Origin: Nitrososphaerota archaeon
GTDB lineage: Archaea; Thermoproteota; Nitrososphaeria; Nitrososphaerales; JACPRH01
NCBI GenBank assembly: GCA_016190055.1
Contig: JACPRH010000017.1
Coordinates: 1-64,000, forward strand
Length of the DNA: 64,000 nt
Direction of reading: 5' to 3'
In this document: positions 1 through 64,000 of the stretch, in pieces
Numbering within the stretch: the stretch's first letter is position 1
How the letters are laid out: each line of letters starts with the position of its first letter
Made by a program: the position numbers and the translations under genes
The notes under the pieces: generated by a model
What the model saw: the letters and a program-made list of their open reading frames with translations, nothing else
What the model was told of the DNA's origin: nothing
Databases searched by the model: none

Positions 1-120
1 ACGACCAGCTGCTATCCAGAAGAGAGGTACTCTGGTGGAAGAGATCCCAGATGGTATGAGAGACTCGTGAAAGCACTTAAGCTCGAGTGGATATTACCTC
101 TCCCTGCGGAAGGGGGATGA
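1..120 (+). CDS. C-terminal end of an unidentified protein (cut by window edge)
   Basis: An open frame runs from the first base to a TGA at 118-120 and encodes 39 residues ending in LPLPAEGG. The frame contains Arg, Trp and Tyr-rich sequence (RDPRWYERLVKAL) that looks like ordinary soluble protein. The start lies outside the window and I do not recognise the family. It could also be a chance open frame, since no start is visible. Confidence 0.35.
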   Translation, partial: TTSCYPEERYSGGRDPRWYERLVKALKLEWILPLPAEGG

Positions 121-214
121 CACATCCTCCTTGGTCCTACAATTAGAAGACATGCCCTATAATGGATTAGTTTTTATGATTCGATGAAACATCGCCCTGA
201 AAGCGAGTGATAGA

Positions 215-1012
215 TTGGAATTCAAATGCCCCAAATGCGCAAAAATCTATGATGAGGATTATCAACGGCAAAACAGATACTGCGGAGACTGCAAGATGCG
301 CCTCATCCCAAGAGCAGATATCCTATCAACGGGCTTTCTTCACGACGGAAACCTCGCCTTCAAATGCACCTACAACGACAAAGGCTTCCGCGACATCTGC
401 AGCGACGAAGTCTACAACGCGAACAAGGCTGCAGGAAGAATCTGGTGCAACGACCCTAACAGCCGATGCAGAGAGTTCAAGAAAACCGGTATCTCAAAGG
501 CTTCTTCCCCGTGCTACGAAAGTACACTCTTCCTCAACTGGTCGTTTGGCGCAGGTATCAAACGCGGGGAAAAATACTGCGGCCAACCCATAAACATCAA
601 GGAAGCCCACGAAGGCAAACTCGCCTTCCTAACCACACGCCACCCAAATCAGACCGAAAAGGAACGATACATCTTCGACTTTCTACATATGAAGAGAATC
701 GGAAACCGACTCGACCCAACCAGCCCCGGCGAAGCGATATCGCTCTCCATGTTCGTGGAGAGGGAACCGTCCAGATCACTCAGGTTTGACCCGCAGATCA
801 GACTCCCATTCTGGAGATACTACCAAAACAGAAATAGCCCCAGTAAAGAACACTGGGGAACCGGCCTCTATCGATACCTCGATGACGACACCGTCCGAAA
901 CATCCTGAAAGACCTCAGAAACGAATATGAGAAAACCCCCGATACCGCGGCCCTCGAAACCATCGACTTCCAGATCACAAGATACAGCACAAACCCCTGT
1001 TCCAACCAGTAA
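215..1012 (+). CDS. Hypothetical protein with N-terminal zinc-ribbon-like Cys motif
   Basis: A 265-residue protein from a TTG start; GAGTGAT 4-10 bases upstream could pair with 16S rRNA. The N-terminus holds CPKC at residues 4-7 and CGDC at 22-25, a pair of CxxC knuckles typical of a zinc ribbon. Further Cys residues follow in the next hundred residues (CTYNDKG, DICSDE, WCNDP, RCREF). The C-terminal third is rich in aromatic and charged residues and ends with an amphipathic helix (DDDTVRNILKDLRNEYEK). I do not recognise the family. It sits upstream of a predicted nuclease locus, so a role in nucleic acid binding or defence is possible but is inference only. Confidence 0.6.
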   Translation: MEFKCPKCAKIYDEDYQRQNRYCGDCKMRLIPRADILSTGFLHDGNLAFKCTYNDKGFRDICSDEVYNANKAAGRIWCNDPNSRCREFKKTGISKASSPCYESTLFLNWSFGAGIKRGEKYCGQPINIKEAHEGKLAFLTTRHPNQTEKERYIFDFLHMKRIGNRLDPTSPGEAISLSMFVEREPSRSLRFDPQIRLPFWRYYQNRNSPSKEHWGTGLYRYLDDDTVRNILKDLRNEYEKTPDTAALETIDFQITRYSTNPCSNQ

Positions 1013-1030
1013 GACTTGACTCAATAGGCA

Positions 1031-1040
1031 ATTATTTATT
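1031..1040 (+). promoter_or_regulatory. TATA box for the two-gene nuclease locus
   Basis: The AT-rich string ATTATTTATT is centred about 25 bases before the GTG at 1060. This spacing places transcription initiation at or next to the start codon, as in leaderless archaeal mRNAs. Confidence 0.5.
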
Positions 1041-1059
1041 TCCTACCTTCACTTTAGCA

Positions 1060-2199
1060 GTGATATCGAGCGTAGTGCAATTGTCTCTTACAACGACCCT
1101 TCCAAAAGTATCAACTCGCAAAGAGTATATGGATAGATTGGGAGAGATGATGACAACAGGAGCGATAGAGGAATTTGATGAAGAAGCAGAACAGAGAGGT
1201 CGACCTAGAGAACTTAAGAGCTACATTATAGAGGCAAACACAGACTTATCACCCGAATTCCAAGTTGGTGGGCTGGAGGGAACAATACTTGACACCGGTC
1301 TACAATATTTGAAAATCTTGAGGTTAAGTAGTTCCAGAAGTATGTTTGCAGACTTCTATTTGGATAGGACCGACAAAAGGTTTTGGGTGTTACATACGAA
1401 TTCCTTGGCCAAACATTCAAACAGGCTCGTGAATGAGTTAGTTACACATCCCACACAAAACTTGGACATGGTATGGATGCCTACGCAGTTGTTGAATGAG
1501 ATATGTGGTCTGCAGGCTAATCGATTCAATGGCTTTGGAATAGACTTTGAAGACTATTTCACACCCGAAGGAGAAGAAGCCCCCGTAGAAGAGTGGCGAA
1601 TGAAAATATCTGGAACAAAAGCAACAAAAGCACTTTCAGCCATCAATAATGAGAACGAACTTAGAGGCTCGATAGCTTGGACTAGAGTTCAGATAATAAG
1701 GGGCGATAGATGGAATTTCGCCAAGGACGACGTTGGCTTTAATGGAAGAGTATCAGCGAAGGAAGGAAAGTCAATAGATGATCATGCGAGCCTAATTGAC
1801 TCTATCAAGGATATCTATCGTAAGAATATAGCGCACATCGAAGAACAAAGGATCGGCGTAGTGGAGAGAAAGGGTCATAAATACATGAAAGGCAAAGCCT
1901 TCAACTTGGTGTTCCGCCGAAAAGTGTCTAACCCGGAGTTTTTCCTCAGCCGGCTTCTGAATAATAATGAACCATTCAGGCTCTGGGGCCTTAAGACAAA
2001 GATATCTGAAGGATACTATCAAGTGGATGCAATAGACCTGCATACGGGCGACCCGCTAAATCTAGAGATGTCTCCAGATCTACTTCGGATATATCTGCCA
2101 AGTGAGGCGTGTGGTAACACAGTCCTCAGATTATATGTGCATCTGCAACAGTTCTATGATTCAGATATAACGTGTGATGAATTGAATTTCGGTGTTTAG
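1060..2199 (+). CDS. Hypothetical protein paired with a PD-(D/E)XK nuclease
   Basis: A 379-residue acidic, soluble protein from a GTG start. No signal peptide, membrane helix or recognisable catalytic motif is seen, and I do not know the family. Only two bases separate its stop from the next start, so the two genes are almost certainly co-transcribed and probably act together. Because the partner carries a restriction-type nuclease fold, this protein could be the specificity or sensor component of a small defence system; that is inference from context. Confidence 0.65.
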   Translation: MISSVVQLSLTTTLPKVSTRKEYMDRLGEMMTTGAIEEFDEEAEQRGRPRELKSYIIEANTDLSPEFQVGGLEGTILDTGLQYLKILRLSSSRSMFADFYLDRTDKRFWVLHTNSLAKHSNRLVNELVTHPTQNLDMVWMPTQLLNEICGLQANRFNGFGIDFEDYFTPEGEEAPVEEWRMKISGTKATKALSAINNENELRGSIAWTRVQIIRGDRWNFAKDDVGFNGRVSAKEGKSIDDHASLIDSIKDIYRKNIAHIEEQRIGVVERKGHKYMKGKAFNLVFRRKVSNPEFFLSRLLNNNEPFRLWGLKTKISEGYYQVDAIDLHTGDPLNLEMSPDLLRIYLPSEACGNTVLRLYVHLQQFYDSDITCDELNFGV

Positions 2200-2201
2200 A
2201 A

Positions 2202-3062
2202 TTGCCGCCCAGCCGGCATACGATGTTGATCAATTATGTCATTGGACTATGCAAGAAGGAGAAAAATTGGCCGTCTACTTTTGCTGATCTGGGTTACTCT
2301 GTTCAATTGATTGAGCAGACGCTAAGAGTTACTAGTGGGAAAACGGTCAAACCAGACATCGTTGCAGTTTCAAATAGAACTGTGCATTGCTTGGCTATCG
2401 ACTGTAAGGGCGGGGTAACGGTGGAAGAAGATCAATTATCACGCTATTCAGAGATGAGAGCCGAAGATTTGGCAAGATGGATAGACAGTCCTCCGAATAG
2501 CGATACGTTTGAGTTCGATGTCTGCCTCGCCGATTTTCAGGAAGAGCATGACGAAGTCGCGGCTCATAGTGATCCATTTCCAATAGTAACATTCGGGCAG
2601 AACGAATTATCGCGAACACGGGATTTCAAGAGCGACGAAATCAATAAGGCGTTATCAGATCCCATCTCGCTTAGAGGAATGACGCCGCCACTCTCATACT
2701 ATCCTTTCTCAGACCAAGATGATGAGCAACACATAACGAAAAAAGTAATGCAGATTCTACTTCACATAGCTCTGAAAACAGCCCGTGGCGGCCCCAGCGC
2801 CCTGGACGGAAGGGTTATCGAGTCCGACGAGATCCTCTCCAAAGTGCACCCATTATGGGATCTAATCTCAGAAGAACATAAAGGACGACTTAGGAATAGA
2901 GTAATCCGAATCTTCCAACGTCTTCTTGATTCCGAATTGAAGGGACATGTTGAGGCAGTGGAAGAAAGAAGAGGATACAAGATTCAAGGTCCCCTGAACA
3001 ACTTCACGAAGAAATGCGAAGAACTTCTCACCCAACCGCCAATAGAATCCTTTGGTTCTTGA
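2202..3062 (+). CDS. Predicted PD-(D/E)XK nuclease
   Basis: A 286-residue protein from TTG 2202 (an ATG at 2223 would remove seven residues). The region 48-71 fits a PD-(D/E)XK core: Pro51-Asp52 in KPDIVAV, then a beta hairpin leading to Asp67-Cys-Lys69 in AIDCKGG. This is the usual metal-binding Asp and D-x-K arrangement of restriction and repair nucleases. The C-terminal half is helical and basic near its end (ERRGYKIQG). It follows the 1060-2199 gene with a two-base gap. Candidate roles are the cleavage subunit of a two-gene defence system or a stand-alone repair nuclease. The fold assignment is by motif only. Confidence 0.6.
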   Translation: MPPSRHTMLINYVIGLCKKEKNWPSTFADLGYSVQLIEQTLRVTSGKTVKPDIVAVSNRTVHCLAIDCKGGVTVEEDQLSRYSEMRAEDLARWIDSPPNSDTFEFDVCLADFQEEHDEVAAHSDPFPIVTFGQNELSRTRDFKSDEINKALSDPISLRGMTPPLSYYPFSDQDDEQHITKKVMQILLHIALKTARGGPSALDGRVIESDEILSKVHPLWDLISEEHKGRLRNRVIRIFQRLLDSELKGHVEAVEERRGYKIQGPLNNFTKKCEELLTQPPIESFGS

Positions 3063-3211
3063 GTCAACCTGAAAAGACTTATACCATTATCGGTTTAAGT
3101 TCCATCGTCTTCACTAATCCTACAGGTCAAGAATCTGAACAGCCGCGATATTAATACAACCAAGGGAATGAAGCAGGTATTCGAACCTATTTGTGTTCAA
3201 GAACCATTCGC

Positions 3212-3706
3212 TCAGTCGCCGGTTAGAATTCTTGTTATGTTGTCAACGCTTGGGGTGTTTAATAGTTCCCCCTGTAGGTGTAGGATATGTCCGTTCTGAT
3301 GTTTGCTGAAACGTGCAAACTTACTAATGATATTCCGCGGTATTTTATACGCGTCCTTAACATTGAAATCTTTATCGAAAACTACGCCGATAAGAAAATC
3401 AAATTCATTACCGTCTAGGTTTCTAATAACGCCGAGTTGACGTGAATTATTTGATGGGTCAAGACGTCTGCTCTTGATTTGAACTCTTTCGCCAGTCGTA
3501 TTCACCGCATCATAGCCTGAACTAGAATTAGGCTCCAATTTCAAACCCAATTTCTTTGAGACAAGCCATTCAGCATAGTCTGCAGACGGGTTATTTCGCG
3601 TTCTAATCACATTTCTATCTTTTAATTCATCCATGATCTGGGAATAGCATTTCAAAAGACCTACCGTCGAAAAACTTTTCGGGTCAAATTCAACCATTTG
3701 CGTCAT
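3212..3706 (-). CDS. Small PD-(D/E)XK-like restriction-type protein
   Basis: A 164-residue protein. Glu46 in DYAEWLV, Asp66 in GYDAV and Gln76-Ile-Lys78 in VQIKSRR form the E...D...QxK pattern of restriction-endonuclease-like folds. The layout, a helix with AEW, then SSSGYDA and QIKSRR, resembles a family of short proteins (I believe DUF6998-type) found next to mobile genes, but the family name comes from memory. Transcribed toward the preceding nuclease locus (convergent). The last 60 residues carry no known motif. Confidence 0.55.
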   Translation of the reverse strand: MTQMVEFDPKSFSTVGLLKCYSQIMDELKDRNVIRTRNNPSADYAEWLVSKKLGLKLEPNSSSGYDAVNTTGERVQIKSRRLDPSNNSRQLGVIRNLDGNEFDFLIGVVFDKDFNVKDAYKIPRNIISKFARFSKHQNGHILHLQGELLNTPSVDNITRILTGD

Positions 3707-3753
3707 ATTTACTCATCAGATATATATCAATTCTGATTCCCGAATGTTTGATG

Positions 3754-3990
3754 TTATTTTACGAAGTGGCTGTGGATAACGTAGTAGTAGCCGTGTTTTG
3801 GAGTTGTCCTGTAAGTACATTGAATTTCGCCGCGAAGAATCTTCTCAATAAGAGGAGCAATAAACACAATCTGCTTCACCCGCGTATAATACGCGTCAAC
3901 AGCCTCAACCCTGAAAGCCTCAGGAAACCGGGTAAGCAGTAAACTCACATTCTCATTAAAACTCAAACAAGGATCACGGATGGCATCTTG
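3754..3990 (-). pseudogene. Truncated relic of the ASCH-domain gene
   Basis: The reading frame ending at 3754 encodes about 70 residues nearly identical to the middle of the ASCH-domain protein at 10204-10800, including the ILRGE and CTYRTTPKHGYYYVIH segments. A TAA at 3754-3756 ends it right after HFVK, where the full copy continues for about 66 more residues. Toward the gene start, homology fades after DPCLSF and no credible start codon follows. It is a broken duplicate and overlaps the upstream region of the next gene. Confidence 0.75.
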
Positions 3991-4016
3991 TGCATTGTAT
4001 TTTTGCAGAATATATT

Positions 4017-4697
4017 ATGGCAATATATTTTACCATATGGAAAGTTTTTCTACCTCACCCACTAAGGGTTGCTGTGGCACTGCACAACTACACAATTGAG
4101 ATCCTAGGTAGCAAGGCTAACTTTCGCGTACTCAAAACGCTTCTCCGCTACAGGGGCAAGATTTTCACAATAAGAGAACTGGCCAGGACTGCCGGTCTCT
4201 CCCATCCTGAGACATCAAAGGTGCTCAAGACGCTGGAGAAAAGAGGGGTAGTAAGGCTTCAACCCATCGGAAGAGCCTACCAAGTAAGTTTGAACGAGGA
4301 GAGTTACATTTTGAAATCGATGATCGAACCTCTATTCCAGGCGGAGGAGAACACGCTAAGCTCCCTATTATCGACGATCAAATCCTTCTTCAAAGACAAA
4401 AGGATTTCTACGGTCGCGATCTTCGGAAGCGTAGCAAAGGGCATAGAAAAGGATACCAGCGACATTGATCTTCTCGTAATCGCAGAGGATAGGGAATTTG
4501 CGAATGAATGTGTTTCAAGAGCGAGCGCCGCCACCACTTCTAGGTTCGGGTTTGCACTATCGCCGCTGATTATGAGCAAAGAACGTTTCATTCAAGAAAG
4601 CGATAGAGAGCTTGAAAAATCAATCCTAGAATCCTATACACTCGTCTGTGGAAAAGATCTGAAGAAGATCATTAAGCGTGGTAAGGCCAGTCGATAA
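4017..4697 (+). CDS. HTH-MNT nucleotidyltransferase, antitoxin of an MNT-HEPN pair
   Basis: Numbered from a possible GTG at 3990, residues 42-100 form a winged helix (IRELARTAGLSHPETSKVLK) and residues 140-165 hold the minimal nucleotidyltransferase signature: GSVAKG at 146-151 followed by SDIDLL with Asp158 and Asp160. In known MNT-HEPN pairs this enzyme adds AMP to the HEPN toxin and inactivates it. The start is uncertain: GTG 3990, ATG 4017 or GTG 4074 are all in frame, and the extreme N-terminus overlaps duplicated debris. The gene overlaps the HEPN gene by 20 bases, supporting coupled translation. The fused winged helix may let the antitoxin also repress its own promoter. Confidence 0.75.
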   Translation: MAIYFTIWKVFLPHPLRVAVALHNYTIEILGSKANFRVLKTLLRYRGKIFTIRELARTAGLSHPETSKVLKTLEKRGVVRLQPIGRAYQVSLNEESYILKSMIEPLFQAEENTLSSLLSTIKSFFKDKRISTVAIFGSVAKGIEKDTSDIDLLVIAEDREFANECVSRASAATTSRFGFALSPLIMSKERFIQESDRELEKSILESYTLVCGKDLKKIIKRGKASR

Positions 4698-5088
4698 AGG
4701 ACTCTACAAGAACTATCTGCAAAAAGCAGAAGAAATGCTAGAAGTCGCGAAATACGCAGCCAATACATCTAAGAATAACGCAGCGGTAACAGCATCCATA
4801 CACTGCGCCATAAACGCACTAGACGCTCTCGCCGTGTTCTACTTCGGCAAGAGACATAGCGGAACCCACGAAGACGCGTTGAATACGATTAAAGGAGCCA
4901 TCATGAACGGAAACGAATTCGGGGACCTGGCGAAGCAGTTCGTCGGCCTGATTGCACTCAAGAATCAGGCCGAGTACCAACCAGATCTGATGCAGATACA
5001 AGACGCGAGCGACGCCATCAGAAGAGCCTCAAGAATATTCTCAAAGGTAAAGCAAAAGCTACCTTCTTCACACATCGGAAGTCCATGA
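4678..5088 (+). CDS. HEPN-domain protein, toxin partner of MNT
   Basis: A 136-residue all-helical protein from GTG 4678, inside the end of the MNT gene. Its pattern of four amphipathic helices, with YLQKAEEMLEVAKYA at the N-terminus, HCAINALDALAVFYFGKRHS in the middle and DLAKQFVGLIALKNQAEY later, matches HEPN domains. The canonical RNase motif R-x4-6-H of active HEPN toxins is not at its usual place; the site reads LKNQAEYQ, with Lys and Tyr at the expected Arg and His positions. It may be a divergent subfamily or a non-nucleolytic HEPN. Confidence 0.7.
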   Translation: MVRPVDKGLYKNYLQKAEEMLEVAKYAANTSKNNAAVTASIHCAINALDALAVFYFGKRHSGTHEDALNTIKGAIMNGNEFGDLAKQFVGLIALKNQAEYQPDLMQIQDASDAIRRASRIFSKVKQKLPSSHIGSP

Positions 5089-5251
5089 ACCTTTTGACGA
5101 CACGAGACACCCATCAGCGGGGCAGGCGAAACCGGTGACAATCTAGTAAATCCAATTCATCCTACTCGTTGGTCACATGAGCGTAAAGTATAGAGTTTGA
5201 ACTATATCTCAACCCGCTATAGACATTATCTAAACATCGATACCGCACCTC

Positions 5252-5268
5252 AAAAGGTTTATATAAAA
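5252..5268 (+). promoter_or_regulatory. Promoter of quinoprotein dehydrogenase 1
   Basis: AAAAGGTTTATATAAAA combines a purine-rich BRE and a strong TATA box centred about 33 bases before the ATG at 5295, giving a very short leader. Confidence 0.65.
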
Positions 5269-5294
5269 AGTACGCACATATTACCTGAAATACT

Positions 5295-7520
5295 ATGAAG
5301 AATAGTAGTAAAAAATATCAGCTAACCCTACTACCGATACTCGTAATTCTCGCATTCAGCACATTCGCACCAACACTAGTTTATGCAGCGCCTACCGCCG
5401 TGTCCGATAAGGACTGGCAGTACGTCAACGGCAACTCATGGGCTGGTAACTTTAGCCCTCAGAACCAGATCACAAAGGATAACGTAAACAACCTCGAAGT
5501 TAAATGGGTCTTCCCAGTCGGATCTAAATCTCAAGCACCACCGGGGCTACAGACCCTCGCCCTAAACGAAGGATCAAACACGCCACCCATAGTCGCAAAC
5601 GGCGCAGTATTCATAACTACAAACTCCCTGAAAACATACGCCATAGACGCAAAAACCGGCAGGCAGCTCTGGACCAATGACTATATCCTTAACGTCTCCG
5701 ACATACAGAAGCGACTACCTGTAGTGGTTGGAGCACCTCACCTCCACGGCGTCCGTTACTGGGCAAGTGGAGACGCTATCCTAGTCGGAGGCATCGCATG
5801 CGACTTCTTCGGAATCGAGGCGAAAACCGGCAAAATATCCTTCTGGGTGAAAGACCTCTGTGCAAACGTCCCCGGAAACCTCTATAACTATAGAACAGGC
5901 CTAGGAGCCAACGCCTTCAACAACATTGGAACCTACGACAAAGGCAAGCAGTTCATCTTCGTACTCCCCGGCGCAATGCACACCGGAGGATACGTAGGAG
6001 ACGCTCGCCACGTCACAATGGGCGTCAGCATGGACACTAAGCAAGTCATCTGGAGAGTCTTCAGCTACCCACCACAAGACGTGGCCACTAAGGACTGGGC
6101 CACACAAGAATGCAGCATAGGCTTCTTCCAAACTTACCCATGCAGCGAAGTAGCAGCCAAGAACGCGGCAGGCTTAGAGTGGGACTGGGCTCAGCCCGGT
6201 GAAAAACCAAACGTCTGGGGCGGCGTCACAGCCAACTGGGGCCAAGCCTTAGTTGACGAAGACACAGGCTTCATCTACACACAAACAGGCAACCAAGGAC
6301 CCTACACAAACGTCACCCTCACACCCGGACCAAGACTCTACGGAAGCACATTAATGGCAATCGATATGAATGCAGGCAAGCGTGCTTGGTGGCTACAGCC
6401 CTTCCCGCATGATCCGTATGATTATGATTGCAACTGGGGAGGCATTCTCACAGAGAACCCGACCCTAGGCAAGGTCTACATGAAGGGATGCAAAGAAGGG
6501 ATACTCTATGTGATGGACGCCAAGACCGGAAAACCACTCTACACTGTTGATGTAGTTCAAGATGCGGTTGGTTGGGGCCAGATTTCAGCAGCAGCCGCTA
6601 AGGAGCCTTCACAAGGCGGAGTCAAATTCCATCTCACAGATCCTCTCAGCTTCTACGATCTAAGAGAGTGGGGTTTCCCCGACAACGGCAAATACTGCGG
6701 CTCACCCTGCATTAACTTCCCATCAGCGTTCAACGGCATCTTCGCCACAGACATGTCCATCAACCCGAATACACAAACACTATTCCACTACTCTAACGTG
6801 GTAATGTGGGCCTTCAAATCACTACCAATGACTGCAGGAAAAACCGTGCAACAGTCAGTCCCCATCACCGCCCGTGACAACTCAACAATCGTAGCAAGAG
6901 ATGTCGCAACAGGCAAAGTCAAGTGGACCTACTTCTACCCATACAGCGCCCAACGCAGCCACATGGTCGTCACAGGAGGCATGGTGTTCACTGGCTTCAC
7001 AGACGGCAACATGAGATTCCTAAACGAAGACACCGGCAACCTTCTAAGAACAATAAACCTAGGAACAGGCATAGTCACCGGCCCAACAATAGGGAAGGAC
7101 TCTGACGGAAACTCAAAGATCTTCGTAATAGCAGGCTCAACAAGCATAGTCGGCCCCTACGGCGGAGCAGCCTACGGAGGACTAGGAGCCCTAGTACCCG
7201 GCACACTAGTAGCAATCGGCCTCTCAGACAGAGCAGCCTCCACAGTCACAACAACTTCGGTAACAACCACCACCGCAACCACAACAGCAACCTCAACAAC
7301 CACAGCCACAACAACCACAGCCACAACAAGCATATCCACCACAACCGCAACCACCACAGCCACAACATCAACCACAATCACCTCAACACAACCAGCACAA
7401 ACCACCACCCTAACCTCAGAAGTCACCACAGGACTACCCTCAGAAATCACCTACGCAGTAGCAGCAATAGCAGTAATCGCAATCATCGCAGCAGCATTCC
7501 TAGCAATGCGACGAAGATAA
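5295..7520 (+). CDS. Secreted, membrane-anchored PQQ-type quinoprotein dehydrogenase 1
   Basis: A 741-residue protein expected to oxidise an alcohol or aldehyde outside the membrane with PQQ and a metal ion. A signal peptide (residues 1-31, ending in PTLVYA) is followed by an eight-bladed quinoprotein propeller with repeated DAKTG-type loops. Active-site marks are Asn333 in TGNQGPY and Asp376-Tyr-Asp378 in HDPYDYDCNWGG; the second Asp corresponds to the extra Asp that separates lanthanide XoxF enzymes from calcium MxaF enzymes. Eight Cys of the domain fall in pairs suited to disulphides (for example ECSIGFFQTYPC). No vicinal Cys-Cys is seen. Residues about 645-705 are a Thr-rich stalk, then GLPSEITYA leads into one membrane helix and MRRR. 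It is one of four paralogues in the window. The physiological substrate is unknown. Confidence 0.85.
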   Translation: MKNSSKKYQLTLLPILVILAFSTFAPTLVYAAPTAVSDKDWQYVNGNSWAGNFSPQNQITKDNVNNLEVKWVFPVGSKSQAPPGLQTLALNEGSNTPPIVANGAVFITTNSLKTYAIDAKTGRQLWTNDYILNVSDIQKRLPVVVGAPHLHGVRYWASGDAILVGGIACDFFGIEAKTGKISFWVKDLCANVPGNLYNYRTGLGANAFNNIGTYDKGKQFIFVLPGAMHTGGYVGDARHVTMGVSMDTKQVIWRVFSYPPQDVATKDWATQECSIGFFQTYPCSEVAAKNAAGLEWDWAQPGEKPNVWGGVTANWGQALVDEDTGFIYTQTGNQGPYTNVTLTPGPRLYGSTLMAIDMNAGKRAWWLQPFPHDPYDYDCNWGGILTENPTLGKVYMKGCKEGILYVMDAKTGKPLYTVDVVQDAVGWGQISAAAAKEPSQGGVKFHLTDPLSFYDLREWGFPDNGKYCGSPCINFPSAFNGIFATDMSINPNTQTLFHYSNVVMWAFKSLPMTAGKTVQQSVPITARDNSTIVARDVATGKVKWTYFYPYSAQRSHMVVTGGMVFTGFTDGNMRFLNEDTGNLLRTINLGTGIVTGPTIGKDSDGNSKIFVIAGSTSIVGPYGGAAYGGLGALVPGTLVAIGLSDRAASTVTTTSVTTTTATTTATSTTTATTTTATTSISTTTATTTATTSTTITSTQPAQTTTLTSEVTTGLPSEITYAVAAIAVIAIIAAAFLAMRRR

Positions 7521-7538
7521 ACCCCAGTAACATTAATA

Positions 7539-7576
7539 GACGATCTCCACATGGAGATCGTCTCTCCCCTTTTTCT
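7539..7576 (+). terminator. Intrinsic-type terminator after dehydrogenase 1
   Basis: A perfect ten-base stem, GACGATCTCC and GGAGATCGTC with loop ACAT, is followed by a pyrimidine tract ending CCCCTTTTTCTT. Dehydrogenases 2 and 3 end with near-copies of this hairpin. Confidence 0.75.
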
Positions 7577-7672
7577 TGACCTTGACGCAACTCAATATAT
7601 CAGTAACAGTTTTAGTCTATCTACAAACTGCGTAGCATATTTGCGTGAATTGCTTCTAGTTGATTAGAAATA

Positions 7673-7708
7673 TTGGTTGTATAGGTGCCGTCTTACCACA
7701 GTTTATAT
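7673..7708 (+). promoter_or_regulatory. Conserved promoter element of dehydrogenase 2
   Basis: The stretch from TTGGTTGTAT through GCCGTCTTACCAC to TTTATAT is repeated with five mismatches upstream of dehydrogenase 3 at 14805-14840. In both places the TATA box ends 26 bases before the start codon. The TATA box is the last part; the conserved part upstream of it is larger than a BRE and probably includes a regulator-binding site. Confidence 0.7.
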
Positions 7709-7733
7709 CTCACCATCAAACGAAATATTATTA

Positions 7734-9923
7734 ATGATATTAGGAAAATCTCGTATAACTATTCTATCCGTACTTATTGTGCTGACATTCAGCACCTTCG
7801 CACCTGTACTAGTATATGCAGCACCTCTCGCGAACAATAGTAAAGATTGGCAGCACATAGAGGGCAACTCATGGGGATGGAACTACAGCCCTCAAACCCA
7901 AATCAACAAGGACAACGTGAACCAGCTTGAAGTTAAATGGATTGCACCAATACCGGGTGTAGCAAGCAGACCCGCAGGACTACAATCCATAAGCCTAGGT
8001 GAAGGAATCTCAGCACCCCTGCTGATCCATGGTGGCAAGGTCGCCGGTGTTACCAACTTTCTTAAAACGCTACAGTATGATATGGTGACTGGGCAGCTCC
8101 TGTGGACAAACGACTACACTGTTGATGTCACGAAGGAGATTACCAGATTGCCGCTGCAAGCATCCCAACCTCTTCACCTTCACGGCACACGCTACTGGGA
8201 GGCAGGTAACGCAGTCCTGCAGGTCGGACTGGTCTGCGACTTCTACGGAGTGGACTGGAACACAGGCAAAACCTCATTCAGAGTACCAGATCTCTGTCTC
8301 AATATCCCTGGTAACGTCTACAAGTACCAGAGTCAACTTATGGGATCAGGTGAAGCGGCAATAGGAACTTGGGAGAAGGGAAAACAGTTCATCTACGGGC
8401 TGCAGGGCTCCTTACAGGGTGACTTCGTATCAGGCCGCAGCCTGTTCGAAGGTATCGATATGGACACAAAGCAGGTGGTGTGGAGAGTCTTCAACCAGCC
8501 ACCTCAGGATATGGCTGACAAAGACTGGGCGCTACAAGAATGCGACATAGGTTATCTTGTAACAACATCCTGCAGCAAGTTCGCCTCAGATCCAAGTAAC
8601 CGAGCACTACTCGAATACGATTGGCAGGCCGTCCCCGGGCAACCTCCTCACAGGCTGAACGGTGTCAGCGCAAGCTGGGCTGAACCAATAGTCGACGAGG
8701 ACACAGGCCTGATGTACATACAGACCGGTAACCAGAGCCCCTACTCAAACCTCACCTCAAGACCCGGACCAAACCTGTACGGATCAACAATAATGGCTAT
8801 CGACATGAATGCAGGCAAACGTGCTTGGTGGGTACAACCCTATCCACATGATCCATATGATAAGGACTGCAACTGGGGCGGGATGCTGATAGATCATCCG
8901 AAGATTGGCAAGGTCTTCGTGAAAGGATGCAAGGACGGATTCATGTATGTAATTGACGCGAAGACAGGAAAGCCTCTACAGAGATGGGATGCCGTCGTCG
9001 AATCATATGGTGAGAACGATCGCTCATACATAATATATGATCCGCCAACCAAGGAAATGTTAACTCTACCTTGGGCAGGAGCAGGGAAAGAAGAGGTCAA
9101 GGCTTGGGCGAGGGTTAACCCAACCACCGTACTTTTGCGTCCAGGAGTCAATGACTTCGCTGGAGACGCCGCATACGATGGTGAAAACACTATCTACTAC
9201 AAGCCTACCGCCGGCGAATGGAAGATGCAGACTATAGATCTAGAACAATCAGGGGCAAAGGGATTAGCCTCATGGATAGTGTTACCCAGCAGCGCCCCAG
9301 CAAACACCACACTTGTTGCAAGAGACCTAGTGACTGGCCAAATTAAGTGGAGTTATGGGCCCTTCCCAGGTGCACACCGCGTAATGGGTGACCACGTGGT
9401 TATCACAGGAGGCATGATAATTGCTCCTAACAATGACGGATACATATACTACCTAGACAAAGACACAGGTAAGCTTCTCCGCAAAATGGTCATGGGCGCA
9501 ACAATGATAACAGGAGCCTCAGTAGGACAAGATTCTGCCGGTAATACGAAGATCATGCAAATAGTCGGTGTAGGCGTCCAAATGATGGCAGGATTCGTAA
9601 CCCCAATGGGCTCCCCGTCAGCCGGCACAATAGTAGCCATAGGACTATCAGAACAAGCAGGAGGCAAGGCCACAACAGTGACGACTACCGCCGTATCAAC
9701 ATCTGTCACTACCTCAATATCTACATCAATAGCCACCTCAACAACAACCTCGGCCACAACAGTTACAACAGCAACCACCATAACCTCCAGTGCGCCAACA
9801 CAAACCGTGACTCAATCAGTTACCCAGACTACAGGACTACCTTCAGAAGTCACCTACGCAGCAGTAGCAGTAGCAGTAATAGCTATCATAGGCGCAGCAG
9901 TACTACTAATGAGAAAGAAGTAG
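7734..9923 (+). CDS. Secreted, membrane-anchored PQQ-type quinoprotein dehydrogenase 2
   Basis: A 729-residue quinoprotein. The start is set at ATG 7734 rather than an upstream in-frame TTG at 7677, because the TATA box at 7702 sits 26 bases before it and because a clean signal peptide then begins at MILGKSRITILSV and ends PVLVYA. Asn333 (TGNQSPY) and Asp376-Lys-Asp378 (HDPYDKDCNW) fall at exactly the numbering of dehydrogenase 1; the residue between the Asp pair is Lys instead of Tyr. It lacks the YCGSPC Cys pair of its paralogues and has a different segment at residues 420-500, so its substrate may differ. A Ser/Thr-rich stalk and a C-terminal helix ending MRKK follow. It is in tandem with dehydrogenase 1 but has its own promoter and terminator. 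Confidence 0.85.
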   Translation: MILGKSRITILSVLIVLTFSTFAPVLVYAAPLANNSKDWQHIEGNSWGWNYSPQTQINKDNVNQLEVKWIAPIPGVASRPAGLQSISLGEGISAPLLIHGGKVAGVTNFLKTLQYDMVTGQLLWTNDYTVDVTKEITRLPLQASQPLHLHGTRYWEAGNAVLQVGLVCDFYGVDWNTGKTSFRVPDLCLNIPGNVYKYQSQLMGSGEAAIGTWEKGKQFIYGLQGSLQGDFVSGRSLFEGIDMDTKQVVWRVFNQPPQDMADKDWALQECDIGYLVTTSCSKFASDPSNRALLEYDWQAVPGQPPHRLNGVSASWAEPIVDEDTGLMYIQTGNQSPYSNLTSRPGPNLYGSTIMAIDMNAGKRAWWVQPYPHDPYDKDCNWGGMLIDHPKIGKVFVKGCKDGFMYVIDAKTGKPLQRWDAVVESYGENDRSYIIYDPPTKEMLTLPWAGAGKEEVKAWARVNPTTVLLRPGVNDFAGDAAYDGENTIYYKPTAGEWKMQTIDLEQSGAKGLASWIVLPSSAPANTTLVARDLVTGQIKWSYGPFPGAHRVMGDHVVITGGMIIAPNNDGYIYYLDKDTGKLLRKMVMGATMITGASVGQDSAGNTKIMQIVGVGVQMMAGFVTPMGSPSAGTIVAIGLSEQAGGKATTVTTTAVSTSVTTSISTSIATSTTTSATTVTTATTITSSAPTQTVTQSVTQTTGLPSEVTYAAVAVAVIAIIGAAVLLMRKK

Positions 9924-9937
9924 GAAAAAGCAGAAGA

Positions 9938-9973
9938 GACGATCCTGTGAGGATCGTCACTCCCTTCTTTTTA
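9938..9973 (+). terminator. Terminator after dehydrogenase 2
   Basis: GACGATCCT, loop GTG, AGGATCGTC, followed by ACTCCCTTCTTTTT. The stem is nearly identical to those after dehydrogenases 1 and 3. Confidence 0.75.
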
Positions 9974-10005
9974 CCGTAACTAAACCTTGCGCTTCGTAGT
10001 TGGGG

Positions 10006-10086
10006 TACTGCGGAGGTGGGGTTGTGGCGGCCAAGACAGCTGGTCAAATTTTCCCCACAGGGTGCAGGAGCCACATGCCTGCACCC
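10006..10086 (+). ncRNA. Candidate structured RNA element, copy 1 (downstream of dehydrogenase 2)
   Basis: First of three related elements (others at 12372-12455 and 29551-29634, both on the minus strand). It contains a stem GTGGGG/CCCCAC (10016-10021 with 10053-10058), one spacer base, then a nine-base-pair hairpin at 10060-10068/10078-10086 closing the loop AGCCACATG. The sequence TTTTCCCCAC and the loop are nearly constant in all copies, while the hairpin stem changes in a compensatory way. Each copy lies 62-250 bases past a quinoprotein stop codon on the same strand as that gene. It could be an independently transcribed RNA, a processed 3' end or a DNA repeat. Confidence 0.6.
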
Positions 10087-10203
10087 AAAGCCCTACTCCA
10101 ATTAATCATCAGCAATTCTCAACACTCATTGATCGCAGGAAACTCTCAGAAACCGACTATTCCAGCCAAATCTAGCCACGCTAGGAACTGGCGGAGTAGC
10201 AGG

Positions 10204-10800
10204 CTAATTCTGCTCCGGCAGCTCTTTTCTAATATGGAACCAGTTTCTCCACATTAAGGGTAGGTTTTTGCCGTACCATTGGTGGAACCAGCTGAGTATT
10301 TCGCTGCGTGTTAGGCCGGCGAGCTGCGCATCCTCCTCAGATAGCTTGTATGGATCTATCTGCTCTGTCTTGTATACTTCAATAACACACTGTGGTTCTT
10401 TGAGATGTGCTTTTACGAAGCGGCTGTGAATAACATAGTAGTAGCCGTGTTTCGGAGTCGTCCTGTAGGTGCACTGGACTTCGCCTCGAAGAATCTTCTC
10501 AATAAGAGGAGCAATAAACACAATCTGCTTAACCCGATTATAATACGCGTCAACAGCCTCAACCCTGAAAGCCTCAGGAAACTTTGCTAGCAGTAAACTC
10601 ACATTCTCATTAAAACTTAGAGTCGGGTCCATCTCACTATCCCAATCAACCCTGCTAAACACATCAGCAGCAGCAACAGACTCAGCAATCCACTTCTTAC
10701 ACCGCTTAACAACAACAGCAGAACCAACACCCCCACTACCACCACTACGACTACTGCGACGCAACCCTAAATCACCAACACCCTCTAAACAACCAAGCAA
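10204..10800 (-). CDS. ASCH-domain protein
   Basis: The C-terminal 140 residues carry the ASCH/PUA-like pattern: a segment KILRGEVQCTYRT in which the family has its K-x-R-G-x-K/T site, the beta strands HGYYYVIHSRF, and a later DAQLAGLTRSEILSWFHQWYG helix. ASCH domains bind RNA or modified nucleotides. The start is unclear: the first 55 residues of the open frame are Gly/Ser-rich and look non-coding, so translation probably begins near WDSEMDPTLSFNEN (about 10635) or at a Val codon before it. A truncated copy lies at 3754-3990. The gene converges on dehydrogenase 2. Confidence 0.65.
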   Translation of the reverse strand: MLGCLEGVGDLGLRRSSRSGGSGGVGSAVVVKRCKKWIAESVAAADVFSRVDWDSEMDPTLSFNENVSLLLAKFPEAFRVEAVDAYYNRVKQIVFIAPLIEKILRGEVQCTYRTTPKHGYYYVIHSRFVKAHLKEPQCVIEVYKTEQIDPYKLSEEDAQLAGLTRSEILSWFHQWYGKNLPLMWRNWFHIRKELPEQN

Positions 10801-10902
10801 ACAACAAACAAAGCCCCTCAGAATATAAAACTTACAGCAAGCACCCCGGTTCTGTTGATTGTTTGGGTGTTGTACTTGGATGTTGGAATCTGGGTGGTAA
10901 GG

Positions 10903-11087
10903 ATTAGAGGGAATGAACGGTACTCAGAGAGAGGGTTAAGGTTCAGCGAGGCTGGAAAACGATGAGTACACCCTTAGCGGAGGGAGCAAGAATCAATTAC
11001 AATTTCATCAAGCCACACTCAGCATTAGACGGTCAAACTCCAGCTGAGCGAGCTAAGCTAGATAGAGAAACATGGATGACCTGCTAA
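10903..11087 (+). pseudogene. IS6-like transposase C-terminal relic
   Basis: The frame ending at TAA 11085 reads RVKVQRGWK, STPLAEGARINYNFIKPHSAL and GQTPAERAKLD, the typical C-terminus of IS6/IS240-type DDE transposases (the catalytic Glu region and the NFIKPH motif). Just upstream, EGMNGT continues the family pattern in another frame, so at least one frameshift is present. The N-terminal two thirds are missing. Confidence 0.75.
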
Positions 11088-11244
11088 AGAAAAGCCTAAG
11101 CCAAGTACCTTAAACTATCAGAACCCGCCATGAAATACTTTATATTTCCTGTACGCTGACGGAAAGGTTGCATGAAATTGAGCGAAAAAGTCGTTTCTCG
11201 TTCCGTGGCCATTTACACGGCATGAAGAAGATAAAGAAAGGAAA

Positions 11245-12126
11245 TTGTCCAAGCATCATAACCCATACGTTAAGAAGGCGGAAAATATTGCGCTACTATC
11301 CGCAATCATCGTCGGCAGCATAGGCATTGCCGAACTCAGCGTAGCGCAGATATCTGGAAGCATTTCACTGCTGGCAGACGGCATCGACGCCATGTCTGAC
11401 GCAAGCGTAACCACAATAGTGTGGTTAGGCATTCGAATAAGCCGTAAGAAAGCTGATAGCCTATTCCACTACGGCTATTACCGTGCAGAGAACCTTTCTG
11501 CATTTCTAATCGCCATAATGCTTGCAATAGTGAGCGGTCTAACATTCTATAATGGATATCTTAGATTTTTTTCACCCATTGCGATAGGATCACCTGCTAT
11601 AGCGCTAGCAACCGCATTCATAGCAGGAACCGTGTCACTGATCTTAGCATTCATCAAGAGAAACATAGCTATCAAATCGAACCTTCTCTCCCTTAAAGCT
11701 GAGGCGACAAACGCAATCAAGGACGGCTCAGCATCCTTTATAGTGTTCTTTAGCATCCTCGCCTCTTTTCTAGGTTTCACACAGATGGACTCGATTGGAG
11801 CAATGATCGTGACCGTATTAATCGCCACAGTGTCGATGACAATCTTGAAGGAAACCACTCTCATACTTCTAGATGCTTGGCATAATCCTGAAGTAGTTAC
11901 TGAGATGAAAAAAATGGTCGAGAATGTTGACGGCGTACGCCTGAAAACTATTAAGCTCAGACAAAGCGGGCCCTACATAGTCGGTGAAATGATAATAACT
12001 GTCAACCCAGAACTAACAGTAGCCGAACTAACCAAGATAAAGGATAAAATTCAGGAAACAGTAAAAAACAAGATAAAAGGATTAGAGAGCCTCATAATTT
12101 CTGCGGAACCACATGGCGATAGATAA
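11245..12126 (+). CDS. Cation diffusion facilitator (CDF) metal efflux transporter
   Basis: A 293-residue protein from TTG 11245 with six membrane helices and a cytoplasmic C-terminal ferredoxin-like domain (VVTEMKKMVENVDGVRLKTIKLR). CDF proteins exchange Zn, Fe, Mn or Cd ions for protons. Helix 2 has the metal pair Asp48-x3-Asp52 (DAMSD), as in iron/cadmium-type FieF rather than the His-x3-Asp of zinc exporters. In helix 5 the usual His-x3-Asp reads Asn-x3-Asp (NAIKD), so specificity is hard to predict. It lies between dehydrogenases 2 and 3; a link to their metal cofactor is conceivable but unsupported. Confidence 0.85.
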   Translation: MSKHHNPYVKKAENIALLSAIIVGSIGIAELSVAQISGSISLLADGIDAMSDASVTTIVWLGIRISRKKADSLFHYGYYRAENLSAFLIAIMLAIVSGLTFYNGYLRFFSPIAIGSPAIALATAFIAGTVSLILAFIKRNIAIKSNLLSLKAEATNAIKDGSASFIVFFSILASFLGFTQMDSIGAMIVTVLIATVSMTILKETTLILLDAWHNPEVVTEMKKMVENVDGVRLKTIKLRQSGPYIVGEMIITVNPELTVAELTKIKDKIQETVKNKIKGLESLIISAEPHGDR

Positions 12127-12371
12127 CTCCGGTCAGTCTAATAGCAGTTAACAGTAAAATCCGATAGCTAGCAAGTTGAATATTACCACCCGAATTTCAA
12201 CACCCGTTTTAAACACCCGAAGAATGAACAGACCTTAACGTGCCACTAAACCAACTATCTAAGGCTCGAAGAGATTCCCGTCCGAATTTTGCTAGAAACT
12301 AAAAGATCATGTGACCTGGCCTGTAGGTGGAAAGATAGTAGAATCGCTCGTACCGATTTTGATAAATGTTT

Positions 12372-12455
12372 GGATGCAGTCATGTGGCTCCTGCACCCGT
12401 GGGGAAAATATGACCAGCCTGTCGTTTGAGCCGCCACAACCCCACCTCTACGGTA
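12372..12455 (-). ncRNA. Candidate structured RNA element, copy 2 (downstream of dehydrogenase 3)
   Basis: Minus-strand homologue of the element at 10006-10086. Its hairpin pairs 12391-12398 with 12372-12379; read as minus-strand RNA it has one G-U wobble, while the plus strand would have an A-C mismatch. This favours transcription in the direction of the quinoprotein gene. The GTGGGG/CCCCAC stem is unchanged. It begins about 70 bases past the stop codon of dehydrogenase 3, after the terminator hairpin. Confidence 0.6.
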
Positions 12456-12476
12456 GTAGAGCTAAAGGTTGAACAC

Positions 12477-12513
12477 AAAAAATGGGGAAGGACGATCCTT
12501 GCTCAGGATCGTC
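12477..12513 (-). terminator. Terminator after dehydrogenase 3
   Basis: On the minus strand GACGATCCT, loop GAGCA, AGGATCGTC is followed by CTTCCCCATTTTTT. The stem is the same as after dehydrogenase 2. Confidence 0.75.
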
Positions 12514-12526
12514 TACACGCTGTTTC

Positions 12527-14779
12527 TTACTTCTTTCGCATCATCATTACTGCTGCTGCGACTATGGCAATGACTGCTATTCCGATTGCTGCGTAGGTTA
12601 CTGGACCCATGGTTTCTGTAGCTGACGTAGCGGTTACGGTCTGTCCAGGTGCAGTAGTAGTTACCGTAGTAGCTACAGTTGTTGCAGAGGTGCTTATGGC
12701 TGTTGTTGTGACGGTTGTGCTCGCGGTGGTGGTTGCAGTGGTTGCTGATGTTGATGTGACAGTCTGGGTTGTTGATGAGGTGATAGTGGTGCTGGCGGTT
12801 GTTGTCACGGTTGTTGTTTTGGCCTCGGCTGCAGCTCGATCGGATAGACCTAGAGCAATTATGGTGGCCGACAAGGCGCGACCAGCGCTGCCGGTTGCGC
12901 CGCCGGATACGAGAGTCAGTATCTTTGAGTTGCCGGCGGAGTCTGCGCCTATTGTAGGTCCGACCCACATCGCTGCACCGACGTTGATTTCATGCAGAAG
13001 TTTGCCTGTATCCTTGTCTAGGAATCTCACGTAGCCGTCTCCAAAGCCGCTGTAAACCATGCCGCCTGTTACGACCATGTGTGAGCGCTGCTGATTGACT
13101 GGCCAGAACCAGGTCCATTTGGCCTTGCCGGTAGCCAAGTCTCTTGCGACAATGGTGGTGTTCGTTATGGGGTAACTCTTAGTAGTGAAGAGGTTTCCTC
13201 CAACGACGTAGGGATTCTCCTTCAGTATATCCACCTGCAGGCCTATTGCATAGTGAATTACTGTCTGTGTCTCCGGGTCGTATGACGGATCTGTGGCGAA
13301 GAGTCCATTGGACCAGAACGGATAGACTGTACATGGGAGAGTGCAGGCTTTACCCTTGTCACCTGGCTTAGTAGCTGGATAGCTTATCCAGTTCCATTCT
13401 CTCATATCGTAGCTGCTATATGGGTCTGGTCGATAGTACTTGACACCCTCAGGCATCGTCTTCAATGCTGATGCACCTATTTGTCCCCAACTTACCTGCT
13501 CAGCCACCACATCGGCTGTCCATACGGGTTTGCCGGTCTTGGCGTCCATTGCGTACAATACTCCTTCCTTGCAGCCCTTCACGTAGATTTTGCCTACTGT
13601 AGATGACTCAGCTAGCATGCCGCTCCAGTTGCAGTCGTAGTCATATGGATCGTGCGGGAATGGCTGTAGCCACCAGGCGCGTTGACCCTTGTTCATATCG
13701 ATGGCCATGATGGTGCTTCCATACAGCCGCGGACCTGGAGCCAGAGACATGTTCGAGTAGGGCCCTTGGTTGCCGGTATTGGTGTATAATATGCCTGTGT
13801 CCTCATCAATTACGGGTTGACCCCAGTTCGAGGTTACACCAGCCCACTTGCTCGGAGCTTGGTTAGGTAGAGCAAAGTCCCATTCGAGTCCAGCTTGGTT
13901 CTTAGCTGCCACATCTGTACATGGATTTGTGCGGAAGTAGCCTATGTCGCATTCCTGTAGGGCCCAGTCTTTTGTAAGCCGGTCATATGGTGGGCTGCTG
14001 TAGACTTTCCATATGATATTGTAGGGTGCATCCATACTTATGCCGACAGTAGTATGCCTTCCATTTCCTGCTCCGTCAGCTCTTAGCGAGCTGTGAATGT
14101 AGCCGGGGAGGACGTAGACGAATTGACGACCCTTTTCGTATGTTCCAACATCCGCTACAGAGTTTAATGTTTGTCTATAGATGAAATTGCTTGAAACCAG
14201 TTGTCCATCGATATTTGTTTTACAGATATCCGCGATCCGGAACTTTGTCTTACCTGTCTTCGCATCTATAGCGTAGATGTCACAGGCCTTTCCGCCGACA
14301 AGTATTGCATCTCCACCCTCCCAGTACCTTACACCGTGAGAGTGACCCGAACCGAATATTACGGGTAGCTTCGCCGCTTCTGTGGCGTTGATCAGATAGT
14401 CGTGTGACCATACCTGTTTGCCGGTCTTCATGTCAATAGCGTATGTTCTGAAGAAGTTCGTGGTGACATAAGCTATGCCGTTGTGGATTATAGGCGGCGC
14501 GGTTGAACCATCCTCCATACCTAGAGAGGTCATCGCCGCCGGCGATAGGGCTTTGCTTCCGAGTGGGAACACCCACTTTACCTCCAGATCCTTCACGTTG
14601 TTCTTGTTGATCTGGGTCTGTGGGCTGTAGTTCCAAGCCCATGAGTTGCCGTTCACACGCTGCCAATCCTTGTCACTATTCGACAGGGGTGCTGCGTACG
14701 CGAGTGCTGGAATGAATGCGCTGAACGCTAGTATAACTAGTACAGTATAATTTGTTACTCTATATCTTCTAGATAACAT
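12527..14779 (-). CDS. Secreted, membrane-anchored PQQ-type quinoprotein dehydrogenase 3
   Basis: A 750-residue quinoprotein. ATG 14779 is chosen over an upstream in-frame ATG at 14806, because that upstream codon overlaps the TATA box and 14779 lies 26 bases downstream of it. The signal peptide ends PALAYA. Asn337 (TGNQGPY) and Asp380-Tyr-Asp382 (HDPYDYDCNWSG) match the metal/PQQ-site residues of the paralogues with a four-residue offset. The eight paired Cys of dehydrogenase 1 are kept. The C-terminus has a long Thr-rich stalk (residues about 665-720) and a membrane helix ending MMMRKK, but PVTYAA replaces the LPSEVTYA motif of the others. The substrate is unknown. Confidence 0.85.
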   Translation of the reverse strand: MLSRRYRVTNYTVLVILAFSAFIPALAYAAPLSNSDKDWQRVNGNSWAWNYSPQTQINKNNVKDLEVKWVFPLGSKALSPAAMTSLGMEDGSTAPPIIHNGIAYVTTNFFRTYAIDMKTGKQVWSHDYLINATEAAKLPVIFGSGHSHGVRYWEGGDAILVGGKACDIYAIDAKTGKTKFRIADICKTNIDGQLVSSNFIYRQTLNSVADVGTYEKGRQFVYVLPGYIHSSLRADGAGNGRHTTVGISMDAPYNIIWKVYSSPPYDRLTKDWALQECDIGYFRTNPCTDVAAKNQAGLEWDFALPNQAPSKWAGVTSNWGQPVIDEDTGILYTNTGNQGPYSNMSLAPGPRLYGSTIMAIDMNKGQRAWWLQPFPHDPYDYDCNWSGMLAESSTVGKIYVKGCKEGVLYAMDAKTGKPVWTADVVAEQVSWGQIGASALKTMPEGVKYYRPDPYSSYDMREWNWISYPATKPGDKGKACTLPCTVYPFWSNGLFATDPSYDPETQTVIHYAIGLQVDILKENPYVVGGNLFTTKSYPITNTTIVARDLATGKAKWTWFWPVNQQRSHMVVTGGMVYSGFGDGYVRFLDKDTGKLLHEINVGAAMWVGPTIGADSAGNSKILTLVSGGATGSAGRALSATIIALGLSDRAAAEAKTTTVTTTASTTITSSTTQTVTSTSATTATTTASTTVTTTAISTSATTVATTVTTTAPGQTVTATSATETMGPVTYAAIGIAVIAIVAAAVMMMRKK

Positions 14780-14804
14780 TAGAGCCTTATTTGAAAATGG
14801 CCGC

Positions 14805-14840
14805 ATATAAATGGTGGTAAGACGGCATCCATACGACCAA
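14805..14840 (-). promoter_or_regulatory. Conserved promoter element of dehydrogenase 3
   Basis: On the minus strand TTGGTCGTAT, GCCGTCTTACCAC and TTTATAT recur in the same order and spacing as at 7673-7708, 26 bases before the start codon. Confidence 0.7.
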
Positions 14841-15074
14841 ACAGATCATAACTTACTAAAAAGTGCAAATTATACAATCAGGACTTACCGCTTTAGCATC
14901 CATCCAATGCACTAATTATCAGCAATAGGCTGGAGCTGCGCCGTGTGTCGACCGGCTTACTCTATATGCAAATAGGTGATGCTTCTTAACCGGGCAGAAT
15001 CTGATCGAGCCATAATTAGCCCAAAAAATGAGGGTGATTACCGCATTGAAAAGATCGTTCGCTACACCTATCTA

Positions 15075-16484
15075 TCATCTTTTCTTTCTCGCTATGAGTA
15101 GTGCGGCTACTATTACAATAGCGACGAGCGCTACTGCAGATACTGCGTACGTGACTTCTGAGGACAGCCCGCTGGTCTGGGTGAAAGATTGAATGGTAGC
15201 TGCTGTCTGTGCAGGAACTGTGCTGGTGACTGAAGTTGTTGTTGGTGATGCTTGAGTCGAGGTTGTCGTAGTTGTGTTTACGTTGCTTTTAGATCCTAAA
15301 AGAAACTTTTGGACTGTAGCTTCGTAAAAGCCGGCGCCTATGCCCCAAGTAACTCCTGCCGTGTAGATACTGGCGCCTGAGACAACGATACCGTATGCCC
15401 CACCGAACCGAGATCTTTCATAAGTATTGTTCCAGATTATGTTCCCGTTGGAATCATACTTCAAGAGAAGTGTACCAAACCTTTGGAAGTATCCCTTCTT
15501 CCCTGCAACGTAAACGTTGTCATCTGAAACGGCAACCCCGTAAGCTATCTCTGTTTCAATATCACCATATGTTCTACTCCATATCAGGTTCCCGTCGGAG
15601 CCATATTTCAGGAGAATCGCATCTTCTACGTCATTGTCAGGCTCGACTATCCACCCAGCTACATAGATATCCTGCTCAGAGATGCTGATACTCCGCGCCT
15701 CACTAGATCGGTTATTATCCCAGATCTTACGCCATATGGGGCTCCCGTTAGAATTCATTTTTAGGAGAAAGACATCATAGTCCTCTTCACTGCCTGTCGA
15801 TCCTGCCAGGTAGATGTTGTCACCTGAAACTGATACGCCATAAGCGTGAGTCCTATTATTTACACCTCCATCATCATAGGTTTTGTTCCAAATTAACGCC
15901 CCGTCGAGATTGAACGTTGAGATGAACGCGGTGTAACCCTTGTCGCCACCCATAGATCCTGCCACGTATATGCGGTCACCTGAAACGGTGAGACTCTGCG
16001 CCCAATGATACTGATATTCACCCCAAACTTTCTCCCATAGCAGATTCCCGTCTAAATCATACTTCAAAAGAAAGGCATCGAAGTTATCAGTACTACCCGT
16101 ATACCCCACTACATAGACACTGTTACTCGAGACTACTACACTATGCGCCTCATTAATCTGGTTCCTCGTCCAATTCCTGCTCCACAGCAAGTTCCCTTCT
16201 AAATCATACTTCAAAAGAAAAGTAGAGACACCTACGAGATATTCCCCCGACGACGTCACCACATAGACACCATCATCCGAAGTAGCGACACCATACGCCA
16301 CATCATGCCCCTCATGAGTCCATATCTCATACCAACCCATAGGCGGAGCCTCCTCAGCCACTACCGGTGAACACAACAAAATTACAGATACAACCCCAAG
16401 AAACGCAGCATAAAACAAAACCCTCAACTGCCCACTGCCTAGATAATTATTAGCTAAACGAGTCGTCAGCGAAACGCCTACCAA
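15075..16484 (-). CDS. Secreted beta-propeller repeat protein with the quinoprotein-type C-terminal anchor
   Basis: An N-terminal hydrophobic segment ending SPVVAEE acts as signal peptide. About seven repeats of roughly 50 residues follow, each with AYGVAVSDDNVYVAG, then FLLKYDLDGNLLW, the pattern of SBBP/PQQ-like propeller blades of unknown ligand. None of the quinoprotein active-site motifs is present, so it is probably a binding or structural surface protein. The C-terminus (GLSSEVTYA, one helix, then ARKKR) is closely similar to the anchors of dehydrogenases 1, 2 and 4. The listed TTG start at 16484 could be too early; a TTG at 16427 would give a shorter signal peptide. Confidence 0.75.
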   Translation of the reverse strand: MVGVSLTTRLANNYLGSGQLRVLFYAAFLGVVSVILLCSPVVAEEAPPMGWYEIWTHEGHDVAYGVATSDDGVYVVTSSGEYLVGVSTFLLKYDLEGNLLWSRNWTRNQINEAHSVVVSSNSVYVVGYTGSTDNFDAFLLKYDLDGNLLWEKVWGEYQYHWAQSLTVSGDRIYVAGSMGGDKGYTAFISTFNLDGALIWNKTYDDGGVNNRTHAYGVSVSGDNIYLAGSTGSEEDYDVFLLKMNSNGSPIWRKIWDNNRSSEARSISISEQDIYVAGWIVEPDNDVEDAILLKYGSDGNLIWSRTYGDIETEIAYGVAVSDDNVYVAGKKGYFQRFGTLLLKYDSNGNIIWNNTYERSRFGGAYGIVVSGASIYTAGVTWGIGAGFYEATVQKFLLGSKSNVNTTTTTSTQASPTTTSVTSTVPAQTAATIQSFTQTSGLSSEVTYAVSAVALVAIVIVAALLIARKKR

Positions 16485-17044
16485 AGCTTTCGAATCTCAA
16501 GAATAGCTCCATTATCTAAGTCTTATGCAGATAGAAGATGGCTAAGTTACCTAACTTTGATTCAAATTGGCTTATGTAATGTAGTCGAGTAGCGACTCGT
16601 CTCCACACCCAAGCTAAGAAAACCCCATCCACCTAACTAACTACCTGTCCAGCCTTGCATTAACCCAATTAACCCAGTACAGTAAACAACGCTCAAACTA
16701 ACAGCACATACAATTCTAAGATATATTCAACCAAAATTCTTCGGGGATAATCTTGCAAACAGAAACAATGCTTTCAACAAGCATTGCAAGCTTGGGGATC
16801 CTATCCAAGCAGATCCTGTAGAACAGCAGCTTGATTCTTATGCCGCTTTCAATAGTATTTAGATCCTCCCCCCTAGGTCGGCAGCAGGCGTGCGTGCTTC
16901 TCGAAGCATTGCAAGTATTGCTAAGCATCAATCATTGAACAGTAAGATAACAAACACTAGTATCGGCTATTGACGGAACTGAGAATATCCTGAACATATC
17001 CTGCAACTCCAACATCCCCACCTAAGGAGACCTAAGCAAGCGGA
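16485..17044. other. Gene-poor stretch without a recognised feature
   Basis: About 560 bases of AT-balanced DNA. A 71-codon open frame on the minus strand (16716-16931) matches nothing I know. A 12-base string AAGCATTGCAAG occurs twice (about 16781 and 16904). I see no RNA gene. Confidence 0.3.
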
Positions 17045-17071
17045 CAGTTTTGGAAGCAGGACAAGACATAA

Positions 17072-17100
17072 GTGGGATTAACTTAACAGTTAAATCCCAC
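17072..17100. promoter_or_regulatory. Inverted repeat upstream of AbrB antitoxin 1
   Basis: GTGGGATTAACT and AGTTAAATCCCAC face each other across four bases. Degenerate copies of this leader occur before the second AbrB gene (about 20850-20923) and in the debris at 24833-24900. It is a likely binding site for autoregulation by the AbrB dimer. Confidence 0.5.
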
Positions 17101-17130
17101 CGTACACTAGACCCAAGTGGGAAAGAAGGT

Positions 17131-17478
17131 ATGTCCGTTACAGTAACGGAGAGGAAGATAGACGAGAAGCGAAGAGTAACTTTACCGCTCAATGTATCTC
17201 TTAAAGAGGGAGCTAGTGTTGTAATGATTGCATCACAAGACGCAGCAATCATTACGTCAAACAAACACATCGTAAAGAAACTAGCGAAGATTCTACGCGA
17301 ACTCGAAACTAGCCGCAAAACAGTGACCCTGACCGAATGGGAGAAAATGATTAATGAAGCAGGGCTGGGCGGCTTAACGTCTGAAAGCATAGATCGCGCC
17401 GTTGCAGAAAGCATCTCGAGGCCGAAAAGACCCTATGTCAGAAAAGCAACAGCGGCAACAAAAACAGGTAGTGATTGA
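17131..17478 (+). CDS. AbrB/SpoVT-type antitoxin of a PIN toxin
   Basis: A 115-residue protein from ATG 17131. The N-terminal swapped-hairpin motif VTERKIDEKRRVTLPLNV is the DNA-binding fold of AbrB-family antitoxins. The following helices, with LTEWEKMINEAGLGGLTSESID, would wrap the toxin. It overlaps the PIN gene by 44 bases. A second, toxin-less copy is at 20924-21244 with the same helices (LTEWGRMIDEAGL). Confidence 0.8.
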   Translation: MSVTVTERKIDEKRRVTLPLNVSLKEGASVVMIASQDAAIITSNKHIVKKLAKILRELETSRKTVTLTEWEKMINEAGLGGLTSESIDRAVAESISRPKRPYVRKATAATKTGSD

Positions 17479-17878
17479 CACATCCGCGTTCTTCGCGGGA
17501 ACAAAAAAGATACGTTCACTCATCGAAAACGGAATCAAACTCTCAACAATAGACCTAGTAGTATTCGAATTCACAAAGGTAATGGAGACAGAAATAGCGC
17601 AGGCAAGGCGCTCCGGAAAAACCCAGCGACTCGAACTACTACAAGCCCTAAAAGAAAGATACCCAAAACTCCTCCGCACCTTCGAAATAGAAGTCAAATC
17701 ACCAGAATTCTCCATCGACGACGTTGACCAACTCTACACCGAAATCTCAAAAGGACACGACTCCGGCGACGCCATGATCTGGCTAAAAATGCAGAAAGCC
17801 GGATTAAACACTATAGTCACCGACAACACATTCGACTGGATCAACCTAGGAGCAAAAGTCATCAACCTAAAGCACTAG
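17435..17878 (+). CDS. PIN-domain ribonuclease toxin (VapC-like)
   Basis: A 147-residue protein from ATG 17435, within the antitoxin gene. PIN catalytic acids are visible: Asp in VVIDTSAFF, Glu in VVFEFTKV, Asp in HDSGDAMIW and Asp in IVTDNTFDW. PIN toxins cleave tRNA or other structured RNA. It is paired by overlap with the AbrB antitoxin just upstream. Confidence 0.85.
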   Translation: MSEKQQRQQKQVVIDTSAFFAGTKKIRSLIENGIKLSTIDLVVFEFTKVMETEIAQARRSGKTQRLELLQALKERYPKLLRTFEIEVKSPEFSIDDVDQLYTEISKGHDSGDAMIWLKMQKAGLNTIVTDNTFDWINLGAKVINLKH

Positions 17879-18060
17879 TTAGCCGCCGGCTTATCGAGCC
17901 CTTCGACTTTCTCGGATAGCCTCAACTAGCTCCTCTATCTCAATCTTCCGAAGAATCTCACCAACATCCTCAACCATCCTCCGAAGATCCTTCTTCTCCA
18001 AATTCAACCCAACCAGCCAACCAAACCATTCCTACGGAGAAACCTAAGCTCTTTAAAACC
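17879..18060. repeat. Toxin-antitoxin tail repeat, copy 1
   Basis: About 180 bases repeated at 21245-21430 with substitutions but few indels. On the minus strand both copies hold an open frame of about 36-40 codons containing EDVGEILRKIE and ELVEAIRESRRAR in this copy. The few differences between copies in this frame change amino acids, so protein-level selection is not evident. It may be part of the mobile unit that carries the AbrB gene. Confidence 0.6.
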
Positions 18061-18223
18061 ATTCAATTAGGTGCAATCTGAGAGTTAGTCAACCAGTAAG
18101 TCAAGCTGGACGGTGGCGTAAATTAATCAATTAGCTACCCGGGAGGTGTAGCGATCAGCTTAACAGCGTCTTAGTTTAGTTAAATGTTTTTATATTCACA
18201 ATACACATATGGATAAGTGTATT

Positions 18224-19417
18224 ATGAATATGAAAACTTTTGAAGTGGAGAAAGATGTAGCGCGGAGGCTTAGAGCGCTACTTCCTAACCTAGAATCTCT
18301 ATCATCGCAACCGCCATCCGCTGGATTTGACCGTGGATTCGATTTTTATGGGAAGGACAGCGAGGGCAACGACTACTTTATTGAAGTCAAAGCACGCCGC
18401 TGCAACCGGATTGATATAGGGCAGATCGTAGAACAGGCCTCAGCCGTACAAAAGAAACACCCTAACGCCAAAGCTGTTCTTGTGTGCGCATCTATCGATC
18501 CCGCAGTAGGAGCCCTGCTTGAAAAGGCAGGCATCAAAACTCTACTGCTAGCCGATCTTAAACCAAAAAAACCAGTAGCACACGAAGGTAAAGAAAAAGA
18601 GCTTAATCTCTCACCAACCGAGCAGCAGGCCTACTTCGCATTAATACGGAACGAAAAGAAGATAATCTCTACTAATGATTTGGCATCGCTTCTGGACATA
18701 CCGGTTGAACGGGCGAGAAACCTCCTCGTATCTTTAAACAAACATCAAGCAGTCTTCCGGTTCGGCAGAGGAAAATTCGCAGTTATTCCTCCTGATATAC
18801 TATACGAAAGAAAGAGCTACACCGCCGATCCTTACCTTATCATAGATAGCATCATGAGCGGTGAACAGTACTACGTAGCATACGGCTCCGCGGCCCACCT
18901 CCACGGCATCGCAACACAGCTTCCAGTCTCAGCCTTCATCGCAACCCTGAAGCAGCAGAGACCAATCCATCTAAACGGAACCGAGATCCGCTTCATCACA
19001 GCGGCAAAACCCCGATTCTTCGGTATTGAGCAACAAGAGTACTTCGGCGCACCTCTCCAAATATCTGACCTTGAAAGAACTGTTATCGACTGTATAGATC
19101 GACCAGACCTTGTCGGAGGCATTGATGAAGCTGCTAGAGTGACAGCCGAATCTCTTCAAAGGCTAGATTTCGACAAGCTTGTGAACTACGCGAAAAAGAT
19201 GAAGCGACAATCACTAGTCCAGCGACTGGGATTTATTCTGGAAAAACTCTCCAAATCCCACTACACCGTTCCAGCGCATACATTAAATCAGCTCAAGCTT
19301 TTGGTTCAGAACGCGTACCCTTATCCTCTAGACCCCAAGCGCGGAAAGAAAGGAGCACTATCCCCCCACTGGCACATCTACGAGAATGTAGATAATCTGA
19401 GGTGGCACTTTGATTAG
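18224..19417 (+). CDS. AbiEi-type antitoxin fused to an N-terminal PD-(D/E)XK nuclease domain
   Basis: About 397 residues. The TATA box TTTTTATATTC at 18187-18197 suggests the start is ATG 18224 (or 18230) rather than ATG 18209. In the numbering from 18209, residues 10-115 look like a restriction-type fold: Asp45 in GFDFYG, then Glu59-Val-Lys61 in FIEVKARR. Residues 135-190 form a winged helix, and 195-402 match AbiEi C-terminal antitoxin domains (YGSAAHLHGIATQLP, DLERTVIDCIDRPDLVGGIDEAARV). AbiEi normally represses the operon and neutralises AbiEii. The added nuclease-like domain is unusual. The stop overlaps the AbiEii start by eight bases. Confidence 0.75.
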   Translation: MNMKTFEVEKDVARRLRALLPNLESLSSQPPSAGFDRGFDFYGKDSEGNDYFIEVKARRCNRIDIGQIVEQASAVQKKHPNAKAVLVCASIDPAVGALLEKAGIKTLLLADLKPKKPVAHEGKEKELNLSPTEQQAYFALIRNEKKIISTNDLASLLDIPVERARNLLVSLNKHQAVFRFGRGKFAVIPPDILYERKSYTADPYLIIDSIMSGEQYYVAYGSAAHLHGIATQLPVSAFIATLKQQRPIHLNGTEIRFITAAKPRFFGIEQQEYFGAPLQISDLERTVIDCIDRPDLVGGIDEAARVTAESLQRLDFDKLVNYAKKMKRQSLVQRLGFILEKLSKSHYTVPAHTLNQLKLLVQNAYPYPLDPKRGKKGALSPHWHIYENVDNLRWHFD

Positions 19418-20435
19418 AGTCACTCCGACCGCGGTCAGATCCTGGGCTGACGAAATAGGTATAACAAATCAACTTTTTGCGGAACAGGACTTTCGCCTCG
19501 TCCACATGCTCACAGCAATTGCGGAGAACACAGACACTGCGCAAAAGCTTTACCTGAAAGGCGGAACCGCCATCAACAAGCTCTACCTGCAAGACAAAGG
19601 TCTTTCACGGCTATCTGTCGACCTCGATTTCAACCATATTGGCTCCAAAGAACAAGTAATTCAAGAGAGAAACGAAATAATCAACCAACTTCTAAAAACA
19701 GTCAGGAAGCATGACAGCTATTACCATCTTGACATCAGAAAAAAACGATATGAGCAAACCACGATCCACGCCACCTACACCTCCTTGGCTATCTCAGATC
19801 CCCAGCATATCAAGATAGAAATATCACATGTTGAACGGTTTCCCATACTTCCTACCCAAATAAGACCGCTCAGCCTTCCCAAAGAAGGAAAGGTTTCGCT
19901 GACCACTTACAGTTTAGAGGAGCTGATTTCAACTAAGATTCGCGCATTCTACGACAGGCTGAAAGGAAGGGATGTTTACGACTTATGGTCAGCAAACCGC
20001 ACAGGATCACTGGACAAAACGGCTGTCCGGAAACTCTTCCTCTACTACTTCTATAAAGACCGAAAAATATTCAACCCAAAGACCTTCTTCAAGCAGATGC
20101 ACAAGGCAATTACTGAAAACACCATAAGCAACGACGTATCTGGATACGTAAGACCAGACATCGGTTTTAACCTTCAACAGGCATCAAATGACACGGTAAA
20201 TTGGCTCGGCTTCCTCTCGAACTTAGACTCCTCAGATCAAGACTTCACTCTACTCGCGCGCCTACTACTCGGAAAAGGAAATATTCCAAAAGATAGAATT
20301 AGCCACATAGGCTCGATAAGATATCCCATAAGATCCCTCTTTAGTGACAATAAAATAACCGAAGCAGCTCGCCAAATCACACGCGCTGACATAGCACCAT
20401 TCACCAAAAAAGGAAGCAACAATCTCAACCTTTAG
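19410..20435 (+). CDS. AbiEii-type nucleotidyltransferase toxin
   Basis: A 341-residue protein from TTG 19410. GGTAINK (51-57) followed by SVDLDF (69-74) is the DNA-polymerase-beta-like motif of AbiEii/MenT toxins, which transfer nucleotides and act in phage abortive infection. The later SLEELISTKIRAFYDRLKGR segment fits the family, including the conserved Lys and Arg. It forms an operon with the nuclease-fused antitoxin. Confidence 0.85.
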   Translation: MIRVTPTAVRSWADEIGITNQLFAEQDFRLVHMLTAIAENTDTAQKLYLKGGTAINKLYLQDKGLSRLSVDLDFNHIGSKEQVIQERNEIINQLLKTVRKHDSYYHLDIRKKRYEQTTIHATYTSLAISDPQHIKIEISHVERFPILPTQIRPLSLPKEGKVSLTTYSLEELISTKIRAFYDRLKGRDVYDLWSANRTGSLDKTAVRKLFLYYFYKDRKIFNPKTFFKQMHKAITENTISNDVSGYVRPDIGFNLQQASNDTVNWLGFLSNLDSSDQDFTLLARLLLGKGNIPKDRISHIGSIRYPIRSLFSDNKITEAARQITRADIAPFTKKGSNNLNL

Positions 20436-20592
20436 CGTCTATTGGACATAAATTAAGTATCAACATCCACACCAACCGCACTAAACATCAACAGCAACGA
20501 CAACAACAACAGTCACAACCAAAACACCTCAACACAACCAACCTTCTCCAAGGCTCTAAGGACTTCCCGTGCAGATAATACGGGTAACTTCG

Positions 20593-20805
20593 TCAAATCT
20601 GGACAGCCGCTGTCTCAATCTTTCTATCTGAGGGAACAGTCTCCCCATGCTTCCGCATCGATTCAATGTACGCCTCTATGGCCTCCTGAATATTAGCTAA
20701 GGCCTCTTTCTTCGTCTTACCCTGAGAAATGCAGCCGGGAAGGCTGGGACACTCAACTACCCAATAGCCGTCTTCACCCTTGTAAATTATCACATGCCTC
20801 TGCAT
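20593..20805 (-). CDS. Orphan HicB-like antitoxin
   Basis: From ATG 20805 a 70-residue protein with the HicB RNase-H-like pattern: GYWVVECPSLPGCISQGKTKKEALANI and AIEAYIESMRKHGE, ending in a short tail without a DNA-binding domain. No HicA toxin (small dsRNA-binding protein) is found on either side. A second HicB lies at 36368. Confidence 0.8.
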   Translation of the reverse strand: MQRHVIIYKGEDGYWVVECPSLPGCISQGKTKKEALANIQEAIEAYIESMRKHGETVPSDRKIETAAVQI

Positions 20806-20923
20806 CGACATAACCACTCGACTCCGAGAGAAATACAAGAATACTACTTATGAAGGTTCAGGTAAGATCACTGGGAACCTTAAACTCAAATCCCGCCGCA
20901 TACAAGACCCAAGTGAGAAGCAG

Positions 20924-21244
20924 ATGCCTGTTACAGTAACAAATAGGAAGGTAGACAAGAAGCGAAGAGTAACTCTACCACCTAACATAAACCTCAAGGA
21001 AGGCAGCAAAATCTTCATAGTCTCATCACTAGACACAGCCATCATAACATCAAACAAACACATAGCAGAAAGACTAGCAAAAACCCTACGCAAACTCGAA
21101 ACCAACCTCAAAACACAGACACTAACCGAATGGGGAAGAATGATAGATGAGGCAGGGCTAACCAGCCTAACATCTCAAAGCATAGATCACACCATCGCAC
21201 ACAACATCCAGAGACCGAAAAACCTCTTACCCAAACAAAACTAA
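20924..21244 (+). CDS. AbrB-type antitoxin without a toxin gene
   Basis: A 106-residue paralogue of the antitoxin at 17131, with VTNRKVDKKRRVTLPPNI and AIITSNKHIAERLAK. Its stop is followed directly by the tail repeat that, at the first locus, follows the PIN gene. The PIN gene has therefore been lost here, or was gained there. It might still act as an anti-toxin against the first PIN protein. Confidence 0.75.
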   Translation: MPVTVTNRKVDKKRRVTLPPNINLKEGSKIFIVSSLDTAIITSNKHIAERLAKTLRKLETNLKTQTLTEWGRMIDEAGLTSLTSQSIDHTIAHNIQRPKNLLPKQN

Positions 21245-21430
21245 AGCACTAGTCAGTTAGTCGCGCATCTTATCGAGCTTTTCGACTCGCTCGGATAGCC
21301 TCAACTAGCTCCTCCACCTCAATCTTCCGAAGAACCTCACCAGCATCCTCAGCCATTCTCCGAATATTCTTCTCCAAATCCAACTCAACTAACTAAGCCT
21401 GTCCTACAGATAAACCCATTTCTTCAAAAC
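21245..21430. repeat. Toxin-antitoxin tail repeat, copy 2
   Basis: Homologous to 17879-18060. The minus-strand frame here reads EDAGEVLRKIE and ELVEAIRASRKAR with no stop or frameshift relative to the first copy. Confidence 0.6.
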
Positions 21431-21500
21431 CATCAGATTGAAGCCACAAACCTAGACAGACCAGTATACGCGTTCATTTCAAGAAGGCTTAACTAGAACT

Positions 21501-21827
21501 TTGACATATCTCATAATCAGAAGGAGAATAGAAGTTGACACTATATATCCGACTGATAAAGTTTACAGAAAAAGGTTTGAAGGCCTAAAGGACTTTTCGA
21601 AGGCGCGAAAAGAGTTCCTACAGAAGGCGAAGGAATTAGGCATTAAAGTACAGGCAACATACGTAACACTGGGCCGCTACGACCTCATAACAATAATAGA
21701 GGCACCTGATGAAAAAGCACTTTTGAAACTCACCGCAAGCTACGTCGGTCCAAAAGGACGCACAACAACAGAAACACTAACCGCAATACCCGCCGAAGAA
21801 TTCGAACAAATCATAAAAACACTCTAA
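21501..21827 (+). CDS. GYD-domain protein
   Basis: A 108-residue protein from TTG 21501. The C-terminal part VQATYVTLGRYDLITIIEAPDE with GRYD, then TTTETLTAIPAEEFEQII, matches small GYD-domain proteins, a ferredoxin-like fold of unknown function. The N-terminus (DTIYPTDKVYRKRFEGL) deviates from the usual family start, so the exact start is uncertain. Confidence 0.7.
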   Translation: MTYLIIRRRIEVDTIYPTDKVYRKRFEGLKDFSKARKEFLQKAKELGIKVQATYVTLGRYDLITIIEAPDEKALLKLTASYVGPKGRTTTETLTAIPAEEFEQIIKTL

Positions 21828-21867
21828 ACACCCTTCAAAAAACACGTAGTAATAGTAGGCTAAGATG

Positions 21868-21893
21868 GAGCCCCTTAGCGAAAAATGGGGCTC
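21868..21893. terminator. Hairpin between converging genes
   Basis: GAGCCCC and GGGGCTC enclose 12 bases between the GYD gene and the convergent GMC gene. No long T-run follows on either strand, so its strength is uncertain. Confidence 0.35.
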
Positions 21894-22000
21894 TTATGAC
21901 TAGCCTATAACTTATCTTGAAAAAATGCAGCAGGGATTGCCGATGACTAGCTAAGCTGTACGTATACACAGCTGTTTACGCTGAGACAGCTTAGCTTAGC

Positions 22001-23791
22001 TTAGCTTACTAGTGGTCCGGGGCTCTTCAGATATTTTTGTATGCCGTCTGCGGCGAGGTAGGCCATTGCGCCCGCTGGATGTGTACCGGGTGAGATGTTG
22101 TCTCCGAATGGGTAGCAGATTTCTCCTGCCGCGAACATGTTTTCCACATCCCAGCTCTGCATCCACTTGTTGAATGCAGAGGTCTCCGGCTTCGAGCCTG
22201 TTCTAGCACCGTTCCTGACGTGTGCAGCCCAGAGGTCTGGTTTACTTGACAGTTCAGCAACCTTGTTCACCTTTACGTCGGTGCAGCCCATCTTCGTCTG
22301 GATCTCCTGCAGCTTAGGAGCCAAGGCATCAGCTACTCGCCACCTGTTCGCCCCCCAATTAATCGTGATCCTCGCTACGGGGTCGCCGTAGATGTCGTTG
22401 TAATGCGGGTCAAGACTCACATACTGATCCTTGGTAGGTATCTCGGGCCCTGTGGCTGAGAATGAGACTGTAAGCTTAGTTGGGAGCTTCATATCCTTCA
22501 ACCCTTTCTTCCAAGCGCTGCCCCAAGTGGTCTTGCTGGCGTTGAAGGCCGTCACCATGTTGGGCCCTGCGCCCAAGTAGTTCCCGTAAGAGATGGAGGC
22601 GCCGCCTACGAAGTTCTGCCCTTTATGATCAAAGTTGTCATCGGCAAGATCCAGCATCACGAAGCCTCCTCCCGCCTGATTCCCAGAGCTGTAGGTGTTC
22701 ACAGTCATATTCAGAGTACCAGAGACGCTAGTTACAGCGGGCCCGTCACCCAACGTAGGCGCCCTGCCCAGAGAACCAGATATCGTAACCGGATCATAGG
22801 GTTTGCCTATGCCTGATAGAAGCATCAACCTGACAAGGTTGAAACCCCATATCCCGTTAAACACGGTTTTAGCAGGCTGGATGTTTATGTTTCCCTGAGC
22901 ATCGTAATACCTTACACCAGTAGCCTTCTTCCCTGACGCATCCAAGTCTATCCTGTACACGTAGCTGTGCAGCCTGAGATCAAAGTTCCCGGATTTCATC
23001 GCAGCCGGAACCGTTGTCACATGAGAGCTACCTTTCGCACCGGTTTCGCAGGGGAAGTTGCATCGACCAGAGCACCAGCCGCAGTAGATACAACCGTTCC
23101 TAGCGATCCCGTACTGATTCGTATAGGCCTGCGAGATAAGCGCACTAGGCTGCGGATACGGGTGGTAACCGAGGCTTTCCGCCGCGCCTTGAAACACATC
23201 CCCATAGGGTGAGGATGGATGAGCAGGCGTAGGATACTTTACGCCGGGAACAAACGGATCCTGGTTTGTACCAGAGATACCCATCGCCTTCTCCCACTTC
23301 TCGTAGTAAGGCACCATGTCCTCGTAGGAGACCGGGAAATCCTCCATGTCGTGGTTCGCAGGTAGAACCGACTCACCGTACTTGTTGACTGTCTCCGAAT
23401 ACGGCTTGTACGACCACGGACTGTACCGCCCCATAACTCCCCCATAATGGGTACCGGCGCCGCCTACGCCGTGACCTAACGCCTGATACTGAGCCAGCTT
23501 AGTGTATCTTCGGACAGGAAGCGCGACTTGATCCCTGTCGTTCCTCACCGTGAAGGTTGAGAGGTGAAGCGGGTGATCAAACTTCCGCTCAAGCATAATC
23601 GCCCACTCATCATGGATGTTAGATGGAGCCCAATCAGTAGCATAATCCCAGTAAGGCCCCTTCTCAATCCCAACCACCTTGTACCCGGCGGTTGAAAGCT
23701 CAGCGGCAACAGGGCCACCCATATGCCCTAAACCAAGGACAACAACATCAGCCGGCGGATGAGTAATAACGTTGCTGGACATGCTTATCAC
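22001..23791 (-). CDS. GMC oxidoreductase, large subunit of a membrane sugar/alcohol dehydrogenase
   Basis: A 596-residue flavoprotein. The FAD site GLGHMGGPVAAELSTAGYKV lies near residues 20-40 and the C-terminal SPGTHPAGAMAYLAADGI carries the GMC-type catalytic region. The segment NGCIYCGWCSGRCNFPC at about residues 235-250 has five Cys; in the large subunits of sorbitol, fructose and gluconate dehydrogenases a similar Cys cluster binds a 3Fe-4S centre. It overlaps the small-subunit gene by four bases (GTGA); ATG 23782 is an alternative start. No own signal peptide is seen, so export would ride on the Tat signal of the partner. Confidence 0.85.
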   Translation of the reverse strand: MISMSSNVITHPPADVVVLGLGHMGGPVAAELSTAGYKVVGIEKGPYWDYATDWAPSNIHDEWAIMLERKFDHPLHLSTFTVRNDRDQVALPVRRYTKLAQYQALGHGVGGAGTHYGGVMGRYSPWSYKPYSETVNKYGESVLPANHDMEDFPVSYEDMVPYYEKWEKAMGISGTNQDPFVPGVKYPTPAHPSSPYGDVFQGAAESLGYHPYPQPSALISQAYTNQYGIARNGCIYCGWCSGRCNFPCETGAKGSSHVTTVPAAMKSGNFDLRLHSYVYRIDLDASGKKATGVRYYDAQGNINIQPAKTVFNGIWGFNLVRLMLLSGIGKPYDPVTISGSLGRAPTLGDGPAVTSVSGTLNMTVNTYSSGNQAGGGFVMLDLADDNFDHKGQNFVGGASISYGNYLGAGPNMVTAFNASKTTWGSAWKKGLKDMKLPTKLTVSFSATGPEIPTKDQYVSLDPHYNDIYGDPVARITINWGANRWRVADALAPKLQEIQTKMGCTDVKVNKVAELSSKPDLWAAHVRNGARTGSKPETSAFNKWMQSWDVENMFAAGEICYPFGDNISPGTHPAGAMAYLAADGIQKYLKSPGPLVS

Positions 23792-24663
23792 ATACCTCCG
23801 CCTTGAATATCCGTCAAACTCTGCGGAGTCAACCTAACATGGCTAGTCATCCGCATAATCTCCTTAGTTGTCTTCCCGACTTCGCTACCCATGTTCGTGC
23901 CGTTGAACCCCGCTAACTTCCAGCTAACCAGCCCCCGGTTTCCACCGTAAAGCGGATCCGCGAAGAAGCCGCCCATAACCATGTCATGCACCTCTGAAAC
24001 GAACTCCGCGGCAGTAGGGCCGGTGAAGTTAGTCGGCTTGTTATCGAACAGATCCTGCAGCACCTGAATCTTCTTATCCGCACTTAGACTCTCGAAAACC
24101 GCGCCATACGCGCTCTTCGAGTAATCCTGTAGAAACTGTATCCCTCGCCTCCAAAACTCACGGAGCGAAAAAGCATGCTGATACCTAGCACCGGCATTAA
24201 CCCTGATTACAGGAGAACCCTTCGAATAAGTAACCGAACCCACAGTAACCGGGCCAGTTAACCCAGGCTTGATGAACGGCCCCTGCATATACATGTTCCC
24301 GTTCTTCCCATAGCTCCCAGCAAGCTGCCGATCAATGAAGTAAACCACACCAGCCTCCTTCGCCCCAGGCCCCGTTTCCGCATCACTAGGAACCATAGTC
24401 TCAGCCATAGCCTCCACCACAGGCCGCTCACTAGGATTCAAAGACAGAAAACCAGTCAACCTAGAAGAATCATTAACCTGACCCTGAAGCTGAGTAATCT
24501 GCTGATCCTTCTGCTGAAGCTGCGCATCCTTCTGCTGAAGCTCATCAGCCTTCTGCTGCGTCTGCGACGTCAGGAGAGGAATCTCAACCGCTGACGCGAC
24601 AGCAGCACCGCCCACAGCCGCGGCACCAATTTTGATAAAATCACGTCTAGACTTGGACGACAT
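23788..24663 (-). CDS. Tat-exported gluconate 2-dehydrogenase subunit 3-like protein
   Basis: A 291-residue partner of the GMC protein. The N-terminus SRRDFIKIGAAAVGGAA is a Tat signal with the twin Arg. A short coiled coil follows, with repeated LQQKD units near residues 40-60. The rest matches the small subunit of membrane gluconate-type dehydrogenases (MVPSDAETGPGAKEAGVVYF and later FLQDYSKSAYG). The usual third subunit, a c-type cytochrome, is absent next to it; the electron acceptor may be one of the multihaem proteins or a quinone. Confidence 0.8.
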   Translation of the reverse strand: MSSKSRRDFIKIGAAAVGGAAVASAVEIPLLTSQTQQKADELQQKDAQLQQKDQQITQLQGQVNDSSRLTGFLSLNPSERPVVEAMAETMVPSDAETGPGAKEAGVVYFIDRQLAGSYGKNGNMYMQGPFIKPGLTGPVTVGSVTYSKGSPVIRVNAGARYQHAFSLREFWRRGIQFLQDYSKSAYGAVFESLSADKKIQVLQDLFDNKPTNFTGPTAAEFVSEVHDMVMGGFFADPLYGGNRGLVSWKLAGFNGTNMGSEVGKTTKEIMRMTSHVRLTPQSLTDIQGGGM

Positions 24664-24682
24664 ATACCCTTGATTAACACTT

Positions 24683-24705
24683 GAAATATATATACTTTAT
24701 ACCTA
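24683..24705 (-). promoter_or_regulatory. Promoter of the GMC dehydrogenase operon
   Basis: On the minus strand GGTATAAAGTATATATATTT lies about 25-40 bases before ATG 24663 and contains overlapping TATA boxes. Confidence 0.55.
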
Positions 24706-24832
24706 AAATTTTAGTTCATCACTACATACTTTTTTGCTATTTTAAGGGGCGCCGTCTTATTATAGATATTCTAACCAGCCATCTCAACAATATATTGGTC
24801 CGAAAAAACACCTCTAACCGCTACAGTTAGTG

Positions 24833-24903
24833 CAAGACGCAAGTGAGTTAACTTAATAGCTAAATCCCACCATACACCGACCTGAGTAAGAAACAGCATG
24901 CCC
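24833..24903 (+). repeat. Orphan copy of the AbrB leader
   Basis: GCAAGTGAGTTAACTT, TAAATCCCACCATACACC and the following ATGCCC repeat the leaders of the AbrB genes at 17050-17131 and 20850-20924. The AbrB coding region is gone and AbiEi sequence follows directly, marking a recombination junction. Confidence 0.65.
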
Positions 24904-24905
24904 AC

Positions 24906-25208
24906 GGAGGCATCGATGAAGCCGCCAGAATCGCAGCCGAAGCTCTTCAAAGACTAGGTTTTGATAAGCTTGTGAACTACGCGAAAAAAATGAATCGACA
25001 ATCGCTAGTCCAGCGGCTCGGCTTCATTCTGGAAAAACTCTCCAAAAATCAATACACCGTTCCAGCGCATGCATTAGACTAACTCAAGATTCTGGCCCAG
25101 AACGCGTACTCGTATCCTCTAGACCCCAAGAGCGAAAAGGAAGGAGCACTGTCTCCCCGCTGGCACATCTATGCGAACATAGACTGTCTGAGGTGGCTCT
25201 GTGCTTAG
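24906..25208 (+). pseudogene. AbiEi 3' fragment (pseudogene)
   Basis: The frame repeats the last 100 codons of the AbiEi gene (19108-19417): GGIDEAARIAAEALQRL, then LVNYAKKMNRQSLVQRLGFI and YPLDPK. An in-frame TAA at 25079-25081 interrupts it. Homology runs past the stop into the region corresponding to the AbiEii start, then ends. Confidence 0.85.
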
Positions 25209-25317
25209 AGTCCTACTATCGCGGTCAGATCACGGGCACCATTTAACGGCAAGTAGCTGGCTGGACTATAGCGACCAGAAAAATGCACTTATATTACGTA
25301 ATACGATAGTGTTACGT

Positions 25318-25593
25318 ATGGAGATCCTTAACGTTAAGGTTGAGGAAGAGATTAAGGAGAAGCTGGAGAGACTTGTCAAGAGAAGAGCCTACAAGAACAA
25401 GAGCGAAGCAGTAAGAAAGATGTTGGAGGAGCACTTTAACGAGCACCCAGAACTCTTCGCCTCTGATGACCTAGAGGAGATAACCGAAGAGGCAGATAAG
25501 ATGACGGATGAACAGTTCGAGAAGATCGCCGCCGAGGTCTTCAAAGGACCAAAAACAGCAGCTGAACTAGTCGCCGAAGGCAGAGGAAGATAA
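25318..25593 (+). CDS. Ribbon-helix-helix antitoxin (VapB-like)
   Basis: A 91-residue protein from ATG 25318, 26 bases after the TATA box CTTATATTACG; an upstream in-frame start at 25201 lies in pseudogene sequence and is rejected. The start MEILNVKVEEEIKEKLERL and KSEAVRKMLEEHF give the RHH fold, followed by an acidic C-terminal tail (DEQFEKIAAEV) for toxin binding. It pairs with the PIN gene 41 bases downstream. Confidence 0.8.
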   Translation: MEILNVKVEEEIKEKLERLVKRRAYKNKSEAVRKMLEEHFNEHPELFASDDLEEITEEADKMTDEQFEKIAAEVFKGPKTAAELVAEGRGR

Positions 25594-25634
25594 CAAGCAA
25601 ACAGCCGCCGAATAATAGTGGATGATGCGTGCTT

Positions 25635-26189
25635 ATGCGGCAGTTCTATATGGACACAAATGTCTTCATAGCTCAATTGAAACCTGATGATCCTTACTAT
25701 TTAGAGGCGAAGACTATAGCGCAGCAGATTCAAGATAACGAGATTCAAGCGGAGACATCAGTCCTCACACTAGTTGAAACAGCCTCAGTTGCAAGCAGGC
25801 TTTACCACGCGTCAAAGAGAGGAGAGAAGGGAAACAACAGAGAACGAAAAGCCTTTACCATAAAGCTCCTACGAAGACTCACAACCCTCACAACAAGATT
25901 CATACACATAGCAGGAGACTCACCTATAGCAGTAAGAAGCATCAAAACAAACCTCCCAGAAATATTCAACGAAGCAATCATTCTAAGCCTACAAACCCCT
26001 TTAAGGACATTCGACTTAATGCACCTAGCAGCGGCAAAACATGCAAAACAAATGAACCCAGAGCTAGCCGCATTTGTAACCGGAGACGGCGAATTCCTAT
26101 CAAGAAAACAAGAACTCTCCAAAATCATCAAAATAGCAATACTCTCCCCCAAAGAATACGTAGACGCATTAGGACTCAAGCAGAGATAA
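25635..26189 (+). CDS. PIN-domain toxin (VapC-like)
   Basis: A 184-residue protein from ATG 25635. PIN acids: Asp in YMDTNVFI, Glu in LVETASV, Asp in TFDLMHLAAA and Asp in VTGDGEF. It forms a VapBC pair with the RHH gene just upstream. The insert GEKGNNRERKAFTIK is basic and may contact RNA. Confidence 0.85.
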   Translation: MRQFYMDTNVFIAQLKPDDPYYLEAKTIAQQIQDNEIQAETSVLTLVETASVASRLYHASKRGEKGNNRERKAFTIKLLRRLTTLTTRFIHIAGDSPIAVRSIKTNLPEIFNEAIILSLQTPLRTFDLMHLAAAKHAKQMNPELAAFVTGDGEFLSRKQELSKIIKIAILSPKEYVDALGLKQR

Positions 26190-26285
26190 ACAGTACACGC
26201 TTAGCCGTTAGCGACGAGCTACAAGCTGACCAAACAAACATTCACCACGATTTATCTTTCAACAATGAAGAACCTAAGGAAGAGT

Positions 26286-26894
26286 TTACTGCGCCTTCTG
26301 TGGTGTCGATGTTTGATATTGGTCGAAGTCTGAGGCGAGCTTCCGCTCCTCAAGATATCCGCATTCGTTGCATTTCACGCTGTCCCTGACCCGTATTACG
26401 GATCCGCCGCACTGGCTGCAGATAGTGTACAGCACACCATCCTCAGGCCTATCCACCGAGAGATGGTAGATTGAGTTTTTGACGCTGTAAACATGAGCTC
26501 GGACAACATCGCCAGGTTTGCAGGTTACTCGGCGACGGTCACGTGCTCGAGGATCGCCGCTGGATTGAAGCATACCGCTGAAACTAGCCTCACTATACTG
26601 ATCGTTAATCTCCTCAATCAAGATATTAGCGATACTCGGCTGCGCAGTCTCCACTGTGCCGATAATAACGTCACCCGGCTTAGGAACACCAATACTGCCC
26701 CTAGAGGGCTTAACCGAAATAACTCTCTGCTTCTTATCAGGCTCCGCGTAACCAACCCGGAGAGCCCGCACCTCACCATTGTCAACAAAAGTGTTCGAAC
26801 CAGCCTCAAACGCCTCAATAACCGCCAACTCATCCCCAGGCATAACCGCCTTCCCCTTACCCTTGGACTTTTGCAGCTTCTCTTCTTCACCCAA
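26286..26894 (-). CDS. csl4: Archaeal exosome cap protein Csl4
   Basis: A 202-residue RNA-binding subunit of the archaeal exosome. An N-terminal barrel (VMPGDELAVIEAFEAGSNTF) is followed by an S1 domain (GVPKPGDVIIGTVETAQPS) and a C-terminal zinc ribbon with CSQCGG and CNECGY. The arrangement and length match Csl4. Standing alone here, it converges on the VapC gene and is upstream of nothing on its own strand that is related. Confidence 0.9.
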   Translation of the reverse strand: MGEEEKLQKSKGKGKAVMPGDELAVIEAFEAGSNTFVDNGEVRALRVGYAEPDKKQRVISVKPSRGSIGVPKPGDVIIGTVETAQPSIANILIEEINDQYSEASFSGMLQSSGDPRARDRRRVTCKPGDVVRAHVYSVKNSIYHLSVDRPEDGVLYTICSQCGGSVIRVRDSVKCNECGYLEERKLASDFDQYQTSTPQKAQ

Positions 26895-27031
26895 CTAAAT
26901 CAAACCGCCGTAGAACGAGGGGGTTCACAGAACTATTTAACCAATTACATACAACAAACAGGTTCTGCTAAGTTAAGGGACAATGGGCTAGTGTGACAAT
27001 TTTCTTATTTTAACAGTTCATTATCAGGTGC

Positions 27032-28189
27032 TCATGTCAAGATTTTAACTATATCATGCGCCATGAACATTCTTCCGTGTTTTCTCTCCGGGGACAGTTC
27101 AGTTAAAATCCCCATGTCTACTAAACATTCTACAGCATTCTTGGCGGGGGGATATGTTACATGAAGGTAGGCCATTGCGTGAGGTATGGTGGTTATCGGA
27201 TTTGTGAAGAGATTGTCAATAAGCCTTGTCGCGCTACCTGACGCCTTTTTGTCAATCAGCTTTTTCTCATAATCGGCTTTCAAGGCCATAAGTGATTGTA
27301 TGTTCTTCACAGTGTCTGTCGCCTGAGATATTACTCCATGCAAGAAGAATCGTATCCACTCCACCCACTCACTTTTCTGACTAACGTCAAGCAATAAATC
27401 ATAATATTTCACTTTGTTACGTTCGATATATGCGCTGAGATACAGTAGCGGTTGGTCTAGTAAGCCTCTGTCTGCTAGTAAAACGGGAATTAACAAGCGC
27501 CCAATTCTTCCATTACCATCACTGAACGGGTGTATAGCCTCGAATTGATAGTGAAGCATGGCGCATTGAACCAATACAGGTATTCGCCCAGGCGGGTTCT
27601 GAATAAATTTCTCAAGATCAGCCATAAGCTGATTTACGTGTTCGGGTAGAGATGGCACATATCTTGCATCCTCAATCTTCGTACCTTCTATCCCTATCCA
27701 GTTCTGTACCGTTCTAAACTCTCCGGGGTGCTTTTCTTGTCCTCTTACATTCAACATCAATATTTTATGCGCACTCTTAATCATTGATACGTCTATTGGT
27801 ACATTGCTTTTGATTCTGCGCAAACATGCATCTAACGCATAAACGTAATTCACTACCTCAGTTACTCTTTTTGTGTCCTCCTCGTCTTCTTTTTCCATGC
27901 CCCTTGCCTCAAAACGGAATACATCAAGAATTGACGCTTGCGTTCCTTCTATCTTGGAACTTAGAACGGCCTCACGCTTTAGATATGGTCTAATCAGCAG
28001 ATTGGGATCAGGCATCAATTTGCCTATCCCCGATAAGGCACCGAGTTGTAAGCTGGCTTCTGCGACTAATGAAGCTAGACTTTCATCATAGTTAATTGTA
28101 GGTGGAAGACTATTGGGAATAAATGTGAGACATCCGTCTTTGTTTTTTACTAAATTACCGCAAGGATTAATAAAATCTTTTTGTTCCAA
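27032..28189 (-). CDS. Fic-domain AMP-transferase with intramolecular inhibitory motif
   Basis: A 385-residue protein. HPFSDGNGRIGR at residues 220-231 is the complete Fic active site with catalytic His220, so it should transfer AMP (or another nucleotide group) to Ser, Thr or Tyr of target proteins. SSKIEG at 77-82 fits the inhibitory motif S/T-x3-E-G/N of class II Fic proteins, whose Glu81 would block ATP binding. The N-terminal Fic_N-like part and C-terminal winged helix (TTIPHAMAYLHVTYPPAKNAVECL) match the family. A 20-base palindrome lies upstream. Confidence 0.9.
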   Translation of the reverse strand: MEQKDFINPCGNLVKNKDGCLTFIPNSLPPTINYDESLASLVAEASLQLGALSGIGKLMPDPNLLIRPYLKREAVLSSKIEGTQASILDVFRFEARGMEKEDEEDTKRVTEVVNYVYALDACLRRIKSNVPIDVSMIKSAHKILMLNVRGQEKHPGEFRTVQNWIGIEGTKIEDARYVPSLPEHVNQLMADLEKFIQNPPGRIPVLVQCAMLHYQFEAIHPFSDGNGRIGRLLIPVLLADRGLLDQPLLYLSAYIERNKVKYYDLLLDVSQKSEWVEWIRFFLHGVISQATDTVKNIQSLMALKADYEKKLIDKKASGSATRLIDNLFTNPITTIPHAMAYLHVTYPPAKNAVECLVDMGILTELSPERKHGRMFMAHDIVKILT

Positions 28190-28233
28190 ACATTTTCACC
28201 ACATATATAGGTCAGTCAGTGGTTCATGACGCC

Positions 28234-28253
28234 CATTATAGTATACTATAATG
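28234..28253. promoter_or_regulatory. Perfect 20-base palindrome upstream of the Fic gene
   Basis: CATTATAGTATACTATAATG is identical to its own reverse complement and lies 45 bases before the Fic start. It is a plausible operator for a dimeric repressor, possibly the Fic protein's own winged helix. The AT-rich core could also serve as TATA box. Confidence 0.6.
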
Positions 28254-28401
28254 AACGGGTTTGTAATTATACAAAAACTCATTTTAGTATAATAGGTATG
28301 AGGGCGCTATCATAAATAATTTGCGGTAAATGCCTATTAATGAACGGAAAAGAATGCCACAACATCATGGTAATTGGCATTAAACGCATTTAACCGTTTA
28401 G

Positions 28402-28677
28402 TTATTGCTTCGCAATTTTGTTTCCTATTCTTGCCTCTAATTCAGCGTAATTGAGTTGTCCTTTTTCTTCAAGTATTTCCGCTAAAGATGATATTATAGT
28501 ATCGACTGTCTCTATTTTTTCATTCACAGATTGGCAAGCAAAATACCCTTGTTGAGTTAAAAACGCAATAACGATATTCCGTATTATCTCTGAGTCTTTA
28601 TCACCCATTTCTCCGCGTAGCTGTTCATCAATTATCTTCCAAACGCCTTCGGGTAAGGAAACTAATGCGCGTCTCAT
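28402..28677 (-). CDS. Small RHH-like protein coupled to the transposase relic
   Basis: From ATG 28677 a 91-residue protein: MRRALVSLPEGVWKIIDEQL followed by DSEIIRNIVIAFLTQQGYF resembles a ribbon-helix-helix regulator. Its start overlaps the transposase stop as ATGA. The C-terminal part (IISSLAEILEEKG) could form a coiled coil. Such an accessory gene may travel with the insertion sequence. An alternative longer start at 28740 would run inside the transposase frame and is less likely. Confidence 0.6.
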   Translation of the reverse strand: MRRALVSLPEGVWKIIDEQLRGEMGDKDSEIIRNIVIAFLTQQGYFACQSVNEKIETVDTIISSLAEILEEKGQLNYAELEARIGNKIAKQ

Positions 28678-29220
28678 ACTTTCACCTCCACCTCTTTCTC
28701 GACGTTCTGTTTTTGAGCCGCTTCGATTAGTTTTCTCCACCCCTTGATCTCTATGCCTGATGCCTGCGCAGGTGTTTTACCTAGTACTTGGTGATCTCTG
28801 CAAAAGTTGTAATTCGCCACATATCCCTCTAGTAGCGTTTTGGCGGTCTCCATTGATTTCAAGCCGCGCATCACCTTGACTCTATCCTTTAGTGAACCAT
28901 GTGGCCTTTCTACGATGTTATTGGTTTCTCGCGCTCGGATACCTACACGCTTGACTAGCTCGACTTGACCTACTTTCTTTGGATCTCCAAAGGCAAACAG
29001 GAAGGCATCATCGTAAGTGTTTGAACCATCTACGAATATTGCGCTCGGTCTTGAGCCGCATTCATCCTTAATTCGCTTAAATTGCTAATAGGTTTGCGCT
29101 AGACTTCTGCTATCTGAGAGATACGATGCTACTAGGAAACGAGTTTCCTCGTCTATCGCCTCCCAGAACCACTTGTTGTTGCCGTCAACTTTGATTACGG
29201 TTTCGTCGTGAAAGATTAAC
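28674..29220 (-). pseudogene. IS6-like DDE transposase pseudogene
   Basis: The minus-strand frame reads LIFHDETVIKVDGNNKWFWE, AIDEETRFLVASYLSDSRS, then IFVDGSNTYDDAF, NNIVERPHGSLKDR and VMRGLKSMETA, the D, D and E region of IS6/IS240-type transposases. A TAG at about 29084 interrupts it and the N-terminal DNA-binding part is missing or out of frame beyond 29220. The downstream RHH gene appears intact. Confidence 0.8.
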
Positions 29221-29550
29221 CTTCAAAATTTTTTGCCTCCTCGTCCTCCAAAAACGCGCAAGCCATGTTCCTTAACTTAACAGGATCTGGCTAGAGCCCC
29301 TGCGGTTCTTGCGCCACTGAGCGCGATTAACAGGTTGGGCCAACGGCTATGTATGCGAAAGCCACAATGCTCCTCAGAGAGCGAATGGGAGAGTGCCCAT
29401 CTAGCATCCAAGCCAAAATCGACATGGGAGAACCCAACAAACACGCAACAAGCAGATAAATAGAAAGAAAGAGGAAGAAAACAGCTCCACTACAACAGTA
29501 GAGTAGAGTAGAGCCATCACCTACTTTTGATATTTTTCAAAGGGACGATA
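29221..29550. other. Non-coding remainder beside the transposase relic
   Basis: No recognisable gene. A plus-strand frame near 29340-29457 (TAMYAKATMLLRERMGE) is open for about 40 codons but matches nothing I know. CTCCACTACAACAGTAGAG near 29489-29515 is a weak inverted repeat. Confidence 0.3.
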
Positions 29551-29634
29551 GACGCAGGCATGTGACTCCTGCGTCCGTGGGGAAAATATTAACCAGCCTG
29601 AAGCGGGCCGTCACAATCCCACACCTCCGCAGCA
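29551..29634 (-). ncRNA. Candidate structured RNA element, copy 3 (downstream of dehydrogenase 4)
   Basis: Minus-strand homologue of the elements at 10006 and 12372. Its hairpin GACGCAGG/CCTGCGTC (29551-29558 with 29568-29575) differs from copy 1 at two base pairs that both change in step, while the nine-base loop differs by one base. TTTTCCCCAC is unchanged. In the coding-like frame of copies 1 and 2 this copy has a stop codon, which argues for RNA rather than protein. It lies about 250 bases past the stop of dehydrogenase 4. Confidence 0.6.
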
Positions 29635-29830
29635 CCCCTAAGTTCCGCGAAAGTATCTACACAATAGTATCCTTGATTCCCCCTAAAAGCGTTGCGGATG
29701 AAGATTCTGTAACGTACATATAGAATATATGCTCAACAAGAAAATTGGGTACGTACAAATTTACACTATACACACTAACACCTATGTTATAGCAAAATAA
29801 CCTAATTTAAAGAAGAAAAAGAAAAGGAAG

Positions 29831-29862
29831 GGAAACGAGCCCATTTGTTTAGGCTCGCTTCC
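29831..29862 (-). terminator. Terminator after dehydrogenase 4
   Basis: On the minus strand GGAAGCGAGCC and GGCTCGTTTCC pair through one G-U, followed by CTTCCTTTTCTTTTTC. The stem sequence differs from the terminators of dehydrogenases 1-3. Confidence 0.7.
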
Positions 29863-29883
29863 GCATCGCTAATGCTATTGTTG

Positions 29884-32046
29884 TTACTTCTTTCGCATTA
29901 CTAGTACTGCTGCTGCAATCAGAGCTATTACTGCTACTCCAATTGCTGCATAGGTGACTTCTGCGGGTAGACCTGAGGTCTCAGTCTGGGTTACTTGTGA
30001 TGTTACTGTTGTTGAAGAGGTGCTTACCGCTGTTGTTGTAACGGTTGTGCTTGCGGTGGTTGTGGCCGTGGCTGTGGTTGTGGCTGTGGTTGTGGCTGTG
30101 GTTGTGGCTACGGATGTTACTGTGGATGCTGCTTTAGCTGAGAGTCCTATGGATACTAGAGTCATTGGGCTTGTTGGAGCAATAGCGCCCATTCCTTGTC
30201 CTGCGCCGACTAGGGCGAAGATTCTCTGGTTTCCGTCAGAGTCTTGACCGGTTGTGACACCGACCTTAACGTCTGAACCGAGAGATACTTCCTTCAGGAC
30301 TTTGCCGCTGCTCTTGTCGAAGACACGGATTACACCGTCGATTGAGCCTGTGATGAGTAGTTCAGGTGTAGCGATCATTGCGGCTCGCTCGTTACCGTTC
30401 TTGTTGAAGTAGTTCCACTTGATAGCACCGGTAGCTGCATCACGTGCAATTATCGAGGTGTTTTGAATTGCGTAAGCAGTTGATTTGCTGACAACGCTTC
30501 CAGGTCCGTTGTAGTTAGGTGAGGTGATGCGTGTCTGTAAGGCTAATGCATAGTGGAAGAGCATTCCCGTCTCTGGGTCATAGGTCATGTCTGTGCCGAA
30601 GATGCCGTTGTACCAGTATGGATAGACATCACATGGAGAACCACAGTACTTGCTGCCGTCAGGAGCCTTCATTTCCCTCATGTCGTATGTGCTGGTTGGG
30701 TCGTTAAGGTGGTACTTGACTCCGCCTTGGTTAGGCTCAAGTGTTCCTGCCTTGGTGATTTGTCCTAGCTGGAACTGCTCTTCGATAACATCCTTCACGT
30801 ATATTGGCTTACCTGTCGCGGCATCCATTACGTACAGCCGTCCTTCCTTGCATCCCTTCATGTAGACCTTACCGAGAGTAGGTACTTCTGCAAGTACTCC
30901 GCTCCAGTTGCAGTCATAGTCGTATGGATCGCGTGGGAATGGCTGTAGCCACCAGACACGCTTACCAGCGTTCATATCGATAGCCATGAAAGTGCTACCG
31001 TAGAGACGAGGTCCAGGTGTCATAGTGACGTTTGTGAATGGTCCTTGGTTACCTGTGTTTGTGTAAAGGATACCTGTGTCTTCATCTACGACCATTTGTC
31101 CCCAGTTGGAGGTTACTCCACCCCATCTGCTTGGTGCTTCTCCGGGCTGAGACCAGTCCCACTCGAGTGCAGCTTGATTCTTAGCTGCTACCTCGGTACA
31201 TGGGGTTGTTAGGAAGTATCCAATGCTACATTCCTGTAATGCCCAGTCCTTAGTGGCTTTGTCTTGTGGTGGGTAGCTGAAGACGCGCCAGACTACTTGA
31301 TTAGTGTTCATGTCGATGCCCATTGTGACGTGGCGGCCGTCTCCGTCGTAGAGGGAGCTGTGAATAGCGCCCGGAACGACGTAGGAGAACTGCTTGCCTT
31401 TGTCATATGTTCCGATGTTTGCTTGTGCAGAGACGCCGCCGAGAGGATTGCGGTATTGGTAGATGTTTCCAGGTACGTCCTTGCACAGGTCTTTGACCCA
31501 TATGGATGTCTTACCTGTGTTTGCATCTATACCGTAGAAGTCACATGCCATACCGCTGACTAGGATTGCGTTTCCGCCAGCCCAGTATCTAATACCGTGG
31601 AGGTGTGGCGTGGTGATATCAAGCGGCAGTCTTTGCTTTGTTTCAGTTATGTTGATTGAGTAGTCGTGAGCCCATAGTTGTTTACCGGTCTTGGCGTCGA
31701 TTGCATATGTTCTCAGGTAGTTGGTTGTTAGGTAGACCTTGCCGTTGGCAACAATTGGTGGAGTTGTTGAACCCTGCCTTAGAGTAAGAGACTTTAGTGC
31801 TGCGATGGCGTCGCTTGAGCCTTGCAGCGGGAAGATCCACTTGACCTCCAGCTGGTCTGCATTACTCTTTGTGATCTGTGTCTCAGGGCTGTAGTTCTGA
31901 GCCCATGAGTCGCCGTTCACGTATTGCCAGTCCTTCGCACTGCTTGCGACAGGCGCTGCGTATACAAGTGATGGTACGATTGTTCCGAATGCGAGAATTA
32001 CGAGTACGGAGAGTATTGCTACTCTAGACTGTTTAGAAGATGACAT
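29884..32046 (-). CDS. Secreted, membrane-anchored PQQ-type quinoprotein dehydrogenase 4
   Basis: A 720-residue quinoprotein with a signal peptide ending PSLVYA. Asn333 (TGNQGPF) and Asp376-Tyr-Asp378 fall at the same numbering as in dehydrogenases 1 and 2. The residue before the first Asp of the motif is Arg instead of His (FPRDPYDYDCNW), the only such change among the four. The eight paired Cys are present, including KYCGSPC. The Thr-rich stalk is shorter (about 35 residues), followed by GLPAEVTYA, a membrane helix and MRKK. It stands alone between the transposase relic and dph2, with its own promoter and terminator. Confidence 0.85.
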   Translation of the reverse strand: MSSSKQSRVAILSVLVILAFGTIVPSLVYAAPVASSAKDWQYVNGDSWAQNYSPETQITKSNADQLEVKWIFPLQGSSDAIAALKSLTLRQGSTTPPIVANGKVYLTTNYLRTYAIDAKTGKQLWAHDYSINITETKQRLPLDITTPHLHGIRYWAGGNAILVSGMACDFYGIDANTGKTSIWVKDLCKDVPGNIYQYRNPLGGVSAQANIGTYDKGKQFSYVVPGAIHSSLYDGDGRHVTMGIDMNTNQVVWRVFSYPPQDKATKDWALQECSIGYFLTTPCTEVAAKNQAALEWDWSQPGEAPSRWGGVTSNWGQMVVDEDTGILYTNTGNQGPFTNVTMTPGPRLYGSTFMAIDMNAGKRVWWLQPFPRDPYDYDCNWSGVLAEVPTLGKVYMKGCKEGRLYVMDAATGKPIYVKDVIEEQFQLGQITKAGTLEPNQGGVKYHLNDPTSTYDMREMKAPDGSKYCGSPCDVYPYWYNGIFGTDMTYDPETGMLFHYALALQTRITSPNYNGPGSVVSKSTAYAIQNTSIIARDAATGAIKWNYFNKNGNERAAMIATPELLITGSIDGVIRVFDKSSGKVLKEVSLGSDVKVGVTTGQDSDGNQRIFALVGAGQGMGAIAPTSPMTLVSIGLSAKAASTVTSVATTTATTTATTTATATTTASTTVTTTAVSTSSTTVTSQVTQTETSGLPAEVTYAAIGVAVIALIAAAVLVMRKK

Positions 32047-32075
32047 AATATCTTCAAGACGCCACTACTGGCCTA

Positions 32076-32092
32076 GACAAATATAAGCCTTT
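32076..32092 (-). promoter_or_regulatory. Promoter of dehydrogenase 4
   Basis: On the minus strand AAAGGCTTATATTTG gives a BRE-TATA pair centred about 38 bases before ATG 32046. The motif GCCGTCTTACCAC of dehydrogenases 2 and 3 is absent. Confidence 0.5.
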
Positions 32093-32250
32093 AATATATA
32101 CAATACCGATGAAGTTTTAATAAATATCTTGCATAACTATTCCCATAATCTCTACAACTCTTGAAAAAGTAAAACGCTAAGACCCAACTAAAAGCGGAAA
32201 AATTGCTCTAACTTAAGAAAAACCAGTTAAACAAGCCACAAACCGGACGA

Positions 32251-33249
32251 TCAAACCCAGCTGGGTCGCTCCAGAAAGGCCGAGAGTTCTTTACCCTCCC
32301 AAATCCCGAATAACGCCTCAGCCTGTGGTGTAGATAACACCGGTCGACTGAAAACCGAACCATCAATAGAGATGCGCGGACACGCGGTCTGGATGAATGC
32401 GTCAAGATCTCTGAAGGGCGCAAGCCGTTCCTCAGTCACCTCGCGCAACGTAATTAACCGCGCCTCCCTGCCGTGCTTCTGGAAACGCTTCTTCAAATGA
32501 ACCGCCTGCGCAGAAAGCATCTGCCCATCCCTTAACCCGACAATAATCCCGAAGCGCTTCGCGTCAACAGCCTTGTAAATCTGAAGCACAGTCCGTTTAC
32601 CCCACTGCTCAGCCTGAACCCCCATATCCTCAACTGTCTCAGAATACGGATCAAGCATAAACGTAGACTTACCGGATGAAAGAGCCACACCAACAGCATG
32701 GAAACGGCTCTGCCCAAGAAACACCAGAGCGTCAACCTCACCCCTGATACTGAAAGAGGTGGTGAAACGGCAACCCATAACCTGCCCATCAAGTAGCCGC
32801 TCATGACCCTTCCCAACATAAACCTCGAACCCAGCTGACTCTAACAACCCTTTAGCAGAATCAAGACTGTGAAGATGCTGACTAATCGTGCATAAACCGA
32901 GACGCCGATAAGGCTTCAGCAAAACAACAGCCTTCTCAATCACCTTACTGAAATCAGCATCGTCAAAAACATCAACCATAACAGTACGCTCACCTATCTT
33001 GGTAAAACCTGAGCGATGCCCAATATGAAACGCCAAATCAGCCCCAAGCTTCAAAGCATCCAAATCAGCAGTATCACAAACCCCATAACACAAATCAGCA
33101 GAAACCATCGTCTCCACACCAAACTCCCGCTCCAACCTAGAAGCCAAATCCCCAACCTGCCTCAAATAACCCTCAGGACAACTAAGCAAAACCAGCCGAG
33201 GCTTAACACGCCTAATCTCCTCAACAACCCGCCCCTCATCAATCTTCAC
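32251..33249 (-). CDS. dph2: Dph2, 2-(3-amino-3-carboxypropyl)histidine synthase
   Basis: A 332-residue radical enzyme for the first step of diphthamide synthesis on elongation factor 2. It transfers the aminocarboxypropyl group of S-adenosylmethionine to a His of EF-2. The 4Fe-4S cluster ligands are visible in the three separated domains: Cys58 in CYGVCD, Cys160 in VMGCRF and Cys290 in QTACPRIS. The length fits archaeal homodimeric Dph2. A candidate for the last step, dph6, is at 47013-47720. Confidence 0.92.
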   Translation of the reverse strand: MKIDEGRVVEEIRRVKPRLVLLSCPEGYLRQVGDLASRLEREFGVETMVSADLCYGVCDTADLDALKLGADLAFHIGHRSGFTKIGERTVMVDVFDDADFSKVIEKAVVLLKPYRRLGLCTISQHLHSLDSAKGLLESAGFEVYVGKGHERLLDGQVMGCRFTTSFSIRGEVDALVFLGQSRFHAVGVALSSGKSTFMLDPYSETVEDMGVQAEQWGKRTVLQIYKAVDAKRFGIIVGLRDGQMLSAQAVHLKKRFQKHGREARLITLREVTEERLAPFRDLDAFIQTACPRISIDGSVFSRPVLSTPQAEALFGIWEGKELSAFLERPSWV

Positions 33250-33412
33250 TGACAGATCACCTCAACACATGTTCCGAACTGAAACAGCACATACAGCCAG
33301 CCTAATCCTTCCTAGCAAACTGAAGTACACATATGCTTTATAGTTTCTGAATGAAACAAGATGTGATCCCTGCAAAACAAGCTAAGTCGAAGATCTCCAA
33401 GTTTGCCGCATA

Positions 33413-33694
33413 TTAGAGGATTAGGTTGGTTGATTGCAACATCTCTTTGGGGTCGAACTCTACCCATGGGATGTTCTCCTTCCTTAGCACGTTAAGGAAG
33501 TCCCAAAGATTCATACCGGACATTTCAGCCGCCTTCCAGACAGACAATTTACCCTCTTGAAGAAAACGAAGGGACTGTTGAAGATTCCATTTCTTATGTC
33601 CGATCTCGATCAACATCCTCACCGCGGTAGGCCTGTCAACTCCTTCTCGTATAACTTCCCTTATGCCTTCTCCATAGTCGCGGTAAGCCCACAA
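33413..33694 (-). CDS. UPF0175-family antitoxin-like protein
   Basis: A 93-residue protein whose centre SLRFLQEGKLSVWKAAEMSGMNLWDFLNVL is the HTH-like signature of UPF0175 proteins, small DNA-binding proteins usually paired with PIN or DUF3368 toxins. No toxin gene follows on its strand. The divergent AbrB-PIN pair begins 74 bases away. Confidence 0.75.
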   Translation of the reverse strand: MWAYRDYGEGIREVIREGVDRPTAVRMLIEIGHKKWNLQQSLRFLQEGKLSVWKAAEMSGMNLWDFLNVLRKENIPWVEFDPKEMLQSTNLIL

Positions 33695-33767
33695 CCATTA
33701 TCTATGATAGCGTTGACCAATAAATATTTGTTTGAGTAACACAAAGTCATTCTTGGAGTGAGAAAAA

Positions 33768-34025
33768 GTGAGAATCAAAGTTAAACTAGGGGATAAAGGC
33801 CAAATTGTCATCCCGAAAGCTGTAAGGGAGTACCTTGGCTTACACCCGAGAGGTTATGCTGAGCTTGAGGTAAAGGACAAGTCACTTGAGATAAAACCGG
33901 TTTCACAAAAAGACATTGTCAAGGAATGGAGAGAAATAGCCAAGAAGCACGGTGGGGATCTAGAGAAAATGGGTCTGATATACGGAGACAAGCTGTATGA
34001 AGAGGAATTCGGAGGATATACCTAG
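33768..34025 (+). CDS. AbrB-type antitoxin (VapB-like)
   Basis: An 85-residue protein from GTG 33768. The N-terminus VKLGDKGQIVIPKAVREYLG is the AbrB swapped hairpin, and the C-terminal helices (DIVKEWREIAKKHGGDLEKM) would bind the toxin. It overlaps the following PIN gene. Confidence 0.85.
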   Translation: MRIKVKLGDKGQIVIPKAVREYLGLHPRGYAELEVKDKSLEIKPVSQKDIVKEWREIAKKHGGDLEKMGLIYGDKLYEEEFGGYT

Positions 34026-34411
34026 ACGCAAACTTCTTCGCATTCGCCCTCCTAGACACAACCTCTAAAGGCCAAAACGCGTCCAGCATTCAAGAAGATA
34101 TAGTAAATGGAAAGGAAGACGCGATAACATCATCACTGACTTTAGATGAGCTAATGTGGGTTCTACTGAAAAACAAGAAGAAAGAACTGCTTAGAAGAGC
34201 AGTAGAGGGAGTATACGAGATGCCCAATCTAAAAGTAATAACAGTCGAACCGGATATACCGCTGCTTGCTCTAGATTTCATTGAGCAATATAACCTAAAA
34301 CCCAGAGATGCTTTTCACATTGCAATTATGAAAAACTCTGGAGTAGCACGAGTTGTCACAGATGATTCAGATTTTGACAGAGTCGAATGGATAGAAAGAA
34401 TCAATCTGTAA
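34007..34411 (+). CDS. PIN-domain toxin with a non-canonical start
   Basis: The PIN frame must include Asp in IYLDANFFAF, which lies before the first ATG (34154). Reading back, the frame is open to a TGA at about 33998-34000 and has no ATG, GTG or TTG before that Asp. ATT 34007 (giving RRIYLDANFF) or ATA 34016 are the candidates. Other catalytic positions are seen: Glu in LTLDELMW, Asp in PRDAFHIAI and Asp in VVTDDSDFD. It overlaps the AbrB antitoxin stop. Either translation starts at a rare codon or the toxin is newly inactivated. Confidence 0.65.
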   Translation: MRRIYLDANFFAFALLDTTSKGQNASSIQEDIVNGKEDAITSSLTLDELMWVLLKNKKKELLRRAVEGVYEMPNLKVITVEPDIPLLALDFIEQYNLKPRDAFHIAIMKNSGVARVVTDDSDFDRVEWIERINL

Positions 34412-34474
34412 CAAACCATCTAGTCCCATAGTACTCAGAGTGAGGGTTAGGAGGCGGGATAGGTATCTGCTTGT

Positions 34475-34984
34475 TTACTGTTTCTTCGGGATTGGTTCCA
34501 CTACGACCTTCATCGGGGCAGGGAACTTGCTGGCAGCGAGTTTCAGAGCCAGCTTTGCTTTGCCGAGCTTATCGTTCTTGATGCTTAGCTCAAGGATGGT
34601 GTCGCCTGGCCTTACTCGTGCAGCTAACCCGGTTGGTTTCCCATAGGCCTTCCGCATTCCTTCCTGAAGACGGTCTGCACCAGCAGTAGCAATCATCTTG
34701 TTCTCACGCAGAATAATGTGAGGATACTTCTTCACCATCAGGAAGTACTCTTCAAAACCATCCTCGTTGATCTTCTTGTTAGCAGCGACACGGGTCGCCT
34801 CAATAGCTGTATCCCTAACCTGAACACGCTCAGTCGTAATAAGCTTCAGCTTCCAATCATAATCAATCTTAGCGGTTCCAGTGGTGAACTTGGCAATCCT
34901 TACATCACGAGCACCAGGCAAAAACTTCTTCCGAGTAGTCGCCTGTCCACGTGCAAGCTTATAGTTACGTCCCTTCAAACTCAC
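34475..34984 (-). CDS. rpl10e: 50S ribosomal protein L10e (uL16 family)
   Basis: A 169-residue protein with the universal pattern of archaeal L10e: KGRNYKLARGQATTRKKF, KLITTERVQVRDTAIEATRV, and the functional loop AGADRLQEGMRKAYGKPTGL. The family binds 23S rRNA near the peptidyl transferase centre and tRNA site. A short membrane-protein frame ends 11 bases upstream on the same strand. Confidence 0.95.
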   Translation of the reverse strand: MSLKGRNYKLARGQATTRKKFLPGARDVRIAKFTTGTAKIDYDWKLKLITTERVQVRDTAIEATRVAANKKINEDGFEEYFLMVKKYPHIILRENKMIATAGADRLQEGMRKAYGKPTGLAARVRPGDTILELSIKNDKLGKAKLALKLAASKFPAPMKVVVEPIPKKQ

Positions 34985-34995
34985 TCAGCCCCTCT

Positions 34996-35118
34996 CTAAA
35001 TCCTTCTCGATGCGCAAACTGTTTCGAAACCGGTAATTAAGCCTGACGGACACAGGCTCATGTTAATGCCTAGAAGTCCAAACGTAACTAGAATACCACC
35101 GAGGAAAAGGAAGGCCAT
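34996..35118 (-). CDS. Candidate 40-residue membrane protein upstream of L10e
   Basis: An ATG at 35118 opens a 40-codon frame: MAFLFLGGILVTFGLLGINM is one hydrophobic helix, followed by SLCPSGLITGFETV and a basic end ASRRI. The stop lies 11 bases before the L10e start, which suggests co-transcription. In-frame sequence upstream (YWVLTFRET) is also open, so the start may be further up. No homologue is known to me. Confidence 0.35.
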   Translation of the reverse strand: MAFLFLGGILVTFGLLGINMSLCPSGLITGFETVCASRRI

Positions 35119-35297
35119 CGTTTCCCTAAAGGTAAGAACCCAATAGGAGTACCATAGTGGCGAAAGTAGTTACTCTAAAGCGGCTAGGAATAAGTAAAAA
35201 ATGTTTCTTAGGCGCATCTTCGTTAATAATTTGCCACACTTAAAGATCCACACTCACCACAAAAGACTTAACGGTACCAGCGTCGGTTGTCTATTTT

Positions 35298-35618
35298 ATG
35301 GATAAATCATATCGCGCTCATTTCAAGTGGGAAGTTAGCGAGCGCGACGAAAACGGGAAAGTATCATCAATGATAAAAGTCACAAGACCAGGTGGAATAA
35401 GTGAAAAGGATGAACAAGAAATAAAGGATTATCTGGCAGAAGTATTTCCTAGAGCGCAATACAATATAATATATTCAAAGCATAATGATGATAGTGATAA
35501 TGATAACTTGATAGCGCACGTTCACTTGACTCCCGATGAAAGGCAGAGGAGACTCGTTGCAGGAGAGAACCCGACGGTCACAGGTCCAGAGATTAATGGC
35601 AAGCTCAGGCTGAAATAG
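35298..35618 (+). CDS. Hypothetical protein
   Basis: A 106-residue soluble protein beginning MDKSYRAHFKWEVSERDENG with alternating strand pattern, then a helix KDEQEIKDYLAEVFP and a strongly acidic NDDSDNDN loop. No family is recognised. Codon use and the ATG look genuine. Its neighbours (L10e, crcB) give no clue. Confidence 0.5.
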   Translation: MDKSYRAHFKWEVSERDENGKVSSMIKVTRPGGISEKDEQEIKDYLAEVFPRAQYNIIYSKHNDDSDNDNLIAHVHLTPDERQRRLVAGENPTVTGPEINGKLRLK

Positions 35619-35757
35619 TTCTAAAACCTGAAACCTCATCCATATCTCAATGTTCTTTCAGGAATCCGCCGCAAAAAAAACAACCTTAGCCTAGGTCAAA
35701 AAACAACAGAATCGCTTCAGCGTCAACTATTAATACGGAAGCAGCAGGCGTTGAGGC

Positions 35758-35866
35758 AGGCTATGGCATTAGCCTTAGCGTAACAGCCTAGAACCGCATC
35801 CCTCAAACAAGGATGCTGATAATGCCTACCTAGCACAATAAGAGTGAAAAACAGTAGGTAGGCAAA
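35758..35866 (+). ncRNA. Fluoride riboswitch (crcB motif) with expression platform
   Basis: P1 is AGGCT/AGCCT (35758-35762 with 35771-35775). Its loop GGCATT (35765-35770) can pair with AATGCC (35821-35826), the defining pseudoknot. P3 is GCATCC/GGATGC (35796-35801 with 35811-35816), followed by the conserved CTGATAATGCC core. All of this matches the fluoride aptamer. Then GCCTACCTA (35824-35832) can instead pair with TAGGTAGGC (35855-35863). That alternative stem takes three pseudoknot bases and covers the purine-rich site just before the crcB start, so fluoride binding should release translation. A TATA-like ACTATTAATAC lies about 30 bases upstream. Confidence 0.85.
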
Positions 35867-35868
35867 AG

Positions 35869-36258
35869 TTGAAAGGAATTGAATTAGTTTTCCTGTTAAT
35901 CGGAGGCACAGTCGGACTCTACCTCCGCTACCGAATGACAGCCCAGTCAGCAACAATCGGGCCCCTCCCCGTGACCGTTCTGCTCGTCAATATCCTAGGC
36001 AGCTTCATGCTCGGCGTCTTCTCAATCCTCGCCATCTCATGGAGCCTAGACGCAAAATACGCGCTACTCGTAGCGGTCGGATTCTGCGGCTCATTCACCA
36101 CAATGTCCTCATTCGCACTAGACACAGTCAACCTCATAGACCACAAACAAATAGAGGCGGCCATCATCAACATATTCGCAAACATCAGCTTATCCCTAGC
36201 AGCAGTAATTGCAGGCAGAACCCTAATCAACATACTACTAGAACTAACCCTACACTAG
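35869..36258 (+). CDS. crcB: Fluoride ion channel CrcB/Fluc
   Basis: A 129-residue protein with four membrane helices that exports fluoride as a dual-topology dimer. Family motifs: GGTVGLYLRY near the N-terminus, VNILGSFMLG, and GFCGSFTTMSSFALDT with the Na-binding Gly-x-Thr-Thr turn and the Phe pair. TTG 35869 follows a purine-rich site seven bases upstream. The fluoride riboswitch directly upstream confirms the assignment. Confidence 0.95.
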   Translation: MKGIELVFLLIGGTVGLYLRYRMTAQSATIGPLPVTVLLVNILGSFMLGVFSILAISWSLDAKYALLVAVGFCGSFTTMSSFALDTVNLIDHKQIEAAIINIFANISLSLAAVIAGRTLINILLELTLH

Positions 36259-36367
36259 AAGTATCTAGAATAGGCGAACAGGCCAGTTTTGAAACCAGAT
36301 GAGTACCTAACCAACCGAAAATTTGCGTCGAAGTTCTTAATATAGGAAGGCATTTCTGAAAGATACC

Positions 36368-36604
36368 GTGGTGCAAATGCTGAACTACCGCATCATGCTT
36401 AGAAAAGAGCCAGAAGGAGGTTACACAGTTACTGTATCAACGCTTGCTGGCTGTATTACCTATGGTGAAAATGTGGATGAGGCAATATCTAATGCAAGAG
36501 AAGCTATAGAGCTGTATATCGAGAGCCTAAAGGAGCATGGGGAAGATATTCCAACCGAAGAAGGAACCTTAGAATACATCTTGACTATCAGGTCAAATGC
36601 TTAA
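36368..36604 (+). CDS. Orphan HicB-like antitoxin
   Basis: A 78-residue protein (GTG 36368, or ATG 36377) with GGYTVTVSTLAGCITYGENV and AIELYIESLKEHGEDIP, the HicB fold. No HicA gene is adjacent. The next genes form an RHH-PIN pair, 63 bases downstream. Confidence 0.8.
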   Translation: MVQMLNYRIMLRKEPEGGYTVTVSTLAGCITYGENVDEAISNAREAIELYIESLKEHGEDIPTEEGTLEYILTIRSNA

Positions 36605-36667
36605 ACCTCCTTCTCTTACGTCTGTGAAAAACTTAAATCATACATCTTGTAAGACACGGTGTAAGAC

Positions 36668-36886
36668 ATGCCAACGATTAGTATCAGAATTTCTGAGAAG
36701 GAGAAGAAGGAGTTACTTGAATATGGGAATCTATCAGACTCCGTTAGAGAGGCTCTACGCCTCTACCTAGACAAGAAAAAGTCTCAGCGAATACTGCGTA
36801 GACTCGAAGAGCTTCAGCGAAAAAACCCCGTGAAGACCACAACGCTGGATGAGGTTAAACTTCTCAAGGAGGATAGAGGCCGCTGA
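36668..36886 (+). CDS. Short antitoxin of a PIN toxin
   Basis: A 72-residue protein: TISIRISEKEKKELLEYG and LSDSVREALRLYLDKKK form a ribbon-helix-helix, followed by a basic helix and LDEVKLLKEDRGR. Its stop codon overlaps the start region of the PIN gene. Confidence 0.75.
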   Translation: MPTISIRISEKEKKELLEYGNLSDSVREALRLYLDKKKSQRILRRLEELQRKNPVKTTTLDEVKLLKEDRGR

Positions 36887-37263
36887 AGGTTGCCGACAGC
36901 AGCTATATCGTAGAAGGCTTGCTTAAACACAAAAAACTTTTGGGGAAAGACGAGTTTCTTACGCCGGATCTAGCGCTTTACGAAATAACTAACTCCGTCT
37001 GGAAACATCAATATATCCTCAAAGATCTTGAGAACGGTCTACCCTACATATCGATACTCTATGATTTAGTTGACTCAGGCGCAATAAAAATAGTGTCACC
37101 CAATGAAAAAATCTTATTCAGATCATATGATATCGCTGCGAGAAGTAAGGCGTCGATATACGATGCGATATTTATTGCTCTTTCACTAGAGACCAATCTA
37201 GAATTAAAGACTTTCGATAAACAGCAGACTGAAATCATGCTGCATGAAACCAAACTGCAGTGA
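36883..37263 (+). CDS. PIN-domain toxin with apparent CTG start
   Basis: The PIN frame opens with CTG at 36883, overlapping the antitoxin stop as CTGA, with AGGAGG 10 bases upstream. It reads KVADSSYIVEGLL, placing the catalytic Asp at residue 4; a TTG at 36919 would lose it. Other acids are Glu in LALYEITNSV, Asp in SIYDAIFIAL and Asp in LKTFDKQQ. About 126 residues. The RHH antitoxin is directly upstream. Confidence 0.75.
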   Translation: MKVADSSYIVEGLLKHKKLLGKDEFLTPDLALYEITNSVWKHQYILKDLENGLPYISILYDLVDSGAIKIVSPNEKILFRSYDIAARSKASIYDAIFIALSLETNLELKTFDKQQTEIMLHETKLQ

Positions 37264-37350
37264 ACTGACGCTTCCTATTTTCAATACCATCCGGAATTAT
37301 GTTCGAGATTACGCCTAGGAAGATAAGGAACAGACTCTTTATCTATACAC

Positions 37351-38610
37351 ATGATATCACGTAGGGGCACTTTGTCTGAAGACCGTTTTATCCTCGTCAC
37401 CGCTCAGGGGGAGCTTTCGCTAGCTGAGGTTGCAGCCTACCTCAACAAAAGCGGAGCGCATTTTCAGGTAGAGGCTTCTTCAAGCCAAACAGCGATTCTC
37501 TACGCGCCCAAGCTTGACGCCAAGAAGATGATGGATAGGCTCGGTGGACTCTTCAAGATTGGGGATGCAGCCTGCGTCCTCCACGAGAAGGATGTTGAAG
37601 ATATAGATGTGCTGACGGAGAAGCTCAACAACACGGCAAAGTTCTACGACTGGGTTGAGGACAAGGCTCGGTGGAGCATCTCAACTTACAGCGACGAAAC
37701 AGGCTTCGACACCGACTTCCCAGCACTCCTGCAGGAATACTTCAAACAACGGTTGAGAAACGACCATGTGAGCAAAGCTCGATATGTGCCCCCGAAACGC
37801 ACCCGAGAAATCGATCAGGAAATCATCGCGGACGAACTGATACGGCAGAAAATACTTGACGGCGGCTTCGAAATAATGGCGGCGCATCTAGCCGGCAAAT
37901 ACTACGTCGGCAGAACCCTTGCAGCCATATCTAACGAGGAGTACCGAAAACGAGACCTTGGCCGCCCAGTTCAAAACCCTAGGCTCACCATACCGCCAAA
38001 AATAGCTCGAATACTGATTAACCTCACCGGCTTAGGACCCGGTCAATCGCTCCTAGATCCTTTCTGCGGACTAGGAACAATCCTGCAGGAAGCCGCGGTT
38101 CTCGGCCTCAAAGTCACTGGATGCGACATAAGAGGTGACCGCGTCGAAGGAGCAGCTGAAAACATGAAATGGCTCGCCGAAACCTACAACCTGAAAATAC
38201 GCGATGTTGAGAAGCAGGTCTTCAGAGCAGACGCGAAAAACCTCTCACAAATAATCAAGAGACCAATAGACGGCATCGCCACCGAACCGATCTTGCTACC
38301 TCCACTCAGAAGCTACCCGTCGGAAGCAAACGCCACAAAAATGCTGCAGGAAGCCGCAGAAACATATGAAGAAACCATACCCGAAATGGCGGCTGTCCTG
38401 AGAAGCCATGGAAAACTAGTGCTAGTGGCCCCGTACATTCAGACCAACAGCGGAAGCAAAGTATCCTTCAACCTAGAAGACGTGTTCAAAGAAGCAGGGT
38501 TGAAACTACATAAATTCACCCATCTGCCCTCACTAGGCACCCCGGTGATGGCGCCACCGGCCCGCGACCAAAAAATCCGCAGAGGCGTCTACGTACTAGA
38601 CAAGCTCTAA
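37351..38610 (+). CDS. Archaeal Trm11/TrmG10-type tRNA guanosine-10 N2-methyltransferase
   Basis: A 419-residue protein. The N-terminal 170 residues resemble a THUMP-containing RNA-binding half. The C-terminal half is a Rossmann methyltransferase with DPFCGLGTILQEAAVLGLKV for SAM binding and GIATEPILLPPL in place of motif IV (TEP, as in archaeal G10 enzymes rather than DPPY). It methylates G10 of tRNA in characterised homologues. TTTATCTA 15-20 bases before the ATG could be the TATA box. It converges on the trmJ-like gene with a four-base overlap. Confidence 0.8.
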   Translation: MISRRGTLSEDRFILVTAQGELSLAEVAAYLNKSGAHFQVEASSSQTAILYAPKLDAKKMMDRLGGLFKIGDAACVLHEKDVEDIDVLTEKLNNTAKFYDWVEDKARWSISTYSDETGFDTDFPALLQEYFKQRLRNDHVSKARYVPPKRTREIDQEIIADELIRQKILDGGFEIMAAHLAGKYYVGRTLAAISNEEYRKRDLGRPVQNPRLTIPPKIARILINLTGLGPGQSLLDPFCGLGTILQEAAVLGLKVTGCDIRGDRVEGAAENMKWLAETYNLKIRDVEKQVFRADAKNLSQIIKRPIDGIATEPILLPPLRSYPSEANATKMLQEAAETYEETIPEMAAVLRSHGKLVLVAPYIQTNSGSKVSFNLEDVFKEAGLKLHKFTHLPSLGTPVMAPPARDQKIRRGVYVLDKL

Positions 38611-39344
38611 GCATCATCATCGTTACCATTATCATTTGCCGCCGGCCTCGTCTTGACGGCTCTGTTCGCAAGCCTAAACAGCCCGAGCAACAAAGTGGCC
38701 TCCCGTGAAGACGGTCTTCCTCTACTGATTAGCCGGTTGACAGCGGTCTCGACGATCGGAATCTTGTACTCAGCGTAGCCGAGAGCTTTTGCGAGGTTAA
38801 CCGTGTACTGCACAACACGGTTACGCTGCTCCTCATTCGCAACTGTATCCAAATCCTCGAAAGTGTGTTTTGAAAGCTCGTAGAGAAGAATGGCTGCAGC
38901 GTGACTGATGTTCAGGGTTGGGTAGGAAGGTGCCGAGTATATGCTGACAACCATATCCAACGCTTCAAGCTCCTCATTCGTTAAACCAGTGGTCTCCCGA
39001 CCGAACACCAAGCAAACAGACCCGGAGAAACGACTAAGCTCCTCAGCCATAAAACTAGGAGGAACAGTTGATCTCAAAACATTGCTAGGACTCACTTTAA
39101 AAATAGCAGTGGTCCCCACAAGATAATCAAACCTACGCAGATCCTCGAAACTGCAGATCTTAGCATCATCCAGCACCGAAACAGCATGCGAAGCAAACAT
39201 CCTAGCCTTACCTAAATCAACCTCAGGCTTCACAAGCAGCAAATCGTGAAAACCAAAGTTAGCCATAACCCGCGCAACATGACCAACATTTACCTCATAC
39301 CTCGGCTCAACCAACGCAACACTAAGCCTCAACAGCAACAACAC
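38607..39344 (-). CDS. SpoU-class tRNA 2'-O-methyltransferase (TrmJ-like)
   Basis: A 245-residue protein with the trefoil-knot motifs of the SPOUT family: VALVEPRYEVNVGHVARVMA (motif 1), VCLVFGRETTGLTNEEL (motif 2) and YPTLNISHAAAILLYEL (motif 3). TrmJ methylates the ribose of nucleotide 32 in tRNA. The C-terminal helices fit TrmJ. It is the last gene of the run that begins with L21e. Confidence 0.85.
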   Translation of the reverse strand: MLLLLRLSVALVEPRYEVNVGHVARVMANFGFHDLLLVKPEVDLGKARMFASHAVSVLDDAKICSFEDLRRFDYLVGTTAIFKVSPSNVLRSTVPPSFMAEELSRFSGSVCLVFGRETTGLTNEELEALDMVVSIYSAPSYPTLNISHAAAILLYELSKHTFEDLDTVANEEQRNRVVQYTVNLAKALGYAEYKIPIVETAVNRLISRGRPSSREATLLLGLFRLANRAVKTRPAANDNGNDDDA

Positions 39345-39388
39345 CTACTGCTACTTACTACTCTTCAAAACCGTCGCCAACCCATATT

Positions 39389-39982
39389 TCAAATTGATGC
39401 CACCGACAAGCAGCGGCGCGCCTCAACCGCAGAGAGCTCCTCAAAGAAGAAGCGAACCTGCTTCAACAAACGGGTCTCAAAACCAAGCCCCTTAACGTAT
39501 CTGAGCATATCTTCAGCATCCGAGAGACTAGAGACCAAGAAGACTATCCGCCCATCCCGCTGGAGACATCTCGAAGCATCTTGAAACCACGCCTCCGAAA
39601 CCTCAACCCCGCCGCGCCCACCATCAACCGCCTTATCCTCAACCCCGCTTGAAGGCAGGTAAGGCGGATTAAACACCACAAGATCAAACACACCTTCCCG
39701 AAACGACCTCGCCGAATCCCCGCAGACAAAATCAACCCCACCTCGAGAAGCAACTCGATCTTTCGCCATCTTGACCGCCGCGGGATCAACATCAACACCC
39801 ACAGCTGAGCCAAACCTTGCAGCCAGCTCCACGATCACCGCGCCGGAGCCGACACCTATCTCCAGAACCCGCTCCCCAGCATATTCTTGAACAGCGTCTA
39901 TCAGGAGAAGTGTATCCTTAGCAGGAGAATAAACCGCGCCACGGTCACCAACAGGAGCATGACTCTTTTCTCGACTGGTCAA
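39389..39982 (-). CDS. HemK/PrmC-like N5-glutamine methyltransferase
   Basis: A 197-residue Rossmann methyltransferase: VLEIGVGSGAVIVELAARFG binds SAM and VFNPPYLPSSG holds NPPY, the glutamine-amide binding motif. The short length without an N-terminal domain matches archaeal/eukaryal Mtq2-type enzymes, which modify the GGQ loop of release factor aRF1. It overlaps ksgA by four bases. Confidence 0.8.
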   Translation of the reverse strand: MTSREKSHAPVGDRGAVYSPAKDTLLLIDAVQEYAGERVLEIGVGSGAVIVELAARFGSAVGVDVDPAAVKMAKDRVASRGGVDFVCGDSARSFREGVFDLVVFNPPYLPSSGVEDKAVDGGRGGVEVSEAWFQDASRCLQRDGRIVFLVSSLSDAEDMLRYVKGLGFETRLLKQVRFFFEELSAVEARRCLSVASI

Positions 39983-40740
39983 TCGGTGGATTTCACCAGC
40001 CTCTTAGCTATGTTTACTGCTTCATCGACAGTTAGATGTTCAACCCGCGTCCTAAGCATCTCATCGCCGAGGGTTTCCCGGAAACGTTGAAGCTTCATCT
40101 CATCCTTGAAAATGTGCTTCAGAGCCGATGACACCTGCCTACCTCTGAATGAAAACAAGGTTTTCAAAGACGAAACCAGATGCAAATCCACTTGCACATC
40201 TTTTCTAAGCTGGAGCAGAAGCACAGTCGAATCCACTTGAGGAGGAGGAGAAAACGCTTCACGCCCCACATCAAACAGCCGTGTCACCTGAAAGAACGCC
40301 TGCGCCACAGCAGTCACAGCCCGATAGTTATCTGCACCCGGCTCCGCTAGAAGCTTATCACCGAACTCCTTCTGAATAGTCATCACAGCCCGCTCAGGCC
40401 GCTTCTCAACCAGCCACTCAACGAACTGCCTCGACCTCGAATACGGGATATTCGAAACCAAGACATTGAAGGACCTGTTGACCGAGAAGCCGTCCCCCAA
40501 AATCAGCTCAAGATTTTGACAGCCCTGAAGATTAGAAGCGGCAACCTCGAACATGCCACGGTCAATCTCAGCTGAAATAACCTGTCCCGCGTACCGACAC
40601 AGCCGCTCCGTCAGATCACCCTCACCGGTACCGATCTCGAAGACAATCGAATCCTTTGAGAGGTGAGCAGTCTCAACTATCCGGTCGAGAATCTCAGCGT
40701 CCTTCAGCAGATGTTGACCAAGCTTACGCCGGCGCTTCAC
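39979..40740 (-). CDS. ksgA: 16S rRNA dimethyladenosine transferase KsgA/Dim1
   Basis: A 253-residue enzyme that dimethylates two adjacent adenosines in helix 45 of 16S rRNA. KLGQHLLKD at the N-terminus, FEIGTGEGDLTERL for SAM and NIPYSRSRQFVEW as motif IV are diagnostic. It sits in an archaeal ribosome-assembly operon between the DUF655 and HemK-like genes. Confidence 0.95.
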   Translation of the reverse strand: MKRRRKLGQHLLKDAEILDRIVETAHLSKDSIVFEIGTGEGDLTERLCRYAGQVISAEIDRGMFEVAASNLQGCQNLELILGDGFSVNRSFNVLVSNIPYSRSRQFVEWLVEKRPERAVMTIQKEFGDKLLAEPGADNYRAVTAVAQAFFQVTRLFDVGREAFSPPPQVDSTVLLLQLRKDVQVDLHLVSSLKTLFSFRGRQVSSALKHIFKDEMKLQRFRETLGDEMLRTRVEHLTVDEAVNIAKRLVKSTD

Positions 40741-40805
40741 TGCAGAGAAGTCCCCTATTCTTCTTCCCTAGGCACCGCGCCCAAGCAAGCCGAGTGCTCA
40801 TTTGC

Positions 40806-41375
40806 CTACCGGCGGACGAAGATGTTGATGCGTGAGCCTCCCGCCATCTCTTCAACGATTCTTTTCGCGATAAGCTTAGCAGGATCTCTCAGCCCAGTTC
40901 TTTCTTGTAGATCTTGGAAGCTTGTGAATGGTTTACGCTCCCGCTCGCGGATTAACTGATGCATGAAGGTTTTCCCAATCCCCGGGATCAGTTCAAGAGC
41001 GTGCAGTCTAGGTGTAACAGGTTGAAGACGGTTCATAATGTCGACGTACTTCTCCTCCTTGTTCTTCACAAGCTGCTCGACAGCGGGTTCAAGCTCGCTC
41101 TTAGCGTCGCCAGTAAGCTCCTCATACGTCAGCTTGCCTAAGACGCTCACAATCTTCGCGCGACCCTCCTTCCCAATGTAGATCCGCTCACCGGGATCAA
41201 AGTCAGATCCGGTTATAGCGAGTATCTCTAGAAGCGTAAGCATATCTTCTCCGACGGCCTGCACAATCGGGCCCTCACGGCCTTTAATGACTTGAGATCG
41301 ACCCCGCTGAACAAAGTCCAAGACGTAAGCGTACTCTTCATACTTCTTCTGGGGGTGTAAACTACTACTTACCAA
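40806..41375 (-). CDS. DUF655 RNA/DNA-binding protein
   Basis: A 189-residue archaeal protein of the DUF655 family. It begins with a short OB-like part (YEEYAYVLDFVQRG). The C-terminal helix-hairpin-helix LELIPGIGKTFMHQLIRER suggests nucleic acid binding. Members regularly sit between rpoF and ksgA, as here. No enzymatic activity is known. Confidence 0.88.
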   Translation of the reverse strand: MVSSSLHPQKKYEEYAYVLDFVQRGRSQVIKGREGPIVQAVGEDMLTLLEILAITGSDFDPGERIYIGKEGRAKIVSVLGKLTYEELTGDAKSELEPAVEQLVKNKEEKYVDIMNRLQPVTPRLHALELIPGIGKTFMHQLIRERERKPFTSFQDLQERTGLRDPAKLIAKRIVEEMAGGSRINIFVRR

Positions 41376-41532
41376 TCTAATATCCTCCGAGGAGCGAGTT
41401 TAACGTGAAGTCTCCGGTTCAAGCCGGGAAAATATAGTGCACACTACTGCATAACTTTTAGTCAATTTCTCCCGCTCACTCTAATTAAGGCTTTAAGGTG
41501 TTATCTGCCTTTAAACTTTCCGCATCTGAAAT

Positions 41533-41853
41533 CTAAATGTTGAGGATTTCGAGAATCTTATCCATTATGTCTTCAGGAAGGAGCTTCTTCCACCCAGATG
41601 TGAAGACACGGAGCTCCTCCTTACTCTTAGGTATAATATTTGTAATCTCAACAGCCTCACGCTCGGAAAGCTTCGCCTCACTAACAAGCCGTTCGCGGAT
41701 CTTCTCAGACTCCTCCGCAGAGGTCTTCGAAAACTTCGACACATAATCAAGCGTACGACGCTGAATCTGATCAGCAGTCTCCGCGTTAAGCCCCCCAAGA
41801 AGCTTCTGAACCTCAGGAAGAGTAATCAGCTTCTTCTCCTTAGTAGCAGACAC
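41533..41853 (-). CDS. rpoF: DNA-directed RNA polymerase subunit F (Rpb4-like)
   Basis: A 106-residue protein of the RNA polymerase stalk. LITLPEVQKLL, RRTLDYVSKFSK and VEITNIIPKSKEELRVF match archaeal RpoF, the partner of RpoE. It follows L21e by 10 bases, the conserved archaeal arrangement. Confidence 0.9.
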   Translation of the reverse strand: MSATKEKKLITLPEVQKLLGGLNAETADQIQRRTLDYVSKFSKTSAEESEKIRERLVSEAKLSEREAVEITNIIPKSKEELRVFTSGWKKLLPEDIMDKILEILNI

Positions 41854-41863
41854 CGCAGATCAT

Positions 41864-42289
41864 CTACTCCTTAGAAGCACGAGGTGCCTTGGCCTTAGGT
41901 TTAGCGGTAGTCTTAGCCTTAGCCTTGGTAGTCTCAGCTTTAGTCTTAGTTTTAGTCTTAATCTCGGTCTCAGTCTTAGTAGCGGTCTTCCCAACGGAGA
42001 CAGAGGATCCTCGATGAGGTCGGATATGCTCCAGCCGCGGTGATATCTGCTTCATCTTGTTACCGATCGGGAGACTGATAACAAGTGAACGCGGCCGAAT
42101 CTCCTCCACAACTCCAACTTTACCTTGAAATCTTCGATGAGGCATGCCTTTAACCTGACTTGGATCAATATCGATCACAACCTCATCATTAACCGAGTAC
42201 TGCGTCAAGATATTCGATAAACCGTGAGCGTGCTTGCTATCCTTCTTCAAACCTCTTGTCTTATGTCTAAACCCTTTACTGTGCGTCAT
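41864..42289 (-). CDS. rpl21e: 50S ribosomal protein L21e with a long basic tail
   Basis: A 141-residue protein. Residues 1-97 are L21e (SKGFRHKTRGLKK, IDIDPSQVKGMPHRRFQGK, ISPRLEHIRPHRG). The remaining 44 residues are a Lys/Thr/Ala low-complexity tail with repeated KTKT, KAKT and KPKA units, absent from standard archaeal L21e of about 97 residues. Such tails usually bind rRNA or DNA unspecifically. It is first in the operon with rpoF, DUF655, ksgA and two methyltransferases. Confidence 0.92.
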   Translation of the reverse strand: MTHSKGFRHKTRGLKKDSKHAHGLSNILTQYSVNDEVVIDIDPSQVKGMPHRRFQGKVGVVEEIRPRSLVISLPIGNKMKQISPRLEHIRPHRGSSVSVGKTATKTETEIKTKTKTKAETTKAKAKTTAKPKAKAPRASKE

Positions 42290-42540
42290 CCTCTATTCAC
42301 CCTGAGATATTAGTCGAGCACGGTCTGAAGCTCCCTAATATAGGTGTTGCCATCAAATACCCCTCAACCATTACATTAAGTGAGACACTCGCTCTTAGAC
42401 ATATATGCGAAACACATCCGTTTTCGAGCCGATCAAGCCGATTACGGTAGGTAAAGATCGCTTTGACCACGTTTTTTACTGAGGTTCCACTAAGGCAACG
42501 AAGCGCGTTTGTTTGCTTGCCTGCCAGCCTATTTGCTAAT

Positions 42541-42933
42541 TCACTCTATCTTTAGGCCGATTTTCTTTTGGGCTCGAGGCAGAGTAACTGTTAGGATGCC
42601 ACTGGTGAACTTTGCTCTAGCCTTCTCAGTGTTAACTTTGACGGGTAGATGTATCATCGTTTTGAACGAGTTGAACTCGATGTGTTTCTGAGAAGTGCCC
42701 CACCGCTCCCACTTCAGGTTTTGATGCAGCACCGCTTTGACTTCCAGTGAATTGTCAGTGACGCTCAGCGAAATGTCGTCTTTGCTGGTTACGCAGGGAA
42801 GATCAACCGTCACAACCACGTTATCATCGGTCGTTGACACATCGAGCAGCGGCTCTAAGCAGCTCTCCGAAGCACTCCAGAGCGGCCTGAACTCCTCATC
42901 AAACTCATCAATTACTTCATCAACCCAATCCAC
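42541..42933 (-). CDS. Small heat-shock protein, Hsp20/CS fold
   Basis: A 130-residue protein. The alpha-crystallin-like fold spans residues 26-125: PLLDVSTTDDNVVVTVDLP, then ISLSVTDNSLEVKAVL and a last strand SGILTVTLPRAQKK with the GILTV motif. It prevents aggregation of unfolded proteins. The N-terminal arm is short and acidic, which may limit oligomer size. It follows the PAC2 gene with a 53-base gap. Confidence 0.85.
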   Translation of the reverse strand: MDWVDEVIDEFDEEFRPLWSASESCLEPLLDVSTTDDNVVVTVDLPCVTSKDDISLSVTDNSLEVKAVLHQNLKWERWGTSQKHIEFNSFKTMIHLPVKVNTEKARAKFTSGILTVTLPRAQKKIGLKIE

Positions 42934-42986
42934 GGTTCTTCTACCCCCGCTCCCAGCAAGCTCTCAATCTCCATCATCTACTACTG

Positions 42987-43736
42987 TTACCTGTACATGA
43001 TTGGGATGCCTTGCTCCATAGGCTTCTGCATATCAGTAATCGAGCCTTCAGCCTGCTTCATTAGGTCCCGCGCCTTCACACGAATCTCATCACCCTTCTC
43101 AAGAAGACTCTTCACTTCCACGTTCGTCCCGATGAGCTTGTTTAGAGCCTGAATCACTGAGGCGGCGGCACCCGGATCCGGGTACTTCAAGAAGGATTGA
43201 GACAGAAGCGCGACCGCAGGCAGCTCAATCCTGCTAGACTCCTTCAGCAGAACCGCGTAAATCCCGGCGATGAAACCCTCCTCCATCACCTCTATACCTT
43301 TGTTCTTCAGAAACTCCCGCGACTCAATATTGTTAGCTACACCGTAAACACTGGGCGTCTGAATGTCAACCCGCTCCTGAACAGGAACTCCGCTGAGCGA
43401 AACAGCCAGCTTCACATTCTTCGACTTGAACCACTTAATGATAGCGCGAGCAGCAGGGTTAAGCGCAGTAATAGGCAGTGGAACCTCCGACGTCAAAACA
43501 AGCAGATTCTCATTCCCGTAAATCCGAACCGGATCCTTCAGAATACCGTCATGCAGAACCATAACAGGAGGAAACTCATCCGACTCCAAGTGAGCTACCT
43601 CACTCAACCCAAGCTGCTCAATTATATGCGACCCCGCTATCGTACCGACCAGCCCAACATCAGGCAACCCCTCAATAGCTATAGGTGAGTGGAACCGCAC
43701 ATCTCGATCTTCAATAACCTGAACTATTTCCGGCAT
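42987..43736 (-). CDS. PAC2-family proteasome assembly chaperone
   Basis: A 249-residue protein matching archaeal PbaA/PAC2 proteins: IEGLPDVGLVGTIAGSHIIEQL at the N-terminus, then VLTSEVPLPI and AGIYAVLLKE. Family members assist 20S proteasome assembly or act as related chaperones. The last 35 residues are a charged helix (LLEKGDEIRVKARDLMKQAE). The downstream Hsp20 gene suggests a protein-quality-control pair. Confidence 0.85.
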   Translation of the reverse strand: MPEIVQVIEDRDVRFHSPIAIEGLPDVGLVGTIAGSHIIEQLGLSEVAHLESDEFPPVMVLHDGILKDPVRIYGNENLLVLTSEVPLPITALNPAARAIIKWFKSKNVKLAVSLSGVPVQERVDIQTPSVYGVANNIESREFLKNKGIEVMEEGFIAGIYAVLLKESSRIELPAVALLSQSFLKYPDPGAAASVIQALNKLIGTNVEVKSLLEKGDEIRVKARDLMKQAEGSITDMQKPMEQGIPIMYR

Positions 43737-43903
43737 CTAAACAAAAAAGGCGAACAACCAATTTAATCCTTATGTTCACCTGCTCTCGCTAAGGCTCCTC
43801 CTAAACCCTTCACTACAAGCATTCCCAGCCAGCGACACAAACCGACTATCAGCTCAGGAGACCCGCAAAGAAATTAAATAGCCAGCATCTCATCACAAGA
43901 GCC

Positions 43904-44335
43904 GTGGTTACAGTAGCAGACGTTATGACGAAGGACGTTGTCACCATCGAAGGCGACAAAACAGTCCTAGAGGCCGCTAAAACGATGCGGCTGAAAAAGT
44001 TCAGCAGTCTAGTTGTCACAGACAAAGGAAAGACAGCGGGCATCGTAACCGAGCGGGACCTCGTCAGAAAAGTCTTGGCTGAAGACCGTGACCCCAACAA
44101 ACTGCTGATCTATCAGATAATGTCCACCGAGTTAATCACTACAACTCCTGAAACATCGATCGAAAACGCCGCCAAAGTCATGACTGAACAGCGCGTCAGA
44201 CGATTACCCGTCATGAAGAACAAAAAACTAGTAGGCATCATCACAGCCAGCGATATTGCCAGACACCTCAGCGACGCCACCAGCAGCATAGAAATGCTCC
44301 TACGATCGCTCAGAAAATCCCCAAACCACATCTAA
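43904..44335 (+). CDS. CBS-domain pair protein
   Basis: A 143-residue protein from GTG 43904 with two CBS motifs (VADVMTKDVVTIEGDKTV and MSTELITTTPETSIENAAK), which form one Bateman module binding adenosine nucleotides or SAM. No other domain is present. The TATA-like AAATTAAATAG about 25 bases upstream indicates a leaderless start. Confidence 0.85.
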   Translation: MVTVADVMTKDVVTIEGDKTVLEAAKTMRLKKFSSLVVTDKGKTAGIVTERDLVRKVLAEDRDPNKLLIYQIMSTELITTTPETSIENAAKVMTEQRVRRLPVMKNKKLVGIITASDIARHLSDATSSIEMLLRSLRKSPNHI

Positions 44336-44390
44336 CTAGCTAGCCAGCCAAAAGACTAACTGGCTGAGCAGCAGCAACAGTCCAACCTAC

Positions 44391-45617
44391 CTAGGTTTCG
44401 AAGCCAACATCTAGGATATCGAATGGAGCCGACTCATCTAGAACCACCTTTCGCTCCAAAACCTCTGCCACGTTAGGCTTCACTTCGCTGTTCTCACCGG
44501 TGAGAAACCGCCTGATGCTCAGCCCACCGTCGCACTCAACACGGAGACGCAACCGCTTCTTATCATCACCCTCCACCGATTCTACAGTCAACTTGTGGAT
44601 CTTCTTAGTTAAGCTGCTCCTTCCAGGCGGAGTCATCGTAACCGCAGCGCCAGTGAAAGCGGTTTCAAGCTTCTTCACCACATCCTCGGCTACAGGCTGA
44701 TCCAGAGCCGCGTTGCTTTCAAAGGTGACGGTGAAGCCTCTATCGCTGCTCGGCACGCCTTCAAGGATTGAAATCTCCTTCAGAGCTATGGCGCCATTAA
44801 CTGTCTGCATTACTGACTCAAGGTTTGAGGGCTTACGCACCATCGGCTCAGATACCTCTGCGTAGAAGGGGCGTCCACGCCCCAGAACAAGGCTATCAGT
44901 GTCTTCGCCGCCGAGCCACGTGAACTTCACTTTGCCTGCTTTGAAGAGGTTGAGGAGAGGTTCAGAGAGCCGCTGCTCAACGCTGTCGCTGGTGGAGTAC
45001 CCGGTGAGGTTGCATTTAGGGCAGCCTTCTCCTCTACATTCAGGGCAGCGTCTCCGCTTCTGCGGGATGCCGCGTTGAGTCTTCACGTATCTTCCGTATA
45101 CGTAGAGAGGGCGGGGAGTCACTTCAGCATGATCTATGAGAGTATCAATTACGACAGTAATATCCGGAACATGATGCTTAGCCTCAACGCCGAGCCGCCT
45201 TGAAACAATCCGGTTCAACTCGCCTGTAAAGTTGGTTTTAACGGTCTCGCCGCCGCGGAGTTTCATCTCAGCCCTCAAATGATCCTCCTTCTCAGTGATA
45301 GATATCGGGATCTTGGCCCCAATAATGATGCTGCTGAACTCGTAGCCTTTAATCGCATTCACCACAAGCTCAACATACCTATCCAAGTTAGAGAGAAGAC
45401 TACCGCAGATGTAGCAAGGCTTCTGCTGCTGTTGCTGCTCAGCTGTATTGGTTAACTCGGCCTGCTGCCTCAGGTCTCTACCCTTCGAAGCATAGTCGAG
45501 ACTCCTATGCTCAGATGAAAACTGTCTTCCAAGACATGAGTCACAGAGAGGATACTGCTTCAAAAGATCCTCCACTTTTTTCTGGCTCTGCATACTAACT
45601 AACCAATCATCCAACAA
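44391..45617 (-). CDS. pus10: tRNA pseudouridine synthase Pus10
   Basis: A 408-residue archaeal enzyme for pseudouridine 54 and 55 in tRNA. The N-terminus has zinc Cys pairs (CDSCLGRQF and CYICGS) and a THUMP-like region. The catalytic motif is GGEDTDSLVLGRGRPF with the active Asp. RRCPECRGEGCPKCNLTG is a second Cys-rich knuckle inserted in the middle. M9 (45593) is an alternative start. It is the last gene of a dph6-srp54-pus10 run. Confidence 0.9.
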   Translation of the reverse strand: MLDDWLVSMQSQKKVEDLLKQYPLCDSCLGRQFSSEHRSLDYASKGRDLRQQAELTNTAEQQQQQKPCYICGSLLSNLDRYVELVVNAIKGYEFSSIIIGAKIPISITEKEDHLRAEMKLRGGETVKTNFTGELNRIVSRRLGVEAKHHVPDITVVIDTLIDHAEVTPRPLYVYGRYVKTQRGIPQKRRRCPECRGEGCPKCNLTGYSTSDSVEQRLSEPLLNLFKAGKVKFTWLGGEDTDSLVLGRGRPFYAEVSEPMVRKPSNLESVMQTVNGAIALKEISILEGVPSSDRGFTVTFESNAALDQPVAEDVVKKLETAFTGAAVTMTPPGRSSLTKKIHKLTVESVEGDDKKRLRLRVECDGGLSIRRFLTGENSEVKPNVAEVLERKVVLDESAPFDILDVGFET

Positions 45618-45652
45618 TAACTACTAGATTAACTAATTCATCCACGTTACTA

Positions 45653-46978
45653 CTACTGCTGTTCTAGACGCTTCATCATCTGGCGGAACTGCCGGCCGCG
45701 GCTAGCTTTCATAACAGACTTTGTCTGCCTATATCTAGCCATCATATCCTTAACATCCTTCTCGGTGGTTCCGGAACCCTCGGCTATTCGGTGAATCCTA
45801 GATGAGTTCAGAAGATCAGGATCGGCACGCTCAACCTTCGTCATCGACTGAATAATTACTCGCCAATAACGCATCTTCTCCTCTAAACCTTCAATATCCT
45901 GATCCTTCACCGCGCCTGAGAAGCCCGGTACCAGATCAAGCATCTTCTTCAACGACCCCATCTTCGTGATCTGCTCAAGCTGATAGTAAAGATCGTCAAT
46001 CGTCATCTTGCCGGAGGTGATACGCTGAATCTTCTTCGTATCAGCTTCAAGCTCCAGATCCTTAACACGGTCAAGGAGAGCTTTGAGATCACCCATATCC
46101 AGCAGCCGACCGACAAACCGGGTCGGAGAGAACTGCTCCAAATCATCGATTCGCTCACCCGTTCCGATGAAGGTAATCTTCGCGCCTGTAGCGGCGGCCG
46201 CAGCTAAAGCACCACCACCTTTAGCAGCACCGTCAAGCTTCGTGATGATGATGCCGCCCACAGGAACAGTCTTATGGAACGCCTCAGCCTGATTGTAACA
46301 CTGCTGCCCAATCGTGCCATCAATCACTAGAAGAACACGGTCAGGGTTAATGCGGTTACTGATCTGCTGCATCTCGTCGAGAAGACCTTTCTCCTCCTTA
46401 TGCCTGCCAGAGGTATCAACAATTATCGCGGTCTTTCCCTGCTCCCTGAACGTCTTGACGCCTTCAGACGCGACTTTAACAGCATCCTTGCTCTTTTCAT
46501 TCCCGTAAACAGGCACATTCACCTTTTCACAAAGCATTTGAAGCTGAGTTAAAGCGCCTGGACGGAAAGTATCAGCACCTACGACACCAACGTTGTAGCC
46601 TTGTTTAGAGAGGTATCTAGAGAGCTTACCGACGACTGTTGTCTTGCCGCTGCCCTGAATTCCGATTAGCATGATAACGTTATTTTTATCGGTGGGAATC
46701 GTGAACGGGCTCTCTTCACCGAGCGTCTTTGAGAGCTCTTCGTAAAGGATCTTCACAACGTGATCTTTACGTGGAAGACCAGGCGGAGGCTTCTCATTCA
46801 GAGCACGTTCCTCAATCTTCTTCGAGGTCTCAAGAACAAGCTTTACGTTAACATCAGCCTGAAGCAACGTGCGTTGAAGGTCTCGAACAAACTCTTTGAC
46901 CGTCGCCTCATCAATAGCCCCGGCTCCGAGGAGGTTCTTTACAGCCTTCCTAAGACCATCCTGAAGACCTGAGAGCAT
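45653..46978 (-). CDS. srp54: Signal recognition particle GTPase SRP54
   Basis: A 441-residue protein. The N domain is residues 1-95, the G domain begins with the P-loop GIQGSGKTT at 106-114 and includes DTSGRHKEE and TKLDGAAKGGGALA, and the M domain occupies about 300-441 and ends with KASRGRQFRQMMKRLEQQ. It recognises signal sequences and 7S RNA. Confidence 0.97.
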   Translation of the reverse strand: MLSGLQDGLRKAVKNLLGAGAIDEATVKEFVRDLQRTLLQADVNVKLVLETSKKIEERALNEKPPPGLPRKDHVVKILYEELSKTLGEESPFTIPTDKNNVIMLIGIQGSGKTTVVGKLSRYLSKQGYNVGVVGADTFRPGALTQLQMLCEKVNVPVYGNEKSKDAVKVASEGVKTFREQGKTAIIVDTSGRHKEEKGLLDEMQQISNRINPDRVLLVIDGTIGQQCYNQAEAFHKTVPVGGIIITKLDGAAKGGGALAAAAATGAKITFIGTGERIDDLEQFSPTRFVGRLLDMGDLKALLDRVKDLELEADTKKIQRITSGKMTIDDLYYQLEQITKMGSLKKMLDLVPGFSGAVKDQDIEGLEEKMRYWRVIIQSMTKVERADPDLLNSSRIHRIAEGSGTTEKDVKDMMARYRQTKSVMKASRGRQFRQMMKRLEQQ

Positions 46979-47012
46979 TTATCTCTAAGATTAGCTCCTC
47001 CGATCTGCAATA

Positions 47013-47720
47013 TTAACTCTTTTGGACGACGCCCTTATCCACCAGTCGAGCATCTCGGATCTCAAGAAACCCTCGATCACCAAACCAGTGCCGCACAGCA
47101 TCCAGCACCTCAATCCTACGTTTGAAAAGCGGGCAGTCGAGAACAAAAGTCTCAGCTTCACCGCCTTCAAAACCAATATGCACACCTACACGCCTATGCA
47201 GCTTCACAAGCTCATCAACCATCGCTTCATCGATAACTCTGCCTAACCACGCTTCAGTAAGACCCTCAGCCGCAACACCTGTAACAATAACATTGAAGCC
47301 GTCACGAACAATGCTCCGCATATACACTTCAGGATCAACCTGCCAAAGAGGAGAAACAGGAGTCAAACCTACGCGGACACATGCTTTCTCAAACCGATCC
47401 TTCTGATATTGACTTGCAAGCCCGCCTGTAACAAGCCCTTCAAACCCGTGCTGCGTCTTCGCCGCCTCAAGAATCTCGTCAAGATCGTACGCTTCACCTT
47501 CACCCACCTGCTTAATCTCAGCAGTCATAAGAGGCACCCCGATAGCCTCAGCCTGCAGACGCGTCCAACCAACGTTCGGATAATGGAACAAGTAGCTCTC
47601 TGAGCTCTCAGGCTTTATTGTGATGAAGCAGGAGAGACTATGACCCTGCCGCTGCGCAAGATATGCGGCATACGTGCTGTCCTTCCCACCGGAGTAGAGA
47701 ACACCGACCTTCGAAGCCAA
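47013..47720 (-). CDS. dph6: Diphthine-ammonia ligase Dph6-like ATP pyrophosphatase
   Basis: A 235-residue PP-loop enzyme. VGVLYSGGKDSTYAAYLA is the ATP pyrophosphatase motif. GLVTGGLASQYQKDRFEKAC and NVIVTGVAAEGL are typical of the Dph6/MJ0570 family, which amidates diphthine to diphthamide. Together with dph2 at 32251 the window would hold the first and last steps of the pathway. Confidence 0.88.
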   Translation of the reverse strand: MASKVGVLYSGGKDSTYAAYLAQRQGHSLSCFITIKPESSESYLFHYPNVGWTRLQAEAIGVPLMTAEIKQVGEGEAYDLDEILEAAKTQHGFEGLVTGGLASQYQKDRFEKACVRVGLTPVSPLWQVDPEVYMRSIVRDGFNVIVTGVAAEGLTEAWLGRVIDEAMVDELVKLHRRVGVHIGFEGGEAETFVLDCPLFKRRIEVLDAVRHWFGDRGFLEIRDARLVDKGVVQKS

Positions 47721-47964
47721 CGCACTCCTTAACAGAACAGTGGTAGTAGACCCATCAGTACTCGATATTCATCAGCTATCAGACGGCTCTTCCGTAACAT
47801 CATCTAGGTCCAATCTGAGAGTACCCTTCAAGCTGCATTAAAGGCTTGCCAACTAACTGAAGAAAGCGCGTCTGTCTCGCTGTTCTACTTTCTAGACACC
47901 CCGTTCCAAACAGTAGAATTATACACTCTACAGCCCATATACAATATAGGAGGAATAGAAACAA

Positions 47965-48828
47965 ATGGAGTCTAAAACAATACTCCTCGGAACCACAATT
48001 GTCCTGCTCGCCGCACTAGTAGCAGTCACAGGAATCTACTTTACAAGTACACCGCAGGTGGGCTCTACACCACCCCTTGGATTAGGAGACGTCAACACAC
48101 CAACAGCAAAGACCAATCAAAACGTCGGTCTAGCTGGCGCATCAGCTACACCACTCTACACCCAGTCAGGAAACTACACAAAGGCAAGTATTCTCAGCGT
48201 GTCAGGAACAGGCGTCGTCAGCGTAAAGCCTGATAGAGCAGTGATCCAGATGGCGATACTTACAGAAGCACCAACAGCCGAGAAAGCTTCTGCACAGAAT
48301 GCCGACAGCTTCAACGTTCTTCTAAAGGCTCTTCTCGACGAAGGCATCCCTAGAGACAATATAGAAACAGTTCAGTACACAATTTACCCGAACTACGACT
48401 ATAACGCTAAGATCCCGTACATTCTAGGCTACAGAGCATACCACGTCATCTCGGTGACGGTGGTGCCGACTCAAGTAGCCGACTTAGGTAAACTCACCGG
48501 CAAAATTATTGACGTAGCGGTCGCAGCTGGCGTAAACCAGATCAACAGCATCCAGTTCACAGTCTCTGATGACAAAATCAAGGATCTACGAAACGACGCG
48601 TTGAAAGAAGCGGTCTTGGACGCGAGGAAAAAGGCTGATGTCATGGTGGCAGCCTTAGGGGTACATATCTTGGCTGTACAGCAGGCGTCGGAGAGCAGCT
48701 ATCTGCCTTCGCCAGTCTACTACAGAGATGCGGCCCCGGTCGCGGCAGGAGCCAAGTCGAGCACAGAGCTGGTTCCCGGAGAACTAAGCATAACTGCATC
48801 AGTAAGCATAGTCTACGAGATAGGTTAG
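47965..48828 (+). CDS. Exported SIMPL (DUF541) domain protein
   Basis: A 287-residue protein from ATG 47965 with AGGAGG upstream. An N-terminal hydrophobic helix (TILLGTTIVLLAALVAVTGIYF) exports or anchors it. The SIMPL domain begins ISVSGTGVVSVKPDRAVIQM-like at residue 77 and covers the rest, with ARKKADVMVAALGVHI. Function is unknown; bacterial members are periplasmic or outer-membrane stress proteins. Confidence 0.85.
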   Translation: MESKTILLGTTIVLLAALVAVTGIYFTSTPQVGSTPPLGLGDVNTPTAKTNQNVGLAGASATPLYTQSGNYTKASILSVSGTGVVSVKPDRAVIQMAILTEAPTAEKASAQNADSFNVLLKALLDEGIPRDNIETVQYTIYPNYDYNAKIPYILGYRAYHVISVTVVPTQVADLGKLTGKIIDVAVAAGVNQINSIQFTVSDDKIKDLRNDALKEAVLDARKKADVMVAALGVHILAVQQASESSYLPSPVYYRDAAPVAAGAKSSTELVPGELSITASVSIVYEIG

Positions 48829-48981
48829 CGAACTACGAGTCTCGCAACCTATCCCCTTTTTCTTTCAATGCAGATTAGCTGGGGAACAGAATGATAGTCC
48901 TCGTTTTTTTCGATTTAATTACCAATCTTTTCAGTATCTCGGTTAACGTTTAATAAGTAGCGAACAAGATCTAGCTACGTT

Positions 48982-49443
48982 TTGAGCACTCCAAACGAAC
49001 CGCCAGAGGTTAAGCGGGTATACAGATCCCGAACGGAGCGGATGATAGCAGGCGTCTGCGGAGGCATCGCGGAGTACTTCAACATCGACCCGACGCTTGT
49101 CCGATTAGCGTTCGTCCTCCTAATATTCGCCAATGGCATTGGGCTTATCCTATACGTTATAGCGGCTATAATTATTCCACTAAACCCAACCGCTGTGCCT
49201 TCAAGAGGTCCGCCGGTCGAGATTCCTATAGCAGGTAGCGCGGCGAGTGTTATAGTGCTCGTGATAGGAGTGCTTATCCTGCTCCTCGGAGTAGCAAGTC
49301 TCATATCGCTCTACGCAGGAGCAGCGTGGAGTCCATGGAGCATCCTCGGCTTCGTAGGCCAAGTATTCTGGCCACTTTCACTGATAGCTGTGGGCATCAT
49401 AGTGCTATTCGTCGCTCTAGGCTCAGGCCGGAGAAGAGCATAG
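48982..49443 (+). CDS. PspC-domain membrane protein
   Basis: A 153-residue protein. VYRSRTERMIAGVCGGIAEY and NIDPTLVRLAFVLLIFANG are the PspC signature, with one hairpin helix, followed by two further helices (SVIVLVIGVLILLLGVASLI and VFWPLSLIAVGIIVLFVAL). PspC proteins sense membrane stress in bacteria; the role in archaea is unknown. Confidence 0.88.
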   Translation: MSTPNEPPEVKRVYRSRTERMIAGVCGGIAEYFNIDPTLVRLAFVLLIFANGIGLILYVIAAIIIPLNPTAVPSRGPPVEIPIAGSAASVIVLVIGVLILLLGVASLISLYAGAAWSPWSILGFVGQVFWPLSLIAVGIIVLFVALGSGRRRA

Positions 49444-49500
49444 CCACGCCAACCTGAAAAGAAGAGAAGATGCTGCGGACGTAACGCAAAAAATCTACTC

Positions 49501-50169
49501 TTACAGTAGGGCTGCTAAGCCTGACGTGTAGTATAGGTAAATCAGATACAGGCCGCCCAAGATCATTACTGCGCCGCTGATTTTGTGCAGCATCGGGGTT
49601 AGGTTCTGTATTTTTGCCAGAAGCGGCCGCTTAGCCATCGCCACAAGTATGCTTGTGATTATCAGCGGAACCCCGACTCCTAACGCGTAGAGAATTAGGG
49701 TGATAACTCCGTCGAAGGGTCCTGAACGGGTGAACGCCAAGAGGACAACTGAGAAGAAGAGCGGGGCGGTGCAGCCTGCAGCAGCCAAGCCGTACGCTAT
49801 CCCGTAGACGAAAAAGCCGCGTAACCCTTTTCGCTTAGAGGATATTACTTGGTAGGCGAACGGGAGCTGCACGTTGGCAATTATCAGTACGCCCAGAACT
49901 ATCATCATAACTCCGGAGAAAACTGTTAGCAGAGTAATGTAAGGCTTGATTAACCCGCCTATCGTAGTTGTACTGATTCCTACAGCTGCGTAAACAGTGA
50001 TGAGGCCAATTGTGGACACGATTCCCCCTTTCAAGGCGCGGGAGACAGTTATTTCAGAGCCAAGATAGTAAGTGATGTAGCCGGGGATAAGCGCGTACCC
50101 GCAGGGTGAAAGCATAACAAATATCCCCATAATGAAAGGGTATGCAAGCGAAACTATGTCTGAAGCCAT
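49501..50169 (-). CDS. CcdA-type thiol-disulfide transporter
   Basis: A 222-residue protein with six membrane helices. The conserved Cys pair is in LSPCGYALIPGY (helix 1) and AAGCTAPLFF (helix 4). CcdA moves reducing power across the membrane to thioredoxin-like proteins, for example to keep apocytochrome CxxCH motifs reduced. It follows a TlpA-like gene and a cytochrome/NrfD operon, which fits that role. Confidence 0.88.
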   Translation of the reverse strand: MASDIVSLAYPFIMGIFVMLSPCGYALIPGYITYYLGSEITVSRALKGGIVSTIGLITVYAAVGISTTTIGGLIKPYITLLTVFSGVMMIVLGVLIIANVQLPFAYQVISSKRKGLRGFFVYGIAYGLAAAGCTAPLFFSVVLLAFTRSGPFDGVITLILYALGVGVPLIITSILVAMAKRPLLAKIQNLTPMLHKISGAVMILGGLYLIYLYYTSGLAALL

Positions 50170-50264
50170 GCTTGAAAACAGCTCTCTGCGTTAGAGACGC
50201 AGTGAAAAAAACTCCGGTTTATAGATGTATAGTAGACGCGGCATAACTATCTTGCATTAGCAGG

Positions 50265-50969
50265 CTAGGGTTGAAGAAGCGGATCAACAGCACCTGAAAG
50301 CGTGTCTAGCTGAGTGAGTCCTAAGAAGGTGTTCTTAACCTCGCCGTCAGGTGAGATAACTAACGTGGTGGAGAGCTCAGTCACCTTGAAGTGGTCAGTC
50401 AGCCCCAAAGTAGTATCCCTCAACATAGTCCACTCAATCCCCTTCTTCTCAATATGGTTCTTTAGCACGTCAGGAGTATCATAGGTGGGATCAACCGTGA
50501 CTGAGAGCAGTACGAAGTTCTTGTCCTTATACTTGGGATAGAAGTCGTTCTTGAACACCTGCTCCTGCTGCGCACAGGTTAAACACCAAGAAGCCATAAA
50601 CTCTAGAACAACTACCTTCCCTTGGTAATCCTTCAGAAAATACTGCTTACCGTTAACATCCTCCAACGGAATAGATCTCCAATCACTGATTGTGGAAATT
50701 GGTTTATTGTCTGACGGATCCGTTGATGTGGGCAACCCGCCTGATGGGTAGATTGTGATGGCCGCGAATGAAGTGGCCAATATCAGGCCGAGAGCAATCA
50801 TTCTGAGATTACTGGGTGACTTCCAAGATCTCGCTGCGTCACTGGTGCTCAAAGTAAGTTTGCGCTCCAATCTCCAACTCGAATGTCCGACAATTAAGTA
50901 TTGCGTTCTAAAAATAAAAAGAATCCCATCACATTCAGCTACGTAGTCACGTGCTAGCTGAATGATCAT
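50265..50969 (-). CDS. Membrane-anchored TlpA/ResA-like thioredoxin
   Basis: The thioredoxin fold covers the last 150 residues, with active site MASWCLTCAQQEQV (Cys-x-x-Cys), SVTVDPTYDTPDVLKNH and STTLVISPDGEV. A helix MIALGLILATSFAAITIY anchors it outside the membrane. The ATG at 50969 overlaps the NrfD stop as ATGA, but the first 35-55 residues look non-proteinaceous and contain a TATA-like TTTTTATTTTTAG; TTG 50870 or 50852 may be the true start. It probably works with the adjacent CcdA. Confidence 0.8.
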   Translation of the reverse strand: MIIQLARDYVAECDGILFIFRTQYLIVGHSSWRLERKLTLSTSDAARSWKSPSNLRMIALGLILATSFAAITIYPSGGLPTSTDPSDNKPISTISDWRSIPLEDVNGKQYFLKDYQGKVVVLEFMASWCLTCAQQEQVFKNDFYPKYKDKNFVLLSVTVDPTYDTPDVLKNHIEKKGIEWTMLRDTTLGLTDHFKVTELSTTLVISPDGEVKNTFLGLTQLDTLSGAVDPLLQP

Positions 50970-52264
50970 TCGTGCTGTGCAGTGGTCTGGTGATGCTGGA
51001 CTGCTGTGGTTTCCCCGCTTAAGGAGAATATTTTCCCGCCTATGGAGTAGACTAGTGCTGCTAGAGCTATCAGGCTGACTAGTAGCGTGATCTCCATTTG
51101 TGATGGGATGTAGAGGCTCTGCGATCCCTCTAGTGCTGTAACAACCTGTCCTGCGATTATCAGATCATATCTTACGAAGAACATGCCTATTAGTACCAGC
51201 GATGCTGCTGCGAGAATTCCCCAGAGGCTTTTACCTGTTCTAGGATAGATTAGGAGAAGAAGCGGAGCGATGCCTCCGACTATGACTTCTAAGCCCCAGA
51301 ACTGCAGCATCATTGGACCGCTGACTAGGAGAGCTAGTGCATCGGCTTCATGTGGAATTTGGCTGAAGAGAGAGGTCATGGTCTTCCAGGATATGAAGAG
51401 GAGATATATCACGAGCAGCAGACCCATTATTCTGCCTAGACTAGTGAAGACTCCGCGTGACTCTTGGCTTACGCTTTGCCGCGTAACTCTCTGCGTAAGT
51501 ATCGTTGTGAGCAGTAGCACAGCTGCGCCAGATACTAGTGCGGTAAGTACGAAGAATATGGGCATGTAGGCTCCGAACAGCAGCGGTCTAGCCTTGAGGA
51601 CACCGAAGAGTGCTCCGAGGTTGCTTGGAGCCGCTACCGCTAAAGCTAAGGCGCCGACACCAATCATTCGGGCTATACGGTGGTCGCGTTCTTCCGATTC
51701 CTCTGAGAGGGAGCGGTAGCCCAGGGTTAGCACGGTGTAGAAGAGAGACTTGATTCCAGAGGAGGATCTTGCTTTCACCGACAGATCTATCCTGTTCAGA
51801 AGCCAGAACTCGACTATTACAACGACGAGGTACAGGACGTAGAGGAGCATCATCCACATCATCGGTGAGGAGAAGTTCTGGCTCACCAAGAAGGGGATAT
51901 AGGCGCGGTCTAGCCGTCCGAGATCTATGGCTATCGCTGTGAAGCCTGTGAGAAGCATCACGATAGCGAGGAAGATTGCACTTCTGCTGATTAGCTCGAA
52001 GTCGCCTATTCTGAAGATGTGGCCCAGCGAAGCGATTAGGCACAGTCCTGAGCCTGCGAGTACGAAGAACACGTAGACGGGTACCAGAAGACCCCAAGCC
52101 ACGCTTGAACTCACGTACTCTGCGAAGATCGGGGTGCCGAAAAACAGGTATCCACCTACAGAGTACCCCAGCGGAAGCAAGCCTAACACGAGGACAGCTA
52201 GCCATGCGTAGAACTGGATAGATACTCCGCCAATCTGTTTCGGATATTCAAACCTAGGTTTCAT
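50966..52264 (-). CDS. NrfD/PsrC-type quinone-interacting membrane subunit
   Basis: A 432-residue protein with about ten membrane helices and the NrfD pattern: WGLLVPVYVFFVLAGSGLCL in helix 2, LLTGFTAIAIDLGRLDRAYI, and SPMMWMMLLYVLYLVVVIVE. Family members bind a quinone/quinol at the outer face and pass electrons to the FeS partner. It follows the four-cluster ferredoxin gene with a 20-base gap, the usual PsrBC/NrfCD/ActBC order. No molybdopterin catalytic subunit is found in the window. Confidence 0.88.
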   Translation of the reverse strand: MKPRFEYPKQIGGVSIQFYAWLAVLVLGLLPLGYSVGGYLFFGTPIFAEYVSSSVAWGLLVPVYVFFVLAGSGLCLIASLGHIFRIGDFELISRSAIFLAIVMLLTGFTAIAIDLGRLDRAYIPFLVSQNFSSPMMWMMLLYVLYLVVVIVEFWLLNRIDLSVKARSSSGIKSLFYTVLTLGYRSLSEESEERDHRIARMIGVGALALAVAAPSNLGALFGVLKARPLLFGAYMPIFFVLTALVSGAAVLLLTTILTQRVTRQSVSQESRGVFTSLGRIMGLLLVIYLLFISWKTMTSLFSQIPHEADALALLVSGPMMLQFWGLEVIVGGIAPLLLLIYPRTGKSLWGILAAASLVLIGMFFVRYDLIIAGQVVTALEGSQSLYIPSQMEITLLVSLIALAALVYSIGGKIFSLSGETTAVQHHQTTAQHE

Positions 52265-52284
52265 TTTCTTTTCTCACCCATCTC

Positions 52285-53076
52285 CTAATACACATAGTAG
52301 ATCTGCGGCTCCGTTCCCAGCGACTCCTTAAGCCTGAACACCTGCCGTTTTGTTTTGATCAGCTTCGATACTTCGCTGTTAGGATCGTTGAGATCTCCGA
52401 AGTGTCTAGCACCCACAGGGCACACCTCGACGCAGCGCGGATGCAAGCCTCTCCTAGTCCTGAGGGCGCAGAAGGTGCACTTCTCAACCACCCCAGCGGG
52501 ACGAACCGGGGAAGTGACCGAGGGTAAACCATACATGCCTCCTATAGGGTTAACCTCTTCAGCCGGTACCTCAGGCTTTTTCCAGTTGAAATTACGCGCC
52601 CAATATGGGCACGCAACCATACAGTACTTGCAACCGATGCATTTGCTGTAATCAATTACAACAATTCCGTCCGGATCTTTCCATGTCGCTTTAACTGGGC
52701 ATACATCTACGCATGGAGGGTTTTTGCACTGCATGCACTGTGTTGGCAGATACCATTTTCCTTTGATCGGCGCCTCCTCGTAATACAGGTCTCCAGAGTC
52801 CATGTCGGTGGTTCCCGGCTCCATCTGGAACACTCTAATCCATTGAATATTGGAGTCTCGCCCGATATTGTTCTCTTTGATACAGGCGTAGACGCAGCGT
52901 CTGCAACCTACACATGCGCCGACGTCGATGACCATGCCGAAGTTAGTGCTGGAAGAGGAGGGTTTCTCTGCTGACTGCCCTAGCACCGGTTCGACGAGTT
53001 TTAGGCTTGAAAGGCCGACTACACCAACCCCTACTGTGCCAGAGACAGCTTTGATGAAGGTTCTTCGGTTAACCAA
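52285..53076 (-). CDS. Four-cluster ferredoxin subunit (NrfC/PsrB-like) with Tat signal
   Basis: A 263-residue protein. NRRTFIKAVSGTVGVGVVG is a Tat-type signal. Four 4Fe-4S sites follow: CVGCRRCVYACIKEN, CMQCKNPPCVDVCP, CIGCKYCMVACPYW and CTFCALRTRRGLHPRC plus VCPVGA. It would carry electrons between the hexaheme cytochrome and the NrfD subunit on the outer face of the membrane. Confidence 0.92.
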   Translation of the reverse strand: MVNRRTFIKAVSGTVGVGVVGLSSLKLVEPVLGQSAEKPSSSSTNFGMVIDVGACVGCRRCVYACIKENNIGRDSNIQWIRVFQMEPGTTDMDSGDLYYEEAPIKGKWYLPTQCMQCKNPPCVDVCPVKATWKDPDGIVVIDYSKCIGCKYCMVACPYWARNFNWKKPEVPAEEVNPIGGMYGLPSVTSPVRPAGVVEKCTFCALRTRRGLHPRCVEVCPVGARHFGDLNDPNSEVSKLIKTKRQVFRLKESLGTEPQIYYVY

Positions 53077-53081
53077 CTTCC

Positions 53082-53759
53082 CTAGACACCTCCACTCCTT
53101 CTGGAAAATGTGACAGTGAAGATCGCTACCCCAGCGATTAGAGCCATTACGGGAGAGAGAAGTGCAGCTAAGATGACTGTTGATCGCTCAGGCCTTTCAG
53201 GAGGCGGAAGGGCCTGGACAGCAGGTAGATCAGGGGGGTGCGGGTTGTGGCAGGCAACGCAGCTCGGAGCCGCGCCTTCACTCGTTGACGTGTAGTTGAG
53301 ACCATGCGTGCCGTGAACACCGATCTTCCAGTCCGCGTATCTTTCGCGGTGGCAGTTAGCGCACAGGTTTGATGCAGTAGCATTTGTGAGGAGTATACCA
53401 TTCAATGTGTGTGGCTGCATCGCGAAGTTGTCGTGGCAGACTAGGCAGGCCTGCTCTCCTGCTCCCAGATTACTATGTAGCCCCAGGTTTTGTTTGTGGC
53501 ATGTGGTGCAGCTTAAGCTAGGTTCTGTTGAGTTAGACAGGATGCGTTGATGATTCAGGGTGAGCTGATTGGGCTTAGTTGAGAGGCTTCCGTGGCATGT
53601 CTGGCAGGCGATGTTAGAGAAACTGGCGTGGGAGTTCGGCACCGTGTGACAGGTTGTGCATGTGACTTCCGGTTGGACTTGAGATTCTGCGATAGCAAGC
53701 GGGATAACAGCGAGGCTCGAAGCTATTATTGCAATTATTATCGTAATTTTTATAGTCAA
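53082..53759 (-). CDS. Membrane-bound hexaheme cytochrome c
   Basis: A 225-residue protein with a signal peptide (IIIAIIASSLAVIPLAIA) and six CxxCH haem sites: CTTCH, CQTCH, CTTCH, CLVCH, CANCH and CVACH. A C-terminal helix (VILAALLSPVMALIAGVAI) anchors it. It is the first gene of the cytochrome-FeS-NrfD operon, as in Act/Nrf-type complexes where a multihaem subunit exchanges electrons with soluble carriers. Confidence 0.92.
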   Translation of the reverse strand: MTIKITIIIAIIASSLAVIPLAIAESQVQPEVTCTTCHTVPNSHASFSNIACQTCHGSLSTKPNQLTLNHQRILSNSTEPSLSCTTCHKQNLGLHSNLGAGEQACLVCHDNFAMQPHTLNGILLTNATASNLCANCHRERYADWKIGVHGTHGLNYTSTSEGAAPSCVACHNPHPPDLPAVQALPPPERPERSTVILAALLSPVMALIAGVAIFTVTFSRRSGGV

Positions 53760-53834
53760 TCGGTTTTCATCGCCATCGTGTTTTTAGAGAGTAGGCCACA
53801 TATTTATATTTGTTGATTTAATTATTCTCCTTAT

Positions 53835-53863
53835 TACACAATGTTTAAATAATATATTGTGTA
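53835..53863. promoter_or_regulatory. Inverted repeat between the cytochrome operon and the CPBP gene
   Basis: TACACAAT and ATTGTGTA are exact inverted repeats 13 bases apart, in the divergent promoter region. The interval is AT-rich and includes TATA-like sequence. It is a candidate operator for one of the HTH regulators encoded just downstream. Confidence 0.5.
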
Positions 53864-53875
53864 TCAATTATACAA

Positions 53876-54598
53876 ATGATGCCCGTTCGAAACTACGCGA
53901 ACATAATGCTGTGGATAGCACTCTTCCCGTTGCTAGTAATGGCAGGCAACGCAATCATAATAATTGAAGGCGCACTACTGCTCCTAAACCTCTACACACT
54001 TCCTTGGCTGAGCACATTTCTGAGATACATACCAGCATATGCTGTAATGATTACCGGGATCCTGCTGATCTCGCGATGGAACAGCAAAAAAAGCATCATT
54101 GAAACAATAAAGTACCTTGGATGGCCATACGACACAATAGATGCGGTAATCGCATTCGCAGCAGGAACAATCACAGGCTTCCTCAACGTTTTCTTAATAC
54201 TAGGGATCCTGCTTCTACAGGTAATAGTAGTACAGAGTCTAAGCGTCGGCTTCCCTGCTACAGCTCTGGCGGTTGCACTCGCAGGTCCACCTGAAGAACT
54301 GGCCAGATGCTATATTCAGAAAAACCTAGCAGGCTCAATCACAAAGTGCCAGAACACCGCGCCAATCAAAGCATTAACAATTATCATAATGACAGCCACA
54401 TTTGGTCTCACTCACGAGGTTAGCAGATTTGTTCTGAACCTCGGCACCAGCTCAACCCCCTTCTTTTCGGTGCAGGACTTGGGATGGTACATAGGCGGGT
54501 TCGTTCTCGCATCGTTGTATGTGGTGATGAAGAGCTGGTTCGCTAACAGTGTCGCACACTCCTGGTACAACATAATTATGTCGTTCTTCCTGCATTGA
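53876..54598 (+). CDS. CPBP-family intramembrane protein (CAAX protease-like)
   Basis: A 240-residue protein with about seven membrane helices. The CPBP motifs are all present: Glu-Glu in PPEELARCYIQ, FGLTHEV with His, and NSVAHSWYN with His and Asn. Members are glutamic-type membrane proteases or inert relatives. It begins a cluster with two transcription regulators. Confidence 0.8.
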   Translation: MMPVRNYANIMLWIALFPLLVMAGNAIIIIEGALLLLNLYTLPWLSTFLRYIPAYAVMITGILLISRWNSKKSIIETIKYLGWPYDTIDAVIAFAAGTITGFLNVFLILGILLLQVIVVQSLSVGFPATALAVALAGPPEELARCYIQKNLAGSITKCQNTAPIKALTIIIMTATFGLTHEVSRFVLNLGTSSTPFFSVQDLGWYIGGFVLASLYVVMKSWFANSVAHSWYNIIMSFFLH

Positions 54599-54694
54599 GC
54601 TGCAGAGACAGCTGCTACAGCAAACAAGCCTTATTTTCTGAGCTTCTTATAATTAGAAAAATATATTAACACAATTACACCAATAGTTATCGAG

Positions 54695-55456
54695 GTGTCT
54701 GAAATAGAAGACGCTACATCAACAAGCAAAACTAGGCGACTGATACTGCACCTACTATCAACTCAGGCAATGAGCGTCAAAGAATTAGCTAAAAAACTCT
54801 CGATGGAACCCATAGCTATTAGACATCACATACGGGTGCTCAAAAACTCAGGAGCAATTGAGGAGTGGGAGCACAAGCGAGGAAAGGTTGGGCGGCCAGT
54901 CATCAAATACCGCGCAGTACAGGTTCCAGCAAACCAAACGATAGCCAGTGAAGCACACTGGTTCTATAGCTTCTTCCAGAGACCCCTATCCACAGTTGTG
55001 AGAAGAAGACTCTTCACCGTCGGTAAAGAAGCAACCATACTAGACGCTGCCGAGATAATGCGTGACAACGGGATAGGCAGTATCCTCATAATGGATGATG
55101 CGACCAAAGAGGTAGTAGGTATTGTTACCGAGAAAGATCTAGTTAACAAGGTGGTTGCGAGGAATCTTCTGCCACTCGATGTTAAGGTTGAGAGGATAAT
55201 GACAAGCCCAGTCATAACAATACAGGAGACAGCTGAGATAGCAGAAGCGCTGGAGTCTATGGCGAAGTACAGGATCAGGCGTTTGCTCGTCCTCAGAGAT
55301 AAAGAGCCTTTAGGATTAATTACTCAGGAGAACATCATCGATGCATTCGTGCTTGAAGGCGGTATTCGAGCGTTTAAGGAAAGATCGATGAGCCCAAGAA
55401 CCAAGCTGAGTCAAGTTGAGCAATCTTCATTCATGCCCGAGACAAGCAAAGAATAA
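54695..55456 (+). CDS. HTH regulator with CBS-domain pair
   Basis: A 253-residue protein from GTG 54695 with TATA sequence AAAAATATATTAACAC upstream. Residues 10-75 form an ArsR-like winged helix (MSVKELAKKLSMEPIAIRHH, KRGKVGRPVIKYRA). Residues 115-235 are two CBS motifs (ILDAAEIMRDNGIGSILIM and TEKDLVNKVVARNLLPLDV), which probably sense adenine nucleotides. It shares its HTH type with the next gene; both may regulate the surrounding respiratory genes. Confidence 0.82.
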   Translation: MSEIEDATSTSKTRRLILHLLSTQAMSVKELAKKLSMEPIAIRHHIRVLKNSGAIEEWEHKRGKVGRPVIKYRAVQVPANQTIASEAHWFYSFFQRPLSTVVRRRLFTVGKEATILDAAEIMRDNGIGSILIMDDATKEVVGIVTEKDLVNKVVARNLLPLDVKVERIMTSPVITIQETAEIAEALESMAKYRIRRLLVLRDKEPLGLITQENIIDAFVLEGGIRAFKERSMSPRTKLSQVEQSSFMPETSKE

Positions 55457-55568
55457 TATAAATCATTTAACTATTATTTTAATAAGTCATCCATTCCTTC
55501 AGAAACGTTAATATAAAGTAATTGATATAATAAATATAGTTAGCGTGGACTGGGAGTAAAGATGTTTT

Positions 55569-56330
55569 GTGGCGATAATTAGAACAGAGGCGAACGAAAT
55601 AAGAAACGGTATTGAGTTTGGAAAAGCCCTCTCAAGCAAGAGGCGGCTCGAAATACTCAGAGTATTATCGAACGAGCCTATGAGTATTAAAGAGATCGCG
55701 GACACCTTGTGCTTAAACTCGGTCGCGATCAGACATCACATTAAGATTTTGATGAGATCAGATCTGGTTGAAGAGGTGGGGGAGAAACGGCTGAGGTTCG
55801 GTCGCCCAACAACACTCTACGGAACTAGGCAAGTACCTCAGTCCCTAGGGTACCCGAGACGCAAGTACGATACGCTCTCGGAGATTTTGATTCAAGCTCT
55901 TATCCAGAACCTACCAACCTCAAAAACCGCGAAGATCTTGAAAAACCTAGGCTACCAGTACGGGGCCAGCCTCATTAACGACTTATCGCTTCACCGCGGT
56001 ATACGGAAATGGGACATGTACTCCTTGAAGCAGCACTTTGTGGATGAGTATCTCAAGGAGGAAGGGTCGCAGCCGGAAGTGGTTAAGGTTGACGGAGAGG
56101 AGATGGTTTACAGGATCCATAACTGCGTCTTCTCCGAGATCTCTAGAAAGTACCCTGAGATAATCTGCAACGGCCTTGATCTAGGGGTGAGAGAAGGAAT
56201 CTTGGAGAGATCTCTCGGCTTTTCTGAGCAGATGAGAAGTAAGTGCAAAGGCCACGGAGACCCCTACTGCGAATTCATGTTCAGAGTAAAAAAGCCGGAT
56301 ATGGAAAAGGTAAAGGAAACCACCGCCTGA
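55569..56330 (+). CDS. SufR-like winged-helix regulator with four C-terminal Cys
   Basis: A 253-residue protein from GTG 55569. The N-terminal wHTH (MSIKEIADTLCLNSVAIRHH) resembles the previous regulator. The C-terminal domain has four Cys in the spacing of SufR-type sensors: HNCVFSEIS, EIICNGL, RSKCKGHG and PYCEFMF. In SufR homologues these Cys bind an iron-sulfur cluster that controls DNA binding. It lies upstream of the twelve-heme cytochrome, which it may control in response to redox state or iron. Confidence 0.75.
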   Translation: MAIIRTEANEIRNGIEFGKALSSKRRLEILRVLSNEPMSIKEIADTLCLNSVAIRHHIKILMRSDLVEEVGEKRLRFGRPTTLYGTRQVPQSLGYPRRKYDTLSEILIQALIQNLPTSKTAKILKNLGYQYGASLINDLSLHRGIRKWDMYSLKQHFVDEYLKEEGSQPEVVKVDGEEMVYRIHNCVFSEISRKYPEIICNGLDLGVREGILERSLGFSEQMRSKCKGHGDPYCEFMFRVKKPDMEKVKETTA

Positions 56331-56512
56331 TCGTCTCTCCAAGCTCCTGTCGATTAATGTAGCAGATGTTCTATTGAAGTGTTTAGCCAGTCGTATTAAC
56401 GTGATTATCGTTAATTAAAACATATTCGTAATCGTAAACATATTATAGATAATAACTTTCTTGAAAAACAATATTTATTAACATAAGTACCCAACCAGTT
56501 ATTGAGAGAAAG

Positions 56513-57403
56513 TTGTTGCCAAGTTTCCTTAAGAACCGAAAGACAGTAGCACTCATACTAGTAATAGCCGCTTTAGCCCTATCGACACCAATGTACATTG
56601 GCTACAACTACTACCAAAATGATCCTAAGTTCTGCACATCCTGCCACCTAATGAACAAACCATACGAACTATGGCGCACAAGCGCAATGCATGAAGTAAC
56701 CTGCCACAACTGCCACGAACTAAGCCCAGCCGCAGCAATGAACCTAGTCTATTTGACCGTTGTAGAAAACCCAACGGAGATTAAAAGTCACGCTGAAGTC
56801 CAAGAAGAATTCTGCCTCAAATGTCATACAGAAGGAGAAATCAATATTCCACAGATAACCGAGCAGATCGGACATCAAGTCCACACCTTCCAAAGCAACG
56901 TGACTTGCCTGCAGTGCCACAGCACAAGCCTCCACCAGTTCACACCCCCAGACAGCATCTGCTCAACATGCCACACCGAGAAGCAGAAGACAGCCGGCAT
57001 GGCTAGCCTAGACTGCAAAACCTGCCACACCTACTCCGCTACCGGAAAACTCAGCCTAATACCAGGTCAAGTCGAGTGCCTTACATGCCACAGCGAACGC
57101 CAAACAATAATGGCGGTTCCAGCAGCTGCGCACCAAGACTCAAATTGCGCAACCTGCCACCAACTCCACAACAACAGCAAACCCCAAAGCTGCACATCCT
57201 GCCACGCCCGTGAAGAACTACCTGGATTACACCAGCTACAGAGCCACAACCTCGAGCAAAACCAGAACGACTGCCAAAGATGCCACCAATCTCATCAGAA
57301 GAGCGAAGTCAGAACCACCTGCACCAGCTGCCACTACAACAAAGTTGAACACAACAAAGGCATAGACTGCAACACCTGCCATAAGTTCACCAAGACAGCG
57401 TAA
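56513..57403 (+). CDS. Membrane-anchored twelve-heme cytochrome c (NapC/NirT-like N-terminus)
   Basis: A 296-residue protein from TTG 56513. An N-terminal helix (TVALILVIAALALSTPMYIG) is followed by NDPKFCTSCHLMNKPYELW, the NapC/NirT-type first haem region, where such proteins take electrons from quinol. Twelve CxxCH motifs are counted over residues 42-292 (CTSCH, CHNCH, CLKCH, CLQCH, CSTCH, CKTCH, CLTCH, CATCH, CTSCH, CQRCH, CTSCH, CNTCH), about one per 21 residues. It probably moves electrons from the membrane to an external partner or terminal reductase. Confidence 0.92.
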   Translation: MLPSFLKNRKTVALILVIAALALSTPMYIGYNYYQNDPKFCTSCHLMNKPYELWRTSAMHEVTCHNCHELSPAAAMNLVYLTVVENPTEIKSHAEVQEEFCLKCHTEGEINIPQITEQIGHQVHTFQSNVTCLQCHSTSLHQFTPPDSICSTCHTEKQKTAGMASLDCKTCHTYSATGKLSLIPGQVECLTCHSERQTIMAVPAAAHQDSNCATCHQLHNNSKPQSCTSCHAREELPGLHQLQSHNLEQNQNDCQRCHQSHQKSEVRTTCTSCHYNKVEHNKGIDCNTCHKFTKTA

Positions 57404-57433
57404 AAGAAAAACGTACATAGTAAGAAAAAGAGA

Positions 57434-57465
57434 AAACCTCTCCTAGCGGTTAGGAGAGGTTTTTA
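57434..57465 (+). terminator. Strong terminator after the twelve-heme cytochrome
   Basis: AAACCTCTCCTA and TAGGAGAGGTTT enclose GCGGT, a perfect 12-base-pair stem, followed by TTT. Confidence 0.75.
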
Positions 57466-57508
57466 GGAACCTATTTGTCACACTATTCGACCAGTGAGGT
57501 AAAGCACA

Positions 57509-58651
57509 GTGGGCTCTATCTTCTTTGATGTACTCAGAAGACTCTCAGAATCCCAGCTGAGCGAGATCGCCATAGATCAGGAGAGGTGCATTGACATTGG
57601 ACGAAAAGAAAAAAGGCTCTGCACAGCCTGCCAAGAAAATTGCGTAGCAGACGCCATAAAAATTTGGGAAAGAGTCGATATCGACTGGAACAGATGCGTT
57701 CGCTGCGGAGTCTGCGCTGCAGTCTGCCCCACTGAGGTCTTCACAATGCAAGTTCTCTCAGATAACATGGTTCTCAAGGAAATCACTGCGCAGTCAGAGA
57801 AGGAACCTGTTCTTGTTGAGTGCAATTTTGTTAATAAACGGTTCGAAGGCAAAGAAAAACATCCTCAAGCAAAAGGGAAAAAGATAGTCGTACCGTGCCT
57901 AGCACGGTTCTCCGAAACATTCCTCCTTCAAAGTAGCCTCGCTGCCGGCAACAACCTAGAGTTCGCAAAATGCACTAGCGACTGCAGCTTCAAAACAGGA
58001 AGAAAAGTCATCGAGGAGATGGGGCAGAGAAGTAACCTACTTCTTGAGAGCTTCCAAGCTGCGTCAAAGAAGAATAATAAACCCTACGAGAAAAAAATCT
58101 CCGAAAGAAGAATCCTACTAGGTGAAGCAGGGCTACAGGCAATTAACATGGTTCTTCCGCGAAACACTCCTAATGCCAAGCAATCCAGTAGCAAAGACAA
58201 GATCCCACTACACCGAGCCGGACTAATCGAGATAGTAAAGGCGCAAACTCCAGAAGGACAGTTTATCCGCGGTAAGATGCCGTTTGGAAACATAACGGTA
58301 GATACAGAGAAGTGTCGGCTTCACGGTCGCTGCGCCGAGGCCTGCCCCACTGGAGCTCTACGGATAGTAGATAACAATCAAGGGAAAGAACTAGTCTTTC
58401 TCTATGGCGCATGCGTCGGCTGCCGGGCCTGTTTAGAGGCATGCTCGGAAGGCGCATTGAAGTTAGAGGAGAATATTGACTTGGCGAGGCTGGCTGCGCC
58501 TTGGGTAACACTGATGTCGAGGCAGTATCAGCTCTGCACTAGCTGCGGGAGACAGTTCTCCGTGAGAATGGGAGCTAATTCCCAAGTCTGCCCCTCCTGT
58601 GAGGGGCGCTGGGCTGAGATCGAAAAATATGCTAATGAAGCCGGAGCCTAG
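57509..58651 (+). CDS. Cytoplasmic polyferredoxin with C-terminal zinc ribbon
   Basis: A 380-residue protein from GTG 57509 with several cluster sites: CTACQENCVADAIKIW, CVRCGVCAAVCP, CRLHGRCAEACP and CVGCRACLEACS. The middle (KKIVVPCLARFSETF, FAKCTSDCSFKTG) resembles proteins that combine ferredoxin and HdrA/MvhD-like Cys domains. The last 45 residues are a zinc ribbon (CTSCGRQF, CPSCEG). No signal peptide is seen. A link to the upstream cytochrome is suggested by gene order only. Confidence 0.75.
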   Translation: MGSIFFDVLRRLSESQLSEIAIDQERCIDIGRKEKRLCTACQENCVADAIKIWERVDIDWNRCVRCGVCAAVCPTEVFTMQVLSDNMVLKEITAQSEKEPVLVECNFVNKRFEGKEKHPQAKGKKIVVPCLARFSETFLLQSSLAAGNNLEFAKCTSDCSFKTGRKVIEEMGQRSNLLLESFQAASKKNNKPYEKKISERRILLGEAGLQAINMVLPRNTPNAKQSSSKDKIPLHRAGLIEIVKAQTPEGQFIRGKMPFGNITVDTEKCRLHGRCAEACPTGALRIVDNNQGKELVFLYGACVGCRACLEACSEGALKLEENIDLARLAAPWVTLMSRQYQLCTSCGRQFSVRMGANSQVCPSCEGRWAEIEKYANEAGA

Positions 58652-58677
58652 GTTGAGTTCAACCGAACTCAGCTAGG
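58647..58677. terminator. Bidirectional hairpin between the polyferredoxin and cytochrome genes
   Basis: CCTAG...TGAGTTC and GAACTCA...CTAGG form a long stem around AACC between the convergent genes. It could end both transcripts. Confidence 0.55.
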
Positions 58678-58682
58678 CTAAG

Positions 58683-59642
58683 CTAGGCTTTCCCGTGTAT
58701 TTCTAGGTAGGTTGGGGAGTATTTCCCTCGCCCAGCTAGTGAGAATAGTCCGATGCCTATGAGGATGACTAGTAGACCTAAACCTAATGCTGTTTCTACT
58801 TGGGTTATGAAGGTCTCCGGTGATTTTATCGCGTCGACAGTGAATACTTCGCTCTCCACTGGCCCGTACTGTTTGTTTCCTTCGAATGTCACACGAACGC
58901 CGTACTGAGCGATATTCTCAGGTACCCATTGGTAGAAGAAGGCTCCATTTGCTCCAGGTTTCACAACACCGATGACGCGCCATGTGGTTCCAGTCTGCAA
59001 CTCTATGTTTAGGTGGTCAACATCTGCTGGTCGGATGCCTCCGGAGATGTAGATTGTATCTTTGTTAGCGTAAACCTCTGTTGGTGATACTAGGAGAGAG
59101 ATTGAACTTGGTTCGCGAGTCTGGCCTGCGACCTTCAAGATTAGGTTGGAGATTACGCCTGATGGACCTGCCTGTGAATAGACAGCGGTCAATGGATATT
59201 CGCCAGCAGGTGCGTTTGAATCTACAGTTATCTGGAATACTCCTTTGACGTCACTTTCCTTTGGGTCTTGATCGTTAGAGTCGCCGTCGCGAACATAGTA
59301 AGAGTAGCTTCCTTCTCCTCCCGCTGTAGCACTCTTTACTACCAAGCGAGTGAAGACGTGCTGGTCAAACACTAGCGCAACGCTGGGTTGATTCTTGTCG
59401 GTAGCACCGATGCCGTAGAGCGAGATTGCAATAGTGTCACCTGGACTCACTGTGTAGGTGTTATTCGCGGGTTTGCTTCCATCAATGAAGGTGGCGGTTA
59501 GAGAGCCTACTCCGCCTGAAGCGTGACATGTATTGCAGGGCGTTTTGTTTGTCGGAATAGGTTGAGCATTTGGAGTGACTAGAGCTGCCGATAGGAAAAG
59601 CGCTCCGATTATTATTGATAGGGTTAGGAGTTTGGAGTTCAT
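58683..59642 (-). CDS. Membrane-anchored monohaem cytochrome c with immunoglobulin-like domains
   Basis: A 319-residue protein with a signal peptide, one haem site CNTCH near residue 36, then two beta-sandwich regions (YTVSPGDTIAISLYGIG and SISLLVSPTEVYANKDTIYI) and a C-terminal helix (GLGLLVILIGIGLFSLAG). It is the last gene of the cytochrome b operon and could be the cytochrome c1/f counterpart of that complex, although its haem site is N-terminal and the rest is not cytochrome f. Confidence 0.8.
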   Translation of the reverse strand: MNSKLLTLSIIIGALFLSAALVTPNAQPIPTNKTPCNTCHASGGVGSLTATFIDGSKPANNTYTVSPGDTIAISLYGIGATDKNQPSVALVFDQHVFTRLVVKSATAGGEGSYSYYVRDGDSNDQDPKESDVKGVFQITVDSNAPAGEYPLTAVYSQAGPSGVISNLILKVAGQTREPSSISLLVSPTEVYANKDTIYISGGIRPADVDHLNIELQTGTTWRVIGVVKPGANGAFFYQWVPENIAQYGVRVTFEGNKQYGPVESEVFTVDAIKSPETFITQVETALGLGLLVILIGIGLFSLAGRGKYSPTYLEIHGKA

Positions 59643-59648
59643 CTATTT

Positions 59649-59885
59649 TCACCTTGGGTGGTGGTCTGAGACCTTCTTGTAGGCGTTTACACCGATGAAG
59701 ATTCTCAGGTAGATAAGTAGCACTATTGCATACAGGAGAATGTTGAAGCCTAACAATATTGGGATATCAGCGTAGTCTCCAGCCGTATCCAGCGTATAGA
59801 TACGGTAGAATAGGAAGGCTTGTCCAAACGCCAGTATTGCAAGTATAGTTGTAGATATCGACAGGAACATACTACTTCTACTCAT
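59649..59885 (-). CDS. Small two-helix membrane protein of the cytochrome b operon
   Basis: A 78-residue protein with two hydrophobic helices (LSISTTILAILAFGQAFLFY and IPILLGFNILLYAIVLLIYL). It lies six bases upstream of the monohaem cytochrome gene and one base after the next small gene. Probably an accessory subunit of the b6-Rieske complex; no family recognised. Confidence 0.7.
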   Translation of the reverse strand: MSRSSMFLSISTTILAILAFGQAFLFYRIYTLDTAGDYADIPILLGFNILLYAIVLLIYLRIFIGVNAYKKVSDHHPR

Positions 59886-59886
59886 C

Positions 59887-60138
59887 TTAATTCTCCTCCA
59901 CAGCTTCGAACCATTTTATCCGTCTTTTAAGACGACCTCCCCGACTATCTATCTGATAGATTAGCCGGAGGCTAAGTGTGATCCCTACAGCAAATAGAAG
60001 AATCGCGCCGACAAGATACAGTGGCTCAAGTTTCGCGGTGCCTACTATCAAGTTGATTATATAGTTAAAGCCGAGGTTCCCAACCAGAACTAGCCCAAGT
60101 AGCATGAGTACCACTGGGATTGATTTCTTGTTAGCCAC
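59887..60138 (-). CDS. Small two-helix membrane protein of the cytochrome b operon
   Basis: An 83-residue protein: SIPVVLMLLGLVLVGNLGFN and YLVGAILLFAVGITLSLRLI form two helices, followed by a basic, Glu-ended tail (KRRIKWFEAVEEN). Tight packing with the subunit IV-like gene (one base) indicates a common transcript and complex. Confidence 0.7.
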   Translation of the reverse strand: MANKKSIPVVLMLLGLVLVGNLGFNYIINLIVGTAKLEPLYLVGAILLFAVGITLSLRLIYQIDSRGGRLKRRIKWFEAVEEN

Positions 60139-60139
60139 T

Positions 60140-60658
60140 CTACACTGCCCCCAATGGTCTATTCCGGAAATATATCATCCTAGCCAACTGCACCGTAATT
60201 ATGGACAGTAACAGGAGAATAGCTGTAATTGCGCCAGCCTGCCACGCGTGAAGCTCCTCTGCCGCAATGTTTGCACCGAGGCTCCAGAATGTGATCAGCC
60301 ACGCTCCGAGGAAGAGGCCGATTGATGTAAAGATAGGTCTCCTTAACGGATGCCTATACTTGCTTCTATCTAGGAAGGGCATTGCCAGTAATCCTAAAAA
60401 TATACCCGTCAAAATCATGAGGCCGATAATAGGAAGTCCCAGACCTTCGGTTTTCAGAACCATGTAGACGGGCATAAAGTACCACTCGGGCTCAAGATGA
60501 ATCGGTGGATTCGCCTGATCGTACTGAGGCCTTACTTCCCATGGGAAGGATGTTGCAGCGAGCAGGATACCTGCTATTATGAGCAACGCAGTGACCTCTA
60601 GCATGATCTGATACGGGAAGAATTTTACATGTGGTTCTTCAGGAAACTCTTCAGGCAT
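60140..60658 (-). CDS. Cytochrome b subunit IV-like protein (C-terminal half of cytochrome b)
   Basis: A 172-residue protein with three or four helices. HLEPEWYFMPVYMVLKTEGL carries the PEWY motif of the quinol-oxidising Qo site. The second half (HPLRRPIFTSIGLFLGAWL) continues the subunit IV pattern. The cytochrome b is therefore split as in b6f complexes. It lies 10 bases after the b6-like gene. Confidence 0.9.
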   Translation of the reverse strand: MPEEFPEEPHVKFFPYQIMLEVTALLIIAGILLAATSFPWEVRPQYDQANPPIHLEPEWYFMPVYMVLKTEGLGLPIIGLMILTGIFLGLLAMPFLDRSKYRHPLRRPIFTSIGLFLGAWLITFWSLGANIAAEELHAWQAGAITAILLLLSIITVQLARMIYFRNRPLGAV

Positions 60659-60668
60659 TTTTTCTCAC

Positions 60669-61370
60669 CTATAATGGTCCGGATATACCGTGTTTCTTAA
60701 CCATGTAGAAGTGCAACAGCAACAGCATAGCGAAGGCCGCCGGTAAGATCAGTGTATGGAAGGCAAAGAACCGTTTCAGAGTATCGGCGTCAGTCACACC
60801 TGATAGAATTGATCCCATTATATCGCCTAGTCCTGGGAGCGATTTCGCCATACCTAGACCAATTGTGGTTGCACCCTTAGACATATCTGTCCACGGCAAC
60901 AGGTAACCTGTAAAGCCGAAGGTCAGTGTTATCATGCCGAGGGTTAGCCCAGCCATCCAGTTAAGCTCCCTTGGAGCCTTGTAGCTACCAGTGAAGAAGA
61001 CACGGAACATGTGCAGAAGCGCGGTGAAAATCATCAGGTTCGCAGAATATGCGTGAAGACTTCGGATCAGCGCACCGTATCTTACCTCTTCCATAATGAA
61101 TACTACACTACTATAAGCTTCAGTTTGAGTTGTTCCCGCAACCATTTCCAGAGAAGGCTTGTAGTAGACTGCGAGCAACATTCCTGTTACTCCTTGGATA
61201 ATGAATGAAAGGAAGGTGATGCCGCCTAGACAGTAAATTGGATTGGTTGCATGAATCGGCACGTCAACGCGCGGCAGCTTTGTAAGCTTTGAACGACTAT
61301 CGACCCACTGCCAAAGTCTATCAAGAGGGCTCTGCTTTCGTTTACGCTCTACTTGTTTCTGCACACCCAT
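60669..61370 (-). CDS. Cytochrome b6-like protein with haem ci-type cysteine
   Basis: A 233-residue protein with four helices. Haem b ligands are His106 and His120, His205 and His220: spacings of 14 and 15, as in cytochrome b6 rather than mitochondrial cytochrome b (14 and 14). Cys47 in NPIYCLGGITF occupies the place of the b6 Cys that binds the extra c-type haem (haem ci/cn). FTGYLLPWTD supports the Qo region. It heads the operon with subunit IV, two small proteins and a cytochrome c, and is divergent from the Rieske gene. Confidence 0.92.
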   Translation of the reverse strand: MGVQKQVERKRKQSPLDRLWQWVDSRSKLTKLPRVDVPIHATNPIYCLGGITFLSFIIQGVTGMLLAVYYKPSLEMVAGTTQTEAYSSVVFIMEEVRYGALIRSLHAYSANLMIFTALLHMFRVFFTGSYKAPRELNWMAGLTLGMITLTFGFTGYLLPWTDMSKGATTIGLGMAKSLPGLGDIMGSILSGVTDADTLKRFFAFHTLILPAAFAMLLLLHFYMVKKHGISGPL

Positions 61371-61469
61371 GACCTGCCATAATTAATAGATATGTTTTGA
61401 GTTTAAACATTATAAACATATTCTATATCTACCTCGTAGACTTGAGCTAATCGTGGTGCATACAGAGAC

Positions 61470-62012
61470 ATGGGTATAACTAGACGGAACCTTACAAAAG
61501 GAATTGTTCTCTTGTCAACGGCCCTAGCAGTTGCCCCGTTCGGCGCATTATACAAATATCTAAGCGTACCAGCTCCAACTATCAAGCTAACAAGGACCAA
61601 GATAGCTAATAGAAAAGATGTTCCACCAGGCGAATCACTCAGATTCAACTTTCCGCTCAAAGACAGGCCAGCAGTCCTGATACACATGGTCCCTGGAGAA
61701 TACAAGTATGGAGATTATCGACAAGGAAGCAAAACCAAAGCCGTCAACATAGACGAGTTTGTAGCCTATGACAGCATATGTACCCACCTTGGCTGTCCAA
61801 CAAGCTGGAAAGGGAGTGAAAAGGACATGGCTAGCCCCTGCCACGGCGGTGCATTCTCAGCAATTGATGGAACAGTCTTGAAAGGTCCTCCGCTTCGCCC
61901 TGTCCCGAAGATCAAGCTTGAGATAGATGCGAGTGGTGACATCTACGCCGTCGGTTATGAAAGCGGACTCCCGCTCTTCGGGCTAGAGAGCGTCATCTTC
62001 GAGCCAGTTTAG
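61470..62012 (+). CDS. Rieske iron-sulfur protein
   Basis: A 180-residue protein. The N-terminus MGITRRNLTKGIVLLSTALA is a Tat-like signal anchor. The 2Fe-2S site is CTHLGC at 104-109 and SPCHGG at 122-127, with two Cys and two His ligands and the outer Cys pair for the disulphide. It takes electrons from quinol at the Qo site of the adjacent b6/subunit IV proteins and shares a divergent promoter with them. Confidence 0.95.
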   Translation: MGITRRNLTKGIVLLSTALAVAPFGALYKYLSVPAPTIKLTRTKIANRKDVPPGESLRFNFPLKDRPAVLIHMVPGEYKYGDYRQGSKTKAVNIDEFVAYDSICTHLGCPTSWKGSEKDMASPCHGGAFSAIDGTVLKGPPLRPVPKIKLEIDASGDIYAVGYESGLPLFGLESVIFEPV

Positions 62013-62091
62013 TAGATAAAAGTAAAGTAACTAGACGCTTAGGCATTATATTTGTATATGGGCAAATACCGGAGGGTAGGGAGGACCACTG

Positions 62092-62766
62092 TTGCTTAGA
62101 CTACCCCAAATACCGATATTAATTGCGGCTCTTGCATTATACGTAGTTGGGCTTTACACGGCGCTAATCTGGGCGCCGGTTGAACTGACGCTCGGCGAAA
62201 GCTACCGAGTGTTCTATCTTCACGTCCCAGTAGCATGGGTCGCCTACCTCGCACTCGGCTTATCATTAATCGGGAGTATCGCTTACCTTAGGACTAGGAA
62301 TACCAAGTTTGATCTCTTAGCAGAGGTTACAGCGGTCTTGGGTGTCCTGTTTGCAAGCCTCACTCTCGTCCTAGGCTCAATATGGGCTAACGTCGCATGG
62401 GGAACATATTGGAACTGGGACCCTAGAGAGACAACTACACTGGTGCTCTGGATATCCTACGCGGGCTATTTGGCGCTACGTTCATCAATTGAAAACGTAA
62501 GTAAGCGAGCAGTGATACCCGCTATCTACAATATTTTCGCCTTTTCAACGGTACCGCTTAGCTACATATCGGTAGTCTACTGGCAGACTCTGCATCCAAC
62601 GATAATCAGCGGCGGAAAATTAATGATTACTCCAGAGATGGTTGCGACTCTAATGATAAATCTAGTCGCCGCGACTTTTCTGTTCATTTTCCTTGCAGGC
62701 TTTCTATACAGGCTTAGGCGCTCTGAGAGGATACTAGAAGAATATGAGGAGCTTACTTGGAGGTGA
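62092..62766 (+). CDS. ccmC: CcmC, haem-handling protein of cytochrome c maturation
   Basis: A 224-residue protein from TTG 62092 with GGAGGG upstream. It has six helices and the tryptophan-rich WGTYWNWDPRETTTLVLW motif facing outside, plus conserved His in LHVPVAWVAY and TLHPTI that hold haem in CcmC. It loads haem onto the chaperone CcmE. Followed immediately by a CcmD-like small gene and CcmAB, the bacterial system I order apart from position. Confidence 0.92.
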   Translation: MLRLPQIPILIAALALYVVGLYTALIWAPVELTLGESYRVFYLHVPVAWVAYLALGLSLIGSIAYLRTRNTKFDLLAEVTAVLGVLFASLTLVLGSIWANVAWGTYWNWDPRETTTLVLWISYAGYLALRSSIENVSKRAVIPAIYNIFAFSTVPLSYISVVYWQTLHPTIISGGKLMITPEMVATLMINLVAATFLFIFLAGFLYRLRRSERILEEYEELTWR

Positions 62767-62771
62767 AATGT

Positions 62772-62909
62772 GTGCAGATTGACATTTTTGTAGCTTCAGT
62801 AGCGTACTGGGTAATAATAGGTGGCTTCCTACTGGTCTTGAACAGACGTATCTCCAAAGTCAGCCATAAGATAGAAGACGTCGAGAAAAGGCTGAAGAAG
62901 GAGCAGTAG
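62772..62909 (+). CDS. CcmD-like small membrane protein
   Basis: GTG 62772 (or GTG 62763, overlapping the ccmC stop as GTGA) opens a 45-codon frame: QIDIFVASVAYWVIIGGFLL is one membrane helix, followed by a basic, charged helix RRISKVSHKIEDVEKRLKKEQ in part. This size and topology fit CcmD, which stabilises the CcmABC haem-release complex. The position between ccmC and ccmA agrees. Confidence 0.7.
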   Translation: MQIDIFVASVAYWVIIGGFLLVLNRRISKVSHKIEDVEKRLKKEQ

Positions 62910-63003
62910 CAGCGGTAAAGCAGTAACGATTACTTTAAACCGGTCTTAGCGAGCGAACACCCCTGTCAAGGTTGAGTAAGAAGAAGAGGCTGATAGGTGA
63001 GAA

Positions 63004-63666
63004 ATGAGCGAATATGCAGTCGAGTGCAAAGATATTGCCAAGAACTACGGGCACATCCACGCGCTACGTAGTGTCAGCCTTAAAATTAAACCGGGAGAAA
63101 TCGTCGGGGTCCTAGGGCATAATGGCGCCGGCAAATCCACCTTTCTGAAAATCGTCGGAACCCAGCTTATGCCTTCGAGGGGAACAGCCCACATACTTGG
63201 AAAAGACGTTGAGAGGCAACGTAAAGAGGTTAGGAGGATCGTCGGATTCCTAGGACACCTAAGCTTCATGTATGATGAGCTTACCGTCGAGGAGAACCTT
63301 CAGTTCTATGGCCAAATGTTCGAAATCAATCAGGTCGATTTGAAGAACAGGATTGAGGAAGTCATAGATTTAGTTGATCTAGACCGGTATAGAGCAGTTG
63401 AGGTGAAGAAGCTCTCACACGGGCTACGGAAGCGATCAGATCTCGCCCGCATCTTTCTCCACTCACCCAAAGTCATAATCCTAGACGAACCGTTCTCAGG
63501 GTTAGATGAGGCTGCAGTGAAGCTGCTGATTAACAGCCTGAAGAGCCAAGGTGAAGGCGCTACAATCCTTCTCTCATCGCATGAATTCGATCTAGTGAAG
63601 GGGACCTGTAACAGAACAATGGTTTTCCGTGACGGAAGAGTCGCCAGCGACACAGGAGGCAGCTAA
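63004..63666 (+). CDS. ccmA: CcmA, ATPase of the CcmAB haem-release complex
   Basis: A 220-residue ABC ATPase: Walker A GHNGAGKST, signature LSHGLRKRSDLAR, Walker B VIILDEPFSGLD and a switch His in LLSSHEFD. The next gene encodes its CcmB membrane partner, so it is assigned CcmA rather than another ABC exporter ATPase. It powers release of haem-loaded CcmE from CcmC. Confidence 0.88.
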   Translation: MSEYAVECKDIAKNYGHIHALRSVSLKIKPGEIVGVLGHNGAGKSTFLKIVGTQLMPSRGTAHILGKDVERQRKEVRRIVGFLGHLSFMYDELTVEENLQFYGQMFEINQVDLKNRIEEVIDLVDLDRYRAVEVKKLSHGLRKRSDLARIFLHSPKVIILDEPFSGLDEAAVKLLINSLKSQGEGATILLSSHEFDLVKGTCNRTMVFRDGRVASDTGGS

Positions 63667-64000
63667 ATGGGGCTTCTCCAAGAATCACTGCAGATCGCTA
63701 GACGTGACCTACTCATCGAGTCGAGACGCGCCTACGAAATCTTGTCAACCATCTTCTTCACCGTAAGCGCGGTTATACTGATCAGTATCTCATGGGGAGC
63801 ACCCATCTCAATCACAATCGAAGAAGGCGCAGCAGCACTCTGGATCATCATCTTCTTCACCAGCATCCTCTCATTCACAACATCCTTCGCTAGAGAAATG
63901 GATCGAGGCACCATCGGAGGCTTACGAACCATTCCATGCACACCCTTCGCAATTCTACTGGGCAAAGTCATCTATACAATCGTGCTTCTACTCCTAGTAC
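63667..64000 (+). CDS. ccmB: CcmB, membrane subunit (cut by window edge)
   Basis: ATG 63667 directly follows the ccmA stop. The frame is open to the window end (111 codons): MGLLQESLQIARRDLLIESR, then helices TIFFTVSAVILISISW and ALWIIIFFTSILSFTTSF, and FAREMDRGTIGGLRTIP, the CcmB signature loop. The C-terminal half lies outside. Confidence 0.88.
   Translation, partial: MGLLQESLQIARRDLLIESRRAYEILSTIFFTVSAVILISISWGAPISITIEEGAAALWIIIFFTSILSFTTSFAREMDRGTIGGLRTIPCTPFAILLGKVIYTIVLLLLV

Follow-up and report, generated by a model that had tools for sequence, protein, structure and literature searches.

A multi-copy pseudoknotted RNA, frequent behind quinoprotein genes, in one family of Nitrososphaerota

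Closest described systems and the copies in the window

Bacteria and archaea have small RNAs that are encoded at the 3' ends of mRNAs or arise from these ends, SdhX being one example (review PMC9438474). The RNA analysed here is similar in that it is a small structured RNA by the 3' ends of metabolic genes, where such RNAs often have separate regulatory roles (PMC9438474). It differs from RNAs of the SdhX type in its multiple copies, its conserved pseudoknotted core and its separability from the neighbouring gene, and it has no known target or Hfq-type partner. Like the orphan structured RNA motifs (PMC2864571, PMC6429828), it was found through sequence and covariation and has no assigned function; unlike them, it matches no Rfam 15 family and is limited to one archaeal family. 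It shares with the fluoride (crcB) riboswitch the form of a short pseudoknotted RNA, whereas sequence and layout differ: the fluoride RNA lies directly upstream of crcB, while the present RNA has no consistent downstream gene. A fluoride riboswitch (RF01734) is itself found in the window (the whole stretch of 64,000 nucleotides that was analysed) at 35750-35835 (+; 41.7 bits), just 5' of crcB (35869-36258), as the sole Rfam 15 family passing there. Dispersed repeats of the REP/MITE type likewise have many intergenic copies with decayed members, but the present RNA has strand-specific covariation and in-place conservation, and no terminal repeats or target duplications were seen.

Heterotrophic Nitrososphaerota lineages are uncultured, and to our knowledge Nitrososphaerota have so far yielded few structured RNAs. 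A conserved multi-copy RNA beside enzymes reported to be among their most expressed is a concrete lead to regulation in these archaea, and existing metatranscriptomes provide direct test material for it.

As listed in Table 1, three copies lie in the window, at the positions and on the strands given by an earlier note on this DNA. Copies 1, 2 and 3 score 84.6, 86.3 and 91.6 bits in a covariance model that was trained on 20 copies, these three among them, against 11.2 bits for the next-best site in the window. A BLAST search with copy 1 alone gave 15 further matches in the genome (E 9e-24 to 7e-9). The length first proposed was too short, since the element also has a P1 hairpin on its 5' side and, in some copies, a tail pairing on its 3' side. 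The sequence motifs said to be shared by all three hold with exceptions: copy 2 has GTAGAGGTG in place of CGGAGGTG, and copy 1 reads AGCTGGT, not GGCTGGT. No Rfam 15 family reached its gathering score at the RNA, sub-threshold matches at copy 1 being attributable to chance, and literature searches returned no description of it; the RNA appears undescribed so far.

Table 1. Copies of the RNA, their parts and the associated genes in the window
Feature	Position	Strand	Parts or evidence
PQQ quinoprotein gene without RNA behind it	5295-7520	+	PF01011
PQQ quinoprotein gene 5' of copy 1	7677-9923	+	PF01011
RNA copy 1, P1 to tail	9992-10104	+	BLAST, covariance model
Copy 1 hairpin P1	9992-10015	+	arms 9992-9999/10008-10015; G-rich loop 10000-10007; covariation across copies
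Copy 1 P2 with inner P2a	10016-10058	+	P2 10016-10021/10053-10058; P2a 10028-10031/10039-10042
Copy 1 pseudoknot PK1	10023-10075	+	UGUGG 10023-10027 with P3-loop CCACA 10071-10075
Copy 1 hairpin P3	10060-10086	+	arms 10060-10068/10078-10086
Copy 1 closing pairing P4	9997-10104	+	9997-10007 with 10094-10104; MFE fold, permutation test
RNA copy 2	12369-12461	-	covariance model, fold
Copy 2 P1	12456-12461/12446-12451	-
Copy 2 P2	12440-12445/12399-12404	-
Copy 2 P2a	12429-12433/12415-12419	-
Copy 2 PK1	12434-12438/12383-12387	-
Copy 2 P3	12391-12398/12372-12379	-
PQQ quinoprotein gene 5' of copy 2	12527-14806	-	PF01011
RNA copy 3	29547-29654	-	covariance model, fold
Copy 3 P1	29645-29654/29623-29632	-
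Copy 3 P2	about 29618-29622/29577-29582	-
Copy 3 P2a	29606-29610/29594-29598	-
Copy 3 PK1	29611-29615/29561-29565	-	UGUGA with UCACA
Copy 3 P3	29568-29576/29550-29558	-
Conserved noncoding stretch 5' of copy 3	29655-29803	-	putative promoter of its own
PQQ quinoprotein gene 5' of copy 3	29884-32046	-	PF01011

Fold and covariation

That the element is a structured RNA on the strand predicted earlier is well supported. Across 39 copies, 96.7% of the cells in P2, P2a, P3 and PK1 are paired, and in eight core pairs both partners change. None of 500 shuffles reached the observed covariation. When control structures were slid by 1-3 columns, pairing dropped to 34-49%. The compensatory changes thus exceed chance, as expected of structured noncoding RNA, and the covariation which the earlier note had proposed to look for was found both in this core and in P1. 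Many of the pairs are G-U, which fixes the RNA strand. In the terminal hairpin P3, the compensatory change already described between copy 1 and copy 3 was confirmed (GGUG/CACC to GACG/CGUC). For copy 2, the pair said to be G-U on the claimed strand only is indeed so, but a G.A mismatch beside the loop is also present.

The pseudoknot PK1 between P2 and P3 was absent from the earlier description. It joins UGUGG of the P2 internal loop to CCACA of the P3 loop; 99% of its cells are paired, and its sequence is nearly invariant. Copy 3 carries the compensatory variant given in Table 1; at the pair concerned, G-U occurs in three copies and pairing is lost in one. The P2 internal loop and the P3 loop are, like PK1, nearly invariant across copies.

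Outside the core the RNA is more variable. In 18 copies aligned by hand, P1 is paired yet sequence-variable: C-G, U-A, U-G and G-C occur at the same positions, and positions 4-7 covary. The P1 arms were picked by hand, and all tests given here, those on the core included, ignore shared ancestry. The G-rich P1 loop prefers its own tail 3' of P3 (-106.8 compared with a mean of -82.7 for other copies' tails; permutation test, p=0.002, 12 copies). In copy 1 this pairing, P4, shares positions with P1; judging from the modelled folds, it may be an alternative to P1 or a second pseudoknot. In a second copy type and in the marine copies P1 is different or absent. Fold-energy z values were -2.5, -2.5 and -1.4 for copies 1-3, and 0 to -0.6 for three other copies; beyond the window, energy by itself is therefore unremarkable.

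Core indels of 1-2 nt between copies shift every reading frame, and protein coding therefore does not explain the element. Two candidate peptides (GGAG...ATG in P3, or GGAGGTG...GTG) were rejected because their frames differ by 1-2 nt between copies; orthologous downstream frames are also unconserved.

Range of the RNA and its relation to quinoprotein genes

According to the covariance model, the genome of the window (G000; 2.2 Mb, 63 contigs) contains 17 copies. Good copies, meaning those above 44 bits, total 41 in five genomes from three genera: besides the 17, there are 14 in G003 (same genus), 6 in G020, 2 in G031 and 2 in G040. All five examined genomes of the family carry the RNA, with weaker decayed copies besides (L080, L076, L088). 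A search of some 1,150 further genomes, made up of the rest of 395 genomes in the order and several hundred sampled from the class and the phylum, gave no credible copy. Weak matches in G413 and G630 (22.7 and 27 bits) were discarded as within statistical noise for hundreds of genomes, the former sitting within a cytochrome-like reading frame. A pattern scan of 85,000 species gave four true matches, all in Nitrososphaerota MAGs (XS84Bin3 twice, Arabian11_MAG_28 and ETNP2_MAG_84); four bacterial matches were set aside as chance ones without P3. Viral contigs contained no copy, and with filters off no diverged copy was seen at the deoxyhypusine synthase (DHS) locus of 24 genomes from other families. 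Judging from their many quinoprotein genes and from the marine MAGs, the hosts seem to belong with the heterotrophic marine Thaumarchaeota of PMC7300363.

The window has four quinoprotein genes, which encode PQQ enzymes that oxidise sugars or alcohols, and the RNA follows three of them, as stated earlier. Beyond the window, the proposed link to dehydrogenases holds in part: it is statistically real, but it is not required and other hosts exist. Slightly over half of the copies (22/41) lie 80-261 nt past an intact quinoprotein stop, always on the same strand, mostly at 80-120 nt and in a few cases at 201-261 nt; these 22 include one gene cut by a contig end and one known from its last 85 codons. 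However, only about a third of the quinoprotein genes have the RNA behind them (10 of the 29 listed in G000, 10 of the 33 in G003), and 14 of the 41 copies lie elsewhere without such a link. Copies unrelated to dehydrogenase genes, which the earlier note had named as evidence against its reading, are thus present in part.

The remaining five copies are intact (88-95 bits), although their quinoprotein gene has disappeared or survives only as a relic. N-terminal relics remain at c24 (G000) and G003 L073, and C-terminal relics, both identified by eye, at c29 (G000) and at L081 of G020, which belongs to another genus. At c11 (G000) the gene is gone, and its G003 ortholog L075 keeps it. Hence, the RNA is not always behind a quinoprotein gene and is separable from these genes.

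Most quinoprotein genes in G000 and G003 end in a near-identical GACGATCC...GGATCGTC hairpin with a U-run (e.g. window 9938-9973). This terminator is strikingly uniform given about 30 diverged paralogs.

Presence of the RNA changes 15 times over the quinoprotein tree, and supported branches force at least 13 of these changes; the label is scattered, being no more clustered than shuffled labels (118/500 shuffles were as low). Some quinoprotein loci without a detected RNA carry a decayed one, for example G003 C17:45327. Such scatter, the decayed copies, the number of copies (up to 17 per genome) and neighbours that differ between genera would suit a mobile or recombining short non-autonomous repeat, structured as RNA, which spreads between genes and prefers the space after quinoprotein terminators. 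We consider this unlikely. Neither a target-site duplication nor a terminal repeat nor a clean empty site was seen in the aligned flanks, those of discordant pairs having diverged. Copies are kept in place between G000 and G003, one locus is kept across two genera, and P1 and P3 covary in a strand-specific manner. Moreover, gene conversion among paralogous flanks, together with loss, could produce the scatter.

Independent loci, upstream regions and a proposed role

In two genera (G000 and G003 of genus 1, and two G040 contigs) a copy occurs at the DHS locus, flanked on one side by a divergent mptE-like gene (PF01973) and on the other by the deoxyhypusine synthase gene (PF01916). Because the mptE-side gene is divergent, the RNA at this locus cannot be its 3' UTR. 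Between G000 and G003 the core is 97% identical, with upstream flanks of 83-97% identity as opposed to 36-67% downstream. A TnpB-like gene (PF07282, L019:1327-2511) stands between the RNA and the deoxyhypusine synthase gene in G000 and is missing from that site in G003; a tnpB-associated RNA was rejected, as tnpB is near copy c57 only. Copy c14/L070 follows a tRNA-like gene and has the TATA-like AAACTTATATTTA upstream; tRNA linkage as a general rule was dismissed, this being the only case.

The DHS-locus RNA is upstream of a same-strand gene. This placement, the compactness of the fold, in which one pseudoknot has good support and a second is likely, and the nearly invariant internal and P3 loops would be in line with a riboswitch or small self-cleaving ribozyme class, in which the pseudoknotted core would serve as ligand sensor or undergo self-cleavage. 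Such a class is nevertheless quite improbable, since no Rfam riboswitch or ribozyme matches and no invariant cleavage-site consensus was recognised. The RNA does not form a consistent 5' leader before related genes; the downstream genes are unrelated, and several copies, copies 1 and 2 included, face convergent genes. A 5' leader of the downstream gene was ruled out for copies 1 and 2, where the next genes are convergent or opposed.

A profile of conservation similar to that at the DHS locus was observed at copy 3. About 180 nt before its core are 87-97% identical to the orthologous locus in G003, whereas identity falls to 71% and then to 33% toward the quinoprotein stop (29884), and the downstream flank is 30-53% identical. 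In G020, a stretch of about 160 nt upstream of the RNA is common to the unlinked copies L082 and L084, and L085 has part of it. Conserved upstream regions with unconserved outer flanks are the pattern expected of separate genes with their own control regions. These profiles favour a separate transcription unit over an mRNA 3' element. The tie to PQQ enzyme expression drawn in the earlier note is weakened. A uniform TATA box at a fixed distance was not found across copies, and the U-runs 3' of the RNA are weakly enriched, without a uniform terminator.

The upstream region shared by L082 and L084 contains a TTCCGAAATCGGAA-like inverted repeat, a possible operator, and the similar TTCGGAAAAACCGAA occurs upstream of c11 (L015).

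The same-strand copies at 80-261 nt behind intact quinoprotein stops could also be taken as cis-acting 3' elements, carried by the mRNAs of quinoproteins and of other strongly expressed genes. Terminator readthrough or cleavage would then leave a knotted RNA at the transcript end, which blocks exonucleases or sets mRNA stability. One copy lies directly behind glnK of an amt-glnK pair, and in heterotrophic marine Thaumarchaeota the genes with the highest expression include those for quinoproteins and an ammonium transporter (PMC7300363), as this reading would have it; a pseudoknotted fold would also suit an exonuclease block. On balance we find a cis-acting element rather unlikely, because two thirds of the quinoprotein genes lack the RNA, the RNA is placed after a U-run terminator and it stays intact after deletion of the gene. 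Furthermore, the upstream gene at the DHS locus is divergent, and at copy 3 the region before the RNA is conserved while the flank nearest the stop is not.

The best explanation, to which we give a probability of about one half, is a lineage-specific gene family, present in multiple copies, for small structured noncoding RNAs that probably act in trans. Each gene would have its own upstream control region and yield, from a promoter of its own that we infer, a discrete transcript of about 90-120 nt folding into the P1, P2/P2a and P3 hairpins. Two further pairings would complete the fold: PK1, between the P3 loop and the internal loop of P2, and, in many copies, P4, between the G-rich loop of P1 and the 3' tail. 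The near-invariant P2 internal loop, PK1 and P3 loop would most simply be the surface to which a single shared partner binds, this partner probably being a protein. Quinoprotein 3' flanks would be frequent hosts, with the RNA gene just past the mRNA terminator; between some 30 paralogous loci, it seems to have been acquired, lost or swapped. Against a purely trans-acting model, half of the copies stand behind quinoprotein genes, mostly at 80-120 nt, which it leaves unexplained. The analysis covers five genomes from three genera, and gene conversion may have homogenised the copies of a genome. Only tentatively can the RNA be placed more precisely, as a double-pseudoknotted regulatory or scaffold class of one PQQ-rich Nitrososphaerota lineage, multi-copy, acting in trans and bound by one protein, for which quinoprotein 3' flanks would be preferred gene sites.

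Two other repeated sequences were noticed in the window. The 214-nt stretches at 3750-3963 and 10404-10617 are 90% identical, the second lying inside a reading frame (10204-10800, -) without a Pfam match. In addition, an AbiEi-like antitoxin gene (PF09407) is located at 18209-19417, and 300 nt of its 3' part (19114-19413) are repeated at 24905-25204 with 84% identity.
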